Part shown: in pieces, positions 1-52,924 of the stretch
Numbering within the stretch: the first letter of the stretch is position 1
How the letters are laid out: the number at the start of each line of letters is the position of its first letter
IMG/VR virus record: IMGVR_UViG_3300002136_000057
Span: 1 to 52,924 of that record
Length of the DNA stretch: 52,924 nucleotides
Strand: one strand, 5' to 3'
Origin: a virus
Position numbers and translations under genes: made by a program
Notes under the pieces: generated by a model
What the model was told of the DNA's origin: nothing
Database searches by the model: none
What the model saw: only the letters and a program-made list of their open reading frames with translations

Positions 1-282
1 AGACCAAAGCCAACCATATTAAGAGAATATATAGATAAGAAGACGTATAAAACTGAGCAAGTTTTGCAGTCTGATGCTATCTGGGCAGTGTTCTTTCAAA
101 ATCAACCCTTTAATCTTAAAAGCGCAAACATGCTTACTAGCTATCCGGGACCTAAGTATAAAAAGACTAGCTTTTCAAATCCCGGACATGCACTTAATCT
201 AGCAAAAAAATTAAACAATTTGTTTGATAGTGACGAATTTACTGTGGTTAAACTTACCTCAGGTGAAACAATCGTCGAATGA
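1..282 (+). CDS. Hypothetical phage protein, 5' end outside window
   Basis: The reading frame is open from base 1, so the gene begins upstream of the window; a TTG at 64 is in frame but need not be the start. The visible 93 residues end in a lysine- and asparagine-rich segment followed by a short beta-like tail. I do not recognise a family. Its stop codon overlaps the next start as ATGA at 279-282, which suggests translational coupling. The partial frame in phase with downstream genes makes a real gene likely. Confidence 0.6.
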   Translation, partial: RPKPTILREYIDKKTYKTEQVLQSDAIWAVFFQNQPFNLKSANMLTSYPGPKYKKTSFSNPGHALNLAKKLNNLFDSDEFTVVKLTSGETIVE

Positions 283-686
283 ACTGGAAAGAAACCTACA
301 CTAAAATATTTCTTAGGGCTGCTGACAAAAGTATTGGCGAGTCTGCTGTAAAGGAGTATTTTCCTGTGTGGTGGAAGAATACTCGAGCAAAAGATACAGG
401 CGGACTGCGTCTTACCGACGAAGGCTTCCGCTTTATTACAGAAGATATAGAACTTACTACCTATGAAGTTCCGTATCCAAGAGATTTTGAACTTACTACT
501 AATGTAGTAATTTGGATGGACAACTTTATTGATTGTCCATACTATTTAGGTAGGCATGGTATCATTGTTACGAACGAAAAGAAGGCCATGGAATTACACC
601 TGTTTAGTGGAGACATACGCAAGTATGGACTAACAAAAGCACTAAACAGACATAAAAAAGGCGATCTAGGCGCCAATAGTGGTTGA
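279..686 (+). CDS. Conserved-type phage hypothetical protein
   Basis: A 135-residue soluble protein with no signal peptide or membrane segment. It is rich in aromatic residues (WW near residue 31, a DCPYYLG motif near residue 84). The type resembles small hypotheticals found beside the MoxR/VWA genes in T4-like marine phages, but I assign no function. The start ATG at 279 overlaps the upstream stop, so it is probably co-translated with it. It is followed by a promoter for the next gene, with no clear terminator between them. Confidence 0.65.
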   Translation: MNWKETYTKIFLRAADKSIGESAVKEYFPVWWKNTRAKDTGGLRLTDEGFRFITEDIELTTYEVPYPRDFELTTNVVIWMDNFIDCPYYLGRHGIIVTNEKKAMELHLFSGDIRKYGLTKALNRHKKGDLGANSG

Positions 687-711
687 CCTTTGCTGTTATC
701 GGTGTTATTAT
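683..711 (+). promoter_or_regulatory. Sigma70-like promoter before the MoxR-type ATPase
   Basis: A -35 box TTGACC at 683-688 is separated by exactly 17 bases from a -10 box TATTAT at 706-711. The -35 box overlaps the stop codon of the upstream gene. Transcription from here would give a leader of about 40 bases carrying AAGGAA before the ATG at 761. Confidence 0.65.
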
Positions 712-760
712 ATATACATAGTTAGAAATTAGGCACTGATAAAGTTTTAAGGAACACAAA

Positions 761-1846
761 ATGGAAAACTCCGCACTTCGTACCGTTACTCCTAACAGCG
801 CAAAGAAAAGCATTGTACGTGCTTTTAAGAAAAAGCGTCCGCTGTTCCTTTGGGGGCCTCCGGGTATTGGTAAGTCAGATATTGTTCATCAGATTGGTGA
901 GCAAATGGAAGCTCACGTTATTGATATTCGGTTGAGCCTTTGGGAACCTACAGACATTAAAGGTATTCCATATTTTGATCCAACTCAGAATAAAATGGTT
1001 TGGGGTGCTCCAAGCGAGCTTCCAGATGCAGAAATGGCAGCAAAGTACAAGTTTATTATTCTTTTCCTAGACGAAATGAACTCGGCAGCTCCTAGTGTAC
1101 AAGCGGCAGCATATCAGTTGATTTTGAATCGTAAGGTTGGCCAGTACACATTGCCAGATAATGTTCTTATTATTGCAGCCGGTAACCGCGAAGCTGACAA
1201 AGGTGTTACTTATCGCATGCCTGCTCCGTTGGCTAATCGTTTTGTACACTTGGAACTTGCTGTTAACTTTGATGACTGGTTCCAGTGGGCAGTTGCTAAT
1301 AAGATTCACCGCGATGTTGTAGGTTACTTGACATTTGCAAAGAAAGACTTGTACGATTTTGATCCTAAGAGCCCAAGCCGTAGCTTTGCCACTCCCCGTT
1401 CATGGACGTTTGTTAGTGAGTTGCTTGAAGATGACGACGATGACAACACTACTACTGATTTGGTTAGTGGTGCAGTAGGCGAAGGACTTGCTGTGAAATT
1501 TATGGCACACCGCCGAGTGGCATCAAAAATGCCTAACCCAACAGACATCTTGCTTGGTAAAGTTAAAGAGTTGAAGACAAAAGAAATCAGTGCTATGTAT
1601 TCCTTAACTGTTTCACTCTGCTACGAACTAAAAGAAGCATGCGATAAGAACGACAAAGGGTTTGATAACAAAGTAAATAACTTCCTACGCTTTGCAATGG
1701 ATAATTTTGAAACTGAACTTGTTGTTATGGGTATTAAACTTGCTCTTACACAATATGCTTTGCCTATTGATCCAGATGAAGTAGAATGCTTTGACGAGTT
1801 CCATGCACGATTTGGCAAGTACATTAAAGCCGCACAACAAGCGTAA
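761..1846 (+). CDS. MoxR-family AAA+ ATPase
   Basis: This 361-residue protein has Walker A GPPGIGKS at 32-39, Walker B LFLDE at 101-105, a sensor-1 asparagine in AAGNRE near 142 and an arginine-containing MPAPLANRF segment near 153-161. This layout is that of MoxR/RavA AAA+ ATPases, which act as chaperone-like remodelling motors and commonly pair with a VWA-domain partner. The next gene is such a partner. The ATG at 761 has an AAGGAA ribosome-binding site and its own sigma70-like promoter. An acidic run of six aspartates and glutamates lies near residue 225. The target in the phage is unknown; virion assembly or host remodelling are both possible. Confidence 0.88.
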   Translation: MENSALRTVTPNSAKKSIVRAFKKKRPLFLWGPPGIGKSDIVHQIGEQMEAHVIDIRLSLWEPTDIKGIPYFDPTQNKMVWGAPSELPDAEMAAKYKFIILFLDEMNSAAPSVQAAAYQLILNRKVGQYTLPDNVLIIAAGNREADKGVTYRMPAPLANRFVHLELAVNFDDWFQWAVANKIHRDVVGYLTFAKKDLYDFDPKSPSRSFATPRSWTFVSELLEDDDDDNTTTDLVSGAVGEGLAVKFMAHRRVASKMPNPTDILLGKVKELKTKEISAMYSLTVSLCYELKEACDKNDKGFDNKVNNFLRFAMDNFETELVVMGIKLALTQYALPIDPDEVECFDEFHARFGKYIKAAQQA

Positions 1847-1860
1847 CCATAAAAGAGTTT

Positions 1861-1883
1861 GGGCGTTCTCAATAAAAACGTCC
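1861..1883 (+). terminator. Possible weak hairpin terminator
   Basis: GGGCGTT at 1861-1867 can pair with AACGTCC at 1877-1883, including one G-U pair, around a 9-base loop. The stem is followed by ATTTTC, a weak T-tract. It lies just after the MoxR-type gene and before the next promoter, where a terminator would make sense. Confidence 0.4.
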
Positions 1884-1891
1884 ATTTTCAC

Positions 1892-1920
1892 TTGACTTTT
1901 CCTGTAAAACAATATATAAT
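1892..1920 (+). promoter_or_regulatory. Near-consensus sigma70 promoter before the VWA gene
   Basis: TTGACT at 1892-1897, a 17-base spacer, and a perfect TATAAT at 1915-1920. The predicted start near 1927 leaves a leader of about 24 bases containing AAGGAA before the ATG at 1951. The strength of the match suggests early transcription by host RNA polymerase. Confidence 0.8.
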
Positions 1921-1950
1921 ATATACATAACAGTTAAAAAGGAATGCAAA

Positions 1951-3246
1951 ATGAGCGTCAAAGGCAAGAAAAACTGGGAACCTAAAGAGCTTACTGAAGA
2001 AGAACTTAAAGTAATGCGAGTTGACGTACTTGATCGTATTATTGTAGCTCGTGTTGGTTTGTTGTTAAATCATCCATTTTTTGGTAATATGGCAACTCGT
2101 TTGCAGATCAAAAGTGCAGATGATTGGTTAGGCACAGCCGCAGTAGACGGACGTAATTTGTATTTTAATACTCAATTTTTTGATAAGATGTCTAACAAAG
2201 AAATTGAGTTTGTTATTGCACACGAAATTCTTCACTGTGTATTTGATCACTTAACTCGTAGAGAAGATCGAATTCCAAGAATTCATAACATTGCCGCAGA
2301 CTATATTGTAAACAACTTGCTTGTACGAGATCGTATTGGTACTAAACCTACGTTTATTGATTGCTATCAAGACTTTAAATATGATAAATGGTCTTCAGAA
2401 GACGTATACGACGATATCCTAGAAGATGCTAAGAAAAACGGTGAAGAGTTTCTTAAACAGCTAGGCGAATTGCTAGACGAGCATATCGACTGGGAAGGTG
2501 AAGGCGACGAAGGTCAAGGCAAAGATTCTAACGGAAACGGAGCAGACGGTAAAGAAAGCAAAAGCCGTCCTACATATTCTAAGGATGAGCTTAAAAAGAT
2601 CAAAGACGAGATCAAAGAAAATATGATTTCGGCAGCACAAACATCAGGTGCAGGTAATACGCCAGGTGAGATACAGCGTATGATCAAAGAACTCACTGAG
2701 CCTAAAATGAACTGGCGTGAAATGCTACGTCAGCAAATTCAAAGTACTGTACGCAACGATTACACGTTTAGTCGCCCAAGCCGTAAAGGACAGATGACTG
2801 GTGCTATTTTGCCGGGCATGAACTTTGACGAAACTATTGATATTTGTATTGCACTTGATATGAGTGGCTCGATTGGTGACGATCAAGCACGTGACTTCCT
2901 AAGCGAGATCAAAGGCATTATGGACGAGTACAAAGACTACAATATTAAATTGTGGTGCTTTGATACTAAAGTGTATAACGAGCAAGACTTTAGTGCAGAT
3001 GGTGGCGATGATTTGATGGACTATGAGATCAAAGGCGGTGGCGGTACTGACTTTGATGCTAACTGGACGTACATGAAGTACAATGATATCCAGCCTAAGA
3101 AGTTTATTATGTTTACAGATGGATATCCTTGGGATAGCTGGGGTGATGAAAGTTACTGCGATACTATCTTTATTATTCACAGTCATCGCGATAAGAACTT
3201 ACAAGCACCATTTGGGTTAACAGCACACTATGAGGACGCGGCTTGA
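1951..3246 (+). CDS. Putative metallopeptidase with C-terminal VWA-like domain
   Basis: The 431-residue protein has two parts. The N-terminal part carries a zinc-protease-type HEILH motif at 91-95. After an acidic, low-complexity linker (about 180-215) comes a VWA-like domain with a MIDAS motif DMSGS at 303-307, a GGTDF segment near 358 and FTDG near 388. This is the DUF2201-type metallopeptidase/VWA arrangement. VWA proteins of this type are usual partners of MoxR-like ATPases, and here the ATPase gene lies immediately upstream. Whether the HExxH site is active cannot be told from sequence. It has its own promoter and a good AAGGAA site. Confidence 0.85.
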   Translation: MSVKGKKNWEPKELTEEELKVMRVDVLDRIIVARVGLLLNHPFFGNMATRLQIKSADDWLGTAAVDGRNLYFNTQFFDKMSNKEIEFVIAHEILHCVFDHLTRREDRIPRIHNIAADYIVNNLLVRDRIGTKPTFIDCYQDFKYDKWSSEDVYDDILEDAKKNGEEFLKQLGELLDEHIDWEGEGDEGQGKDSNGNGADGKESKSRPTYSKDELKKIKDEIKENMISAAQTSGAGNTPGEIQRMIKELTEPKMNWREMLRQQIQSTVRNDYTFSRPSRKGQMTGAILPGMNFDETIDICIALDMSGSIGDDQARDFLSEIKGIMDEYKDYNIKLWCFDTKVYNEQDFSADGGDDLMDYEIKGGGGTDFDANWTYMKYNDIQPKKFIMFTDGYPWDSWGDESYCDTIFIIHSHRDKNLQAPFGLTAHYEDAA

Positions 3247-3521
3247 AACTTAAAGAGCCTAATGCACTAAACTTTTTTGAAGTACGGAGAGCAAATTTAC
3301 CTGCTCCGTACTTTGAATACATTTTATTGCCCACTAGATATAACTTAGAACAAAGTCTAGTTAAATGGATAGAACAAAACCTTAAGGGTAGATTCTATGT
3401 AGGAAAAACTATTGGTGTTACTAACACTAATAGCATTGAAAACATGACCAAGGTAGGATTTGAGGAAGCTAAAGAGCTTTCTTATTTCACTTTGGCATGT
3501 CCGTATTTAAAATATAATTAA
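3243..3521 (+). CDS. Small phage hypothetical protein (92 aa)
   Basis: The best start is the TTG at 3243, which overlaps the upstream TGA stop as TTGA, pointing to coupled translation with the VWA gene. The protein contains a compact, well-formed core (PAPYFEYI, VKWIEQNLKGRFYVG) typical of small conserved hypotheticals in T4-like marine phages. No catalytic motif or membrane segment is visible. Possible role with the MoxR/VWA pair is only inferred from adjacency. Confidence 0.65.
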   Translation: MKLKEPNALNFFEVRRANLPAPYFEYILLPTRYNLEQSLVKWIEQNLKGRFYVGKTIGVTNTNSIENMTKVGFEEAKELSYFTLACPYLKYN

Positions 3522-3554
3522 ATATAGTATAACTTACATAACAGGAGAAAAATT

Positions 3555-3773
3555 ATGACTGAAGAAGTTAAAGAAGCAGAGGCAACAGAAACAACAACAG
3601 CAGCAGCACCCGAGTTGACTGTTAATGACCTTTCTGCACTTAAACAAATTATTGACGTAGCAAGTCAACGTGGTGCATTTAAACCTAACGAAATGGTTTC
3701 TGTTGGTACTATATACAACAAATTAGAAATCTTTCTAAGTGCAGTACAAGCACAACAAGCTAAAGGAGAATAA
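3555..3773 (+). CDS. Small acidic phage hypothetical protein (72 aa)
   Basis: The ATG at 3555 follows an AGGAG ribosome-binding site. The first 25 residues are a disordered stretch rich in Glu, Ala and Thr. The rest (LSALKQIIDVASQRGAFK, then a helix with KLEIFLSAV) looks like a small two-helix domain. I recognise the pattern as one common in T4-like marine phages but know of no function. It is followed after two bases by the next gene, so the pair is likely an operon. Confidence 0.7.
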   Translation: MTEEVKEAEATETTTAAAPELTVNDLSALKQIIDVASQRGAFKPNEMVSVGTIYNKLEIFLSAVQAQQAKGE

Positions 3774-3775
3774 CA

Positions 3776-4402
3776 ATGGCTGATACAAAACACGTAGGTC
3801 GCATTGCTAAAACTAGAAAAAAATGCGGCGTAGTATATCGAGTAGTACCCGGTGAACCAGAAAACTGTGTCATAGTATTAACTGAAAGTTTAGAAGCAGC
3901 CGATCATGACTCGCTTATTAACTTGATTAATTCAGCAACTGCACAAGATTCATACGAACTAGGCGAAGCAATGGCAAGATCACAATTGTCCGATGGTAGT
4001 AATATGCTTGCTCGTTTCCATACTACTGGACGTATGCAAAAAGTTGCAACTAACTTAGTAGAAATGACTCCTAATAATAATGCATCTATTAACCTAGCTG
4101 AACTAAACAATATTATTGCCCAGCAAAAAGGTGTAACTGTTGCAGATCTTGCGCTAGGTGGTGCTAAGCCAGCAGCAAACACAGGAGTAACCAATGCAGC
4201 TGATGCATATGTTACTCCAACTATGGCAGCAATGGACGAAGTTACTATGTCTAATGAAGGTATAATTACTGACGATATGCTTGCTAAAAAGTTCCGGAGT
4301 GATGCAGATCGACTAAGCAAAGAAGCAGCAGACTTACGTAGACAAGCAGAAGAATTAGTACCTACTAAAAAAGCAACCAAGAAAACTGCCGAGAGTGCCT
4401 AA
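3776..4402 (+). CDS. Phage hypothetical protein, possible virion-associated
   Basis: A 208-residue protein with an N-terminal globular region, a middle segment with an HTTGRMQKV motif (about 82-90), an Ala-rich linker, and a C-terminal charged helix (about 165-200) likely to form a coiled coil, ending in a Lys/Thr/Ala tail. It starts two bases after the upstream stop with GGAG before it. No enzyme motif is seen. The linker and coiled coil suggest a structural or scaffolding role, but this is inference. Confidence 0.65.
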   Translation: MADTKHVGRIAKTRKKCGVVYRVVPGEPENCVIVLTESLEAADHDSLINLINSATAQDSYELGEAMARSQLSDGSNMLARFHTTGRMQKVATNLVEMTPNNNASINLAELNNIIAQQKGVTVADLALGGAKPAANTGVTNAADAYVTPTMAAMDEVTMSNEGIITDDMLAKKFRSDADRLSKEAADLRRQAEELVPTKKATKKTAESA

Positions 4403-4706
4403 GAGTAAGAAGCTTCCTCCAGCTGTTATTAACACATGGCCTGAAATCTTCGGCGAAATTGAGATTGATGTTGTGCCAATTGAATATTTGCACAGCATTA
4501 ATGTCAAGTTTAAAGATGGAAAGATCTGGGAAATTGATGTTAAAAAATCTCGCGAAAAGAAGAACATAAATATCGAATCAGCATTAGAAGAACTATTCGA
4601 GCAATATGAAGATGCTATCGACAGCATTGATTTCAGACTGGATACTGAAAAAGTTAAGTACGATATCAAAAGACGAACCGCATTGTTTATGAAGAAACGC
4701 AAGTAA
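4395..4706 (+). CDS. Small phage hypothetical protein (103 aa)
   Basis: GTG at 4395 is the likely start, overlapping the upstream gene by 8 bases. The protein has a compact alpha/beta-looking core (INTWPEIFGEIEI, VPIEYLHSINV) and a highly basic C-terminus ending KKRK. It resembles widespread small conserved proteins of T4-like marine phages. Function unknown. It is the last gene before the first tail-fibre gene and its late promoter. Confidence 0.65.
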   Translation: MPKSKKLPPAVINTWPEIFGEIEIDVVPIEYLHSINVKFKDGKIWEIDVKKSREKKNINIESALEELFEQYEDAIDSIDFRLDTEKVKYDIKRRTALFMKKRK

Positions 4707-4721
4707 TCTTTCTGTCAAAGG

Positions 4722-4729
4722 CATAAATA
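4722..4729 (+). promoter_or_regulatory. T4-like late promoter motif (CATAAATA)
   Basis: CATAAATA matches the core of T4-type late promoters. It sits 30 bases upstream of the ATG at 4760, with CAGGAG as ribosome-binding site in between. The motif is in the right place to drive the tail-fibre gene late in infection. Confidence 0.65.
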
Positions 4730-4759
4730 CTAATAACAATACTATCCAGGAGTTTATAG

Positions 4760-6148
4760 ATGGCCTTACAAGTAAGACGCGGTACTAATGCAGAAAGATT
4801 AGGAATCACCCCCTTAGCAGGTGAATTAGTATATACAACAGACACAAAACAGCTATACGTAGGTGACGGTGCCACTGCTGGCGGTATTACCAGCATTGCA
4901 GGAACAATTGATTCACTACTAGCTGATACTACACCGCAACTAGGCGGAACACTAGACTTAAACGGTAATAATATTACAGGTACTGGTAATATTAACATTA
5001 ACGGTACTATTACTGCTACAGGAAATATTAACCTAGGTGACGGTATTGGTAGTGATATTGTTGTGTTTGGTGGAGCAATACAAGGACATCTTGTACCAGA
5101 TGCGGACATTACTTGGAATTTAGGATCTCCTACAAAACAATTTAACGAAGTATGGATTAGTCAACTCAATGTTGAAAATCAGCTTAATGCTAACAGAATT
5201 AATGCTAGTCTAATTGCAGATGATAGTACTGTAGTTTTTGATGCAACTGCTGGAACATTGCTTGCAAGCACATTAACTGGCACTGCTATAATTAATGTAA
5301 CTGGTAACGTAACTGGTAACGTAACTGGTAACGTAACTGGCAACTTAACTGGAAATGCTAACGGAGCACATACTGGTACATTTGATGGAGATTTGTCTGG
5401 AAGTGTGTTTGGAGATAATAGTACATTAATTGTTGACGGTATAAACAACACTGTACTTGTTAATGTTAGTAATGTTATTACTACAAGTTCAACATATACA
5501 CAAGGCGCAAATATTCGTGTCGGTGGGACAGGCAATGGAAACATAATATCGCTTCAAGACAATGTAGACAGTTCACTATTAATTATAACAACCGAAGATA
5601 CTGCTGGCAGTGTTATTATTTCTAGACCGTTACAAGTAGGAAGCAGTTCTGCGCTTGTCGCCGATGGCAAAGTGACTGTTATTACAGGTGTACAAAATTC
5701 AGCAGGCATTGTGCTAAGTGGTCATTTTGACGGTACCGGCAACACTATTTCTACAATTAGTAGATCAAGAGGAACAAAAGCTGCGCCTACTCCAATCCAA
5801 AACGGAGACGGTTTAGGTTCATACTTATTAACAGGTTATAATGGAGCTGCTTATAGAGTAGCAGGCGGTATTAAAGCAACTGTAGCAGGTACTCCACAAG
5901 CAGCATATATACCTTCTAATGTTGAAATATTTGTTGGTAACTCCTCCGGCGGTGCTGAGGTAATCCTCCAAGCAAAACAAGCTCAAAAAGTTACTGAATT
6001 TTTTGGTCCTGCAAAACTAGTATCATATGCTGATGCTGCTGCAAGAGATGCTGCTGTTACTGCTCCAGAAGCAGGTATGATGGTATTTAATACAACAAAT
6101 ACTAAGTTCCAAGGGTATAATGGTAGTGCTTGGGTAGACTTAAACTAA
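4760..6148 (+). CDS. Tail fibre / adhesin with Mtd-like N-terminal domain
   Basis: The first 40 residues (VRRGTNAERLGI, GELVYTTDTKQLYVGDG) match the N-terminal domain type of major tropism determinant and many tail fibres, which anchors fibres to the virion. The middle has beta-repeat character, including five copies of a TGN-type tetrapeptide encoded by a 12-bp DNA repeat. The C-terminus ends with an MMVFNTTNTKFQGYNGSAW motif, common at ends of phage fibre proteins. It probably takes part in host recognition. A late promoter and CAGGAG site precede it. It is the only clear virion gene on the plus strand. Confidence 0.8.
   Translation: MALQVRRGTNAERLGITPLAGELVYTTDTKQLYVGDGATAGGITSIAGTIDSLLADTTPQLGGTLDLNGNNITGTGNININGTITATGNINLGDGIGSDIVVFGGAIQGHLVPDADITWNLGSPTKQFNEVWISQLNVENQLNANRINASLIADDSTVVFDATAGTLLASTLTGTAIINVTGNVTGNVTGNVTGNLTGNANGAHTGTFDGDLSGSVFGDNSTLIVDGINNTVLVNVSNVITTSSTYTQGANIRVGGTGNGNIISLQDNVDSSLLIITTEDTAGSVIISRPLQVGSSSALVADGKVTVITGVQNSAGIVLSGHFDGTGNTISTISRSRGTKAAPTPIQNGDGLGSYLLTGYNGAAYRVAGGIKATVAGTPQAAYIPSNVEIFVGNSSGGAEVILQAKQAQKVTEFFGPAKLVSYADAAARDAAVTAPEAGMMVFNTTNTKFQGYNGSAWVDLN
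5297..5356 (+). repeat. Five tandem 12-bp repeats inside the fibre gene
   Basis: The unit GTAACTGGTAAC occurs three times exactly, then twice with changes, encoding (V/L)TGN repeats. Being a multiple of three, copy-number changes would keep frame. This is a plausible length-variable segment of the fibre shaft. Confidence 0.85.
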
Positions 6149-6154
6149 TATCAA

Positions 6155-6736
6155 ATGCATGATAGATACTTTATATTAGAAAATTTTAAAATATCTAAAA
6201 AACTTAAACAATCATTATTGTCTATAGATAAAAGGCGCTTTCGATACTACGGTATGAAAAGGAAGCGTCTTTTTATGTGTAATGTAGATTTATCATTAGT
6301 TCCGGAATTACAAGAAGTATTAAACAAATTCCAAGACCCTAATATTATAAGTAATTTTGAATTAATGTACACACAGTCCGGTACTATAGTAATGCCACAT
6401 ATTGATAGCAATCGTAATGCAGCTATTAATATTCCAATCGATGGAGATTTTAAAAACTCATATATTGGATTTTACAACAAAGGTACTCGTTTTGTACCTA
6501 ACATTGTTAATTCATCTGAAGGTGAAATTGTTGTTGGTGGGGGAGGATATCCAGGTGCTGTACTAATAGAGAAAGTATCTTATACATCGCCTATATGTTT
6601 AAATAATCAATCTATACATAATGTTGCAAATTTTTCAAAAAAAGATAGAGTAATATTAGGCGTTGGATTTAATACTTCATTAAACTATTTAGATATATTA
6701 AAATTGCATCAATCTAATAGGTTGACAACATCGTAA
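6155..6736 (+). CDS. Fe(II)/2-oxoglutarate oxygenase-like protein
   Basis: The 193-residue protein has a cupin-type iron site: H82-x-D84 in MPHIDSN, distal H155 in QSIHNVAN, and R165 that could bind 2-oxoglutarate. Similar spacing and shared motifs (PH-x-D, NxPIxGxFKNS, FYxN) show it is a paralogue of the protein at 13574-14158. Substrate unknown. It begins seven bases after the fibre gene without a clear ribosome-binding site, so it may depend on read-through from the late promoter. Its last bases form part of the next promoter. Confidence 0.7.
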   Translation: MHDRYFILENFKISKKLKQSLLSIDKRRFRYYGMKRKRLFMCNVDLSLVPELQEVLNKFQDPNIISNFELMYTQSGTIVMPHIDSNRNAAINIPIDGDFKNSYIGFYNKGTRFVPNIVNSSEGEIVVGGGGYPGAVLIEKVSYTSPICLNNQSIHNVANFSKKDRVILGVGFNTSLNYLDILKLHQSNRLTTS

Positions 6737-6750
6737 TAAGTTGTTATAAT
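6722..6750 (+). promoter_or_regulatory. Consensus sigma70 promoter directly before panD
   Basis: TTGACA at 6722-6727, a 17-base spacer, and TATAAT at 6745-6750: both boxes match the consensus perfectly. Only six bases (AATGCT) separate the -10 box from the ATG at 6757, so the expected transcription start is the A of the start codon. The -35 box lies within the end of the upstream gene. Confidence 0.9.
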
Positions 6751-6756
6751 AATGCT

Positions 6757-7113
6757 ATGAAAGAATATATACATGCAAAAATTCATAACATAAATGTCAC
6801 TGCTAAATCAATTGACTACCACGGTAGTGTAACTGTCTGTTCACATCTATTAGAGCAATCAGGTATAGATCACTATCAAAAAGTAGATATTGTAAATCTA
6901 AACAACGGTCATCGATGGACAACTTACACTGTTCCTGGGCCGCTAGGATCATTTGAATTGAATGGCGGCGGAGCAAGGCTAGGTGAAATTGGTGATAGAT
7001 GCGTAGTTATTGCATATGAAATGACGGATCAATTTGCTGGTTCAAAGGTGATCTTTTGCGATAAGTACAACAATATATCAAACACACTAACATACCTATT
7101 GGAGGAAAAATGA
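6757..7113 (+). CDS. panD: Aspartate 1-decarboxylase (PanD)
   Basis: PanD makes beta-alanine from L-aspartate; beta-alanine feeds pantothenate and coenzyme A. The 118-residue length fits the family. The self-cleavage site is visible as G23-S24 in DYHGSV; serine 24 would become the pyruvoyl cofactor. The N-terminal lysine (K8), the HRWTTY segment that aligns with the Arg54/Tyr58 region of E. coli PanD, and LNGGGARLGEIGD aligning with the VNGAAA...VGD region all agree. The start at 6757 aligns with the family N-terminus, although the promoter leaves no leader. It heads an eight-gene operon and overlaps the next gene by four bases. A PanD-cleavage helper (PanM/PanZ) is not seen. Confidence 0.9.
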   Translation: MKEYIHAKIHNINVTAKSIDYHGSVTVCSHLLEQSGIDHYQKVDIVNLNNGHRWTTYTVPGPLGSFELNGGGARLGEIGDRCVVIAYEMTDQFAGSKVIFCDKYNNISNTLTYLLEEK

Positions 7114-8057
7114 AAACTATTAAGCTGCCCGGTTTTGGTTCTTTAGGAGCACAAGCCATTGATATCGATCTCAACACTGCAAGTGATTTAGACCTAATGG
7201 ATCTAGGTGCATTAGTTTTTAATGAACTAGTTGTTTATGTTGACGCTAAAGGTGCAAGTATAAGTCCGCAACGATATCATTACATACAATCTCTATGGGG
7301 CAACCCAGTTGTATCAAATGCACGACCTAAACTAGAAGAACTCATTAAGCAAGAAGGCATGACTAAACTTATTGCTGAAACGTTAAGTGACATTAAAAAA
7401 ATGCGGGGTGGGCTTGAAGATTTACGAGGCATGATTCGTGTTACAGGCATCAAGGACGAAAAAGGTAGACGAACAGGCATGTTTGCTGACGGTGAACTTG
7501 AATGGCACAGCAACCAACAAAGCGACAATAGTGGGTATGCTCCGCTAATTGGGCTTCAAGGTGTAGAAGGCACTGAAGGATCTAGCACAGAATTTTTGCA
7601 AACTGTAGATGCGTTTAACGACCTAAGTCAAGAATTGCAATCAGAAGTTAGAGAACTTATTGCTATTCACAGCTTTGATAAAGATAAAATTTGCAAGGGC
7701 ACGTCGGATTCACAAGCTCTTATTACACAGATGCACCTTGTTCCTAACGACGGGGCTGAGATGCCAGTTATTGCAACTGCTCCAAATAGCATGACCGGTA
7801 TGCATTTTCCGTGGACAAGTATTGTAGGATTCAAAGGATATTCACAAAAAGAATTTGAATCTTTATATACAACACTTGTTAACCATCTGTGGCAGGATAA
7901 GTATGTATATAAACATATGTGGAAAGACGGAGAAATTGTATGGATGGATCAAATAGTAACATTACACAGACGTCCTGGAACCGATACAGGAAAGAGATTA
8001 CTGCATCGCATGTGTTCAGATTGGAGTAATATACTTAATGACTCCTTACACTATTAA
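7110..8057 (+). CDS. TauD/TfdA-type dioxygenase with altered iron site
   Basis: The 315-residue protein has the overall layout of TauD/TfdA Fe(II)/2-oxoglutarate dioxygenases: an N-terminal FNELVVYVDA strand segment, a WHS motif, a distal histidine H286 in VTLHRRP and an arginine R300 in RLLHRM. The usual H-x-D is here H133-S-N135, so the acidic iron ligand is replaced by asparagine. It could be an inactive or redirected enzyme. Translation is coupled to panD by an ATGA overlap, with GGAGG upstream. Its substrate may be linked to beta-alanine chemistry, which is inference from operon position only. Confidence 0.78.
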   Translation: MKTIKLPGFGSLGAQAIDIDLNTASDLDLMDLGALVFNELVVYVDAKGASISPQRYHYIQSLWGNPVVSNARPKLEELIKQEGMTKLIAETLSDIKKMRGGLEDLRGMIRVTGIKDEKGRRTGMFADGELEWHSNQQSDNSGYAPLIGLQGVEGTEGSSTEFLQTVDAFNDLSQELQSEVRELIAIHSFDKDKICKGTSDSQALITQMHLVPNDGAEMPVIATAPNSMTGMHFPWTSIVGFKGYSQKEFESLYTTLVNHLWQDKYVYKHMWKDGEIVWMDQIVTLHRRPGTDTGKRLLHRMCSDWSNILNDSLHY

Positions 8058-8742
8058 ATATGAAGACATAGATTCAAAAAATCTTAAAAAAGATCTATTA
8101 ACCCACGGCCTGTTATACATACCTTGCAAAAATGCACTGTCTATTGACGAATATAAAAAGATAACATCAAAATTAGGCAAGGCTCTTATTGCTAAAAAGC
8201 ATACATTAGATGACGATCGCCATGTACAATATGTAAGCGATAAAGGACTTTTTAGTAATACAGATGTTGACTGGCACAATGATTGGAGTTATGGTTCTGG
8301 AGATTATTTTGGAACGGTTCTTTATAACAATAAGAACGGACATCTAAGCACTACAGATTTTGTAGACATGCAGCAAGCATACAACATGTATTTAGACAAA
8401 GAATACTTAGAGAATACCTGTGGCGATTACTTTCCGCCACAGGGCCTGCACGAAAGTTGTTTTACTCCTCGTATGCTAAAGATACTTGAAAGAGCTAGAG
8501 TCACAAGAAAGTTTGCACATACACATCATATTACTGGAAATAAAGTTTTATATTTTAGTCCTGGGACATTACAATCAGATGTTGATATTGCACACTTGGT
8601 AGATTATTGCGAACAACAAGAAATTTATAAACACAATTGGCAAGATAACGACATACTTATATACGATAACATTCGCGTTATGCACAGACGGCACGCCTTT
8701 GAAGGTGAGCGTGAATTATGGAGAACACAGTTTTGGATATAA
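8038..8742 (+). CDS. TauD/TfdA-type Fe(II)/2-oxoglutarate dioxygenase
   Basis: The 234-residue protein keeps the full iron triad: H80-N-D82 in DWHNDWSYG and distal H216 in RVMHRRH; R229 near the C-terminus could bind 2-oxoglutarate. It overlaps the preceding TauD-like gene by 20 bases and the following desaturase by 25. It is shorter than classic TauD (about 280) but the core is complete. Having one normal and one H-x-N TauD-type protein in tandem suggests sequential or complex-forming activities. Substrate unknown. Confidence 0.8.
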   Translation: MTPYTIKYEDIDSKNLKKDLLTHGLLYIPCKNALSIDEYKKITSKLGKALIAKKHTLDDDRHVQYVSDKGLFSNTDVDWHNDWSYGSGDYFGTVLYNNKNGHLSTTDFVDMQQAYNMYLDKEYLENTCGDYFPPQGLHESCFTPRMLKILERARVTRKFAHTHHITGNKVLYFSPGTLQSDVDIAHLVDYCEQQEIYKHNWQDNDILIYDNIRVMHRRHAFEGERELWRTQFWI

Positions 8743-9449
8743 GCAATAACGTTAAAATTAGAGGATTACTTGTATTCAATCATCTTTTAGGTGGTTATGC
8801 ACTATACACAGCATTTTCATGGAACTTGCTGTTGTTGTCGTATATTATTGGCTTTACGCTAGGCGGTGTTGGAATTAGTATAGGGTACCATAGATATTTT
8901 GCACATCGCACATTCAGTACCAATAAATTTTTTGAATACGCTTTATTAGCAATTGGTCATTATGCAAGTCTTGGTAGTGCAATTACTTGGGTAGGAGTTC
9001 ATCGAGAGCATCATGCTAACAGTGATACAGAAAACGATCCGCACAGTCCAAAGTATAATGGTGTATTAAGGACACTAATACACGTTTGGAAGCGTTACGA
9101 AATAAAATTAAAGTATATAAAAGATATGTTAAAAGACAATAAGCTAAAAATGCAGCATCAATATTATTTTTTAATCCTATTTGCATTTATAGTAGCATTG
9201 CTTCTGTTAGTTGGACCTGTATACGCTGCATACCTTTATTCTATTCCTGCTGCATACGTGTTTTATGCTACGGGCATTGTTAATAGTATAAATCACATTG
9301 GTGGTAAACCACATAATATACCATTGCTTAATCTAATTACAAGCGGCGAAAGCTATCATTTAAATCATCATAATGATTCAAAAGCGTGGAAGTTTGGAAC
9401 ATACGACCCGATGTCACCTATAGTTAGGATTATTAAAAATGAAAATTAA
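8718..9449 (+). CDS. Membrane fatty-acid desaturase (first of tandem pair)
   Basis: This 243-residue protein has the three histidine boxes of membrane di-iron acyl desaturases: HRYFAH at 58-63, HREHH at 95-99 and HLNHH at 214-218. Hydrophobic segments near 20-55, 75-92, 148-172 and 175-190 fit a four-helix membrane protein. It is of the delta-9/acyl-CoA or acyl-lipid type and would introduce a double bond in an acyl chain, or a related oxidation. The start at 8718 overlaps the upstream gene by 25 bases. It is followed by a second, different desaturase. Confidence 0.9.
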   Translation: MENTVLDISNNVKIRGLLVFNHLLGGYALYTAFSWNLLLLSYIIGFTLGGVGISIGYHRYFAHRTFSTNKFFEYALLAIGHYASLGSAITWVGVHREHHANSDTENDPHSPKYNGVLRTLIHVWKRYEIKLKYIKDMLKDNKLKMQHQYYFLILFAFIVALLLLVGPVYAAYLYSIPAAYVFYATGIVNSINHIGGKPHNIPLLNLITSGESYHLNHHNDSKAWKFGTYDPMSPIVRIIKNEN

Positions 9450-10227
9450 AGCATACCATAATGATACATTGTGGAGACTTGTAAATGTGTTAGCATTTTA
9501 TAGCATACCATTTTGTATATATTTGTTGTCAACACTTCCATTATACTATACTGCATTATCAATTATAAGTTGTATATTAATTGCAAAAGTAGGACACGGC
9601 ATTGCACAACATAGATATTTTGCACATCGTGCATTTAACACAGGCAAAAAACGCGAATGGATTCTTGCTTTCCTTGCAACACTAAGTAATACTGGTAGTA
9701 TAATTTATTTTGCTATTAATCATAGAATACATCATAATATTAGTGACAAAGACGGCGATCCTAATGACTCTACTAAATTAAGTTTGTTTGAAATACTTAC
9801 ACTTAAAATTAAAACAGACGATACAGAACATTTTAATTTAAACGTAGCAAAAGATCTATTAAAAAACAAATCAGCTAGATTTTTTCATAACTGGTATTGG
9901 CCGACTATATTTTTGTATTCCGCACTATTAATTTTAATTGATCCGTATTTGTTTGTAGTTATGTACTTGTTGCCACTTGGTTATTCTGTATCAATTATGG
10001 TGTTAGGTACTATAACAGGACATAAGTATGGTTATAGGAACTTTGATACTGACGATAAAAGCGTTAATAACTTTTGGGTTAACTTGTTGTTTCTGGGCGA
10101 AGGTAATCATAATAATCATCATTATAAACCATCTTCTTGGGATTCAGGATTTACAGGCAAGTGGACTGAATATGATATTGGGGCGCCAATTATAAAATAT
10201 ATATTCCTTAAAGGAGACTCGGTGTGA
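9439..10227 (+). CDS. Membrane fatty-acid desaturase (second of tandem pair)
   Basis: The 262-residue protein again shows all three boxes: HRYFAH at 58-63, HRIHH at 95-99 and HNNHH at 224-228, with the GEGNHNNHH form typical of acyl-CoA/acyl-lipid delta-9 desaturases. Membrane segments lie near 15-50, 72-92, 150-172 and 175-195. It overlaps the first desaturase by 11 bases and the radical SAM gene by 4. It is clearly diverged from its neighbour, so the pair probably differs in substrate or position specificity. Confidence 0.9.
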   Translation: MKIKAYHNDTLWRLVNVLAFYSIPFCIYLLSTLPLYYTALSIISCILIAKVGHGIAQHRYFAHRAFNTGKKREWILAFLATLSNTGSIIYFAINHRIHHNISDKDGDPNDSTKLSLFEILTLKIKTDDTEHFNLNVAKDLLKNKSARFFHNWYWPTIFLYSALLILIDPYLFVVMYLLPLGYSVSIMVLGTITGHKYGYRNFDTDDKSVNNFWVNLLFLGEGNHNNHHYKPSSWDSGFTGKWTEYDIGAPIIKYIFLKGDSV

Positions 10228-11141
10228 AAAAAATAAATTACTACGAACTTAAACCAGAAGATAATCATTTCAAAGTAATTTTTGTAGATCTAACACATCG
10301 GTGTAATATGGATTGTTTTAACTGTTATCTACCTAACAGAACTATTCCAGACATGGATGAAAATATGTTGTATAGTGTGTTAGAAAAATTACCCGAGCGA
10401 GCATACATACGATTAATAGGTGCAGAGCCTACACTAAGAAAAGACTTGCCCGATATCATACGCAAAGTTCTCGATCATGGTCATAAGCCTAGTGTAACTA
10501 CTAACGGATTAAAACTTGCAAGTTTAAAATATTGTCAAAAACTCCGAGATTCAGGGTTACGCATGATATTACTAAGCATGAACGGCGCAGATGAAAAACG
10601 CATATATGAAAAAATTGACAATCACAGTCATGCACACGATCTTAAAATGCAAGCATTAGAAAATTGCTTTAAGATTCCCGGATTTATTATTAACACTGGA
10701 ACTATTATTGCTAAAGGTGTGAACGAACATACGCTACGCAGACAAGCAGACATTGTTGCCGACTTAAACGAAAAATATAAACCCAAAGTTACTCCTGTTT
10801 TACGAGTTAAAAATATTGGAGACTTAGGCCGTTATATGCAAGGTCATACTATGAGTTTTGAAGAACTAGTTGATATTGCAAGTAGTCAACTAGATATTCC
10901 AAAGAGTGTTATTAAAGCGCAGCGAGTGGAATCTGGAACAAATAAAATTACTAAAAATAACTACGGTGAAAGTTATCTATTTGAATATAGAGGTGTATTC
11001 ATACGCTTAATTAATTGGAATGAGGAAGACGAGTTAAACGACGGTGGCATCAATGGAAGTATGAATCGTGGCAGATTAACAAGCGATGGTATGATTGCAC
11101 CATGCTGGGAACACATTAAATTAAACGAATACGGATATTAA
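10224..11141 (+). CDS. Radical SAM enzyme
   Basis: The 305-residue protein has the cluster motif C27-x3-C31-x2-C34 (CNMDCFNC) preceded by a beta strand, and a second-strand motif IGAEPTL in place of GGEP, as expected for a radical SAM barrel. A late APCWEH segment has one cysteine; no full SPASM cysteine set is seen, and the protein ends soon after, so auxiliary clusters are probably absent. It shares ATGA with the desaturase gene. The reaction is unknown. Its place between desaturases and an ATP-grasp gene suggests a role in the same pathway. Confidence 0.85.
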   Translation: MKKINYYELKPEDNHFKVIFVDLTHRCNMDCFNCYLPNRTIPDMDENMLYSVLEKLPERAYIRLIGAEPTLRKDLPDIIRKVLDHGHKPSVTTNGLKLASLKYCQKLRDSGLRMILLSMNGADEKRIYEKIDNHSHAHDLKMQALENCFKIPGFIINTGTIIAKGVNEHTLRRQADIVADLNEKYKPKVTPVLRVKNIGDLGRYMQGHTMSFEELVDIASSQLDIPKSVIKAQRVESGTNKITKNNYGESYLFEYRGVFIRLINWNEEDELNDGGINGSMNRGRLTSDGMIAPCWEHIKLNEYGY

Positions 11142-11142
11142 A

Positions 11143-11751
11143 ATGCAAGTTATTAAATTAGATGAAACTTACAAAGATCAATTTTATAATTTTACAACTA
11201 CACAACTTACTGCTAAAGGCCTTATCAACGACCCCTATTGGAATAATATAGAATGGATTAATGAACAGAGAAACATCTATGCTGCTGTAGACGAAAATAG
11301 TAATTTTTTGATGACAATGGCATCAAATCATACTCCTGTTAGAAATATGCCTTGGAGATACGGTGATACACAAATTAGTGCGTCCAGCAGCAGCCTTCGT
11401 CAAAATATAGAAACAACTAAAAATTTAATTAGGAGTGTGCTTACGGATTGTGAAGAACAAGGAATATGGGGGCATTGGTTTATTTCAGATCATCGAAAAA
11501 TTAAAGTTCAAAATAAGAAAAGTGTAGAAACTACTATAACCAAAGATCGAGTAGGTAGATTTGCTGTTCCTTATATAGAGGTATTTGAAGATTATAATTT
11601 ACATGATGTAGCAATCATTAAAAAAGGATGTAAATCAGGTATTCCATTATACGATTGTTTAGTAAAAGCTCCCGTTCCGTATGATGTACTAATTAGATTT
11701 GTAACTAGAAAATATCAATATTTTAGAGACAACGTTCCAACCTATGGCTAA
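11143..11751 (+). CDS. Unknown protein, possibly acyltransferase-like
   Basis: The 202-residue soluble protein has an alternating strand/helix pattern; a segment with IRSVLTDCEEQGIWGHWF and earlier strands (YAAVDENSNFLMTMAS) loosely recall GNAT-fold acyltransferases, but no clear acetyl-CoA motif is visible. I do not assign a function with confidence. The gene begins one base after the radical SAM stop and overlaps the ATP-grasp gene by 8 bases, so it is part of the panD operon. Confidence 0.6.
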   Translation: MQVIKLDETYKDQFYNFTTTQLTAKGLINDPYWNNIEWINEQRNIYAAVDENSNFLMTMASNHTPVRNMPWRYGDTQISASSSSLRQNIETTKNLIRSVLTDCEEQGIWGHWFISDHRKIKVQNKKSVETTITKDRVGRFAVPYIEVFEDYNLHDVAIIKKGCKSGIPLYDCLVKAPVPYDVLIRFVTRKYQYFRDNVPTYG

Positions 11752-12883
11752 TATTTTATTAAATTATCAAACTAGCAATCTAAGATATGCTGTAGAAGAA
11801 CTAAAAGAACATAATCTATATTCTTGGAGAGCGCTAGGTATGGAGTTTGCAAAAACTATTTCTCCAAACATACATTTGAATATTATTGAAAATTTAGATA
11901 TTTACAAATCTGATAGAAAAGAAATAATAGACGAAGTATTTAATTATTATCAAGATATCGATCTTATTTTTCCACTGTATAACGACATGCTTTTTCCTTA
12001 CTTGTATAAAAAGTTAGGATTTACTGATAAACAATGCAACATATTATCTAGTAAGCAAGCGTATACTGCTTTTGCAAAAAGTGTAGGAGTAACAGTTCCA
12101 AACACGTATACTGATATCAAACAAGTGACTTACCCTATTATTGCTAAACCAGTAAACGGTACAGGAAGTATTGGGGTCAAGGTATTAAATGACTACAGTG
12201 AATATTTCTTTTTTGCTTCTGGAGAAGATATACAGTATAACGACCTAGGCAAGCATTACATCTTCCAAGATTTTATAGACGGACCTACTATTAGTTGTGC
12301 TGGTAGAATTGTAGACGGTGATATATTATTTGATTGTGTATACACTATTGAATCAAGTGATCTACCATACAGAGCAGAAACTGGATTTTTGCTCAACAGT
12401 TATTACAAAAATACAGATCCTATAAAAGAACAAATAGAAAAGTTAAGTAACGGTTTAGAACTAACTAACTGTGCATGGATGGCTGACTTTATAAGTGGTA
12501 GAGATGGACAATTTTATTTGGTAGATTTTAGTCCTAGACTAAGTGTAAGTGCGCAAGTGTTAATTAAACACAGTGCAGGCATTGATTATAACAAACTTAT
12601 TGTAGATAGTTTACTATACAAAGATAAAACAAAAGTGCATTTAGATAAGTGCGTAGTTTATAAATATTTTGATGTAGCAAAGGGTAAACATAAAGTAGAA
12701 TTTAGAGGCGATGCTACACTTGCTGATGAATTAACATTGCCTGCAGAACAGTCCTATTTGACACGCATGGATATGCTAATGGGATCTAAAGGATTTTGCG
12801 TTACATCAGGTGCTACACTAACCGAAGCCCATGATAAATGGCAAACAATAGCAAGCGATATAATAATAACTAAACTGGACTAA
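11744..12883 (+). CDS. ATP-grasp ligase-like protein
   Basis: The 379-residue protein has the features of an ATP-grasp fold: a PIIAKPV strand with the nucleotide-binding lysine K135, a glycine-rich loop GTGSIGV at 139-145, FQDFIDG at 174-180, and a late metal-site strand VDFSPR at 260-265 (D261, S263, R265, where the family often has E, N, R). ATP-grasp enzymes join a carboxylate to an amine, thiol or similar through an acyl-phosphate. As last gene of the panD operon it could use beta-alanine, as carnosine synthases do, but that is inference. It overlaps the convergent next gene by 14 bases. Confidence 0.8.
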   Translation: MANILLNYQTSNLRYAVEELKEHNLYSWRALGMEFAKTISPNIHLNIIENLDIYKSDRKEIIDEVFNYYQDIDLIFPLYNDMLFPYLYKKLGFTDKQCNILSSKQAYTAFAKSVGVTVPNTYTDIKQVTYPIIAKPVNGTGSIGVKVLNDYSEYFFFASGEDIQYNDLGKHYIFQDFIDGPTISCAGRIVDGDILFDCVYTIESSDLPYRAETGFLLNSYYKNTDPIKEQIEKLSNGLELTNCAWMADFISGRDGQFYLVDFSPRLSVSAQVLIKHSAGIDYNKLIVDSLLYKDKTKVHLDKCVVYKYFDVAKGKHKVEFRGDATLADELTLPAEQSYLTRMDMLMGSKGFCVTSGATLTEAHDKWQTIASDIIITKLD

Positions 12884-13574
12884 AGTCTCTTAGTGTTATG
12901 TAATTAGGTCTATCTGTTTTTGTAGTCTTATTATCAACAGAATTGTAGCATATAAACAACACATTCCTGTCCTTAGAGCTTGTATTACGCCCGCTAGTGT
13001 GCCACATATTAGCATGCATCACATACACATCTCCTGCTTCGCCCAGCACTGTGTGACGCTGTAATCCAGTCATAGACACCATATTTTCGGTTATCATACC
13101 GTCTGTTTCGTTAGCATCATGCTTAATAGTCCAAGTTTTAGTCTTCTTTTCAACAAGAAAATTTTCACTGCCCGGTAATACTTCTAGGGGGCCGTTTTCT
13201 AATGTCATGTCATCTAACAAGAATAATAAACTTAATGCATTAGGAGCCGGCATACCGTCGTGTGCTTGCCAAAAAGTGTAATCACTATGCCATGCATACT
13301 CGCCTCCTATGTTTGCGGATTTATAATTAAAATGCACTTGATGAGTATAAACATCTGTTTCTAAGATATCTTTAACTATATCTATCATAGGATTGTTATT
13401 GACAAACTCTTTTAACGTATTGTCAACCCAGTGAGGAGCAAATATGCTTCTTACTGTTGACTGATCGTCTTCATATATAAATGTTTCTTTATTATTAATA
13501 GTTTTTAAATCTTCTGCAATTTTCTTAATTGGTAGTGAATTAAAAACAGTTTTATACAACTTGCTTGAAAACAT
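12870..13574 (-). CDS. PhyH-family dioxygenase resembling ectoine hydroxylase (EctD)
   Basis: The 234-residue protein shows the EctD-type signature: WHSDYTFWQAHDGMP at 95-109, matching the EctD pattern WHSDFETW-x-EDGMP. Iron ligands are H96, D98 and H192; R203, 11 residues after the distal histidine as in EctD, would bind 2-oxoglutarate. A VHFNYK segment precedes the site as in EctD, and NGPLEVLPGS follows. It is shorter than EctD (about 300). EctD hydroxylates ectoine; related enzymes hydroxylate proline. Without ectABC nearby, a substrate taken from the host is likely. It is in a two-gene minus-strand unit with the next oxygenase. Confidence 0.82.
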   Translation of the reverse strand: MFSSKLYKTVFNSLPIKKIAEDLKTINNKETFIYEDDQSTVRSIFAPHWVDNTLKEFVNNNPMIDIVKDILETDVYTHQVHFNYKSANIGGEYAWHSDYTFWQAHDGMPAPNALSLLFLLDDMTLENGPLEVLPGSENFLVEKKTKTWTIKHDANETDGMITENMVSMTGLQRHTVLGEAGDVYVMHANMWHTSGRNTSSKDRNVLFICYNSVDNKTTKTDRPNYITLRDFSPV

Positions 13575-14158
13575 TATACTAACAAATCGCCATATTCATA
13601 CATGTCTTTTAACCGCTGATATGTAAATTCTTCTTTAAAACTTAAAGACAATATATATCTATCATCGGCTGTAGAATTAGTTACTCCGTGAATAACTTGG
13701 GTATCAAAGCATATTGGTACTTCATATGAAACTAATTCCACTAACTCAGCAGACGCACAGGACCTAGCAGTAGTTACTTCTACAGATGTACCATCTGGCA
13801 AGTTAAGAGAAGATGTGTGCGTCGGCGGTGAATTAGTTGTATTTTCGTAAAAGTCTACTGTACTATTTTTAAAATTTCCGCAAATTGGTAAATTCATAGT
13901 AACAAATCTATCATGATCTGCGTGGGGAGCCACTATGCCATTGGCCTTGACCATGTTAAATTCAATTTTTTTAAAAAGAGTTTTTGGATTTTTAAATTTG
14001 ATTGCGATAGGAATTATTGTTTCGCGCTTTGGAAACCCTATGTGTATTTTGAATCTTCCAGTTCCATAATAAGACCATTCGGTGTATGATTTCATTACAT
14101 TCTCTAATTCAATGCGTTCATTTTCGTAATTTAAGTCAGGTAATAAAAAATATGTCAT
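13574..14158 (-). CDS. Fe(II)/2-oxoglutarate oxygenase-like protein
   Basis: The 194-residue protein has H79-A-D81 in APHADHD, distal H157 in QVIHGVTN and R167 ten residues later, a complete cupin-type site. It is a clear paralogue of the protein at 6155-6736 (same spacing, shared PICGNFKNS-like segment). It overlaps the EctD-like gene by a single base. A late-type motif ends five bases upstream of its ATG, so the transcript may be leaderless. Substrate unknown. Confidence 0.75.
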   Translation of the reverse strand: MTYFLLPDLNYENERIELENVMKSYTEWSYYGTGRFKIHIGFPKRETIIPIAIKFKNPKTLFKKIEFNMVKANGIVAPHADHDRFVTMNLPICGNFKNSTVDFYENTTNSPPTHTSSLNLPDGTSVEVTTARSCASAELVELVSYEVPICFDTQVIHGVTNSTADDRYILSLSFKEEFTYQRLKDMYEYGDLLV

Positions 14159-14163
14159 GCAAA

Positions 14164-14171
14164 TATTTATT
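14164..14171 (-). promoter_or_regulatory. Late promoter motif five bases before an ATG
   Basis: On the minus strand ATAAATA (14170 to 14164) ends five bases before the ATG at 14158. With T4-type spacing, transcription would start at the A of the start codon. It belongs to a short divergent promoter region. Confidence 0.5.
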
Positions 14172-14179
14172 GATAAATA
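14172..14179 (+). promoter_or_regulatory. Late promoter motif (GATAAATA)
   Basis: GATAAATA at 14172-14179 precedes the plus-strand ATG at 14223 by 43 bases, with ACAGGAG as ribosome-binding site between. It stands back to back with the minus-strand motif. Confidence 0.55.
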
Positions 14180-14222
14180 CTTTGTTAGTTATTAAATATG
14201 ATACTACAGGAGCACCCACATA

Positions 14223-14600
14223 ATGAAAAAAGTAAGTTTTAAATTTTCTAGTTTAGCAAATACTATTGAAGAATTTTATACTTCAAAACTAGACAAACTG
14301 ACAGAAGACGAATTTGTTTCTGTCTTTAATACAATGCGTACTGCTGTTAATAACGGTGATGTATGGCTTAGAAGTTATTTTATCGAAGACGGAAAAGCAA
14401 ATTTGGTTTGGTTTTTAGATAGCGATACTTCGATAATCAATGTACAATCAGCAATTGATATTTTAGTTACAATCGACGATTACATCGAGCATACTATCGA
14501 TTCTTCCACTTTTGAAGAGTTTGCTGCGTATGCGGCATCTAATGAAGACACTGATATTTCGCACCCTCGTATAGAAGCTATAAACGAGTTAAACAATTAA
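14223..14600 (+). CDS. Hypothetical acidic protein (125 aa)
   Basis: The protein is soluble and acidic, with helical segments and an N-terminal KKVSFKFSSLAN strand. No motif is recognised. It has its own late-type promoter and an AGGAG site. Its 3' end overlaps the convergent asparagine-synthase-like gene by 23 bases. It is the sole gene of its transcript as far as can be seen. Confidence 0.65.
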   Translation: MKKVSFKFSSLANTIEEFYTSKLDKLTEDEFVSVFNTMRTAVNNGDVWLRSYFIEDGKANLVWFLDSDTSIINVQSAIDILVTIDDYIEHTIDSSTFEEFAAYAASNEDTDISHPRIEAINELNN

Positions 14601-15438
14601 TTAATTCGTCAATAGACAGTTCAAATACTCCATTGTAATTTTCTTGAAGACTTGATGTAATATTCAAGGCTTTTTCGTGCCAAGATGTTTCTTGTATTTT
14701 TTCCCAGCCAGTGTATTTTTCTCTAGGAATAAAATTAAAACTGTCGCTATAAATTTTAATTTTACTTGTTCTTGTGCTAAGTTTTCCTGGCAATTTATTA
14801 GCTACTAAGTCTTTAACTAAAGAGTCATTTGTAAATGCCAATACCATTTCTGGAGTATACCGTAAAAAATCAGGAGTACCGTTTATATTGTAGTTACTAT
14901 AAAAGTTATTGTATGCATTTACTTTTTCAGTTTCTTGCCAAACCCAGTTACCTTCATAATTTTTAAAATATGGTTCGCCATTGGCCATGATGACTGTGCC
15001 ATCAAATAATGTTAGCCCTTTCATTACAGGTATCATTTGATGAGCGCAGCATTTTACATTTACTGCAATATCTTCAAATTCTCCGCTTGAGATTAATTTT
15101 TCAATATCAACACTAACTGTTATTGGATTAATATTATGATGGTTGCAATACTCGTAAGCATATTTTGTGTCATGTGTATTCCATCCATTGTAGTCAATTA
15201 TTCCAACTTTAAATTCTACGGCCGCTTCTGTAAATACTCGAATCATAAACTCACTGTCGAGGCCGCCGCTAAATAATAGTATAATAGGACCGCTTGCTTC
15301 TTTACTTATAATTTGGGCAGCACGTATACATTCTGCTTTCCAAGAGCCTAGAGAATTGCTAGTAGATCTTTTTAAATGTACAGCCCATTCGGATCCGTGT
15401 CCGGAAAAAGTGATATAATTAAGATAGGACAAATGCAT
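14578..15438 (-). CDS. Asparagine-synthase-like PP-loop protein
   Basis: The 286-residue protein has the PP-loop ATP pyrophosphatase motif SGGLDS at 57-62 after a hydrophobic strand, as in the C-terminal domain of asparagine synthetase and related amide-forming enzymes. The N-terminal glutamine-hydrolysing domain is absent, so it would need another amine donor or a partner. A CC pair lies at 130-131. It may adenylate a carboxylate and form an amide, or a related reaction. Its start ATG shares the palindrome ATGCAT at 15433-15438 with the divergent gene. Confidence 0.75.
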   Translation of the reverse strand: MHLSYLNYITFSGHGSEWAVHLKRSTSNSLGSWKAECIRAAQIISKEASGPIILLFSGGLDSEFMIRVFTEAAVEFKVGIIDYNGWNTHDTKYAYEYCNHHNINPITVSVDIEKLISSGEFEDIAVNVKCCAHQMIPVMKGLTLFDGTVIMANGEPYFKNYEGNWVWQETEKVNAYNNFYSNYNINGTPDFLRYTPEMVLAFTNDSLVKDLVANKLPGKLSTRTSKIKIYSDSFNFIPREKYTGWEKIQETSWHEKALNITSSLQENYNGVFELSIDELINCLTRL

Positions 15439-16104
15439 ACATTTTCACCAATTGATTTTGACTTTGATCAAACTACGATTTATAACGAACTTATAGAGTT
15501 TGGTATTTTTGATCGTAGCAATCTTGCTACTGTTATTTACACTCAAGGTCGCAGCAAGTACGACAAAGATGGTGTGTTTGATGATTATCAAGATGTAATT
15601 CACTACGACGAAAGTGGCATATTAGTAAAGCAGAAATATAAAACATTTGTAACTTATAACTTTACACACTTGCCGGGTGTAAATGATACTATCGAAAATT
15701 CATTTGTAGACACCGATGTCGGAAGGCGCCCAGTTTGGCATGTTTACGATCAACTATGGCAATGGAAAGACGATACTCCCGACTGCATTAAAGAAGTTGT
15801 AAACAAATTAAATTTAACGTATGTAAGTTGTGTTAGGCTTGTTGGACAGACTCCTCCAAGCAAAGGAATTGTGCATGTTGATGCTAATTTTAAAGATAAT
15901 TTAAAATATTATAAAAACGGTGGAGTTAGTATTACACTAAATGTTTCAGACGGCGGCGGCCATTTAGAATATAAGGTTGGAGACGAAATACATACAGTTG
16001 ACGAATCAAAATACAAATGTTGGTATTTTAATGATGCATTACCGCATAGAACAACAGAAATTTTTACTCCAAGAATACAATTAAGGATATTTGGAAGAAA
16101 ATGA
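15433..16104 (+). CDS. Fe(II)/2-oxoglutarate oxygenase-like protein
   Basis: I choose the ATG at 15433 rather than an upstream in-frame start at 15376, because the latter lies inside the divergent gene and AGGA sits properly before 15433. The 223-residue protein has H148-V-D150, distal H205 in LPHRTTE and R214, a complete iron/2-oxoglutarate set, with a GGVSITLNVSDGG segment between. It overlaps the next gene by four bases and begins a three-gene run of small oxygenases. Substrate unknown. Confidence 0.75.
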   Translation: MHTFSPIDFDFDQTTIYNELIEFGIFDRSNLATVIYTQGRSKYDKDGVFDDYQDVIHYDESGILVKQKYKTFVTYNFTHLPGVNDTIENSFVDTDVGRRPVWHVYDQLWQWKDDTPDCIKEVVNKLNLTYVSCVRLVGQTPPSKGIVHVDANFKDNLKYYKNGGVSITLNVSDGGGHLEYKVGDEIHTVDESKYKCWYFNDALPHRTTEIFTPRIQLRIFGRK

Positions 16105-16811
16105 TAGACTGGCGTAATTTAATATTTTCACCTTTAGCACTGCCCGATCCTCCCGAAGTTGATATGGATGAATTTATTTCATGGCATGCTGATCAAAAAG
16201 CATTTATGCTACAGCACAATCAAAACAAGGTCAACAGTACAAACATATACGGTGGGTATTGCTGGCACATCAGTTGGGCAATTTGGTGGAATACTTATAA
16301 TTTAGATAATCCATGGATATGTGACTTTGACAAAAGACTTCCTGAACTTACTGAATATATTAAGTTATTTCCATTTAAAAAAATAAAAAGCATTAGTTTT
16401 CTTAATCAAATAGGCGGTGCTACAGTTGAGCCGCACAGCGACCCTGACAGCATGTGGGGTATGCGATTTTATCTAAAAAATAAAACCAAGGATGCGTTGT
16501 ACTTTAGTAGAATGAAAGAACCTAATAATTTTAGAATTGCTACTATGGAGGACGAAAACGGCAATGCATTAATCCAAAGGAAAAATCATTTAGAGTTTTG
16601 CAGAGATGAAAAAATATATGCACAATTTCCTAAAGATAAATGTGCATGGATGCTTAACAGTCATCGAGCTTGGCACGGACTTGATAAGAATACTTCACCT
16701 ACAGGTAGCAGAATTACCTGCGCAATCATAGGCGAGTACGATGAAGAAAAGTTATTTAATTTACTAGAAAATAGTACGCAACAGCACAGCAAATATCAGA
16801 TTTGGTTTTAA
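16101..16811 (+). CDS. Fe(II)/2-oxoglutarate oxygenase-like protein
   Basis: The 236-residue protein has H112-S-D114 (EPHSDPDS), distal H192 (RAWHGLDK) and R204. The N-terminal segment is tryptophan-rich. It shares layout with the next protein (an N-terminal PLxLPxxxxD segment, EFISWHADQK versus EFIKWHEEKR), so the two arose by duplication. The ATG overlaps the upstream stop as ATGA. Substrate unknown. Confidence 0.75.
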   Translation: MIDWRNLIFSPLALPDPPEVDMDEFISWHADQKAFMLQHNQNKVNSTNIYGGYCWHISWAIWWNTYNLDNPWICDFDKRLPELTEYIKLFPFKKIKSISFLNQIGGATVEPHSDPDSMWGMRFYLKNKTKDALYFSRMKEPNNFRIATMEDENGNALIQRKNHLEFCRDEKIYAQFPKDKCAWMLNSHRAWHGLDKNTSPTGSRITCAIIGEYDEEKLFNLLENSTQQHSKYQIWF

Positions 16812-16812
16812 C

Positions 16813-17427
16813 ATGACAGTATTATACACACCTTTAGATTTACCTGCACTAGACTTTAATAGAGAAGAATTTATAAAGTGGCATGAAGAGAAGCGTCATA
16901 GGAATAGAGGTAATATTAATTACGATAAAAAAGACTTTATTGCCCCGTGGCTAGTTAGCTTTGCATATCATGTTGACTACGGCTGGTGCAATAGATTTTT
17001 AAAAGTTATTCCTAATTTTCAAGACATACTGTACACCTACCTACCATATACAGATATTACATATGTTAACTTTTTAGAACAAAAAATTCCGTGTCAGTTA
17101 CATCAAGATGTAGGGTCTCGTCCGGACGAAGAAGATGAGCCTGGCGCTTATAAAGCGTTTATGGTATATGATGCGCCGCTGATGTATTTTCAAGAAGGTA
17201 AAACTAAAGATACAATCAAAGAAGATAAGTTATACATTGATCATCCTAATAATTTAACAAAATGGTTTGCAATTAATAACCACGATGCATACCATGCTGC
17301 TGATTTGCCTCAAGAAGGACAACGTAAGATTATTATGACAATACTTGGTAAATTAGATAAAACAAAACATAAAGAAATACTATCTCGTAGTTTAGAAAAG
17401 TATAAAGACTATCTAATTACAGTTTGA
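16813..17427 (+). CDS. Fe(II)/2-oxoglutarate oxygenase-like protein
   Basis: The 204-residue protein has H97-Q-D99 (LHQDVG), distal H161 in DAYHAADLP and R171. The N-terminal part matches that of the preceding protein (TPLDLPALDFNREEFIKWH). It begins one base after that gene. It ends in a 19-base convergent overlap with the B12-type radical SAM gene. Substrate unknown. Confidence 0.72.
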   Translation: MTVLYTPLDLPALDFNREEFIKWHEEKRHRNRGNINYDKKDFIAPWLVSFAYHVDYGWCNRFLKVIPNFQDILYTYLPYTDITYVNFLEQKIPCQLHQDVGSRPDEEDEPGAYKAFMVYDAPLMYFQEGKTKDTIKEDKLYIDHPNNLTKWFAINNHDAYHAADLPQEGQRKIIMTILGKLDKTKHKEILSRSLEKYKDYLITV

Positions 17428-18878
17428 ATATAACTATCAATTATTTTCTTTTTATTATCTTTTAACATCTGTGCAGGCAACATATTACGCATACCGTTAT
17501 GATCTGCATAGTGCTTATCTAAGTCTAATCCTAAGCTAGTAACGCCGCCACAACTCCATCCAGCAACTTTCTGATATTCGTTGTCCATATTACGTAAATC
17601 TTCAGCAATTTTTCCTGCTTTAATTGCATTCATATGATCATTTTTCCAGACCGTCATCCAAGCATTTGTTTTGCCAGCTAATGTAGTTTTAAGCAATCGT
17701 TGCTGATGATGAACTTTATATCCAAATTTTTCAGGATTTCTATCGATTGGCGAATGATATTCGTGATGTTCTTTTGAATGTATAAGCAACGGATACCAGT
17801 ACCATAAGTCAATATTAGGATCTGCAACTACACGTTCTCTACTTGCTCTAATATTTTCTTCGCTTTGGTGCGGCAACCCTACAATAAGATTAATTTGAAC
17901 TTTAACTTGTTCTTGACTCTTTTGTTTCATAGAAGCAATAGCATCAAGAACTTTATCAATGTCTGCACCTTTTTGGATTGCCTGTCTAGTTTCTTTATTA
18001 TAACTTTCTACACCAAAACTTGCACCACGAAGACCTGACTCAATTAGTAAATCAATTTGATCAGGCCATCTTACTAATAATTCAGGTTTAATGTAAGTAT
18101 CAAATTTAATTTTAAACGGTAAACTTGTAATAACTTCGTGCATTAATTCTAATTTAACCATACTATCGTTGTAGGTGTCATCCATAAACCAATAATTAGT
18201 TGTTCCAAATTGTTCATAGTTACGCATAAACTCTGCGTACATGTCTTCTTTGGCACGAATATAATCAAATTTGCTTTTATTGTTTAATGGAAAGTTACAA
18301 AACGCACAATTAAAAATACAACCCCTTGCAATTTCCATAGGTAAACTTTGCTGTGCAGTAATGCCGTCTTCAGGTTTCCATATTACTGGAATATTATTAA
18401 TGTCTTTTTTGTCATACGAATGATTACTGTCGACGATTTTTTTGCCTTTGTAATCTTTAAAGATTAAATTAGTATCCTTACCTGCAAGATAATTTGTAAT
18501 TGCAACTGTTGCATCGTCTGCGTATCCAGTGACAAATATATCAGCAAAGTCTAAAAATTCAACCATTCCTTTGGCACCGCCTATAACAAATGGAACATTA
18601 AAGCGGTTTCTCAAATTAGTGTAAAACTTAGTGTTATCTTGCAATAGCTCACTAGTGTTAAAAAATGTAGTACTAAATCCTACCCAAAGCGTTTCTTTGC
18701 TTACATACTTTTCAAATGCAAGTTCGATATCTTCTTCTGTTAAACTTTGAAAATAGTCAATAACTTTTACTGAATACCCTTGCTGTTCTAGTTCTGTTCT
18801 AATGCGATAAGCACCAATAGACCTAAAATAAGTAGTTTCGCCTAGATCAATACCTGTAAATATTACTGCGTGATACAT
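17409..18878 (-). CDS. Radical SAM enzyme of the B12-binding-domain class
   Basis: The 489-residue protein has an N-terminal Rossmann-like region (about 1-140: GIDLGETTYFRSIGAYRI, VGFSTTFFN, FVIGGAKG, DIFVTGYADD) of the cobalamin-binding type, and a radical SAM barrel with C187-x3-C191-x2-C194 (CIFNCAFC). A typical DxHxxG cobalamin motif is not seen, so B12 binding is uncertain. A C-terminal extension (about 390-489) holds a lone cysteine in WSCGG. Such enzymes often methylate or rearrange unactivated carbons. It overlaps the upstream aspartyl-hydroxylase-like gene by 16 bases. Confidence 0.85.
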   Translation of the reverse strand: MYHAVIFTGIDLGETTYFRSIGAYRIRTELEQQGYSVKVIDYFQSLTEEDIELAFEKYVSKETLWVGFSTTFFNTSELLQDNTKFYTNLRNRFNVPFVIGGAKGMVEFLDFADIFVTGYADDATVAITNYLAGKDTNLIFKDYKGKKIVDSNHSYDKKDINNIPVIWKPEDGITAQQSLPMEIARGCIFNCAFCNFPLNNKSKFDYIRAKEDMYAEFMRNYEQFGTTNYWFMDDTYNDSMVKLELMHEVITSLPFKIKFDTYIKPELLVRWPDQIDLLIESGLRGASFGVESYNKETRQAIQKGADIDKVLDAIASMKQKSQEQVKVQINLIVGLPHQSEENIRASRERVVADPNIDLWYWYPLLIHSKEHHEYHSPIDRNPEKFGYKVHHQQRLLKTTLAGKTNAWMTVWKNDHMNAIKAGKIAEDLRNMDNEYQKVAGWSCGGVTSLGLDLDKHYADHNGMRNMLPAQMLKDNKKKIIDSYIQTVIR

Positions 18879-19447
18879 TTAAAATTCTCTGTTATACCAA
18901 CTGTGTCAGTTACGTCCATTACTATGTGATACCTGTTTTCATTTGAGTCATTTACATATTGATGTTTAATATTTGCCCAAAACATATATACACTACCGTC
19001 TGCGGCCATATGAATACGAGATTGTTCAACACCAGTCTCACTATATAGTATATGACAACAATGCTTATTTGTCAAGAGGGGAATGTGCAATCTAGCTTTA
19101 AATTTATTAGCAGGATAATCTCGATGTATACTACTTTTGCTGTGCGGTGGCAAATTGTTTATTCGTACCTTAACAGGATGTAGTCCTTTGTTCTTAATAT
19201 CTTCTAACACTTCCTTCATATAACCAACACATAATTCTGTAGGAACATTATACTCATGCGGTGGCTTTACAGTTTCATTGGATTTTCGCCAACCGTCTTG
19301 CCAGTTGCCGTTGCTACTAGTAACACTCCATCCACCAAAGCCGGGCGCTATAGGACATATTGGATCGCCAATAGGTATTACAATATCTTTAAAATATGAG
19401 TGTAATTTATTAATATCATAAGTGAATGAAAGTCTTTCAAAGACCAT
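18863..19447 (-). CDS. Aspartyl/asparaginyl beta-hydroxylase-like protein
   Basis: The 194-residue protein has the pattern of the AspH domain: H108-R-D110 in SSIHRDYP, LHIPL at 120-124, H162 in IKHQYVNDS and R172 with the H-I-V-M-D strand after it. Human AspH lacks the acidic ligand, whereas here D110 is present. The family hydroxylates Asp/Asn residues in proteins or free amino acids. It sits four bases downstream of the desaturase gene on the same strand. Substrate unknown. Confidence 0.78.
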   Translation of the reverse strand: MVFERLSFTYDINKLHSYFKDIVIPIGDPICPIAPGFGGWSVTSSNGNWQDGWRKSNETVKPPHEYNVPTELCVGYMKEVLEDIKNKGLHPVKVRINNLPPHSKSSIHRDYPANKFKARLHIPLLTNKHCCHILYSETGVEQSRIHMAADGSVYMFWANIKHQYVNDSNENRYHIVMDVTDTVGITENFKCITQ

Positions 19448-19451
19448 TTGC

Positions 19452-20204
19452 TTATGCCTTAACTAGCTTTATTACCCACGCACTTGGGTCTAGTTCCCAC
19501 CACTTGTGTTGAAAGTTCCACTGTCCAGGTTTAGCATGATGATTGTTGTGCCAACCTTCGCCCCATGTAATTGCTGCTAACCACCATGTGTTGCGACTAT
19601 CTTCTTTTGTTACGTAGTTACGATAACCCCACATATGGTTGCCGTAATTGCTTAGTACACTTGCCCATATTTGTATTCCCATAGGAATAATTCCGCCAAA
19701 TATTAGCACATTAACTCCGCCTAATACAAACAATGCTCCACACCATATTAATAATATCAAGTAATAATAGTTGTGCAACACCAAATGGAACTTGTCTGTA
19801 ATTAATCTACGCACTGCCCATTTGTTCATTTCAAAATCGTATTTGGGTATTAGTACATTCCATAGTCCTAAGTGAGGACCGTGCGGATCACCGTCTTTAT
19901 CGCTGTGTTTATGATGTTGATTGTGTACTGCAACCCATCCAATACTGCTTCCAGTGCCGCCGATTGCTCCAAAAAAAGTAAACAAATACTCCATCCACTT
20001 ATAACGAAACTTAAAACTGTTGTGCGTTAAATATCTATGGAATGTAATTGTAATTCCTAAACAACCTGTTAAGAAATATACAGCCAAACTAAGTAACCAC
20101 CATTCTGCAGATGGCGCAAAAAATACCATATAAACAATCATTGCTGTTGCAATTGCTTGAATGTATGGAAAGTATGATGTATTTGCTCTAAATATATCCT
20201 TCAT
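19452..20204 (-). CDS. Membrane fatty-acid desaturase (third copy)
   Basis: The 250-residue protein has HRYLTH at 56-61, HNQHH at 94-98 and HNNHH at 219-223 in GEGWHNNHH, a classic delta-9 type acyl desaturase set. Hydrophobic segments lie near 10-30, 35-55, 72-92 and 145-190. It is the closest of the three to cyanobacterial/bacterial delta-9 desaturases. It begins a minus-strand operon with the AspH-like and B12-type radical SAM genes, under ATAAATA motifs, one of which ends five bases before the ATG. Confidence 0.92.
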   Translation of the reverse strand: MKDIFRANTSYFPYIQAIATAMIVYMVFFAPSAEWWLLSLAVYFLTGCLGITITFHRYLTHNSFKFRYKWMEYLFTFFGAIGGTGSSIGWVAVHNQHHKHSDKDGDPHGPHLGLWNVLIPKYDFEMNKWAVRRLITDKFHLVLHNYYYLILLIWCGALFVLGGVNVLIFGGIIPMGIQIWASVLSNYGNHMWGYRNYVTKEDSRNTWWLAAITWGEGWHNNHHAKPGQWNFQHKWWELDPSAWVIKLVKA

Positions 20205-20209
20205 AATAT

Positions 20210-20217
20210 TATTTATC
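20210..20217 (-). promoter_or_regulatory. Late promoter motif five bases before the desaturase ATG
   Basis: Minus-strand GATAAATA (20217 to 20210) followed by ATATT and the ATG at 20204. The spacing predicts transcription starting at the start codon. The 16-base string from this motif to the ATG is repeated exactly in front of the divergent gene. Confidence 0.5.
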
Positions 20218-20262
20218 GCTTAGTTAGATACGTTTAACAAATTGTGAAGTTTGCACTAATAT

Positions 20263-20270
20263 TATTTATA
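20263..20270 (-). promoter_or_regulatory. Consensus T4 late promoter motif (TATAAATA)
   Basis: Minus-strand TATAAATA (20270 to 20263), a perfect late-promoter core, lies about 60 bases upstream of the desaturase start and would give a leader of normal length. Confidence 0.55.
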
Positions 20271-20285
20271 TGCGTAGTTAACCAT

Positions 20286-20293
20286 GATAAATA
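20286..20293 (+). promoter_or_regulatory. Late promoter motif five bases before an ATG
   Basis: GATAAATA at 20286-20293, then ATATT, then ATG at 20299. This favours the ATG at 20299 over the ATG at 20284, which would lie upstream of the motif. Confidence 0.5.
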
Positions 20294-20298
20294 ATATT

Positions 20299-20964
20299 AT
20301 GTTAGAAATATTGCAAAAAATTCCTCATTTAGATTTAGGTATTACATATGATCCTAAGAAAATGTTAGAAGAAGTCAAAAACTTTGACTATGCAAATTAT
20401 CAAACATCGTATGCTCAAACAAAAGAATTATATGAAAAAAATTGGAGCGGTGCAAGTTTAGTTAGCATTGACGGAAGCGTATTTGGAGATATGAGCGAAC
20501 TCAAAGAATATCCTAATACGATGCCTAAAGAAACTGAACTAGCAAAACACTGTCCTTATTTAATGCAAATTTTGCACGACATCGGTAGCAGCAATGAACG
20601 TAGTAGAATTATGCGGATTGCTCCAAAGGGAAAATTAGATTGGCATAGTCATGTGCTACATCACAAACAAAACCCAAAAAGATTAGTAGTACAAATACCA
20701 ATTGTTGTTCCTGAAGGATTTACATATAGCGTAATGCATGCTAAAGATTTATCATCATTTAAAAAAGGGCAAGCATTCCGCACATATGATAAAGAATACG
20801 AAGAAGGAAAGGTATATGTGTTTAATAGTTTCCATCCTCACAATGTATTCAATCCAAGTAACAATTATAGAATTGCATTAATGACATACATGCATATTGA
20901 TAATACAGTAAGTAAACAGATTTTAGAAGAAGCAATTAAAAAATACAAAGGGCCGTTAATATGA
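20299..20964 (+). CDS. Aspartyl/asparaginyl beta-hydroxylase-like protein
   Basis: An in-frame ATG at 20284 exists, but a late promoter motif covers 20286-20293, so I prefer 20299 (221 residues). Numbered from 20299, the protein has H116-S-H118 in DWHSHVL and a distal H181 in HPHNVFNPSNNYR with R191, the AspH-like pattern H-N-V-x-N-x-S. The acidic ligand position is histidine, as AspH enzymes can use a two-histidine site. The substrate is unknown. It overlaps the SGNH-like gene by four bases. Confidence 0.7.
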   Translation: MLEILQKIPHLDLGITYDPKKMLEEVKNFDYANYQTSYAQTKELYEKNWSGASLVSIDGSVFGDMSELKEYPNTMPKETELAKHCPYLMQILHDIGSSNERSRIMRIAPKGKLDWHSHVLHHKQNPKRLVVQIPIVVPEGFTYSVMHAKDLSSFKKGQAFRTYDKEYEEGKVYVFNSFHPHNVFNPSNNYRIALMTYMHIDNTVSKQILEEAIKKYKGPLI

Positions 20965-21563
20965 ATATTATTTGTCTCGGTTGTAGTTTTACTGCCGGAA
21001 TGCCTGAAAACAACTATTATAGTTGGCCTGAAAAATTATCGTATATTCGACCAAATGATAATGTTTACAATTTAAGTTTAGGCGGATCTAATATTCTTTT
21101 TAGCCTTTATCTGTTACAAGAAATTAAAAAGAAAGTTACTGCCGATTGTATTATATTCCAAATTACAAATCCTTATAGATATACAGGTATAAAAAATTTT
21201 AATTTTGATGATGCAGTTCTAACAAAAAAACAAAATTATACGAGACTAGACCCAGAAGTTAGAATGAAGCAAAATGTTCTTACAATTACTCCTAGTACAA
21301 CAAAATTTCAGTGGACTTCGAATAGAGAAAAAGTTAAATTTAGTCAAGAGTATTATCGAAATTATAGCCGAGAATTAGGCGATATAGAGCACAATATATA
21401 TAGAAAACATATTAAAGAAAATTCAAATTTTTGTTTTAATTATGCTGAAATAATAGAAGAAGCAAAATCTAAAACTATTGACAGTGGTGGACATTTTAGT
21501 TGCAAAGGACATGATTTAATAGCAAATTGGATAAATGGAATAATTAATGAAAAAATATTATAA
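20961..21563 (+). CDS. SGNH-hydrolase-like protein
   Basis: The 200-residue protein begins with strand MNIICLGCSFTAG, in which the serine of GCSFTAG would be the nucleophile, then LSLGGSN as block II, and ends with a DSGGHFS segment where D and H would complete the catalytic set. This is the GDSL/SGNH esterase layout. There is no signal peptide, so it probably acts in the host cytoplasm, for example on an acyl or acetyl ester. It overlaps genes on both sides (4 and 17 bases). Confidence 0.7.
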   Translation: MNIICLGCSFTAGMPENNYYSWPEKLSYIRPNDNVYNLSLGGSNILFSLYLLQEIKKKVTADCIIFQITNPYRYTGIKNFNFDDAVLTKKQNYTRLDPEVRMKQNVLTITPSTTKFQWTSNREKVKFSQEYYRNYSRELGDIEHNIYRKHIKENSNFCFNYAEIIEEAKSKTIDSGGHFSCKGHDLIANWINGIINEKIL

Positions 21564-22155
21564 GACTTATCCGCAATTTGAAGATTTTTCTAAAATAATT
21601 TCAAATATTAATTTAGAAGATGATGACGATTATTTAGATAACAATCGCAACGATATTTACGATCGATTACGTTTACCGATTCGAATGTTCAAGGGCGATA
21701 AAAGAAAATATGTAGACAGCCTAATAAAAGAATATTTCGGTTTGGAAGATTTTGTTTTTAGTGTTATATCTAGCGAAGGTGCAAGTCGTATCCACACAGA
21801 CACATATTACAAAAAAGAATCACACTTACAACGGTATTGTAATTTTGCATTTCCTATAAGCGGCGATTTTAATTCAAGACTTACATACTGGCCGAATTTG
21901 TCTAAATTAGATTCTCTAGATGTTTTTAAAAATTCATTCCTTAAAGATGAAAATTTACAAAATTATATCGATAGTAACAAATGGCACTGTTCCATTCTAC
22001 ATAAACAATATCAACCAGTTTTGTTAAACACTAGTATTCCGCATGCTGTACTCGGAAACGGCAAATCACTATTTGCATATATTACGCTTATAGGAAAATC
22101 TTACGAAGATTGTGCAGCGTTGTATGATAATATATCTAATTCAGCAACTATCTGA
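21547..22155 (+). CDS. Fe(II)/2-oxoglutarate oxygenase-like protein
   Basis: The 202-residue protein has H83-T-D85 (RIHTDTYY) and distal H166 (TSIPHAVL), with lysine K173 where arginine usually binds 2-oxoglutarate. An FPISGDFNSRL segment between resembles the 6155 and 13574 proteins. It overlaps the SGNH-like gene by 17 bases. Its 3' end overlaps the convergent GNAT-like gene by 55 bases, an unusually long overlap. Substrate unknown. Confidence 0.7.
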   Translation: MKKYYKTYPQFEDFSKIISNINLEDDDDYLDNNRNDIYDRLRLPIRMFKGDKRKYVDSLIKEYFGLEDFVFSVISSEGASRIHTDTYYKKESHLQRYCNFAFPISGDFNSRLTYWPNLSKLDSLDVFKNSFLKDENLQNYIDSNKWHCSILHKQYQPVLLNTSIPHAVLGNGKSLFAYITLIGKSYEDCAALYDNISNSATI

Positions 22156-22676
22156 TTAGTATATTGTATTTCTTTAGGCTCAGAGTACCATTTTAAATTT
22201 TGGTAAACAGCCCTTGGACCGCCAAATGTGCTTGCACGGCCTTCGCTCATACGCTTTAAAAAATTTACAAGCCGATGATTATATTCATTAAATGTCAGCC
22301 AAACACAGTTATACCCTAACTGTTCTGCCCATTTAATTTGTTGTGGAAATATGTGCCGAGCTTGACACCAATTGCCGCCGCCTCTATAATCAGGATGTGT
22401 AAATGCTCGAACACCGATAATAGGAACATCATTGTATACATATGCTCCACTCATTGCAATCGGTTTATCATTTATAGAAACTATATTAAACAGTTCAAAC
22501 CGTTTTTTACAATATAATAAATTTAATAATGTATGAGGCTTATTTTGCCAATCACTTACATCGTAGTTTTCATACGCAGGCTCTTGTAAATAATATGCAT
22601 CTTCACACAATTTAATTAATTTTGTATGTTGTTCATCTGTTATATTATCAGCAGTAAATGAATCAATATTAAGCAT
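22101..22676 (-). CDS. GNAT-like acetyltransferase
   Basis: The 191-residue protein shows GNAT features: a central strand GVRAFTHPDYRGGGNW where R-G-G-G resembles the acetyl-CoA pyrophosphate loop, followed by a helix and the strand CVWLTFNEYNHRLVNFLKR, typical of the motif B region. It would acetylate an amine of unknown identity. It is the last gene of the long minus-strand block and overlaps the upstream gene by 8 bases. Confidence 0.7.
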   Translation of the reverse strand: MLNIDSFTADNITDEQHTKLIKLCEDAYYLQEPAYENYDVSDWQNKPHTLLNLLYCKKRFELFNIVSINDKPIAMSGAYVYNDVPIIGVRAFTHPDYRGGGNWCQARHIFPQQIKWAEQLGYNCVWLTFNEYNHRLVNFLKRMSEGRASTFGGPRAVYQNLKWYSEPKEIQYTNQIVAELDILSYNAAQSS

Positions 22677-23241
22677 ACTGTTTCATATCCTCGTACGTGA
22701 CTGGTTGTTTTCCCCTTATATGCACTGTATATCTAAAATCAGCAACAGTTTCTTTCCACCTATAATGCCATTGTTCGTCAGTAGGGACCATAAATGCTTG
22801 TCCTTTTGGTACCAATTTATGATATTCGTCATTTACAGTATCATATGCTTCTAAAGGAGATTCAATAAAGCCGCCCTGTATAGGCACTATTATATCATAT
22901 GTGTGATTAATATCTGATATTGCTTTATGTTGCATTAACGGACGCCAATCACTTTGATACCCATTTCTACTACGCTTAATATTAAGTGTATACCATAGGT
23001 TCTTTGAGCCTATTGTAAGACCTTGTGTCAATTCTTTTATAGCGTCGCACTGTAATAAATCATAATCACTTTGCAATAATGTCCAGAAACACCACGAATC
23101 TTTTCTGTTAGGATTTATTTCTTTAGTAGTATACTCTTGGACACCTTGGCCTCGCCAATATTCTTCAGGCACAGACTCAATAAACTCTTTGATAGATTCT
23201 GCTTGTATTTTAATTTTAGGAAAATAATAAAACGGATACAT
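22669..23241 (-). CDS. Cupin/oxygenase-like protein, iron site unclear
   Basis: A longer frame begins at 23316, but I choose ATG 23241 because it overlaps the upstream stop as TAATG, a coupling arrangement. The 190-residue protein has a beta-rich second half (YDIIVPIQGGFIES, GQAFMVPTDEQWHYRW, FRYTVHIRG) that fits a double-stranded beta helix and resembles neighbouring oxygenases; a distal histidine (QWHYRW) and arginine are present, but the H-x-D motif is not visible. It may be a diverged or inactive oxygenase. Confidence 0.6.
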   Translation of the reverse strand: MYPFYYFPKIKIQAESIKEFIESVPEEYWRGQGVQEYTTKEINPNRKDSWCFWTLLQSDYDLLQCDAIKELTQGLTIGSKNLWYTLNIKRSRNGYQSDWRPLMQHKAISDINHTYDIIVPIQGGFIESPLEAYDTVNDEYHKLVPKGQAFMVPTDEQWHYRWKETVADFRYTVHIRGKQPVTYEDMKQYA

Positions 23242-23735
23242 TAAAATGCTCCTACAGAAATTAATTTTTGAAACGTGTGAGGATATTTGCATTGTAGAAT
23301 AAAAGCACTTCTCCATCTATCTGTATTATTTTCATAACCATGCATAACACTACAATCAAACGCTGTAGGATAGTCTATAAGAACACTGTCTACTTTTTCT
23401 CTATCTATGTAAAAGTCCAAAGGAGTATTATAGTTATCTAAAGGAAATAGAATATTTACAGTCCTTCTAATAGTTCCTGCTGCACTATCTTCGTGTGCTC
23501 CTACTACGCTGTGTGCTTCGGTCCTTATAAAACTACACGAATAAAAAATCTTAGGCATAACAAATTGGTCTAATATATTTTTTATTAAAGGATTGTCCAT
23601 GTTGAAAGCCGAATGCACTTGCTGTGGTACTTTTCTACCTAATTCTGCATAACCATCTGAGTAATTTAGACTGTTTGCAACATCTAATAAATCTTGTCTT
23701 GCATAATTTATATTTTCTAATTTTTTATAAATCAT
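23241..23735 (-). CDS. Small Fe(II)/2-oxoglutarate oxygenase-like protein
   Basis: The 164-residue protein has H81-E-D83 (GAHEDSAA), distal H132 (SVMHGYENN) and R140/R142, with NILFPLDNY between. It is short but has a complete core. It overlaps the upstream gene by a base and the downstream gene through TAATG. Substrate unknown. Confidence 0.72.
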   Translation of the reverse strand: MIYKKLENINYARQDLLDVANSLNYSDGYAELGRKVPQQVHSAFNMDNPLIKNILDQFVMPKIFYSCSFIRTEAHSVVGAHEDSAAGTIRRTVNILFPLDNYNTPLDFYIDREKVDSVLIDYPTAFDCSVMHGYENNTDRWRSAFILQCKYPHTFQKLISVGAF

Positions 23736-24469
23736 TAACTTTCCCCAGCGTCTAACACATCTAATATGCGTAATACATTATCGTAAGTCTTTGGAATATT
23801 CATTACCAAATGTATACTATCTTGTGTATAACTATGTGTACGATGTGTTTTACGTGTATCAATGTAATATGCACGGCCTTCGTCTATTTGTCTAATACGA
23901 TGATCATGTTCCCATTCATACGCTGTATGATTTGTATTTGTTAAAAATATAACTATTCTAAATGTTCTTCTTTGCAGTAATATACCGTCTCGATGTTTCG
24001 GAAACCATGCTCCTGTGTTTAGTTTAACTAAACTACAACGACCTAACTTAGGAAAATAGTCCACAATATGCTGTAAACTAGGAAGATCTTTGTACAATTG
24101 TGTAGGAGTATCAAAGTCAAGTTCAGACAATGCGCGACCTGTTCGTCTCATTGCTTCAGGCATGCTTAAACTATCTGTGGGGGTATCGCCAGGAAGCCCC
24201 ACTAAATTTAAACCTTGTCTATCATTTAGCAATCCTTCTCTATGCAGATAGGGTATCCACATATTGTCATACTGTTTAATTTCTTTCCTAAATTCATTTA
24301 GGTCAACTTTAAACTTTAGCGGAACGAAATCACCAATAGCATCTAGCTGCAATTCGCATGCAATGTCCATAATTTTAGGGTTAGTAATAACTCCATCATT
24401 ATATAATTGAGTATAGTTTACTTTTAGTTTTGCTTGCTCTTCAGCAGTAACAATATGACTATTATCCAT
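23735..24469 (-). CDS. Aspartyl/asparaginyl beta-hydroxylase-like protein
   Basis: The 244-residue protein has H159-R-D161 (FPKHRDG), a strand RIVIFLTNTN, and THRTHSYTQDSIHLVMNI near 208-225 in which H212 would be the distal ligand. The layout follows the AspH family. The N-terminal 120 residues are helical and not recognised. An SD-like GGAG precedes the ATG. It is in the middle of a run of four oxygenase-like genes. Confidence 0.72.
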   Translation of the reverse strand: MDNSHIVTAEEQAKLKVNYTQLYNDGVITNPKIMDIACELQLDAIGDFVPLKFKVDLNEFRKEIKQYDNMWIPYLHREGLLNDRQGLNLVGLPGDTPTDSLSMPEAMRRTGRALSELDFDTPTQLYKDLPSLQHIVDYFPKLGRCSLVKLNTGAWFPKHRDGILLQRRTFRIVIFLTNTNHTAYEWEHDHRIRQIDEGRAYYIDTRKTHRTHSYTQDSIHLVMNIPKTYDNVLRILDVLDAGES

Positions 24470-24470
24470 T

Positions 24471-25163
24471 TTAAATCTCCGTAAAAATACTTAGTCCAAT
24501 TTTTTGTTTTATTCCAGCGTTCTTGAAGTTGCTAGAACAGTGTATTCTTAAACTATCAAATGCTATTATCGATCCAATAGTCCAAGGAAAATAACAATGT
24601 ACACTAAGTCCTTCAAGCCATTTAGATTTTAAATGTCCAAGCATTTTAGTTTTTATATTTTTAGGAATACCGGTGTCAACTAAATTTTCAACATCAGTAT
24701 ATTCATAAAGGTGCTTATTGTAAAAAATAACTTCTTTATCAAATATTTCATCTTTAAAAAACTTTACAGGGCCGCCGTAATAGAATTGATCAAACATAAC
24801 TAGTTTAATCTTATTGCAGTCACCGCTTTCTACCCATAACGGAATAGTAAATGCTTTGTAGGTGTTTGGATAATCGTAACTATCATCTATGTGTAGTATG
24901 TGAGGATTATCTACATCAAAAAAATGGCAAGCCCGAACTTTAAAGTTGCCAAATTGTTTACGCAAAGGAATTAGTATGTCGTCAATTATACCCGTTCCTT
25001 CTTTTACATAAACTACTTTTGGACCTGTGTTTTTTTCTATTTTGTCTTGACTGTGATAGTAGTCTAATAGAAATTTAATCTTAGTTTTATCCAATGCGTT
25101 AACTATTTGCACAGGATCAGAATGTGTTTTTTTAATTTCTTCTATTTGTGTACTACTACGCAT
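24471..25163 (-). CDS. Fe(II)/2-oxoglutarate oxygenase-like protein
   Basis: The frame extends to 25274, but the added residues lie inside the upstream radical SAM gene and are basic and unlike a protein start, so I choose ATG 25163 (230 residues), overlapping that gene by 8 bases. The site is H91-I-D93 (LHIDDSY) and distal H208 (LRIHCSSN). AFDSLRIH and a KAFTIPLW strand are typical of the fold. Substrate unknown. Confidence 0.7.
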   Translation of the reverse strand: MRSSTQIEEIKKTHSDPVQIVNALDKTKIKFLLDYYHSQDKIEKNTGPKVVYVKEGTGIIDDILIPLRKQFGNFKVRACHFFDVDNPHILHIDDSYDYPNTYKAFTIPLWVESGDCNKIKLVMFDQFYYGGPVKFFKDEIFDKEVIFYNKHLYEYTDVENLVDTGIPKNIKTKMLGHLKSKWLEGLSVHCYFPWTIGSIIAFDSLRIHCSSNFKNAGIKQKIGLSIFTEI

Positions 25164-26271
25164 GTTTTCTCTTAGGTATCTTACTATCAGCACTTGATAC
25201 ACAACTCTTTGTAATACACGTCTTAGGCGTCTTAAACAGTGTAAAACCTGTTTCGATGTTACCAAGGGGTGCATCGTGGCAACTATAGCTTCTTTTTACA
25301 CTACCGTCAGGCTCGCGTATTATAAGTCCGCTGTAACCGGCATTGCAAGCCCATCCTTCAAAATTATTGAAATTAAAGGCATTAAAGCGTTCTGCTTGGT
25401 CTATGTACCACTTTTTACCGTCTTTGTCTTTTAATTCTACTTGCATATGCCACGGAACGCTGGCATCATTCTTACCCATAATATCTCTAGGCACCTCGAA
25501 CGATGGTTTAGGACGACCTTCCCACTTACGCTTGCTTTCTGTGTACGCACGTTGCGGCATACCGTTGTGTAAACGCTTTAGGTTGTCTGCTGTATACCCG
25601 TCTACTACTCGACTTGCTGTAGGGTCGCTTTGAGGCTTTAGCGTTACGTTTATACCTTGTTCGTGAAAAAACAATGCGTTCTCCCAATCACGTTCAAACC
25701 AATCCGGCACCATAACCATGTTGATAGTTACTTGTACATCATGCTCTTGACAGAAGATTAGCTTGTCAGCAAAGTCCTGCATCTTCTCAATACTGTTTAC
25801 GTGCTCTGTATGCAAACTTGCAGTTATACTAGCACGATGAAACGGCTTAACTGCTTCTACATATTCTTCATGCCACTTCATATTACGTGACATGTTTGTT
25901 GTCATATGAACACTAGTGTAATTAGTGTTATTAACGTCATTAGCAAGATGGGAAATAATATCAAGATACCCAGGGTGGAACGTTGGCTCGCCTCCACTAA
26001 GACTAAAGTGGAAACTGTTAAACCCGTTATCACGTGCCTGCCTTTTTATTTCGTCAATTGTTTTAAGACATAGTTCTGTTGGTCTATGGTCTTTTCGATC
26101 TGATCTAGCGTACGGCCAACAGTAACTACATTTATAGTTACAGAAACGGCCCAATAGCCAACTAACAGTAAAAAGATCGCGGTAAAGAAGAGTCCTTTGC
26201 CCGACACTAACAATGTCGTCAAACGGGATTTTTGTAAAATCATAATTACTCCATTTTAAATCTTCAGTCAT
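25156..26271 (-). CDS. Radical SAM enzyme with C-terminal SPASM-like region
   Basis: The 371-residue protein has C44-x3-C48-x2-C51 (CNYKCSYC), an SGGEP motif near 110, and a cysteine-rich C-terminus (ACNAG, YSCHD, TCITKSC) that could hold auxiliary Fe-S clusters as in SPASM/twitch enzymes. The C-terminus ends with a basic KIPKRKHA tail. It has a consensus promoter abutting its ATG, with only five bases between, so the transcript would be leaderless. Its own promoter separates it from upstream genes in the block. Confidence 0.85.
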   Translation of the reverse strand: MTEDLKWSNYDFTKIPFDDIVSVGQRTLLYRDLFTVSWLLGRFCNYKCSYCWPYARSDRKDHRPTELCLKTIDEIKRQARDNGFNSFHFSLSGGEPTFHPGYLDIISHLANDVNNTNYTSVHMTTNMSRNMKWHEEYVEAVKPFHRASITASLHTEHVNSIEKMQDFADKLIFCQEHDVQVTINMVMVPDWFERDWENALFFHEQGINVTLKPQSDPTASRVVDGYTADNLKRLHNGMPQRAYTESKRKWEGRPKPSFEVPRDIMGKNDASVPWHMQVELKDKDGKKWYIDQAERFNAFNFNNFEGWACNAGYSGLIIREPDGSVKRSYSCHDAPLGNIETGFTLFKTPKTCITKSCVSSADSKIPKRKHA

Positions 26272-26276
26272 AATTT

Positions 26277-26305
26277 ATTATAGCATCCATTTCATGTTGC
26301 GTCAA
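26277..26305 (-). promoter_or_regulatory. Consensus sigma70 promoter abutting a radical SAM start codon
   Basis: On the minus strand: TTGACG (26305-26300), 17-base spacer, TATAAT (26282-26277), then five bases to ATG at 26271. The -35 box lies in the 3' end of the SGNH-like gene. Confidence 0.85.
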
Positions 26306-26930
26306 TAACATTTTTAATAATCCAGTCTGCTTCAAGTAAAATTCCCTCTTTACTCAAATGGTGCCCGTTGTCTATTAAATATGACTTAAAATTAGGCATC
26401 ATCTTCTCAGTTTTTTTTAATATACGAGTCTTTTCGGTATAGTGTTTATGACCGTACACAAAGTCCGCTGATGATATCATGTATGATGCAATTGCATCAA
26501 ATTCATCTTCTGCCAATGTAACATTTGTATGAGAATAATAAAGGTTGTGTAACTTTTTTATAGTTTTTAGGCTATATTGCGGCGCGACATCATTGGGCAT
26601 ACTATTGTAGTTTAAACGAATAACATTTCTTCCGTAGTCATTAACGTCTTTCCATGTGTTAAAGTTGGGAGTTTTAAATGCTCTTACTACTTCAAAATTA
26701 TAATTATTAAAAAGTGTCAATCGACCCGGAGAAGTTATCTTTATAATATTAAAGTCGTGATTATGCTTAAACTTTTCAAATAAATGTAAAATCATTGATG
26801 TGCTGTGCCCACCAAAAGCGTAGTCGTAAATAGTATGGTGGGGGCATTTTTCTGCTATCGATTCGGCTAAATTATAATGTGTTGGATATACCCCCGCTAC
26901 CCAACTACAACCGTATATTCCTATTTTCAT
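26292..26930 (-). CDS. SGNH-hydrolase-like protein
   Basis: The 212-residue protein starts with MKIGIYGCSWVAG, a block I strand with the nucleophile serine, then YAFGGHS (block II), and ends with IDNGHHLSKEG, where the aspartate and histidine would be catalytic. No signal peptide is seen. It lies between radical SAM genes. Acyl or acetyl esters are plausible substrates; none can be named. It starts ten bases after the upstream gene. Confidence 0.68.
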   Translation of the reverse strand: MKIGIYGCSWVAGVYPTHYNLAESIAEKCPHHTIYDYAFGGHSTSMILHLFEKFKHNHDFNIIKITSPGRLTLFNNYNFEVVRAFKTPNFNTWKDVNDYGRNVIRLNYNSMPNDVAPQYSLKTIKKLHNLYYSHTNVTLAEDEFDAIASYMISSADFVYGHKHYTEKTRILKKTEKMMPNFKSYLIDNGHHLSKEGILLEADWIIKNVIDAT

Positions 26931-26940
26931 TTATAAAATC

Positions 26941-28020
26941 CTATTTGTCAAGATATTTTGCTAATTCTGGAAGATAGTTTCGAATATTTATATTTTGTGC
27001 TCTGTCAGTTGTTTCAATAAACTTTTTAAACTTTTCAAAAAGTTCTGGATCATACACAACATTGTCTAAAAATTGCTTGTTATTTTCATCTTTTATGCTA
27101 TTGACATACTCGGGCGGAAGTACTTCTAGTTTTAAATATGCAGGTTGATGTACTACATAAGGTGTATATCCTAATCCCACTTCGTTTGCATAATTAATAA
27201 AATTAGTGTAATCATGCACTGTTAGTGCGTTTACCGTTGTACTGAATTGAATATTAAATTTAGGATGATGTTTTTGCAGCATTGCCCAGTATTTTACATT
27301 TTTAGTTAATTCATCCCAATTACTACCAGTTCTCGAATATTCGCAAGACTTTTTAAATCCATCAAGACTTAGTCCTATAAGAACATTTTTAAACTTTAAT
27401 AATTGTTTTATCCATTTGTGAGGGAAAAAAGTGCAGTTAGTATTTGTAGTAAGTTGAACATTGTTTATAATATTTTGGTCTTCTAAAAAATTAAATAACT
27501 CTTTGGTCTGCGGTGTAATAAAAGGTTCACCACCTAAATATTTTATAACTTTTAAATTTGAAAGGTCTAAGCCGTTGAACACTCGTTCTATTGATATTTC
27601 TTGATTGTTATCCCTGAAATAATGTTGTAGATCAGGATTGGTTTTATATAAATTACTCCACTTACTACTACTGTCTGTGTTGCACATTTTACAAGATAAA
27701 TTGCAATTGTTGCTCAGACTTATTTCAACAAATTGAATGCCTAGATCACTTTTAAAGTTTTCGTTTGATAGTTGCCTAAGGCTTTGAATACCATTCTGTG
27801 TTTCGTCAAGTCTACACTTTTCGCATCCTTTGTGCCAGCCAGTTTCCATATCTTTTTTAATTTGTTGGAATTGAGGTGTTTGTGAATATTCCTTATGAGA
27901 CATTTCTGAAAGTGTCACATCTTGATATATATCCGCGTACTTTGTGTACTGACAACATGGTTTATAGTATCCTGGTAGAGTTGCACAAAGGTGTGTATCT
28001 AATAGTACGCATTTAGGCAT
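26941..28020 (-). CDS. Radical SAM enzyme, twitch-like family
   Basis: The 359-residue protein has an N-terminal cysteine region (C12, C22-C23, C66 and C69 in GCEKCRLDE) before the radical SAM motif C106-x3-C110-x2-C113 (CNLSCKMC) and a LGGEP motif near 164. This organisation (N-terminal cysteines likely for auxiliary clusters, barrel later) repeats in neighbouring genes. It overlaps the upstream radical SAM gene by 8 bases. Substrate unknown. Confidence 0.85.
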   Translation of the reverse strand: MPKCVLLDTHLCATLPGYYKPCCQYTKYADIYQDVTLSEMSHKEYSQTPQFQQIKKDMETGWHKGCEKCRLDETQNGIQSLRQLSNENFKSDLGIQFVEISLSNNCNLSCKMCNTDSSSKWSNLYKTNPDLQHYFRDNNQEISIERVFNGLDLSNLKVIKYLGGEPFITPQTKELFNFLEDQNIINNVQLTTNTNCTFFPHKWIKQLLKFKNVLIGLSLDGFKKSCEYSRTGSNWDELTKNVKYWAMLQKHHPKFNIQFSTTVNALTVHDYTNFINYANEVGLGYTPYVVHQPAYLKLEVLPPEYVNSIKDENNKQFLDNVVYDPELFEKFKKFIETTDRAQNINIRNYLPELAKYLDK

Positions 28021-29170
28021 CTTTAAACTCCGGTATTAGGTCAAATAAATTTTCACCTCTGCTTGCATCTAGTGCAATTGTGTATTTCATAAACTTACTA
28101 TATTTATTGTTCCAATCTTCGGCATACATATAATCAATAATACCTTGCACCTTATCTAAATGCAAATACGGTTGTAATTGTTTTGCAGCTTGATCTTTTA
28201 GATGTTTGGGCAACACTCTAATATTTAATTCTTCAGGATGATTAAGAATATTAAAATATATTCTATGTCCATAAGGTGTAGCCCAATCTATTAGTTCCGG
28301 CAGTCTTAGTATATTGTACATTTGCACTGTGCAGTGTATTTCAATACCTGCATTAGGCAATTGTCTAATAGCTTCAAAGTTCTTTACAATCGTATCCCAT
28401 TTACTTGGATGTCTAATATAATGATCTAATGCACCAGTAGCATCTATTGAGCAATTAAGTTGTACCCGTTTAAAGTGCGTCCATCGCTCAAGTAACCACT
28501 GCGGTAGTTTAACTAAATTAGTATTGTACTTTAACCGTATATCTTTTGCAGTACCGTTGTTGATAAAATAATCTAATAATTTCTGTTGCTCTTTAATAAC
28601 TGTAGGCTCGCCGCCTGTTAAATATATTTCGTCAACAGTGTGTGCAATACTAAACAAGTTTTCCCAAGTCTTTGCTTGCTCGGGCCAATTCATATTACTA
28701 AGTCTGGCGTATTCGCTTTTGCTTAGTGCATTGTTGACTAAGTTCCATTCTTTAACCCACATGTTACTTGCATACGGATTACACATGCGACATTTTAAAT
28801 TACACAAGTTTCCTAACCGTAGGTCAACATATTTTATGTCGAATGGTGCATCTTCTGTGTATTCTTTATCTTCTTGCCATTTACTGTTCCAGCTTTGTCT
28901 AGCACTTTTTATTCCAACGTCTTCTTCTCTAAAACACCGTGTACACATTTCAGGACGGTCGCCAGCAAGTAACTGCTTACGAATAGTAGTATATACTTCA
29001 CTATTCCATGCTTCTTGTAAGTCGTCTCGTTGTAGTTTATAAGGGGTGCCGTCTTTTTTAGTGATAAAGTTTTTACCCGGAGTACTGTTACAGCACACTC
29101 GAAGATTGCCGCTTGCATTAGTAGCAAGGTGCATCCACGGTAATGCACAGAATGTTTTAGATTGAGTCAT
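28013..29170 (-). CDS. Radical SAM enzyme, twitch-like family
   Basis: I choose ATG 29170; an earlier in-frame TTG at 29179 is possible. Counted from 29170, the 385-residue protein has C8-ALPW, the pair C26-C27, RPEMCTRC near 72-79 and the radical SAM cysteines C123, C127, C130 (CNLKCRMC), with LTGGEPT further on. The motif FCALPW-x-H is shared with the protein at 33031, and LAG-x-RP-xx-C-xx-C with three others. It overlaps the upstream gene by 14 bases. Substrate unknown. Confidence 0.87.
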   Translation of the reverse strand: MTQSKTFCALPWMHLATNASGNLRVCCNSTPGKNFITKKDGTPYKLQRDDLQEAWNSEVYTTIRKQLLAGDRPEMCTRCFREEDVGIKSARQSWNSKWQEDKEYTEDAPFDIKYVDLRLGNLCNLKCRMCNPYASNMWVKEWNLVNNALSKSEYARLSNMNWPEQAKTWENLFSIAHTVDEIYLTGGEPTVIKEQQKLLDYFINNGTAKDIRLKYNTNLVKLPQWLLERWTHFKRVQLNCSIDATGALDHYIRHPSKWDTIVKNFEAIRQLPNAGIEIHCTVQMYNILRLPELIDWATPYGHRIYFNILNHPEELNIRVLPKHLKDQAAKQLQPYLHLDKVQGIIDYMYAEDWNNKYSKFMKYTIALDASRGENLFDLIPEFKDA

Positions 29171-30236
29171 ATATTTCAATTCCTGTATTATCTAATAAAT
29201 GCGGAAGCACTGTTTTTAAATCTTGATTTCTTAGTTTATCTAATTTAGCACTATATGTTATAAACTGTTCATACAATACAGGGTCAACCGGAGTCTTCAT
29301 CAAATTAATAACACTATTAATTTTATCATCGTTAAGCGTACTTAACTGATTAATGATACTTTGCTTACTAGATTCGGGCATAATATTAACTGCCATATAT
29401 TCTGGATTGTTAAGTACTATCCAGTTTATTCGTTCACTGAATAATTTTGTAAATTCTACTACATGATGTACTGTGGTATTTTGAATAACATAATTATAAG
29501 ATAACTTTATATTTGGCAACGATCTAAATTGTTCTACTTTTTCTAAACATTCATTCCAAGACTGTGTACTATCTCCTCGAACATATTCATATACATTATA
29601 CAACCCGTCAATGCTTACTTGTAAATCAACTTCGATATTAGTAATAGCATCTGCAAACCAATCTGGAAATAATGTGCCGTTTGTAATACAATTAATTTTA
29701 ATTGTTTTTATTTTTGATAATTCTTTTAATTGTTGGAAAAAGTATTTTGAGTGCTTGTGCATTAAGGGCTCGCCGCCTTTGAGCTCAATCTCAATACGTT
29801 TATCAAGTGTTGAGAGAAATGCAATTAATGAATCAATCTGCTTCTCATCTAGCTGAAAACTAGTTAACTTATGTTTAGGAATATCTAAAGCAATACTGTC
29901 ACTAAACCAACTTGTGCTGTTATGATGATTACACATTCTACATTTTAAGTTACAATAGTTTCCTAAACTTAAATCTAATAAAAAATCATCATCAGTAAAT
30001 CGTGTTTCGTATCGTTGACGACGGCTACTTACGTTATTACTTTCGTCAAAACTACATGACTTACACCCCGGAACCCAGCCTTGTTCTAAACTGCTAGCTA
30101 GTGTATCAAAGTTTATATCTGAAAAGGTTTCATAAGATGCTACACTGCCGAAGTTACCTCGATATTTACAACACGGACTAATAGTGCCTACGGCATCAAT
30201 AGTGATACTGTTTGATGTTGCAAAGCATTTAATCAT
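29157..30236 (-). CDS. Radical SAM enzyme, twitch-like family
   Basis: The 359-residue protein carries a CC pair (C22-C23), GCKSC at 57-61, and the radical SAM cysteines C95, C99, C102 (CNLKCRMC) followed by a KGGEP motif. The N-terminal region is shorter than in the next gene. It overlaps the neighbouring radical SAM genes by 8 and 14 bases. Sequence similarity to neighbours in the LGNYCNL region shows recent duplication in this block. Confidence 0.86.
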   Translation of the reverse strand: MIKCFATSNSITIDAVGTISPCCKYRGNFGSVASYETFSDINFDTLASSLEQGWVPGCKSCSFDESNNVSSRRQRYETRFTDDDFLLDLSLGNYCNLKCRMCNHHNSTSWFSDSIALDIPKHKLTSFQLDEKQIDSLIAFLSTLDKRIEIELKGGEPLMHKHSKYFFQQLKELSKIKTIKINCITNGTLFPDWFADAITNIEVDLQVSIDGLYNVYEYVRGDSTQSWNECLEKVEQFRSLPNIKLSYNYVIQNTTVHHVVEFTKLFSERINWIVLNNPEYMAVNIMPESSKQSIINQLSTLNDDKINSVINLMKTPVDPVLYEQFITYSAKLDKLRNQDLKTVLPHLLDNTGIEIYDSI

Positions 30237-31410
30237 AATATTGTCCTATTTCCATTGTGTCAAAACTTTGTTTTTTATATGTGTCTTTTAATCTAGTTAC
30301 CTTTAAAAATTCATCAGTTATATCTGCTTGCCGTGGTTGATTAATTTTATTTTTTACGTCTTTAAGAAACTTACTAAACTTTTTATTGTCTAACTCTCTT
30401 AAAGTATTAACTTGTCTTAATGCTTCATCTTTAAGATCCTGCGGAACATTTCGCACATCTAAATACGCAGGTGTATCTAATGGAATAACATTAATATGGA
30501 AATTATATTGTTTAGCTAACTCTACCATATTTTTAATTTCAAGAATGTTATATGCTTGTAGTGTAAACGTAATCGAAGTTACTAACTGTGCAGTCTGTAC
30601 ATCAGATAACTTTTGCAACTTACTGTTTACATCATTCCAATTTGCAGGATGTCTTATATATTCGAAAGTATCGCCTATACCGTCTATACTACAAATAATG
30701 TTTACAAATTTAAATGCTTTAAATCGTTCAATCCAGTCGTCATCTATTAGTGTTACATTTGTTATTATAATTAGATCAATATTTTTAGCAAAATCGTTAT
30801 CAACACAATAGTCAATTAGTTTCTTTACGCTAGGAACCATTAGAGGTTCGCCGCCTGTAAATTTTAAATGACGCAATCCATTTGCAATCATGTCTTTTAT
30901 CGAATCTACAAACTCTTCTTGAAGATACCATTTGTTTTGAACAAAGGTTTTTTCGTGCTCGTCTAGTCCTAGATCAACACCAGTTTCTTTAAGTATTTTT
31001 TGAAATTCATTTGCAACACCGCTACTACTATAACTACTGCACATTCTACAACTTAGGTTACAATAATTTCCTAATTTTAGATCAAGTTCTACTGGATATT
31101 TTTTTGTTGTAGGAATGTCATCTACAAATTTATCCCAGATACCTTGATTCTTATAATTTTCAATAAATTGATCTCGTAAACTAGATATTCCAGATTCTTC
31201 TTTTTTCCAGCAACTTTTGCAAATGTCTGGACGGTTGCCGGCTAACATTTCTTTCTTAACACCGTCTCTCAGATCATTCCAATGCTGATCAAGATTTCCA
31301 ATAAATTTGTCTTTGTCTTGTGTAACAGCATTACAGCATAAACGATTTTTGCCCATTGTGTTTACGCATAGGTGATCCCACACAGCAGGACAAACGGTAT
31401 CTAAATTCAT
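30229..31410 (-). CDS. Radical SAM enzyme, twitch-like family
   Basis: The 393-residue protein has C7 in VCPAVWDH, CC at 25-26, the shared LAGNRPDICKSC segment at 56-67, radical SAM cysteines C117, C121, C124 (CNLSCRMC) and FTGGEPL. It overlaps the upstream oxygenase-like gene as ATGA. Fourth in a row of radical SAM genes; substrate unknown. Confidence 0.86.
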   Translation of the reverse strand: MNLDTVCPAVWDHLCVNTMGKNRLCCNAVTQDKDKFIGNLDQHWNDLRDGVKKEMLAGNRPDICKSCWKKEESGISSLRDQFIENYKNQGIWDKFVDDIPTTKKYPVELDLKLGNYCNLSCRMCSSYSSSGVANEFQKILKETGVDLGLDEHEKTFVQNKWYLQEEFVDSIKDMIANGLRHLKFTGGEPLMVPSVKKLIDYCVDNDFAKNIDLIIITNVTLIDDDWIERFKAFKFVNIICSIDGIGDTFEYIRHPANWNDVNSKLQKLSDVQTAQLVTSITFTLQAYNILEIKNMVELAKQYNFHINVIPLDTPAYLDVRNVPQDLKDEALRQVNTLRELDNKKFSKFLKDVKNKINQPRQADITDEFLKVTRLKDTYKKQSFDTMEIGQYYD

Positions 31411-32285
31411 TTTATCTCTCTGAGAAACGTTAATAACAATCCCATCTTAGTTGTCCAATGATTATCCTGTCGACCTTTATTTGTTGCATGCAATTGCACA
31501 GCATCAAACACAATAGGAGCACGAGGTTTCCACTCGCAAGTTAGTTCAGGCGTTAATCCTGTTAAGCGTTTGTATGGAGTGTAGTACAAATATTCATCGT
31601 AATGTTCTTTGTTATATTTTACAAGATTTGATGTTTTATCTTGTACTGTGCCATCTAACAAATAAAAATCAATGTCAACGTGATTATCTACAATGGGATA
31701 TGTTGTTGCAACAGTTTGTTCTGGTTTTTTACCGTGATGATACACGTGGGCAAAATCAACATGACGCTGATCAAAAAACACAGCATGGCTTTCTATGTTA
31801 GCAGGTGCAGTAAACAATGGAATAATAATATTACGCCAGGGTACATATTTGCGGCCCTTGTGATCTATAGGAGTTTTAGTTAAACTATTTTTCCAATCTG
31901 ATTCTCTAGTACTATCGTTGTGTAACCCATACTGACTAGGAGTGATAAAGAAATTGCCACCTACAACAGGTGATGTTTCTGCACCCGGTACCATTTGATT
32001 AATACGATCTGCAAACTTTTCGTATACTCCTTGTAGGTTACCGCTTATGAACATTGTACCGTTATCGTTGTGTCTTACTGTATTGCAACGACTAAATGCA
32101 TATCCGTACATCCAACTAATTTCTTCTTTAGTAAATGCTTCTTCAAACACTTGTGCTTTTTGAAAATTCTTTGAAATATTTTGTTTAATCAAAGGGTCTT
32201 TTAAATCAGCTAACCAATGCTCGTATTCTAATTTATAATTCTTATGATTGGCAATATCTTCTGCTGTATTGATATTCGCTAACAT
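31407..32285 (-). CDS. Fe(II)/2-oxoglutarate oxygenase-like protein
   Basis: The 292-residue protein has H122-N-D124 (GLHNDSTR) and distal H266 (VQLHATNK), with K280 possibly replacing the 2-oxoglutarate-binding arginine. It is the longest of the non-TauD oxygenases here. An insert of about 100 residues between the metal motifs is rich in H and D (HVDFAHVYHH), which may line the substrate pocket. It overlaps the SGNH-like gene by one base. Substrate unknown. Confidence 0.7.
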   Translation of the reverse strand: MLANINTAEDIANHKNYKLEYEHWLADLKDPLIKQNISKNFQKAQVFEEAFTKEEISWMYGYAFSRCNTVRHNDNGTMFISGNLQGVYEKFADRINQMVPGAETSPVVGGNFFITPSQYGLHNDSTRESDWKNSLTKTPIDHKGRKYVPWRNIIIPLFTAPANIESHAVFFDQRHVDFAHVYHHGKKPEQTVATTYPIVDNHVDIDFYLLDGTVQDKTSNLVKYNKEHYDEYLYYTPYKRLTGLTPELTCEWKPRAPIVFDAVQLHATNKGRQDNHWTTKMGLLLTFLREIK

Positions 32286-33034
32286 TAACTATGCCTTTCT
32301 TCTAGCTTTGGTAAAATAAAATCTTTAATCATTTCTTCATTTATAGCATCTGTAAAATGTGCAGGATCACAAAGTATATTTTCTTTACCATATTTGTTTT
32401 TATAATAGTCGTGTGCGTTCATAAAGTCGCCAAACTTAATATACGTTTGATTGCCTATAACACTGTTAAACGTAGGTATTTGTTCCATATGCCAATTTTT
32501 TGCCCATGCTATTACTCTAATGCCTAATAATTCACACAAGTCAACTGTGTGTTTCATATCTATTAATGCCCAAAATTCATTCATTGTCCAATCAACAGCA
32601 ATACTTTCTTGAAACTTCTTCCAGGTCTTATAGTCAGATTTAGACCCAAACGTAGTGTAATCTATTTCTTGATGTATATAACGCTGATATTGATACATAC
32701 TTACACTATCTTTAAATACATCGTTGATTATAGTATCAATGTCTTGTTCTTTCCATATAACTTTATAAGATTCAGTTTGTGTTTTAAAGTTAAGCATCGA
32801 TCTATTATTAATTATTTCCATTAGTAATGTATCAATATTATGCTGTTTTTTTAGATACAACACTTTATTTAAATACAATTCTGTGCCCTTGCTTGCACAG
32901 GCTGCATTCACAACTTCTATATTGCTATACTTTTTAATCCAAGTTTCAAACGGCAATGCAAGATCGTTTTTTCCTGTAGCAGGATTTAAGTGACTTCCTA
33001 CACTAAAACTACTACCTACAATACCAAGTTTCAC
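32285..33034 (-). CDS. SGNH-hydrolase-like protein
   Basis: Starts with GTG at 33034, overlapping the upstream TGA as GTGA. The 249-residue protein opens with MKLGIVGSSFSVGS (nucleophile serine in GSSFS), has ACASKGTEL as block II, and ends with CDPAHFTD for the D/H pair. It is the third SGNH-like protein in the window, and like the others it lies beside a radical SAM and an oxygenase gene. No signal peptide. Ester substrate unknown. Confidence 0.65.
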   Translation of the reverse strand: MKLGIVGSSFSVGSHLNPATGKNDLALPFETWIKKYSNIEVVNAACASKGTELYLNKVLYLKKQHNIDTLLMEIINNRSMLNFKTQTESYKVIWKEQDIDTIINDVFKDSVSMYQYQRYIHQEIDYTTFGSKSDYKTWKKFQESIAVDWTMNEFWALIDMKHTVDLCELLGIRVIAWAKNWHMEQIPTFNSVIGNQTYIKFGDFMNAHDYYKNKYGKENILCDPAHFTDAINEEMIKDFILPKLEERHS

Positions 33035-34443
33035 TGTGCATCCTTAAAGATTTCAATCATTTCTGGAAATGTCTCAGCAAACGTAATACCGCGTTGCTTA
33101 TCACATAGTCCTAAAAACTCTTTCATCTCAGGCAGACGTTGACTCCAGTCTTCACTTTCCATAAAACTAAGAATGCCGTTAAGTCGCTTAATGCCATATT
33201 CTGCACTGCGGAATTGCTTATAATCTACTTTGCCTTTGTGCCATTCTGGAATACCTAACTCCCAGTTTGCTTCCCACCAAGGATACCATGATTCGTATTT
33301 TTCTCTACACTTGGCTTTGAAGTCTGCAGGCAAGCTCTTGACGTTCAAATGAGCTGGCCAATATACAAAGTGCTGACTAATTCCGCCGGCACCAAATGGC
33401 CACATATTAACTTTCTTAAACTTTTGCTCTAACTTCCATTGAATAAAGTCTGGCAAGTAATATACATTTAGTGCTTGTACTGCACATGCAATAGTAACTT
33501 CGACATTGTCACTAGTTTGTGTATCTAACAAATGGAATACTTCTTCTTGACGACTCCACTTACTAGGATAACGAATGTAGTCATTCATTTCTTTGATACT
33601 GTCTATGCTGTAGTGGAAACGTACTAGTTTAAATTCTTTCCATAAGTCAAACAAATCATCCCGCCACTCAACACCGTTTGAATTGTAACGAAGTTCTAGA
33701 TCTTTTGCATAACCCATTTTAATAGCGTATTCGAGTATCTCGTAGTGTTCTTCAATAATGAGACTTTCGCCGCCTGCAAAGTAGATCTGTTGCATACTTG
33801 GCATTTGCTCGTAGAACTGTTTCCAGAATGTAGGATTCTGTTTGTGCCAGTTATAACTACTGCCATTAGTACTACCTTTATCCTGCCACTGCATGATCTC
33901 TTTAAGTGATTCATTTTTTACACTAGGAAAGATTGCTTTATAATCTTTAATCCATCCACTACTGTCATGTGGGCTACACATAATACATGCAAGTTGACAC
34001 TTTGTCCCAAACCGCAAATCAATGTATGCTAAGTTGGGTGGTACTTCGCCGTCGGGCTGTGTATCAGAAAGTATTTTATCAAGATCAACACGTTGACTCC
34101 AATAGTGCGTTTCCCACTGTCGCTTACTACGGTGTCCAGCTGCTTCTTCTTTATAACATTTTAAACAGCTAGGTGGCTTTTCGCCTGCAAGCATTTGTTT
34201 GCGTACATTTTTCATGTAATTGCTATTCCAAGCAGTTTCAAAATCGCTTACATTTAAGTTGTTAGGTTTGCCGTCATCTGTTTTAAGAATGCCAACTTGG
34301 CCGCCGTGCTCTTTATCATTAGTGGCACCGACGCTACTGGCATTAGCTGTACAGCAAACACGCATACTTCCGTCCGGTCTTGTACTAAGGTGTACCCACG
34401 GTAGAAGGCAAAATGTTTCTGAAGGGTATTTTTTATCTGTCAT
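33031..34443 (-). CDS. Radical SAM enzyme, large twitch-like member
   Basis: The 470-residue protein has FCLLPWVHLS (C12), CC at 30-31, LAGEKPPSCLKC at 85-96, and radical SAM cysteines C149, C153, C156 (CQLACIMC), with AGGES in place of GGEP. The middle and C-terminus are larger than in relatives and rich in tryptophan. The gene starts eight bases after the upstream radical SAM gene. Substrate unknown. Confidence 0.86.
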   Translation of the reverse strand: MTDKKYPSETFCLLPWVHLSTRPDGSMRVCCTANASSVGATNDKEHGGQVGILKTDDGKPNNLNVSDFETAWNSNYMKNVRKQMLAGEKPPSCLKCYKEEAAGHRSKRQWETHYWSQRVDLDKILSDTQPDGEVPPNLAYIDLRFGTKCQLACIMCSPHDSSGWIKDYKAIFPSVKNESLKEIMQWQDKGSTNGSSYNWHKQNPTFWKQFYEQMPSMQQIYFAGGESLIIEEHYEILEYAIKMGYAKDLELRYNSNGVEWRDDLFDLWKEFKLVRFHYSIDSIKEMNDYIRYPSKWSRQEEVFHLLDTQTSDNVEVTIACAVQALNVYYLPDFIQWKLEQKFKKVNMWPFGAGGISQHFVYWPAHLNVKSLPADFKAKCREKYESWYPWWEANWELGIPEWHKGKVDYKQFRSAEYGIKRLNGILSFMESEDWSQRLPEMKEFLGLCDKQRGITFAETFPEMIEIFKDAQ

Positions 34444-34451
34444 GCTAATAC

Positions 34452-35519
34452 TTATTTAAACTGTTCTGCAAAAGGGTCAAACTCGGCGCCGCACTTCATA
34501 CTGCACACCTTTAGTTTACCATCCGCGCAACTAGATTTACTCCAACTATCTTGTATTCTGTCAAATATACCTGTGTCAAATACTGCTGCTAATCCGTTAC
34601 GTGCATCTAACGCACCCTTATTAGGAATAAAGTCCCATATCTGTTCTACCTTAGGATCTTTGTGCCACCATTTGTACATTCGCCCGGCTGTCCAACAACA
34701 AGGCAATGCTAGACCTTCTGCTGTAATGAACAAGCTATTGTCTTTCTTTACTTTACAAATAATAGGAGCTCTATCATAGTATGCATCCATACTATTATAT
34801 TTCTTTTCTACTTTTTCTTGAGTCTTTAATGCATTATTTTGGTATTTAATATCAGGTTTTTTTAATTCTGCCGCCACTTTTCCTTTTTTGTCAACTGCTT
34901 GGTGCGATTCTTTTTTCTTTGAATCTTGTGTAATAAAACGGCCTGTCTTTTTCTTCATAAACTTTTCGCAGCCCCACGCATTAGCAAGTGTTTCTGCTTC
35001 TTCAACTTGATGTTGGTTGTGTTCAAATATTAAAAAGTCCCAACGAGCTCTGCCGCCTGCACTAATAAACGCCTTCATGTTACGCTCTACATTGTCCCAT
35101 ACAACGCCTTGACGATAGATATGGTTAGTATCGCGTAAGCCGTCAACACTAAAAATAACGGCTCCTGTCCTTCCAAAAACTTCTGCAAGTTCTTTCCACC
35201 ATTGTCCATTCTTTGCTCCTGCATTTGTATTCATGCTCAGCCACATGTTAGTATTGTGTTCACGGAAGTACTTGAATATTTCTAAGGTATCACGAGCAAC
35301 AATAGGATCACCTAAGTTTCCACACATATACATTGTGTTAAGCTGTGCAATAAACTCTGGCAAGAATATTTTTTTGCAATCTTCTAATGAAAGTTCATCT
35401 AAGTTGATATGAGGGTTTATGCCTTTGCCATTCATATTACGGTCGCACATAGGACAACTAGCTTGACAATTTTGAGTTACTTCAAGATGAATTGCTTTTA
35501 TATCTTCATACTTATACAT
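34452..35519 (-). CDS. Radical SAM enzyme with C-terminal SPASM-like cysteines
   Basis: The 355-residue protein has C18-x3-C22-x2-C25 (CQASCPMC) close to the N-terminus, a MCGNLGDP motif in place of GGEP, and late cysteines in ALPCCWTAG and VCSMKCGAEF that could form an auxiliary-cluster domain. A lysine-rich segment (about 195-240) separates the two parts. It differs from the twitch family at 28-34 kb. It overlaps the nitroreductase-like gene by 8 bases. Confidence 0.85.
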   Translation of the reverse strand: MYKYEDIKAIHLEVTQNCQASCPMCDRNMNGKGINPHINLDELSLEDCKKIFLPEFIAQLNTMYMCGNLGDPIVARDTLEIFKYFREHNTNMWLSMNTNAGAKNGQWWKELAEVFGRTGAVIFSVDGLRDTNHIYRQGVVWDNVERNMKAFISAGGRARWDFLIFEHNQHQVEEAETLANAWGCEKFMKKKTGRFITQDSKKKESHQAVDKKGKVAAELKKPDIKYQNNALKTQEKVEKKYNSMDAYYDRAPIICKVKKDNSLFITAEGLALPCCWTAGRMYKWWHKDPKVEQIWDFIPNKGALDARNGLAAVFDTGIFDRIQDSWSKSSCADGKLKVCSMKCGAEFDPFAEQFK

Positions 35520-36462
35520 ATTTTATGTATTCTTCTATAGGAGGTTTTTTATAATCATTGCTATCTGGTATGCGAGCTTCGGCGTTATATACCGGGCAAT
35601 GATATGTAAGAGCCTCAGATTTATAACCAATTCCTAAATATAATAGAGGAGTTATTCCAATATCCTCAACCATGTCGTGCATGTTTTGTATACAAGCGCA
35701 AAATCCAACAGCCAATCCAACAGCAGGAGCAGCAAGACTAACATACATTGCTGCAAGCCCTATTTCAACTCCTGCTTCATAGAAATAGTAATTTTTATCA
35801 ACTCCGTCTTGCGGAGTTCCTCTAATGCCAAAGGCAAGAACATAAGGTGCAAGTACCTGAGGATTATATCTTGATTTTGGATTACCTGGATCTGCTTCAG
35901 TGCCTCTGTACATCTTTTGTTGTAACTCAGGCAGTGTATGTGTAGGAATAATACGTAAATCGTATCTAACTCGACGCTGTTTACTTGGCACGTAGGTGTG
36001 TATACCTCTTACAATATCATCTATTAAATGCTGTTCAGGTATTTGATCTGTCCAATTATATGTATTGATTCTATTATTTGCGAGATATTCGAAAGACCCT
36101 AATTCATAAATTGGTTTATTTAAAATATTGTTTATTGTAATAGATATTAAGCTATCAACTTCAACAGACGGACAAATTTCGTTTATCAAAGTATTAATTA
36201 TTTTATAAGTTTTTACTTCAACACCAGTTGTTCTTAACTGAGACTTTCCTCTGTTCCAAAATCTACTGGTAATATTCTGTGTTCTAGCAGTATTAGTATT
36301 TTCTAAATCATATATCCATGCATCATACACATAACCAATATCTCTATAGCACTTTTCAAATTCAGTAGTACGATTAGGATAAGATTTTTTAATCCATTCT
36401 ACTGATTGCTCAATTATAGATTTTTTATTTTCTTTTAAAATTTTAATTATGTTCATTGTCAT
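35512..36462 (-). CDS. Nitroreductase-like protein with N-terminal extension
   Basis: The 316-residue protein has a C-terminal part (from about 145) resembling FMN nitroreductases: YYFYEAGVEIGLAAMYVSLAAPAVGLAVGFCA looks like the long helix-strand typical of the family, followed by LYLGIGY. The first 140 residues are an unrecognised helical region. It overlaps the small gene upstream as ATGA and the radical SAM gene downstream. It would use FMN and NAD(P)H for a redox step. Function in the island is unknown. Confidence 0.62.
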   Translation of the reverse strand: MTMNIIKILKENKKSIIEQSVEWIKKSYPNRTTEFEKCYRDIGYVYDAWIYDLENTNTARTQNITSRFWNRGKSQLRTTGVEVKTYKIINTLINEICPSVEVDSLISITINNILNKPIYELGSFEYLANNRINTYNWTDQIPEQHLIDDIVRGIHTYVPSKQRRVRYDLRIIPTHTLPELQQKMYRGTEADPGNPKSRYNPQVLAPYVLAFGIRGTPQDGVDKNYYFYEAGVEIGLAAMYVSLAAPAVGLAVGFCACIQNMHDMVEDIGITPLLYLGIGYKSEALTYHCPVYNAEARIPDSNDYKKPPIEEYIKYV

Positions 36463-36680
36463 TCCAATATTAACTTTACATCTTTACCAGGACCAACTTT
36501 ACTCGGTAAGTCGCCGTACTGTTCTATATACCATTTAATAACCGAGGTGTACCAATTTTGACTATTATGATGTGCTTGTTTATTAAACTGATATATGTTA
36601 TTGTTTGTAGCTTCCATAGTACTTATCGCACGGGCACTTTCAGTCTGGAGCTGTCTGAGTGTAAGATTACTTATATCCAA
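36459..36680 (-). CDS. Small hypothetical protein (73 aa), TTG start
   Basis: The only reasonable start is TTG at 36680, preceded by GAGG about ten bases upstream. The protein is mostly helical, with polar N- and Q-rich segments and no cysteine. It lies between the methyltransferase and nitroreductase-like genes, overlapping both (by 14 and 4 bases). Function unknown; a small partner, or less likely a precursor peptide, is possible. Confidence 0.5.
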   Translation of the reverse strand: MDISNLTLRQLQTESARAISTMEATNNNIYQFNKQAHHNSQNWYTSVIKWYIEQYGDLPSKVGPGKDVKLILE

Positions 36681-37530
36681 TTTTCATAAACCTCGTATAT
36701 TTTTCAAGTTGCAATTCACCTTCATACAATGTAGAAGACATTGACGTTTGCCTGCTAAAGTCTTCTAAATCTACGCTACAATTTACATGCTCGTCTACTT
36801 CAAAATAGTTATTACTTTGCAGTACTACTAATTTTCCTACTGGAATTTTATTATACCATTCTGTAAAATTAGGTATGTGTTCGCAGCTTGTATTAATAAT
36901 AGTGTCTGGATTATCTCGCATTTGAACTTGTTTACTATTTGAGTCTGTCATATAATAAAAATTACCTATTGTCCCATCACTAGGAGCCGGAACTTCAGAC
37001 CAATCAAAATCCATGATATCAACATTACTTGCTTTAAACCGCCAGTTGTCCTCAAACCAAGGTTTATTAAATACCTCGGCAATTTTAGCACATTTTGGAT
37101 CAATATCAAAACTACGGATCTTATCAACTTTGATGCTGCTTTCAAATAACATTACTGAAAGAGTAGCATACCATCCTGCACAAAGAAAAACTGTGCCTAA
37201 ATCAACTTTAGTTTTTTGTAATTCGTTCACTAACCACAACTTGCTTTCTAATTGCCCTCTACTAAAACAATCGTCCCATATTTCTGTATTGTTTACAAAA
37301 AAACTTTTAAATGCTGCTGTAAATTGTGTATCAGTATATCGCTCTAATATAGGCCAAAGTTTCCAAGTATTATCTTCCATAATTAGTTTGCGAAGATCAT
37401 CTTTATTTTCGTCTGTAATAATTTTAAATATACTGCTTAGGTCTTTATCAATATACGCCCTGCGCAACTCTGATATGTTGCTGTCAGGGTATAACAATTC
37501 AAATCTATCTAATAATTCAAATGTTTGCAT
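36667..37530 (-). CDS. SAM-dependent methyltransferase-like protein
   Basis: I start at ATG 37530 after a GGAA site (287 residues). A Rossmann-like methyltransferase fold is suggested by FLCAGWYATL near 115-124 (SAM loop), then FDIDP at 141-145 as motif II acidic strand, and later strands. The N-terminal 80 residues are helical. The loop is less glycine-rich than usual, so methyl transfer is not certain. It overlaps the glycosyltransferase-like gene by 14 bases. The target is unknown. Confidence 0.6.
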   Translation of the reverse strand: MQTFELLDRFELLYPDSNISELRRAYIDKDLSSIFKIITDENKDDLRKLIMEDNTWKLWPILERYTDTQFTAAFKSFFVNNTEIWDDCFSRGQLESKLWLVNELQKTKVDLGTVFLCAGWYATLSVMLFESSIKVDKIRSFDIDPKCAKIAEVFNKPWFEDNWRFKASNVDIMDFDWSEVPAPSDGTIGNFYYMTDSNSKQVQMRDNPDTIINTSCEHIPNFTEWYNKIPVGKLVVLQSNNYFEVDEHVNCSVDLEDFSRQTSMSSTLYEGELQLEKYTRFMKIGYK

Positions 37531-38200
37531 CAAATTGTTCCTTTAACCAATCAAAGTCATTAATCTTTTTTAGTGCTTCGATATTGCCTTGATTAGCAAC
37601 ACCATATTTACGGCCTGCTCTTGCACCCTGAATTGCATAGTCACCAAACGGACGATCTCTTCCTGTAGCACTGCACCACGCAGCTAGTCGTGTGTTGGTT
37701 TCGTCTTGTTGCTGCCTATCGATAACTGCACTTGCAAGTTTGCAACATTCTCTAAATGCACTACGCCATGTACTAAATTCATCTGTATTAAATGCAGTAA
37801 TATTACTAACTTGTTCCATAGGAATAAATTTAGTACTGATACTAGTGGTCATGTCTGGTTTACTAGTGTCCATGTGTAATGTTGCTATTCTAGGAAGCAA
37901 TTTTACACCACCGTTGCCGTATTCTAGATCATTAATAGGATTGCGACCACGCCAAACATGTACAGCATCTTTATTAGTTCGGTTTGGAACATAAGAAAAA
38001 TCAAAGTCATCTACAATAAGTGCATCGGCGTCAACAATCCATATCATATGAGTGAATGCTTTTTTTGCAGCTTCAATGTGTGCTTGGTGTATTCCTTTAA
38101 CTCCGTGAACACGCATAGCCCACGGCACTTGTGCTTTTAGGTTATTCCAGTTTACATCAGCTTGGATTTCGTTATAACTTATAAAAATTACATCATACAT
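37517..38200 (-). CDS. Glycosyltransferase-like protein
   Basis: I choose ATG 38200 rather than GTG 38212 because it is the stronger start. The 227-residue protein begins with a YDVIFISYNE strand and has a DAD metal-binding motif at 57-59 (WIVDADALI), as in GT-A nucleotide-sugar transferases. It shares YGNGGVKLLP and HVWRGRNPIN with the protein at 39542. Such proteins occur in T4-like marine phages. Sugar donor and acceptor are unknown. A radical SAM gene lies immediately upstream. Confidence 0.65.
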   Translation of the reverse strand: MYDVIFISYNEIQADVNWNNLKAQVPWAMRVHGVKGIHQAHIEAAKKAFTHMIWIVDADALIVDDFDFSYVPNRTNKDAVHVWRGRNPINDLEYGNGGVKLLPRIATLHMDTSKPDMTTSISTKFIPMEQVSNITAFNTDEFSTWRSAFRECCKLASAVIDRQQQDETNTRLAAWCSATGRDRPFGDYAIQGARAGRKYGVANQGNIEALKKINDFDWLKEQFDANI

Positions 38201-39545
38201 TGCTGTTCTCACATAGCTTGTAAAATTCTTTGTACTCTGGAAATACTTCTAAAAAGTTTTTATTTCTACGACGATCGTATTCATTTATAAATTGCACAAA
38301 TCTAAATCTATCCGCATTTACATTAATTTTCTTTTTGAACCGAGCAAGGCAATCGTTGTATATTCTTTGTAATTTTAAAATCTCATCCATTTTAAATCGC
38401 TTGTTCTTTTTTCTTCGTTCGATCATAAAATCTATAGTAGTCTTTAGATATGTTTCAATCATTTCCTCAGTTGCAATTTTAATGTCAAGAAACTCTGGAT
38501 GCCTAACATATGCAAAATCCATAACTACTCGTTCGCCAAAGTCTCGTTTTAATTTTTCTATATGACGAACAAACTTGTGGATTGTGGGCAAACTTAAAAT
38601 ATTAAATGCACTCATAAAACAAACCTTGATATCAGTAGTTTGTTCCAAAAAGTATTTAATATTTGAATCAAATAATTTCCAATCCATTCCGTCTCTACTG
38701 TATTCAGCTTGCCCTTTAACACTTTCTGCACTTGTATATAAACTAAATGATTTAATAGATTTTGAAGCTTCTAATTCTTTTATAGAATTAACAAATTCTT
38801 TCCATAATAAGTTTGGAGGACATGCATTACTGTTTATAGCAAATTCTAAATTAGGCTGAGGATTTTCAATTAAATATTGAATAACCCGCTTAGTGTGTTT
38901 ACTTAATAACGGTTCGCCACCTGTAATTCTAAATACATGCATATGCTGTACTGCTTCAGGAAACCATTTCCAGAATGCTTCAATATACGGATTTTCTTCT
39001 CTTTCAAGAATAGGAATTTCTGTTTCTTTAATACTATTATAATGATTATTTTTTAATATATAAGCACCATTTGCTTTTATTTCTTCAGTCCATTTACTAC
39101 TAAACGCCGGGCCGCAATAAGTACATTTAAAATTGCATACATTTGAGAAACTAACTTCTACATATCTTGGATATATATTTTCGTCACCTGTTGCTGCGAT
39201 TATCTTATCTTTATCAATAGTGCTCCACTTTTCTGAACTTTTAGTTATTCTGTCACTAAAATTATTAGTATTGTCTTCAATACGCCAGCAATAGTCACAT
39301 TCAGTAGGACGCTTGCCTGCAAGCATTTCTTTTCTAATTTCTTTTTTAAAATTAGTGTTATGCAATGCACTTGGATTAACTGCAAGTTCATCTAATGGAA
39401 TTTTATGAGCACCTACGTGATGACAACTATGCGTTAATCCTGATCCAAGATGCATAGTCACCTGTGTCCATTTAGCCAAACAGAATCCGCAGCCAACTGC
39501 ATCTAATTCTTTTTTAACTTGTGGTAATTTATCTAAATCAATCAT
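38193..39545 (-). CDS. Radical SAM enzyme, twitch-like family
   Basis: The 450-residue protein has N-terminal cysteines C19, C22, C41, the LAGKRPTECDYC segment at 75-86, and radical SAM cysteines C137, C141, C144 (CNFKCTYC), with TGGEPL further on. The segment matches those of 28013, 30229 and 33031. It is flanked by two paralogous glycosyltransferase-like genes. It starts with ATGA overlap on the upstream gene. Substrate unknown, a sugar-linked one is conceivable. Confidence 0.86.
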   Translation of the reverse strand: MIDLDKLPQVKKELDAVGCGFCLAKWTQVTMHLGSGLTHSCHHVGAHKIPLDELAVNPSALHNTNFKKEIRKEMLAGKRPTECDYCWRIEDNTNNFSDRITKSSEKWSTIDKDKIIAATGDENIYPRYVEVSFSNVCNFKCTYCGPAFSSKWTEEIKANGAYILKNNHYNSIKETEIPILEREENPYIEAFWKWFPEAVQHMHVFRITGGEPLLSKHTKRVIQYLIENPQPNLEFAINSNACPPNLLWKEFVNSIKELEASKSIKSFSLYTSAESVKGQAEYSRDGMDWKLFDSNIKYFLEQTTDIKVCFMSAFNILSLPTIHKFVRHIEKLKRDFGERVVMDFAYVRHPEFLDIKIATEEMIETYLKTTIDFMIERRKKNKRFKMDEILKLQRIYNDCLARFKKKINVNADRFRFVQFINEYDRRRNKNFLEVFPEYKEFYKLCENSNV

Positions 39546-40459
39546 TCTGGATCTATTACAAATTGTTCTGCAGGATTTCTGCTGGGATTTTGATATACTG
39601 TTTTAAAGAATTTACTTTGTCCGGCATCTAATGGCGTTACTCCAATAGGAAGATCAAGTTCATGTATTAGTGTTTCACCTAATCCCATAATTTCATACCT
39701 CAACATATCTTCTGTAATTTTACTGTATTCATTATCCCAAAGACTGTTAAGATATTTAAAATCACGAACTTGTACATAGTCCCAGTCTGTACACATAGTT
39801 TTATACAACCCCTCGCGAGCTCCATAGATAGCCCATAGTCCGTTTTCTACATCAGCACCTACCATTAGCCAAATCCATAAACGATGCAAGTTTTTCCAAT
39901 GGCTTTTAAGGAATTGTTCTTTGGATGGTTTTGCTCCTTGATCTAGTGCCATTTTAACACCTTCACGAAATCCAGCACGCCATGCTTGCTGTGTAGTAGC
40001 ATTATTGTGTACATCAGAGTAACAACTATTTTGCTGTATGTATTGTAAGTCCCAACAAAAGTCTACTTGAGCCGCTATATTATCAGCATCTGCATTTTCG
40101 TGTGTACGCATGTTAAGAACATATTCTTTGGGCCAGCATTTGAGGCCACCGTTGCCATACATCAATCCGTTAATTTCGTTTTTGCCGCACCAACTAATAA
40201 CACTTTTTTCTAAATCACTGCCTGCGGAAATAATTAACTCTTGCTGTAAAAATCCAGGACGTATAATATTATCACCATCGACAGTAATAAAACGATCTGT
40301 TTCGCTTAATGCTGCACATGCTTTGTGCGCTGCGTCACTACCTTCTACACCATGAACACGTTTTGCCCAAGGTGCTTTAGTAAGTAAGTCGGCATAGTTT
40401 TTTTCTGCATTGGGTTCGTCGTATGACAGATAGATAATATCGTAATCAATAATTCTCAT
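39542..40459 (-). CDS. Glycosyltransferase-like protein
   Basis: The 305-residue protein is a paralogue of the one at 37517: YDIIYLSYDE start, DGD metal motif at 61-63 (ITVDGDNII), INGLMYGNGGLKCWP. The C-terminal 80 residues are extra. A clear AGGAG site precedes the ATG. Likely GT-A type. Sugar and acceptor are unknown; phage surface or host glycan modification is possible. Confidence 0.68.
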   Translation of the reverse strand: MRIIDYDIIYLSYDEPNAEKNYADLLTKAPWAKRVHGVEGSDAAHKACAALSETDRFITVDGDNIIRPGFLQQELIISAGSDLEKSVISWCGKNEINGLMYGNGGLKCWPKEYVLNMRTHENADADNIAAQVDFCWDLQYIQQNSCYSDVHNNATTQQAWRAGFREGVKMALDQGAKPSKEQFLKSHWKNLHRLWIWLMVGADVENGLWAIYGAREGLYKTMCTDWDYVQVRDFKYLNSLWDNEYSKITEDMLRYEIMGLGETLIHELDLPIGVTPLDAGQSKFFKTVYQNPSRNPAEQFVIDPE

Positions 40460-40462
40460 TTA

Positions 40463-41017
40463 TTACTCCTGTACATTATGTATGTGTTTTACATGATGTG
40501 CGCTACACAAAAGGCTTACCCGCTGTTTGCATACTTCTGTATTATAATTTTCTAATGTAACATTATCGCATAATGCAAGTGTTTTCAAATTAACTTGCAA
40601 TGTATCTAATAGTATAAATCGATTGCTAGGATCAACTACATAGTACTCTTTAATATAATTTTCTCCTTGTGCAAACATTGCACATACTATATCATCCATT
40701 GTACTCGTAACTGTCCAAGTACCGTTATTTAAATCTTGATTTAAAATAATTGCATTATGTTCTATTGCTTGTTTAACAACAATACCTCTAGACTGTGCTT
40801 GGTCTTCTGCCTTGTCGATGTCTTTAAGTACAATATGCATCTTACCTTTTATTTTTGCATTTTCAATTACAATGTAATCTAATATTTGCTTGATGCCGTT
40901 TGAAAAGTCAGTGTATGTTTGTAAATCAACTTCAATATAATATTCGCCAAAAGAATCGTCTGTTATATTAGCAACTGCTGTAATTGCGCCAGCATTGTTA
41001 TAATAGATATAATACAT
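40463..41017 (-). CDS. Hypothetical protein (184 aa)
   Basis: I choose ATG 41017, which overlaps the upstream stop as TAATG, instead of GTG at 41026. The protein is mainly beta-strand-like in its first half (MYYIYYNNAG, YIEVDLQTY) and has a C-terminal segment with several cysteines and histidines. I recognise no family. Placement after two glycosyltransferase-like genes suggests a link with them, by inference only. Confidence 0.6.
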   Translation of the reverse strand: MYYIYYNNAGAITAVANITDDSFGEYYIEVDLQTYTDFSNGIKQILDYIVIENAKIKGKMHIVLKDIDKAEDQAQSRGIVVKQAIEHNAIILNQDLNNGTWTVTSTMDDIVCAMFAQGENYIKEYYVVDPSNRFILLDTLQVNLKTLALCDNVTLENYNTEVCKQRVSLLCSAHHVKHIHNVQE

Positions 41018-41823
41018 TATACACACTCCTCAAGCCATTTTAACACATCTGCTGTTAAAAATTCATCTTCAACATAATGCAAAATGCCTGATTGTTTATA
41101 TCCACCAATATAAAGTTTATTATTACCAAAATCTACAGGCAGCACATCAGTCCATTTACTCTGTAAATGTTGCCAATTTTGTACTTGAGGTTTCATATGA
41201 GTAAATGTTAGATCATTATTAATTTTAGAGTCTAAAATCTTTAGTGCAACTGCGGCACTAAGATCTACACTATTCCAATTTTGCATATTTTTAGGAGCAT
41301 ATTGTTGATAAAATACTTTCCAGTTTTGCATTATTACATCTAATAATTTAAAAAAATTATGAGCTTCGTCGCATTTTGAAAATTTATACATACCGGTGTA
41401 TATATTAGGTAAATTGTTTGAATCGAATGTTTTTCTATAGTACCTATTAGTTATTAATTCGTTTCTATATGTAGTTACTGTATTTGTAAAAATAAGAGGA
41501 TCAATGTTTTCCCATATTGGGGTAATATTATCTAACACTAACATATCAGCATCAAACACTAGCGTATTTCTATAAGGAGTCACATGGTAAATTTTCCAAC
41601 GATTATCTATTTTCCAATCAGATTTTTTTGCTAGGTCGCCCCAAGGTATAGAAATAACTTGATCAAACACATCTTTATATGCATCCGGAATTGCATCATC
41701 AGTCACAATACTGATATTTGTGTTAGGTGCGGTTGCAAGAATACTTAATGCTAATGCATATGCTTGTTGTACATAATCTGTTTTACTATTATTTTGTGCA
41801 AGTACACATACACCATTACTCAT
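41017..41823 (-). CDS. GT8-like glycosyltransferase
   Basis: I choose ATG 41823 because a strong AAGGAG lies just upstream; an earlier in-frame start at 41841 is inside the neighbouring gene. The 268-residue protein has an N-terminal Rossmann-like half (NTNISIVTDDAIPD) and a DAD motif at 91-93 (FDADMLVLDN) as in GT8 retaining transferases. A paralogue lies immediately upstream (overlap 8 bases). Donor and acceptor are unknown. Confidence 0.72.
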   Translation of the reverse strand: MSNGVCVLAQNNSKTDYVQQAYALALSILATAPNTNISIVTDDAIPDAYKDVFDQVISIPWGDLAKKSDWKIDNRWKIYHVTPYRNTLVFDADMLVLDNITPIWENIDPLIFTNTVTTYRNELITNRYYRKTFDSNNLPNIYTGMYKFSKCDEAHNFFKLLDVIMQNWKVFYQQYAPKNMQNWNSVDLSAAVALKILDSKINNDLTFTHMKPQVQNWQHLQSKWTDVLPVDFGNNKLYIGGYKQSGILHYVEDEFLTADVLKWLEECV

Positions 41824-42664
41824 TTGCAAACTCCTTGTCAATGAAAGAGTTTAAACTAAACTTGTTCATAACGTGAACTGTTGCATCTGTAAGTTTTACT
41901 GGAAGATAATCATATGATTTGTGTGCAAGTAATTTAATAACGTTGCTATTAACATCTATTAAAATATCTTTATCCGTTGATACCCACATATCACTAGGTA
42001 ATTGTTTAGGCCATTGTGTGCTATTTTCAAATCCACGCATCATATGCACTGCAATACTAAATGCAAAGTCGTTTCTAAATTTAGACTCTGTGATATCGTA
42101 TACTGTTCTGTAGTAATTATAATTTTCTTTAATGTGACTTACTAAATCAAAAACAGTTTTTGCAGTATTGCTTTTTGTAAAATACAATATAGTAGCCCAA
42201 TACATTGGAATAGTTTTATCGCTTACTCTATCAAAACTAGGTTCTGTGCCTTGATTAACTAAGTTATAATGATCTGCAATCATAAAATCTTCGGTAGTAT
42301 TAAAACATGCTAATAACTTATCATTTGATACTAATAAATCACTATCAATTACAATTGTTTTATCAAATACGCTTAACTCGTATGCACTATTACGTGCAGA
42401 GTTTTTCCACTCTAATTTTTTACTGGAATATATTCCGTTGTTAAATGTTTTAATAGAATTGTTACTAGGTGCAGCAGTATAAGTTATAACATCAATATAA
42501 CGTTTATAAAACGGGTACGTAGATTCAATATAATCAACAGTGTCTGTAATTAACTGAACCGGAAGATTGAGATATTGTTTTACTCGCTTTGCACAATATA
42601 TAGCCTGTTTTGCATAGTCAATATCACTATTATTAAATGCAAAGAGTACTATGCCTTGCTTCAT
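41816..42664 (-). CDS. GT8-like glycosyltransferase
   Basis: The 282-residue protein has a Rossmann-like start (KQGIVLFAFNNSD), LPVQLITDT, and DSD at 107-109 (VIDSDLLVS), the metal-binding motif of GT-A folds. It is a diverged paralogue of the next gene. The two may add different sugars to the same acceptor. It overlaps the upstream small gene by four bases as ATGA. Confidence 0.72.
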   Translation of the reverse strand: MKQGIVLFAFNNSDIDYAKQAIYCAKRVKQYLNLPVQLITDTVDYIESTYPFYKRYIDVITYTAAPSNNSIKTFNNGIYSSKKLEWKNSARNSAYELSVFDKTIVIDSDLLVSNDKLLACFNTTEDFMIADHYNLVNQGTEPSFDRVSDKTIPMYWATILYFTKSNTAKTVFDLVSHIKENYNYYRTVYDITESKFRNDFAFSIAVHMMRGFENSTQWPKQLPSDMWVSTDKDILIDVNSNVIKLLAHKSYDYLPVKLTDATVHVMNKFSLNSFIDKEFANE

Positions 42665-43008
42665 AGATCGACTAGCCCTTGCACTGATCTATTTTGTTTA
42701 ATTGTTTCATAATCGACAGCATATTTGCGAGATGCAAACACATACACACCTATTAGTTCTTTGGTAAATTCATCAATGTCTGTAATAGTAAAAGGGATAT
42801 TGTTGTCGTCTAATATTACTGCATGAATTGGATACACACAAGATAGCGTATGGCAAAAATTAATTAGTTCTTGTGTTACTGTAAACTTATGTCCGTGAGT
42901 ATAATGTACAAGATTTTCTTTGTACTGTGCAAGAAAAATACGCTTTTGATTATTTTGTGTTTCTAGAAAGTTAGAAAATTCTAATGCTTTAGCTAAACGT
43001 TCGTCCAT
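42661..43008 (-). CDS. Small conserved-type phage protein (115 aa)
   Basis: A mainly helical protein beginning MDERLAKALEFSNFLETQNNQK, of a kind seen as a conserved hypothetical in T4-like marine phages. No catalytic motif. It is the first gene downstream of a consensus sigma70 promoter and probably begins the long minus-strand transcript. GAGGAG ahead of ATG is a strong ribosome-binding site. Confidence 0.7.
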   Translation of the reverse strand: MDERLAKALEFSNFLETQNNQKRIFLAQYKENLVHYTHGHKFTVTQELINFCHTLSCVYPIHAVILDDNNIPFTITDIDEFTKELIGVYVFASRKYAVDYETIKQNRSVQGLVDL

Positions 43009-43030
43009 CGGTAACTCCTCATATAGTACT

Positions 43031-43059
43031 AGTATATACTATAATTTAAAGCCTGTCAA
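43031..43059 (-). promoter_or_regulatory. Sigma70 promoter heading the minus-strand island block
   Basis: Minus strand: TTGACA (43059-43054), 17-base spacer, TATACT (43036-43031). The predicted start near 43025 leaves a short leader with GAGGAG before ATG 43008. It precedes about 21 kb of co-directional overlapping genes. Confidence 0.85.
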
Positions 43060-43065
43060 GTAAAA

Positions 43066-43971
43066 TTAGAAAGTATTTGTTGCACCAGTTGCAATAGTAG
43101 GAGCATCTACTTGCACATTTGTACCGGTTGGACGAATATAACTTAATGCACTAGTTAATGTACCCTGAACATTTTCGTCAACTGCCGGTCCGGTACCAGT
43201 TTGGTCGCCAACGTCATTATCTTGATACTGCATACGGATTTGAACACCGTTGGTGATTGCACTTGCAAAGATTTTATAACGATTTTCTGAGTATGGATTT
43301 GCACCGTTACGATTCATAATTTCTACTTCTCCAGCTAAATCATAATACCCACTACTATTAGTAATTGTACCGTTTGCTCCTGATTTGGTAACATCAATAT
43401 GATTCATAGTAATAGTACCCGGATCCATCATTGTACGCCAGTCTACAGTTTTTGCTTCGCTACCTGTATAAGATAAAGTCGACGTAAATGTAAGTTTGCC
43501 GCCTGCATTAAAAAATGCCTTTGCAGCATTTGCACTGGCCCAGGTATATGTAACATCATGTGTCTGTGTACCGTTCCAGTTAGTTTTTGTTGCACTTCTA
43601 GCAGATACTGTAGTAAATTGTCCTGCGCCTAGTGAAAACCTATTACCTCCATCTTTAATAAAGTTAACTACAGTTTCAAGTGCATCATGTATTGTTTTTG
43701 TAATACCAGTATCAGTGTTTACAGTAGCAAGTGCAGGGTCTGGTGCTGCACCAACTTGGTGCGTATATGCTTTATCTGCATCTGCTTTAAGTGCGTTCCA
43801 TGCTGCGGCTGTAACTTTATCTCCTGGGTTAACTGTCGGGGCAGTTATTGCTTGATTATATCCAGCTGCTCCTGCACCAGTTCCAGTAGGAGTTCCCATA
43901 ACAAGATTAATACCCGATCTCAATGTGGTATATTCTGCTTCGCCAATGTTTTGACCTACTGTTACTGCCAT
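43066..43971 (-). CDS. Putative virion structural protein
   Basis: The 301-residue protein is rich in Gly, Ala, Thr, Ser and Asn with beta-strand repeats, which is usual for virion proteins. It has no cysteine. The N-terminus has a GQNIGEAEYTTLRSGIN segment and a helical AAAWNALKADADKAY part. It has a consensus TATAAATA late promoter and AGAGGAA site. Location next to tail-fibre genes suggests a tail-associated role. Exact identity unknown. Confidence 0.65.
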   Translation of the reverse strand: MAVTVGQNIGEAEYTTLRSGINLVMGTPTGTGAGAAGYNQAITAPTVNPGDKVTAAAWNALKADADKAYTHQVGAAPDPALATVNTDTGITKTIHDALETVVNFIKDGGNRFSLGAGQFTTVSARSATKTNWNGTQTHDVTYTWASANAAKAFFNAGGKLTFTSTLSYTGSEAKTVDWRTMMDPGTITMNHIDVTKSGANGTITNSSGYYDLAGEVEIMNRNGANPYSENRYKIFASAITNGVQIRMQYQDNDVGDQTGTGPAVDENVQGTLTSALSYIRPTGTNVQVDAPTIATGATNTF

Positions 43972-43997
43972 GCTTATTCCTCTTTAACTATGTACTT

Positions 43998-44005
43998 TAT
44001 TTATA
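43998..44005 (-). promoter_or_regulatory. Consensus T4 late promoter motif (TATAAATA)
   Basis: Minus-strand TATAAATA (44005-43998). The TAA stop of the upstream fibre gene lies inside the motif. It lies 26 bases before the ATG at 43971. Confidence 0.75.
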
Positions 44006-45512
44006 CTTTTAAAACGCACTCGACTAGCTTCTCCGATTCAGCTGCGTTTGATTCCAGAGCAATACCTACTAGAGCAGTCGTTGCTAGTGTTGTACATACG
44101 CCGTCTGCCATTGCATAAACTGCTTGACCTTTTTTAACAGCACCTTTAACACGCACAGGAAGACGACCTTTTAGACCAATATATTGTCCTTCGCTATCGC
44201 TGTTCATCATGTATGCCGGATCTGTTGATACTACACCAATACAATGATCACTTGCTTTTGCAGGTTCTACATCGTGGTCTTCGCAAGCACATACTGCTAC
44301 TGCGGTACCTGGTGCTAGTTCTTCTGCTGTTGTATATTTTTCTGCCAAGTCGGCATAACGAGCACTTGTTGCTGTACCTTGAAATAATACAGCATTTAAG
44401 TTACCTGAGCCATCACGCACTGCAACACTGCTACTAGTGCCTGTACCAATGGTGTCAACTGACCCAATTCTTGCAGTGCCTCCAACTATAAGGGCACTTG
44501 CTTTTTCTGAAATTCCGTAAATATTTGTTGCATATACTGCTGCAAACTTATTACTGCTATCGCCTAAAGTTACTGACTCAACTGCTGTTCCGGCAGCATT
44601 AAGGCCTGGTTTAACTACGCCGGGCTTAAACGTAATAACATTTTTAGTTGCTCCGCCGCTTTGTTTAGTTCTAAAACGGATTTCATCGCCTTGTGAATTA
44701 GCAATAACACCTTGATTGTCATTTTCAATGTAGATTTTAAGATCTAACCCTGCACCGATTGCAATACCAGCATCAGTTTGGAAGTTTGTAATCTCTGTAA
44801 ACACACTAGGCGATCCTGGTGTAGCAGTGACATAATTAGATGCTGACAATCCTCCTAATTTTTCAGAATTAGTAGCAGTACCGTGGAATCGTTGTGTTCC
44901 GCTTGTAACACCAGCTGTTGCATTAAGGGTATTTTTAAGGGTTACTCCGGCACGTACAACATCAAATCCTGATATAGCATTTTCAGCATCAGCACTATCA
45001 ATTGTAAATTCTACAGGACTAATAATAAACATTACTTCGTCGTTTACTGTTGCTGCAATAATACTCTTACTAACTGCAAGGGTATCTCGTACTGTTCTAC
45101 TTTGCATTTGTGTAATGCCGGAACCAGCGTCCTGCGGACCAATTAATACAAAGTCTGCACCGTTGTATGAATATAGCTGTTCATTAACAGTATCCCACCA
45201 AAAGTCTCCAGTCGCTAAACCTGCAGGAGCAGTAGCACTAATTTCTGCACCGCCCGTTGTACGCCATTTAGTACCGTCATTGAACTTTAATTTGCTGTTT
45301 GCAGTGTCAAACCAAACTTGACCTGTAATTGCCCTCGGTGGCTGATTGGCACCTGCAAAGTTTTCTAGCAAGAATACAAAGTTTTCGTTTTGTATTTCAC
45401 CGTAACCTGCATAGTTTTTACCAACTAGCTTGATATCAGTTGTTTGATCCAACGTACCATCTTGTACGATTGTTAACTGATTTGTATTGTATTTGTTAAT
45501 TGTATACGCCAT
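44001..45512 (-). CDS. Tail fibre-like protein
   Basis: The 503-residue protein opens with a module shared with the next two upstream genes (GYGE..ENF..LLENFA, GQVWFDTANSKLKFNDGTKW). The middle is beta-rich. The C-terminal 130 residues (ADLAEKYT, PGTAVAVC, GVVSTDPAYMMN, LPVRVKGAVKKGQAVY, VGIALES) resemble a small-barrel domain often found at ends of phage fibres. It likely contacts host or partner fibres. A late promoter and AAGGGG site precede it. Three cysteines in the C-terminal part may bind metal. Confidence 0.75.
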   Translation of the reverse strand: MAYTINKYNTNQLTIVQDGTLDQTTDIKLVGKNYAGYGEIQNENFVFLLENFAGANQPPRAITGQVWFDTANSKLKFNDGTKWRTTGGAEISATAPAGLATGDFWWDTVNEQLYSYNGADFVLIGPQDAGSGITQMQSRTVRDTLAVSKSIIAATVNDEVMFIISPVEFTIDSADAENAISGFDVVRAGVTLKNTLNATAGVTSGTQRFHGTATNSEKLGGLSASNYVTATPGSPSVFTEITNFQTDAGIAIGAGLDLKIYIENDNQGVIANSQGDEIRFRTKQSGGATKNVITFKPGVVKPGLNAAGTAVESVTLGDSSNKFAAVYATNIYGISEKASALIVGGTARIGSVDTIGTGTSSSVAVRDGSGNLNAVLFQGTATSARYADLAEKYTTAEELAPGTAVAVCACEDHDVEPAKASDHCIGVVSTDPAYMMNSDSEGQYIGLKGRLPVRVKGAVKKGQAVYAMADGVCTTLATTALVGIALESNAAESEKLVECVLKV

Positions 45513-45536
45513 ATTTAAATAACCCCTTGCTGTTAG

Positions 45537-45544
45537 TATTTATC
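45537..45544 (-). promoter_or_regulatory. Late promoter motif (GATAAATA)
   Basis: Minus-strand GATAAATA (45544-45537), 24 bases before ATG 45512, with AAGGGG between. Confidence 0.7.
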
Positions 45545-45549
45545 GCAAG

Positions 45550-47442
45550 TTAAGGATAAACGCTTGTGCTGGTCCACAACCAGGTAGCGCCCGTAACTGT
45601 AAATGTCATTGTGTATCGTGTCGGAGATAAAACTACCGTACCCGATGCTGGATTTGCTGCTGCAATGTCTTGTATCACTGATTCGTTTTGTGTGCCCGCA
45701 CTGTCAACTGCAATAGTAGATTTTTGTAATACTCCAGTACCGTTTGTTGTAACTGTTACGTTAATACCCGTAACAGTTGCACCGGCATAACTGGTGCAAT
45801 GAATCTTGGCAACAGTGCCTTCTCTTGCCGAAGAAGCAGAACTAATACTTTCTAATATGTTTCTAACATCAGTAATTGGACCGTTACCAGTCCCTGCTGC
45901 ATTTGGACTAGTTAACCCAGTAATGTCTAGAGAAAATGCAACCGGTACAGTAGCAACTGCTGTATCAACATATGCTTTAGTTGTTGCATCTGCTGGAGAT
46001 GTAGGTGTTGCTAATCCTGTAATTCTTTGACTATTAATCGTAATAACACCGGTAGAACTAATATTAAGCGCACTTGGAGAAGTAATACTACCCAAATCAA
46101 CATTACCTGTTACACTTAAACTTCCTAACGTACCTATACTAGTCAACCCGTTAGCTGTAGCAACAGTGTCGCCTAATTTTATTTTAGAAAGTACCTGTGT
46201 GTTTTCAATTCTATATTCTTTACTAGCAACTAAATCTACGTTTTGATTAAATGTCCAATTTCCTGTTGATTCTACCCAATTAATTGTTTTATCTGTTGCA
46301 CCCTTTAGAGTAATGCCGCCTTGGTTTGCAGTTGTATCAGTAGGAGTATCAACTTTTCCTAATTCAATATTAGAGTCTTCTACAGTCATTGTTGCAGTAT
46401 TAACTGTGGTAGTTGTTCCTTCAATAATTAAATCGCCGCCTACTGTAAGGTTTCCTGTAAAGTTACCGTCGCCTGTAACGTCAAGTGCAACTGATGGTGT
46501 ATCTTGATATATACCTATTCGTTGTGTACTTGTATCAAGTGTAAATGCTTCAATATAGTCACTACCTACTGGAACTCTAATTGAAAAATCATAATTTAGC
46601 TGTTTAAGTTCGATTGATGTTGTAGTTCCGCTGTCTATTGTTTTAAATGCAGCATATTGTGTATCACCGTACCCAACAATTAATCCATTGTCGCCTTTAA
46701 CAAATAAAGCACCTTCCATTTCTTGGTCGACTACTGCGTTTAATCCGTCTCGCTCATTAGTTCTTACAAAGTCAGAAGTTGCATATGCTGTGCCTTCTGC
46801 ATCAATCAATGCTTCAGCACTAGCGGCAGTACCTTGCCATTTAAAATCTGATACAACTGTAGGATTAAATCCTATTTTTATTATACGGTTGGCAGCATAC
46901 GGAAGTATAACATAGTCTGCTGCCGGAGTAAATTCAAATCTACTGTATATTCCAGCAAGTACGCCGCCGATATACAATGCTAGTACAGTTCTAATCTGAG
47001 TACTAGTATCAACCATTGTGACTGCTTCAACGCCTGTTTTGCCCTGCGCTGCATTATATTGCGGACCTACTAATACTAAATCAGTGCCATCCCAAAAATA
47101 TAGTTTATTTTCAGCATTATCAATCCACAGATCACCTGATACAAGATTAGTAGGCTGTGTGCTACTTACTGTTGGAGATCCTGCTGTTTTAAAAGTAACG
47201 CCATCATAAATTTTTAATCTATTTTCACTATTATCATACCACAATTGTCCCTTTAACGGATTACTCGGAGCACTAGTTGATGCAAAGTTTTCGATTATTT
47301 TAACAAAATTTTCATTAAACGCTTCTCCAAAACCTTTATAATTACGACCTACTAATGTAATATCTGTAGATGTTATGTCAATTATACCATCGGTAAGTTC
47401 TACTAACAGTTCGCCATTTGTTTTGTTTATTTTATAGCTCAT
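45550..47442 (-). CDS. Tail fibre-like structural protein
   Basis: The 630-residue protein has the shared N-terminal module (GFGEAFNENFVKIIENFAS, GQLWYDNSENRLKIYDG) in two units, a long beta-rich shaft (GNFTGNLTVGGDL, TVEDSNIELG) and a region with TKAYVDTAVA, a segment seen in fibre proteins. The C-terminal beta domain ends with WLWTSTSVYP. Tail fibre or whisker role is likely. It overlaps the upstream fibre gene by four bases (ATGA), suggesting co-expression. Confidence 0.75.
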   Translation of the reverse strand: MSYKINKTNGELLVELTDGIIDITSTDITLVGRNYKGFGEAFNENFVKIIENFASTSAPSNPLKGQLWYDNSENRLKIYDGVTFKTAGSPTVSSTQPTNLVSGDLWIDNAENKLYFWDGTDLVLVGPQYNAAQGKTGVEAVTMVDTSTQIRTVLALYIGGVLAGIYSRFEFTPAADYVILPYAANRIIKIGFNPTVVSDFKWQGTAASAEALIDAEGTAYATSDFVRTNERDGLNAVVDQEMEGALFVKGDNGLIVGYGDTQYAAFKTIDSGTTTSIELKQLNYDFSIRVPVGSDYIEAFTLDTSTQRIGIYQDTPSVALDVTGDGNFTGNLTVGGDLIIEGTTTTVNTATMTVEDSNIELGKVDTPTDTTANQGGITLKGATDKTINWVESTGNWTFNQNVDLVASKEYRIENTQVLSKIKLGDTVATANGLTSIGTLGSLSVTGNVDLGSITSPSALNISSTGVITINSQRITGLATPTSPADATTKAYVDTAVATVPVAFSLDITGLTSPNAAGTGNGPITDVRNILESISSASSAREGTVAKIHCTSYAGATVTGINVTVTTNGTGVLQKSTIAVDSAGTQNESVIQDIAAANPASGTVVLSPTRYTMTFTVTGATWLWTSTSVYP

Positions 47443-49547
47443 GCTATGACTCCCGTAAAGATAATATAATTAATAGTTTGGAATGGGTTCATAATGTCAA
47501 TCGGTGCTCCTACTGTACTAAACGAACTTCCAGTTGGGATAAGAACATCGCCACTGTTTGGCAGACGTTGTGCAAGGTCTTCGACTCCAGTTTGTAGGGT
47601 CGAACCCTGAACCCCTGTTGGTAACTCGCCGCGGCCGTCTACTTCTCTATGTACATAAAACTGTTGACCGCCGGACGATTTTAAATCATGTTGGTGTTCT
47701 GGTAGATTTTCTAAGCCTATTTCTGCTGCAGAAAGACCGTCAACTGCACCCACTACGCTTGCATTTGACCCTCTGTTTCTAATGTCTGGGTCGCTAACTG
47801 ACGGAGCAGTTCCGCCCATAAATAAGTTACCTAGAGGAAATCTGCCTCTAAGGTCTGGAAGTGCAAATTGTCCAGAAGTAGGTGTTGGTCCGTAAGTAAG
47901 ATCAATTAAAGCAAAAAGCTCCTGGTAATAGCCGCGACTTAATTCTTGACCGTTACAAAACTTCCAACCAGCTGGTTCAGCAAGGCCTGCATACGGCATA
48001 ATACTACCAATAGGAGTTAGCCCTGCTATACCAGCAAATATCGTAGCTCTTGATATTTTCTTTAAACCTTGGCTTGCACCGCTAGTTCTATTAATTATAA
48101 ATTCATCACTTGACAGACTACCGCCTTGGGCAGATTCTTTAGCACTGATAAGTGTATTTTTTATTGTTAAATTAAAAGATTTTACGCCGCCACCAGTTTG
48201 TCCGTCAAAAACATTTTCTACAGTCTCAACATCGCCTTGGAATCTAAATGTTGATGCTGATGTGAGTTTATCTGCACTACCGGATTTACCAGTAACACTA
48301 CCGCTCACCGTTCCTTCTAATGTACCTATAAATGTAGTTGCATATATCTTACGCCATCTCAAATCACTTCTACCAATACTTCTGGTGTTGTTAAGGTCTG
48401 GTAGTATTAAGTCACTTGCTGCGGTATCAACTACTAGGTCGTTGTTACCCAGTGTTATACCTTTTTGTACTTTGATTGACTCTCCAACATTTAGATTTTT
48501 AGCAACACCGAGACCACCTTTAACAACTAATGCACCATTACTAATTGTAGTGCTTTCTGTAACATTATTTGTTGTAATAATTCCACTAGTTTTAACATTA
48601 CCAGTAACATCTAACGCTTCGTCAGGTGCTTCATTGTTAATACCAACTCTTAAATTCGAATCAATTCTTAAAACAGTCTTACTATCTCCAGCATTTCTAA
48701 CTCTAAAGTCAATATTTGAACCTTCGATGTTGTGCTGTACAACCCCTGCACTACCTTCAATACCTATGTTAAGCTCTGCGTTAATGCCGTATGCAATACC
48801 GCTGTTGTTTTGAACATTAAGCGGAAATGTTGTTGTTGATTCTACATCGCCTCTTAGAAAGTTAGCTGCAGGAATTGCTAAGTTACTAACAATTAAACTT
48901 TCTGCCTTTTCAGCAGTACCGTAGAATTTAACATCGTTAATTCCGTCGCCATTTGTGTCTCGATTGGCTAAGTTAATTCCCGGACGTATTTGTACGCCAC
49001 TAAATCCAGTAATTGTTGATTTAGCTGTAAATGTATCAAACGCAATAATAGCAACAACGGTTGCACGTACTTGTACTTCAATAACTGTATATTCTACGTT
49101 ATCTTGTCCGATTATCGTGCTAGGCAAGATTCCAGTTGTTAATCCTTGGCTAAAACTTGGTCCAACTAAAATCCATGTGGAACCTGTAAACATATACAAT
49201 TGCTGATTATCAGTATCGGCCCATAAATCGCCAGTTAATGCCGATACAGCATCTGGTTCAGTAGCACTCTTTTTAAGTCCACTAGCTGACACCCAAACTG
49301 TACCGTCGTAAATTAATAATTGAGATGTAGTATTATTATACCACAGTTGTCCTTCAATAGCATTAGTAGGTTCAGTCGGTCCTGCAAAATGTTCTAATAA
49401 ATGTAGTAAGTCTTCTGCAATGGCCGCACCGTAACCAGTACTATTTCTACCTGGTAATTTTATACTTGTAGTTGTATTGATTGTTTGATCTTCAACTACA
49501 ATTGGATCTTTATCAGCACTATCAGTAAATTGTATTGTATATGCCAT
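47439..49547 (-). CDS. Short tail-fibre-like protein with collar domain
   Basis: The 702-residue protein shares the N-terminal module with its neighbours (GYGAAIAEDLLHLLEHFAG, GQLWYNNTTSQLLIYDGT). From about 516 it has a phage tail collar domain (GSIMPYAG, PAGWKFCNGQ, LPDLRGRFPLG), then an HQH pair near 618-620 and MNPFQTINYII at the end, as in T4 gp12-like receptor-binding short fibres, whose HxH residues bind metal. It probably binds the host surface. GGGGAA precedes the ATG. Confidence 0.85.
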   Translation of the reverse strand: MAYTIQFTDSADKDPIVVEDQTINTTTSIKLPGRNSTGYGAAIAEDLLHLLEHFAGPTEPTNAIEGQLWYNNTTSQLLIYDGTVWVSASGLKKSATEPDAVSALTGDLWADTDNQQLYMFTGSTWILVGPSFSQGLTTGILPSTIIGQDNVEYTVIEVQVRATVVAIIAFDTFTAKSTITGFSGVQIRPGINLANRDTNGDGINDVKFYGTAEKAESLIVSNLAIPAANFLRGDVESTTTFPLNVQNNSGIAYGINAELNIGIEGSAGVVQHNIEGSNIDFRVRNAGDSKTVLRIDSNLRVGINNEAPDEALDVTGNVKTSGIITTNNVTESTTISNGALVVKGGLGVAKNLNVGESIKVQKGITLGNNDLVVDTAASDLILPDLNNTRSIGRSDLRWRKIYATTFIGTLEGTVSGSVTGKSGSADKLTSASTFRFQGDVETVENVFDGQTGGGVKSFNLTIKNTLISAKESAQGGSLSSDEFIINRTSGASQGLKKISRATIFAGIAGLTPIGSIMPYAGLAEPAGWKFCNGQELSRGYYQELFALIDLTYGPTPTSGQFALPDLRGRFPLGNLFMGGTAPSVSDPDIRNRGSNASVVGAVDGLSAAEIGLENLPEHQHDLKSSGGQQFYVHREVDGRGELPTGVQGSTLQTGVEDLAQRLPNSGDVLIPTGSSFSTVGAPIDIMNPFQTINYIIFTGVIA

Positions 49548-49551
49548 CTAA

Positions 49552-50166
49552 TTATTCCCCGTTAAAGCCAGTTAAACTTTGTACTCTAACTGTATAATCA
49601 ATTTGAATTAACCTATTAAGCGACTTCTGCACAGGATGAAAAATAACATGTGTTAACAGTCTACCCGCTCCGTCTGCACTGTATGCTCTTAGTCCCAGTT
49701 CGTCAAAAACATACAAACTATCTGCACTTGTTGCAGTATCAAAAGCATCTTGTCCGTTAGGTTCACTATAATCTAATAAACATGTTACTAAAATATCAGT
49801 ATAGTTTGTACCACTTACGTGACGTGTTTCTATCTTGTTACGAGCAGGGTCAAGATTGTTTACACTTCTATCATCTACTACTTTAGTAAATGTTTCGTTG
49901 TACAAACTAGCATTTGTGCCTGTGCTGTTTGGTGTCAAGTAAGTAATAATACCTGTTGGGTCAACACTAGTGCCACCGTTTCCAAACCCCATTTGATAAA
50001 TCCAACCTGTACCGGCATTGCCTAAACTTTCTGCAAGGCTAATACTCATATTTTCATAATGAATAGCGTTGCGTTTGTCTACAATAACCTCTCCAGTCTC
50101 TGGATTGTGTATTTTAATGTGTCCTTGAAGTAACACACCACTTTGTTCATTTAATTTATCTGTCAT
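49552..50166 (-). CDS. Putative virion/baseplate-associated protein
   Basis: I choose ATG 50166 because the frame extends to 50253 only within the upstream gene and AGGATG precedes 50166 (204 residues). It has GQHIK-type strands and a GWIYQMGFGNGG segment, and no cysteine beyond a single one. Such proteins occur among tail structural genes of T4-like marine phages. A late promoter overlaps the upstream stop. Exact role unknown. Confidence 0.68.
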   Translation of the reverse strand: MTDKLNEQSGVLLQGHIKIHNPETGEVIVDKRNAIHYENMSISLAESLGNAGTGWIYQMGFGNGGTSVDPTGIITYLTPNSTGTNASLYNETFTKVVDDRSVNNLDPARNKIETRHVSGTNYTDILVTCLLDYSEPNGQDAFDTATSADSLYVFDELGLRAYSADGAGRLLTHVIFHPVQKSLNRLIQIDYTVRVQSLTGFNGE

Positions 50167-50188
50167 TTGTTTTACATCCTGCTTATTG

Positions 50189-50196
50189 TATTTATC
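50189..50196 (-). promoter_or_regulatory. Late promoter motif (GATAAATA)
   Basis: Minus-strand GATAAATA (50196-50189). The TAA stop of the upstream gene lies inside it. It is 22 bases before ATG 50166. Confidence 0.7.
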
Positions 50197-52924
50197 GCGG
50201 CAAGTCAACTGTTGCTGCACGTAAGAATCTACTAATGTCTGAATCCGATTCACTTAGTCGTAATCCGAGTTCAGACCATATTATTCCAGTACGTCTAACA
50301 ACTGTTACCTTAACATTTTCGCTTGGTGTTTCTAATAGTGTTAGTGTAGACCCATCTATACTAAATTCTGCTGGTAGTGTAGCATCACCTTCTGGACTGT
50401 CTTGTGCAATTAAGGTAGTAAAGTTATAGCTACTAATTACATTTTTTTGCAAACGTTTGCCGGCTACAAACACTTCAAAGTCATTTACACTATTAGGTAT
50501 AAAGTCTAACGCATATGTTGCTGTTGTTCCATCTGCTAAGAACTGTGCAGTTAATGTTTCATCTTTATAAGGCATAGTTGAACTAGCTCCTTGATTATAA
50601 ACATTTTCTCCTTCGAGATAGATTGCCTTAACCCCTGTACCTAATGTACCTCTACGTAGCTGACTTAACACATTGCCGTTTCTTACAAAGTATTCAATAC
50701 GCTCACCTGCAATAAACAGTATTCCAGGAACATTACTTGTAGGTGACGGCTCAGGAAGTGTTGAACCATCTGTTACTGTAATACTTTGATCATACCAATT
50801 TAAATTAGCAGCTAGCATTATTCCGTCTCTATCATCAAGACGTTTATAATGTGTTCTGTTAAGCATATCTTTAAACTGACTCCAGCCATATTTGTTTCCA
50901 GATGTTAAATCTGCAAAATGTAGTAATTCAATTACGTCATTGGCTTCAATTTCTACAATTAGTTTAACATAACGCTTGTTATCAGTTACATAGTAATGAA
51001 CACTTGGAATCAATAAATTACCATTAAGTGTTATCCATACATATTGTGCATCTAGTGCAGGTTTTGATAATTCAATTAATCCAGCAGTTAAGTGATTGTA
51101 TTGATACCAATCATTTGTTCCTACAGTTAATGAAATTCTATCAACTACATCGTATTGCTGTCTATCAAACCCTTGCGAATCGTGATTACTAAACTGATAA
51201 ACTGTAATAACATCGCCTTCGTTATATGCACTATCGAAATATAATGTTCCCAGTGTTGATATAAATTCGTTGCCTGAATCAAAATATCCGTATCTGTATT
51301 CGCCGTCATTTAGAACATATACATTTAGAATATCACCATCTTGCTGTGCAACACGAGTCTTTAATCTAACAAGACTGCCATTACCGTTTACTTTAGAACC
51401 AGTAAATGTCCAATCAGTATTATATGCTAATTCTACGTTATTTAAAAAGACTTTCATCTGCTTATTACTAACTGCACCTGGTGGTACTTGGAATTCTTCT
51501 AATTGGTATTCGCGTTTTGCCGCAGTTGTTATAAATCTACGGTTGTATCCTGCGTTAAGAATTTTATTGTTAACTTTTACAATAGTAAACCACGCACTTG
51601 GTTCGTTATTAAACGGTGTTTGATTTAATTCAAATGCTACTGTGCTACCATCTGCTGTAAATGTATCAATTGATATTTCACTAAAGTTTTGTGTTTCGCC
51701 GCTAAAGAAGGCGTAACTTATTACACTACCAGCTGCTGGAGGTGTAGCTAAAGATATTACAACACTATTAGGATATGCATAAGTAGCATCGCTTTCTTCA
51801 ATAACGTTGTTTAATTTTACACCGTCAAGTGTAATAAAGTATTGAAGATTTTCTTCGAATCTTATATTAGTTAAGAATTTACTTGTACTTCCGTCTCCAA
51901 CAAAGTTATCAATATCTAATATATCTGTACCACTTACTCCTAATACTGCAAGATGTACTTTAGCGTTTAGTGCAGGGGCAGTATTAAAAGTTACCGTCTT
52001 AGCAACATAATCAATACTGTAGGCATCTGCAGATATAATATTAAAGCCTACTTTTACAAATAAACTAGCTGCTTGTAAAGGAGTTGTATCTAAACTAAAT
52101 GTTTTAGTTACGCCATCACCTGTATAGTTTCTTGAAGTAATTTGGCTACTACCGTTTTGTGGTCTTTCGTATACCTTAATATCGATAGTGTCAAGTAATT
52201 GTCCTGGAACTAGTTCTTCTGGACCGCTGCTTGTAGTAGCAGTTACAAATCCATCACCGTCGATAACAATATCTTCAGCTCTTAACCCAGTAGCAGTTGA
52301 ATAATTAAGATTACCGCCTGTTAGTGCAGTGTCATAACTGTTAGGATCTGGAAGATATGTGCCGTCACTAGTTGTTTTTCTAATAATGATAATATCGCCT
52401 GCACCTACATCAGATCCGCCACTTGCTGCTTCTGGCGAAACTACATATCCTGATACGCCTGCTAGTGCTGGATTATCTTGTGCTGGAGTGTTGCCGTTGC
52501 CAAATATACTGTTAATAGTTGCCAATGAAGGCTTACTAATAACCGGTGCAATGTAAGTATTAAACAATGCATAACCCAATGGGTTATTAGCAAGAATACC
52601 TGATTGTGTACGCATTGAATCACTCCACTCAGGAGCAAGACTATCGCCGTCCCATAAGCCGGTGTATTCAAACATACTAAAGTTTAACAAGTACAAGTAT
52701 TCTTTTGCAATTACAGGAAATAGTTCTGGGTCTGTTTTCCAAGTTGCATCAACATAACCGCTGGGGTCAAATACACCTGCATCATATGCTTCTTCAATTG
52801 CAGCAAACAAGTCGCCTGACTGCCAGTCTGCACTAAACTCTGGATACATTTTTAAATCAAATGCAGGTAAGCCGTGCATGTGTAGTGTATGGAAGACGTG
52901 TTCAATTACTTCTTGTGCATCAAT
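50192..52924 (-). CDS. Large virion structural protein, 5' end outside window
   Basis: The frame stays open to the window edge; the ATG at 52879 is unlikely to be the true start, since the 15 codons before it (including EVIEHVFHTLH) read as coding. At least 910 residues. It starts with a helical, aromatic-rich segment (LPAFDLKMYPEFSADW), followed by several repeats of a beta domain with the pattern NYTGDGVTKTFSLDTTP, NFVGDGSTSKFLTN, TFTADGSTVAFELNQTP and TAQFLADGTTATYALD. This arrangement of repeated domains is typical of long tail fibre or baseplate proteins. Cleavage or partner unknown. Confidence 0.75.
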   Translation of the reverse strand: MDAQEVIEHVFHTLHMHGLPAFDLKMYPEFSADWQSGDLFAAIEEAYDAGVFDPSGYVDATWKTDPELFPVIAKEYLYLLNFSMFEYTGLWDGDSLAPEWSDSMRTQSGILANNPLGYALFNTYIAPVISKPSLATINSIFGNGNTPAQDNPALAGVSGYVVSPEAASGGSDVGAGDIIIIRKTTSDGTYLPDPNSYDTALTGGNLNYSTATGLRAEDIVIDGDGFVTATTSSGPEELVPGQLLDTIDIKVYERPQNGSSQITSRNYTGDGVTKTFSLDTTPLQAASLFVKVGFNIISADAYSIDYVAKTVTFNTAPALNAKVHLAVLGVSGTDILDIDNFVGDGSTSKFLTNIRFEENLQYFITLDGVKLNNVIEESDATYAYPNSVVISLATPPAAGSVISYAFFSGETQNFSEISIDTFTADGSTVAFELNQTPFNNEPSAWFTIVKVNNKILNAGYNRRFITTAAKREYQLEEFQVPPGAVSNKQMKVFLNNVELAYNTDWTFTGSKVNGNGSLVRLKTRVAQQDGDILNVYVLNDGEYRYGYFDSGNEFISTLGTLYFDSAYNEGDVITVYQFSNHDSQGFDRQQYDVVDRISLTVGTNDWYQYNHLTAGLIELSKPALDAQYVWITLNGNLLIPSVHYYVTDNKRYVKLIVEIEANDVIELLHFADLTSGNKYGWSQFKDMLNRTHYKRLDDRDGIMLAANLNWYDQSITVTDGSTLPEPSPTSNVPGILFIAGERIEYFVRNGNVLSQLRRGTLGTGVKAIYLEGENVYNQGASSTMPYKDETLTAQFLADGTTATYALDFIPNSVNDFEVFVAGKRLQKNVISSYNFTTLIAQDSPEGDATLPAEFSIDGSTLTLLETPSENVKVTVVRRTGIIWSELGLRLSESDSDISRFLRAATVDLPR

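Follow-up and report, generated by a model that had tools for sequence, protein, structure and literature searches.

A promoter-led panD-GNAT-ATP-grasp operon with a possible role in amide synthesis in an uncultured tailed virus

Main finding

The 52,924-nucleotide stretch analyzed here (IMGVR_UViG_3300002136_000057; hereafter the window) belongs to an uncultured tailed virus of bacteria and carries an eight-gene operon whose conserved core is panD-GNAT-ATP-grasp, with TauD, desaturase, and radical SAM genes as an exchangeable insert. We tentatively read this operon, at somewhat under an even chance, as a phage-borne small-molecule pathway with amide-bond formation as its core step. No description of the operon was found among the listed literature titles and abstracts, with the GNAT-ABC and amidoligase literature covered in part.

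Operon organization and promoter

Eight open reading frames on the plus strand (6757-12883) form a single operon with junctions of -4, -20, -25, -11, -4, +1, and -8 nt. They follow a sigma-70 promoter (TTGACA-N17-TATAAT, 6722..6750, plus strand) with a 12/12 match, so the overlapping or one-base-apart genes behind a perfect promoter described in the initial annotation were all confirmed. The -35 hexamer occupies 6722-6727, and the -10 hexamer (6745-6750) is preceded by TG and separated from the panD ATG by 6 nt. No other site in the window's first 20 kb scored 12/12, and in an ATG-abutting geometry that score was reached at 2 of the 1,933 ATGs in the window. Among related contigs (type I), the promoter (10-12/12) was found with the identical 6-nt gap in 10/10; the spacers differ, with a near-constant length of 17 nt. 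A chance promoter was ruled out by this recurrence of hexamers, spacer length, and gap in all 10 relatives, and since promoter and gene order recur together in related contigs, the arrangement goes beyond chance. Because the panD ATG lies 6 nt past the -10 hexamer, a leaderless transcript is expected from this promoter. Host RNA polymerase probably transcribes the operon from the operon's own sigma-70 promoter, and we infer both early timing and leaderless translation.

Aspartate decarboxylase family protein

The first gene, panD (6757..7113, plus strand), encodes a member of the pyruvoyl-dependent aspartate decarboxylase family (PF02261, E 3.7e-29; 101.4 bits against a curated cut-off of 25) belonging to a mobile 'NGGGAR' clade. 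The G-S cleavage site noted initially was found as Y21-H-G23-S24. The pyruvoyl-formation residues G23, S24, and T56 were kept in all 36 aligned PanDs, Thr57 being needed for this step in PanD (PMC3975893), and the catalytic Lys9, Tyr22, Gly24, Ser25, Arg54, Thr57, Tyr58, and Asn72 (E. coli numbering) were likewise invariant (36/36). Against the TIGR00223 equivalog, the window PanD scored 75.2 bits, below the NCBI cut-off of 106; three other phage- or prophage-type PanDs scored 63-94 bits and five cellular PanDs 131-176, and a Uhrbacteria copy (L056) exceeded the cut-off with 114.7 bits. The mobile clade was resolved apart from all 60 cellular PanDs in the comparison (support 100/99), and a recent host origin of this PanD was not supported.

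Ala74, Ala75, and Ile86 have been reported as strictly conserved in PanD (PMC3314653). In this clade, the Ala74-Ala75 positions were Gly-Gly in 36/36 sequences, a count partly selected by the use of LNGGGARL as a search pattern, and the Ile86 position was Val in 30/36. Changes lining the active site (Ala74 and Ala75 to Gly, together with Val/Ile at the Trp47 position) may indicate a non-aspartate substrate. Because the clade is divergent and falls under the equivalog cut-off, we treat aspartate as the presumed substrate.

A phage PanD might instead ease a host bottleneck in beta-alanine and thereby raise pantothenate, CoA, and acyl carrier supply, with the other genes as separate cargo. Such a role, one of two proposed in the initial annotation, agrees with the full set of processing and catalytic residues, with the ability of desaturases and GNATs to use CoA or ACP thioesters, and with the function of E. 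coli PanD in pantothenate synthesis (PMC3975893). However, a search of 13 records gave no pantoate ligase (PF02569) exceeding the cut-off, although viral records may be fragments and a host could provide the enzyme; four sub-threshold matches covered about 41-46 residues. In addition, the clade stands apart from host PanDs and scores below the equivalog cut-off, and its panD genes are kept by amide- or acyl-transfer genes and not by pantothenate genes. We therefore consider the supply role rather unlikely and, because no pantoate ligase was found, favor the amide reading.

GNAT-fold and ATP-grasp proteins

The gene at 11143..11751 (plus strand), initially left unassigned and without a Pfam match, encodes a GNAT-fold protein according to its AF2 model (pLDDT 81), whose best 50 fold matches in the PDB were all GNAT-superfamily acetyltransferases (top E 4e-7). 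Distant homologues adjoin acyl carrier protein (ACP) genes (E 1e-5 to 6e-9). PanZ is also a GNAT-type protein, and the phage GNAT could be a PanZ/PanM-like activator of PanD in place of a biosynthetic acyltransferase. Activation of E. coli PanD requires its partner PanZ (PMC3975893), PanZ forms a CoA-dependent complex with PanD (PMC3473359), and the phage GNAT lies next to panD in six contigs. Nevertheless, the distant homologues stand by ACP and desaturase genes where panD was undetected, up to five genes separate GNAT from panD in the window, and PanZ was outside the 50 best fold matches, though GNAT folds look alike. An activator role thus appears improbable.

The last gene (11744..12883, plus strand) encodes an ATP-grasp ligase resembling L-amino-acid (dipeptide) ligases (PF02655, E 1.1e-6). 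Its best PDB sequence match was 3vot (E 2.5e-10), and each of the six best fold matches of its model was an L-amino acid ligase, with E-values from 3e-22 to 2e-19. In both fold and sequence, the protein is closest to amino acid ligases, and amino-acid ligation is its predicted activity.

Oxygenase, desaturase, and radical SAM genes

TauD1 (7110..8057, plus strand; PF02668, E 2.9e-17) belongs to the TauD-fold Fe/2OG family and has H133-S-N135 in place of HxD, with the distal H286 and Arg296/Arg300 retained. HxN or HxA occurred in 21/21 aligned rows, including the isolates P-HM2 and Mosig; marine homologues have Ala at the Asp position and the window copy has Asn. Assignment as a taurine dioxygenase was not supported, the metal-binding Asp of the HxD...H triad being absent. 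In Fe/2OG halogenases of the SyrB2 type, HxA or HxG replaces HxD. The nearest PDB relatives of TauD1 were ordinary dioxygenases (phenoxypropionate dioxygenase, TfdA, and TauD), and no halogenase was among its PDB sequence matches. TauD2 (8038..8742, plus strand; PF02668, E 7.4e-21) has an intact HxD motif (WHND), conserved in 34/34 aligned sequences, and a complete metal triad.

Des1 (8718..9449, plus strand; PF00487, E 9.8e-14) is a membrane di-iron desaturase-type protein whose three His boxes were identified directly from the sequence; it fell under the cut-off of NF049918. Des2 (9439..10227, plus strand; PF00487, E 2.8e-14) is another desaturase-type membrane protein with three His boxes. 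The radical SAM gene (10224..11141, plus strand; PF04055, E 5.9e-15) has a GTG start and a CX3CX2C motif, and the closest characterized relatives of its product were tetraether lipid synthase and MoaA. Pfam matches upheld the initial naming of PanD, both TauD-types, the desaturases, radical SAM, and ATP-grasp, with TauD1 a non-canonical TauD. Besides the operon, the window holds many more oxygenase and radical SAM genes.

Conservation among related viruses

Synteny, proposed initially as a check on the operon, was conserved: in addition to the promoter in 10/10 relatives, ATP-grasp lies downstream of panD in 12/12 type-I panD contigs. Searching from the ATP-grasp side, panD was found upstream in 11 of 12 loci, the twelfth being truncated on that side. 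Six contigs carry panD-GNAT-ATP-grasp without an insert (L005, L007-L010, and L012, of which L009, L010, and L012 have near-identical copies). The operons of L004 and L013 lack Des2, and L002 and L003 have a different GNAT, with radical SAM and desaturase genes on the opposite strand. A fixed eight-gene unit was rejected on account of this variation in the insert; from the set named initially, the three-gene core stands and the TauD, desaturase, and radical SAM genes are exchangeable.

Unrelated accessory genes could also have gathered under one promoter in a cargo hot spot by tail-fibre genes, sharing no pathway. The exchangeable insert, the abundance of oxygenase and radical SAM genes elsewhere in the window, and a similar mixed island next to tail-fibre genes in Pelagibacter phage Mosig all fit this explanation. 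We nonetheless regard it as quite unlikely, because loci whose panDs share as little as about 61% identity still have the same core order, junction overlaps, and promoter spacing, and because ATP-grasp was found in panD-type loci only, the two exceptions (L192 and L193) being distant copies. Relatives of the radical SAM and ATP-grasp genes were absent from 50,697 phage records, among which a PanD of this clade occurred only in Gordonia/Rhodococcus phage Jace; the initial description as an unusual phage pathway is therefore fair.

Other settings of the PanD clade and ACP loci

The PanD clade adjoins acyl- or amide-transfer enzymes in three further settings, namely GNAT-ABC with CoA-transferase III, Amidoligase_2 repeats, and a pre-ATP-grasp ligase. 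In the first (type II; L014/L036 (Jace) and about 15 other loci), PanD follows ParB and a GNAT-ABC fusion and precedes CoA-transferase III, with terminase genes nearby; the ABC ATPase-GNAT fusion with ParB was present in L014, L011, L034, and L040. Acylation of a DNA base is the activity predicted for a GNAT joined to an ABC ATPase (PMC7824862). Since type-II PanDs thus occur in a predicted DNA-modification setting, the clade alone leaves the pathway unfixed. By extension, the type-I operon might be a variant of GNAT-ABC systems in which GNAT attaches the PanD product to DNA or another nucleic acid, as the shared PanD clade and the GNAT common to both settings would allow. Against this, the window ORFs read around the operon showed no ParB, ABC-GNAT, or CoA-transferase, no connection was found between the type-I GNAT and the GNAT-ABC family, the insert has a lipid- or metabolite-like gene content, and GNAT and radical SAM homologues elsewhere accompany ACP. 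Nucleic-acid modification therefore has a slim probability in our view.

In panD-less phages, relatives of the operon radical SAM, desaturase, and GNAT flank an ACP gene. Four such radical SAM-desaturase-ACP-GNAT loci also contain a 4'-phosphopantetheinyl transferase, and in L204 the desaturase (5323-6135) and ACP (6132-6368) genes overlap.

Proposed pathway and significance

Our amide reading draws on the gene families and their order, promoter conservation, the PanD clade and its residue changes, and the GNAT and ATP-grasp folds; from these we infer the substrates, order of steps, product, and benefit of the product. A leaderless mRNA would be made by host RNA polymerase from the sigma-70 promoter. 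The PanD-type pyruvoyl decarboxylase would yield a beta-amino acid, in the simplest case by converting aspartate to beta-alanine. ATP-grasp would activate a carboxylate and couple it to an amine, so that the product would be a beta-alanyl amide or one like it. GNAT may move an acyl group onto or off the amide compound, and TauD1, TauD2, the desaturases, and radical SAM could serve as an exchangeable tailoring set on the amide or its acyl chain. On the best reading of its putative chemistry and role, the product would be a beta-alanine-type amide, possibly N-acylated. The beta-alanine-linked or acyl compound suggested initially is accordingly the better of the two early proposals, given the L-amino-acid-ligase-like ATP-grasp, the adjacent GNAT, and ACP loci elsewhere; the suggested rise in CoA or acyl carrier supply fares poorly beside amide- and acyl-transfer neighbours. 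A broader picture, in which large tailed phages carry modular promoter-led pathways to N-acylated beta-alanine amides, with PanD providing the amine, ATP-grasp ligating it, GNAT transferring an acyl chain prepared by phage desaturases (together with a phage ACP in some), and a halogenase-like TauD1 and radical SAM doing the tailoring, is a speculative possibility with a low chance of being right.

Metabolic genes in phages tend to be interpreted as enhancing host metabolism. The retention of this PanD clade next to amide-forming and acyl-moving enzymes in several unrelated gene settings suggests compounds or modifications made by phages instead of a role in vitamin supply. If an N-acylated beta-alanine amide is indeed formed, phages would be making a lipid-like natural product. 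The three-gene core is small and complete within one operon. The conserved promoter abutting the start codon bears on leaderless expression in phages.

Comparison with known systems

JamB-JamC is a desaturase-ACP pair, and adjacent or overlapping desaturase and ACP genes in panD-less phage loci resemble it, as a lead only; the window, however, contains no ACP or acyl-ACP ligase. Set against SyrB2-type halogenases, TauD1 retains both His ligands and Arg and carries Asn or Ala in place of Asp; the window copy has HxN and not HxA or HxG. Compared with bacterial PanD (PF02261, TIGR00223), the phage protein is of the same family over its full length, with the G-S site and all catalytic residues, but the phage clade has Val/Ile at the Trp47 position, Trp at the Phe55 position, Gly-Gly for Ala74-Ala75, a sub-equivalog score, and no pantoate ligase found alongside. 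Phage GNAT-ABC systems (PMC7824862; Jace gp85-gp88) have the same PanD clade, a GNAT, and a carboxylate-activating enzyme (CoA-transferase III), whereas the window operon has ATP-grasp and tailoring oxygenases, and neither an ABC domain nor ParB or CoA-transferase was recognized there. Finally, the operon ATP-grasp is about 15% identical to L-amino acid ligases (BL00235 3vot, YwfE/BacD, RizA), yet it conserves their ATP-grasp core, and these ligases provide its six top fold matches and its best PDB sequence match.

Operon organization and promoter

The window spans the 52,924 bases of an IMG/VR virus record and carries eight plus-strand ORFs at 6757-12883, with junctions of -4, -20, -25, -11, -4, +1, and -8 nt. 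Pfam identified PanD, two TauD, two FA_desaturase, Radical_SAM, and ATP-grasp domains, and one of the eight ORFs had no match. An exact sigma-70 promoter (TTGACA-N17-TATAAT, with TG ahead of the -10) was located at 6722-6750 (+), confirming the panD-led operon behind a perfect promoter described in the initial annotation. Only 6 nt lay between the end of the -10 element and the panD ATG, and panD showed no Shine-Dalgarno sequence; therefore, a transcript from this promoter would begin at or beside the ATG. All 10 relatives examined retained 10-12 of the 12 hexamer positions at the identical 6-nt gap with differing spacers, representing fewer independent cases because two or three of these contigs are near-copies of one another (L009/L010/L012 and L002/L003). 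In the window, only 2 of 1,933 ATGs reached 12/12. We infer that the operon transcript is translated leaderless and timed early. Additionally, a promoter of similar geometry (TTGACG-N17-TATAAT, 5 nt, ATG) was found just upstream of 26271, ahead of another radical SAM gene (25156-26271, -); starts of this kind may thus form a class in the virus. At 13000-42700, where some of the ORFs were scanned, both strands were densely packed with radical SAM, 2OG-oxygenase-like, GDSL-like, and glycosyltransferase-like ORFs.

Conserved core and exchangeable insert

Relatives of the window PanD (52-82% identity) were encoded by twelve viral contigs, 11 of which had the window-type (type I) neighborhood, L011 being of a different type; adding the MAG contig L052 gave a type I set of twelve contigs. 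Synteny, named beforehand as a check, was conserved: ATP-grasp lay downstream of panD in all twelve, and six had panD-GNAT-ATP-grasp with no gene between. Contigs L004 and L013 kept seven of the eight genes in order (panD-TauD1-TauD2-Des1-rSAM-GNAT-ATP-grasp), and L052 had panD-TauD-rSAM-GNAT-ATP-grasp. The reverse search from ATP-grasp recovered 12 loci, with panD in 11; the twelfth, L133, is cut by the contig end upstream of TauD2-rSAM-GNAT-ATP-grasp. Therefore, the core is panD-GNAT-ATP-grasp and the remaining genes are an exchangeable insert. This is a genuine operon with a conserved, modular layout, and that it carries unrelated cargo appears improbable.

The ORF without a Pfam match, previously called unknown, gave a structure model (pLDDT 81) matching GNAT acetyltransferases; it encodes a GNAT-fold protein, and there is a slim chance that this protein has a PanZ-like role. 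The six best matches of the ATP-grasp model (pLDDT 77) were all L-amino acid ligases (E 3e-22 to 2e-19), and 3vot was the best match by sequence as well. These matches point to amide formation, on predicted substrates, as the best-supported step of the operon.

Members of the radical SAM family were numerous among viral contigs, with 122 confirmed and 80 kept, and many marine contigs carried one with TauD1 and TauD2, panD being absent. TauD2 retained the HxD motif of TauD enzymes, whereas TauD1 had HxN or HxA in its place, with the distal His and Arg retained, as in phages P-HM2 and Mosig. Loss of the HxD Asp is the hallmark of Fe/2OG halogenases. Because the solved structures nearest TauD1 are ordinary dioxygenases, a halogenase-like activity is only a lead. 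The P-HM2 (L224, 1090-2148) and Mosig (L225, 3788-4597) proteins annotated as taurine catabolism dioxygenases have HSN, and the absent metal-binding Asp makes this annotation doubtful. Pelagibacter phage Mosig also had a similar mixed island (L225, 127-6380) of hydroxylases, desaturase, aminotransferase, FMN reductase, TauD, and GNAT genes adjoining tail-fibre genes.

In panD-less phage contigs, radical SAM, desaturase, ACP (PF00550), and distant GNAT homologue genes were grouped, overlapping in L204; L194 and L204-L206 additionally encoded a 4'-phosphopantetheinyl transferase (PF01648; AcpS-type). This grouping suggests that the shared enzymes carry out acyl or aminoacyl chemistry; a PF00550 search of the window gave no match. 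Radical SAM, membrane desaturase, and ACP genes, mostly with GNAT, were found in phage contigs L194, L196, L197, L198, L200, L201, L204-L206, L208, L213, and L221. The panD-less records L192 (229 kb) and L193 (164 kb) clustered ATP-grasp, desaturases, two B12-type or other radical SAM genes, ACP, Asp/Asn hydroxylase, and Rieske oxygenase.

PanD clade and its genomic settings

Wider searches yielded 36 PanDs of the window kind, which were encoded on viral contigs, in prophage-like loci, and on a few MAG contigs. A tree that included 60 cellular PanDs of three phyla placed them on one side of a branch (support 100/99), with the Uhrbacteria copy L056 at the base. Processing and catalytic residues, whose roles have been described (PMC3975893, PMC3314653), were invariant across the 36. 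Ala74 and Ala75 were replaced by Gly, a 36/36 count partly selected because Gly-Gly belonged to the search pattern. Trp47 was replaced by Val or Ile and Phe55 by Trp; these positions and Cys82 lay outside the pattern and were not selected for. Ile86 was mostly Val. The window PanD scored 75 bits, below the 106 that NCBI sets as its equivalog cut-off, and five cellular PanDs scored 131-176. Aspartate is a candidate substrate. Achromobacter phage 2-1 encoded another divergent PanD (L015, 3989-4384; motifs NGKHWETY and LHGPPAH) that lacks Arg54 and Asn72 equivalents and falls outside the clade by motif.

A ligase or acyl-transfer enzyme lay near PanD in each setting. Besides the window's panD-GNAT-ATP-grasp neighborhood (type I), type II had ParB, an ABC-GNAT fusion, PanD, and CoA-transferase III with terminase genes nearby (~15 loci and Gordonia/Rhodococcus phage Jace), type III had PanD followed by Amidoligase_2 (PF12224) gene repeats (L047-L049 and L051), and the Uhrbacteria locus L056 had PanD with a pre-ATP-grasp ligase. 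A GNAT coupled to an ABC ATPase has been predicted to acylate a DNA base (PMC7824862); there is a slim chance that the window operon serves DNA modification. ASCH-like small ORFs were seen by eye near type II panD (L011, 3892-4290, -; L042, 8966-9427, -). No pantoate ligase (PF02569) scored over the cut-off in the 13 records searched, although the viral records among them may be incomplete and such a ligase could come from the host; CoA supply as the function of the operon is unlikely.

Our tentative reading, at somewhat less than an even chance, is that the operon directs synthesis of a beta-alanine-type amide that may be N-acylated. The operon represents phage-encoded metabolism in a new form, founded on a mobile PanD clade, rather than a categorically new system.
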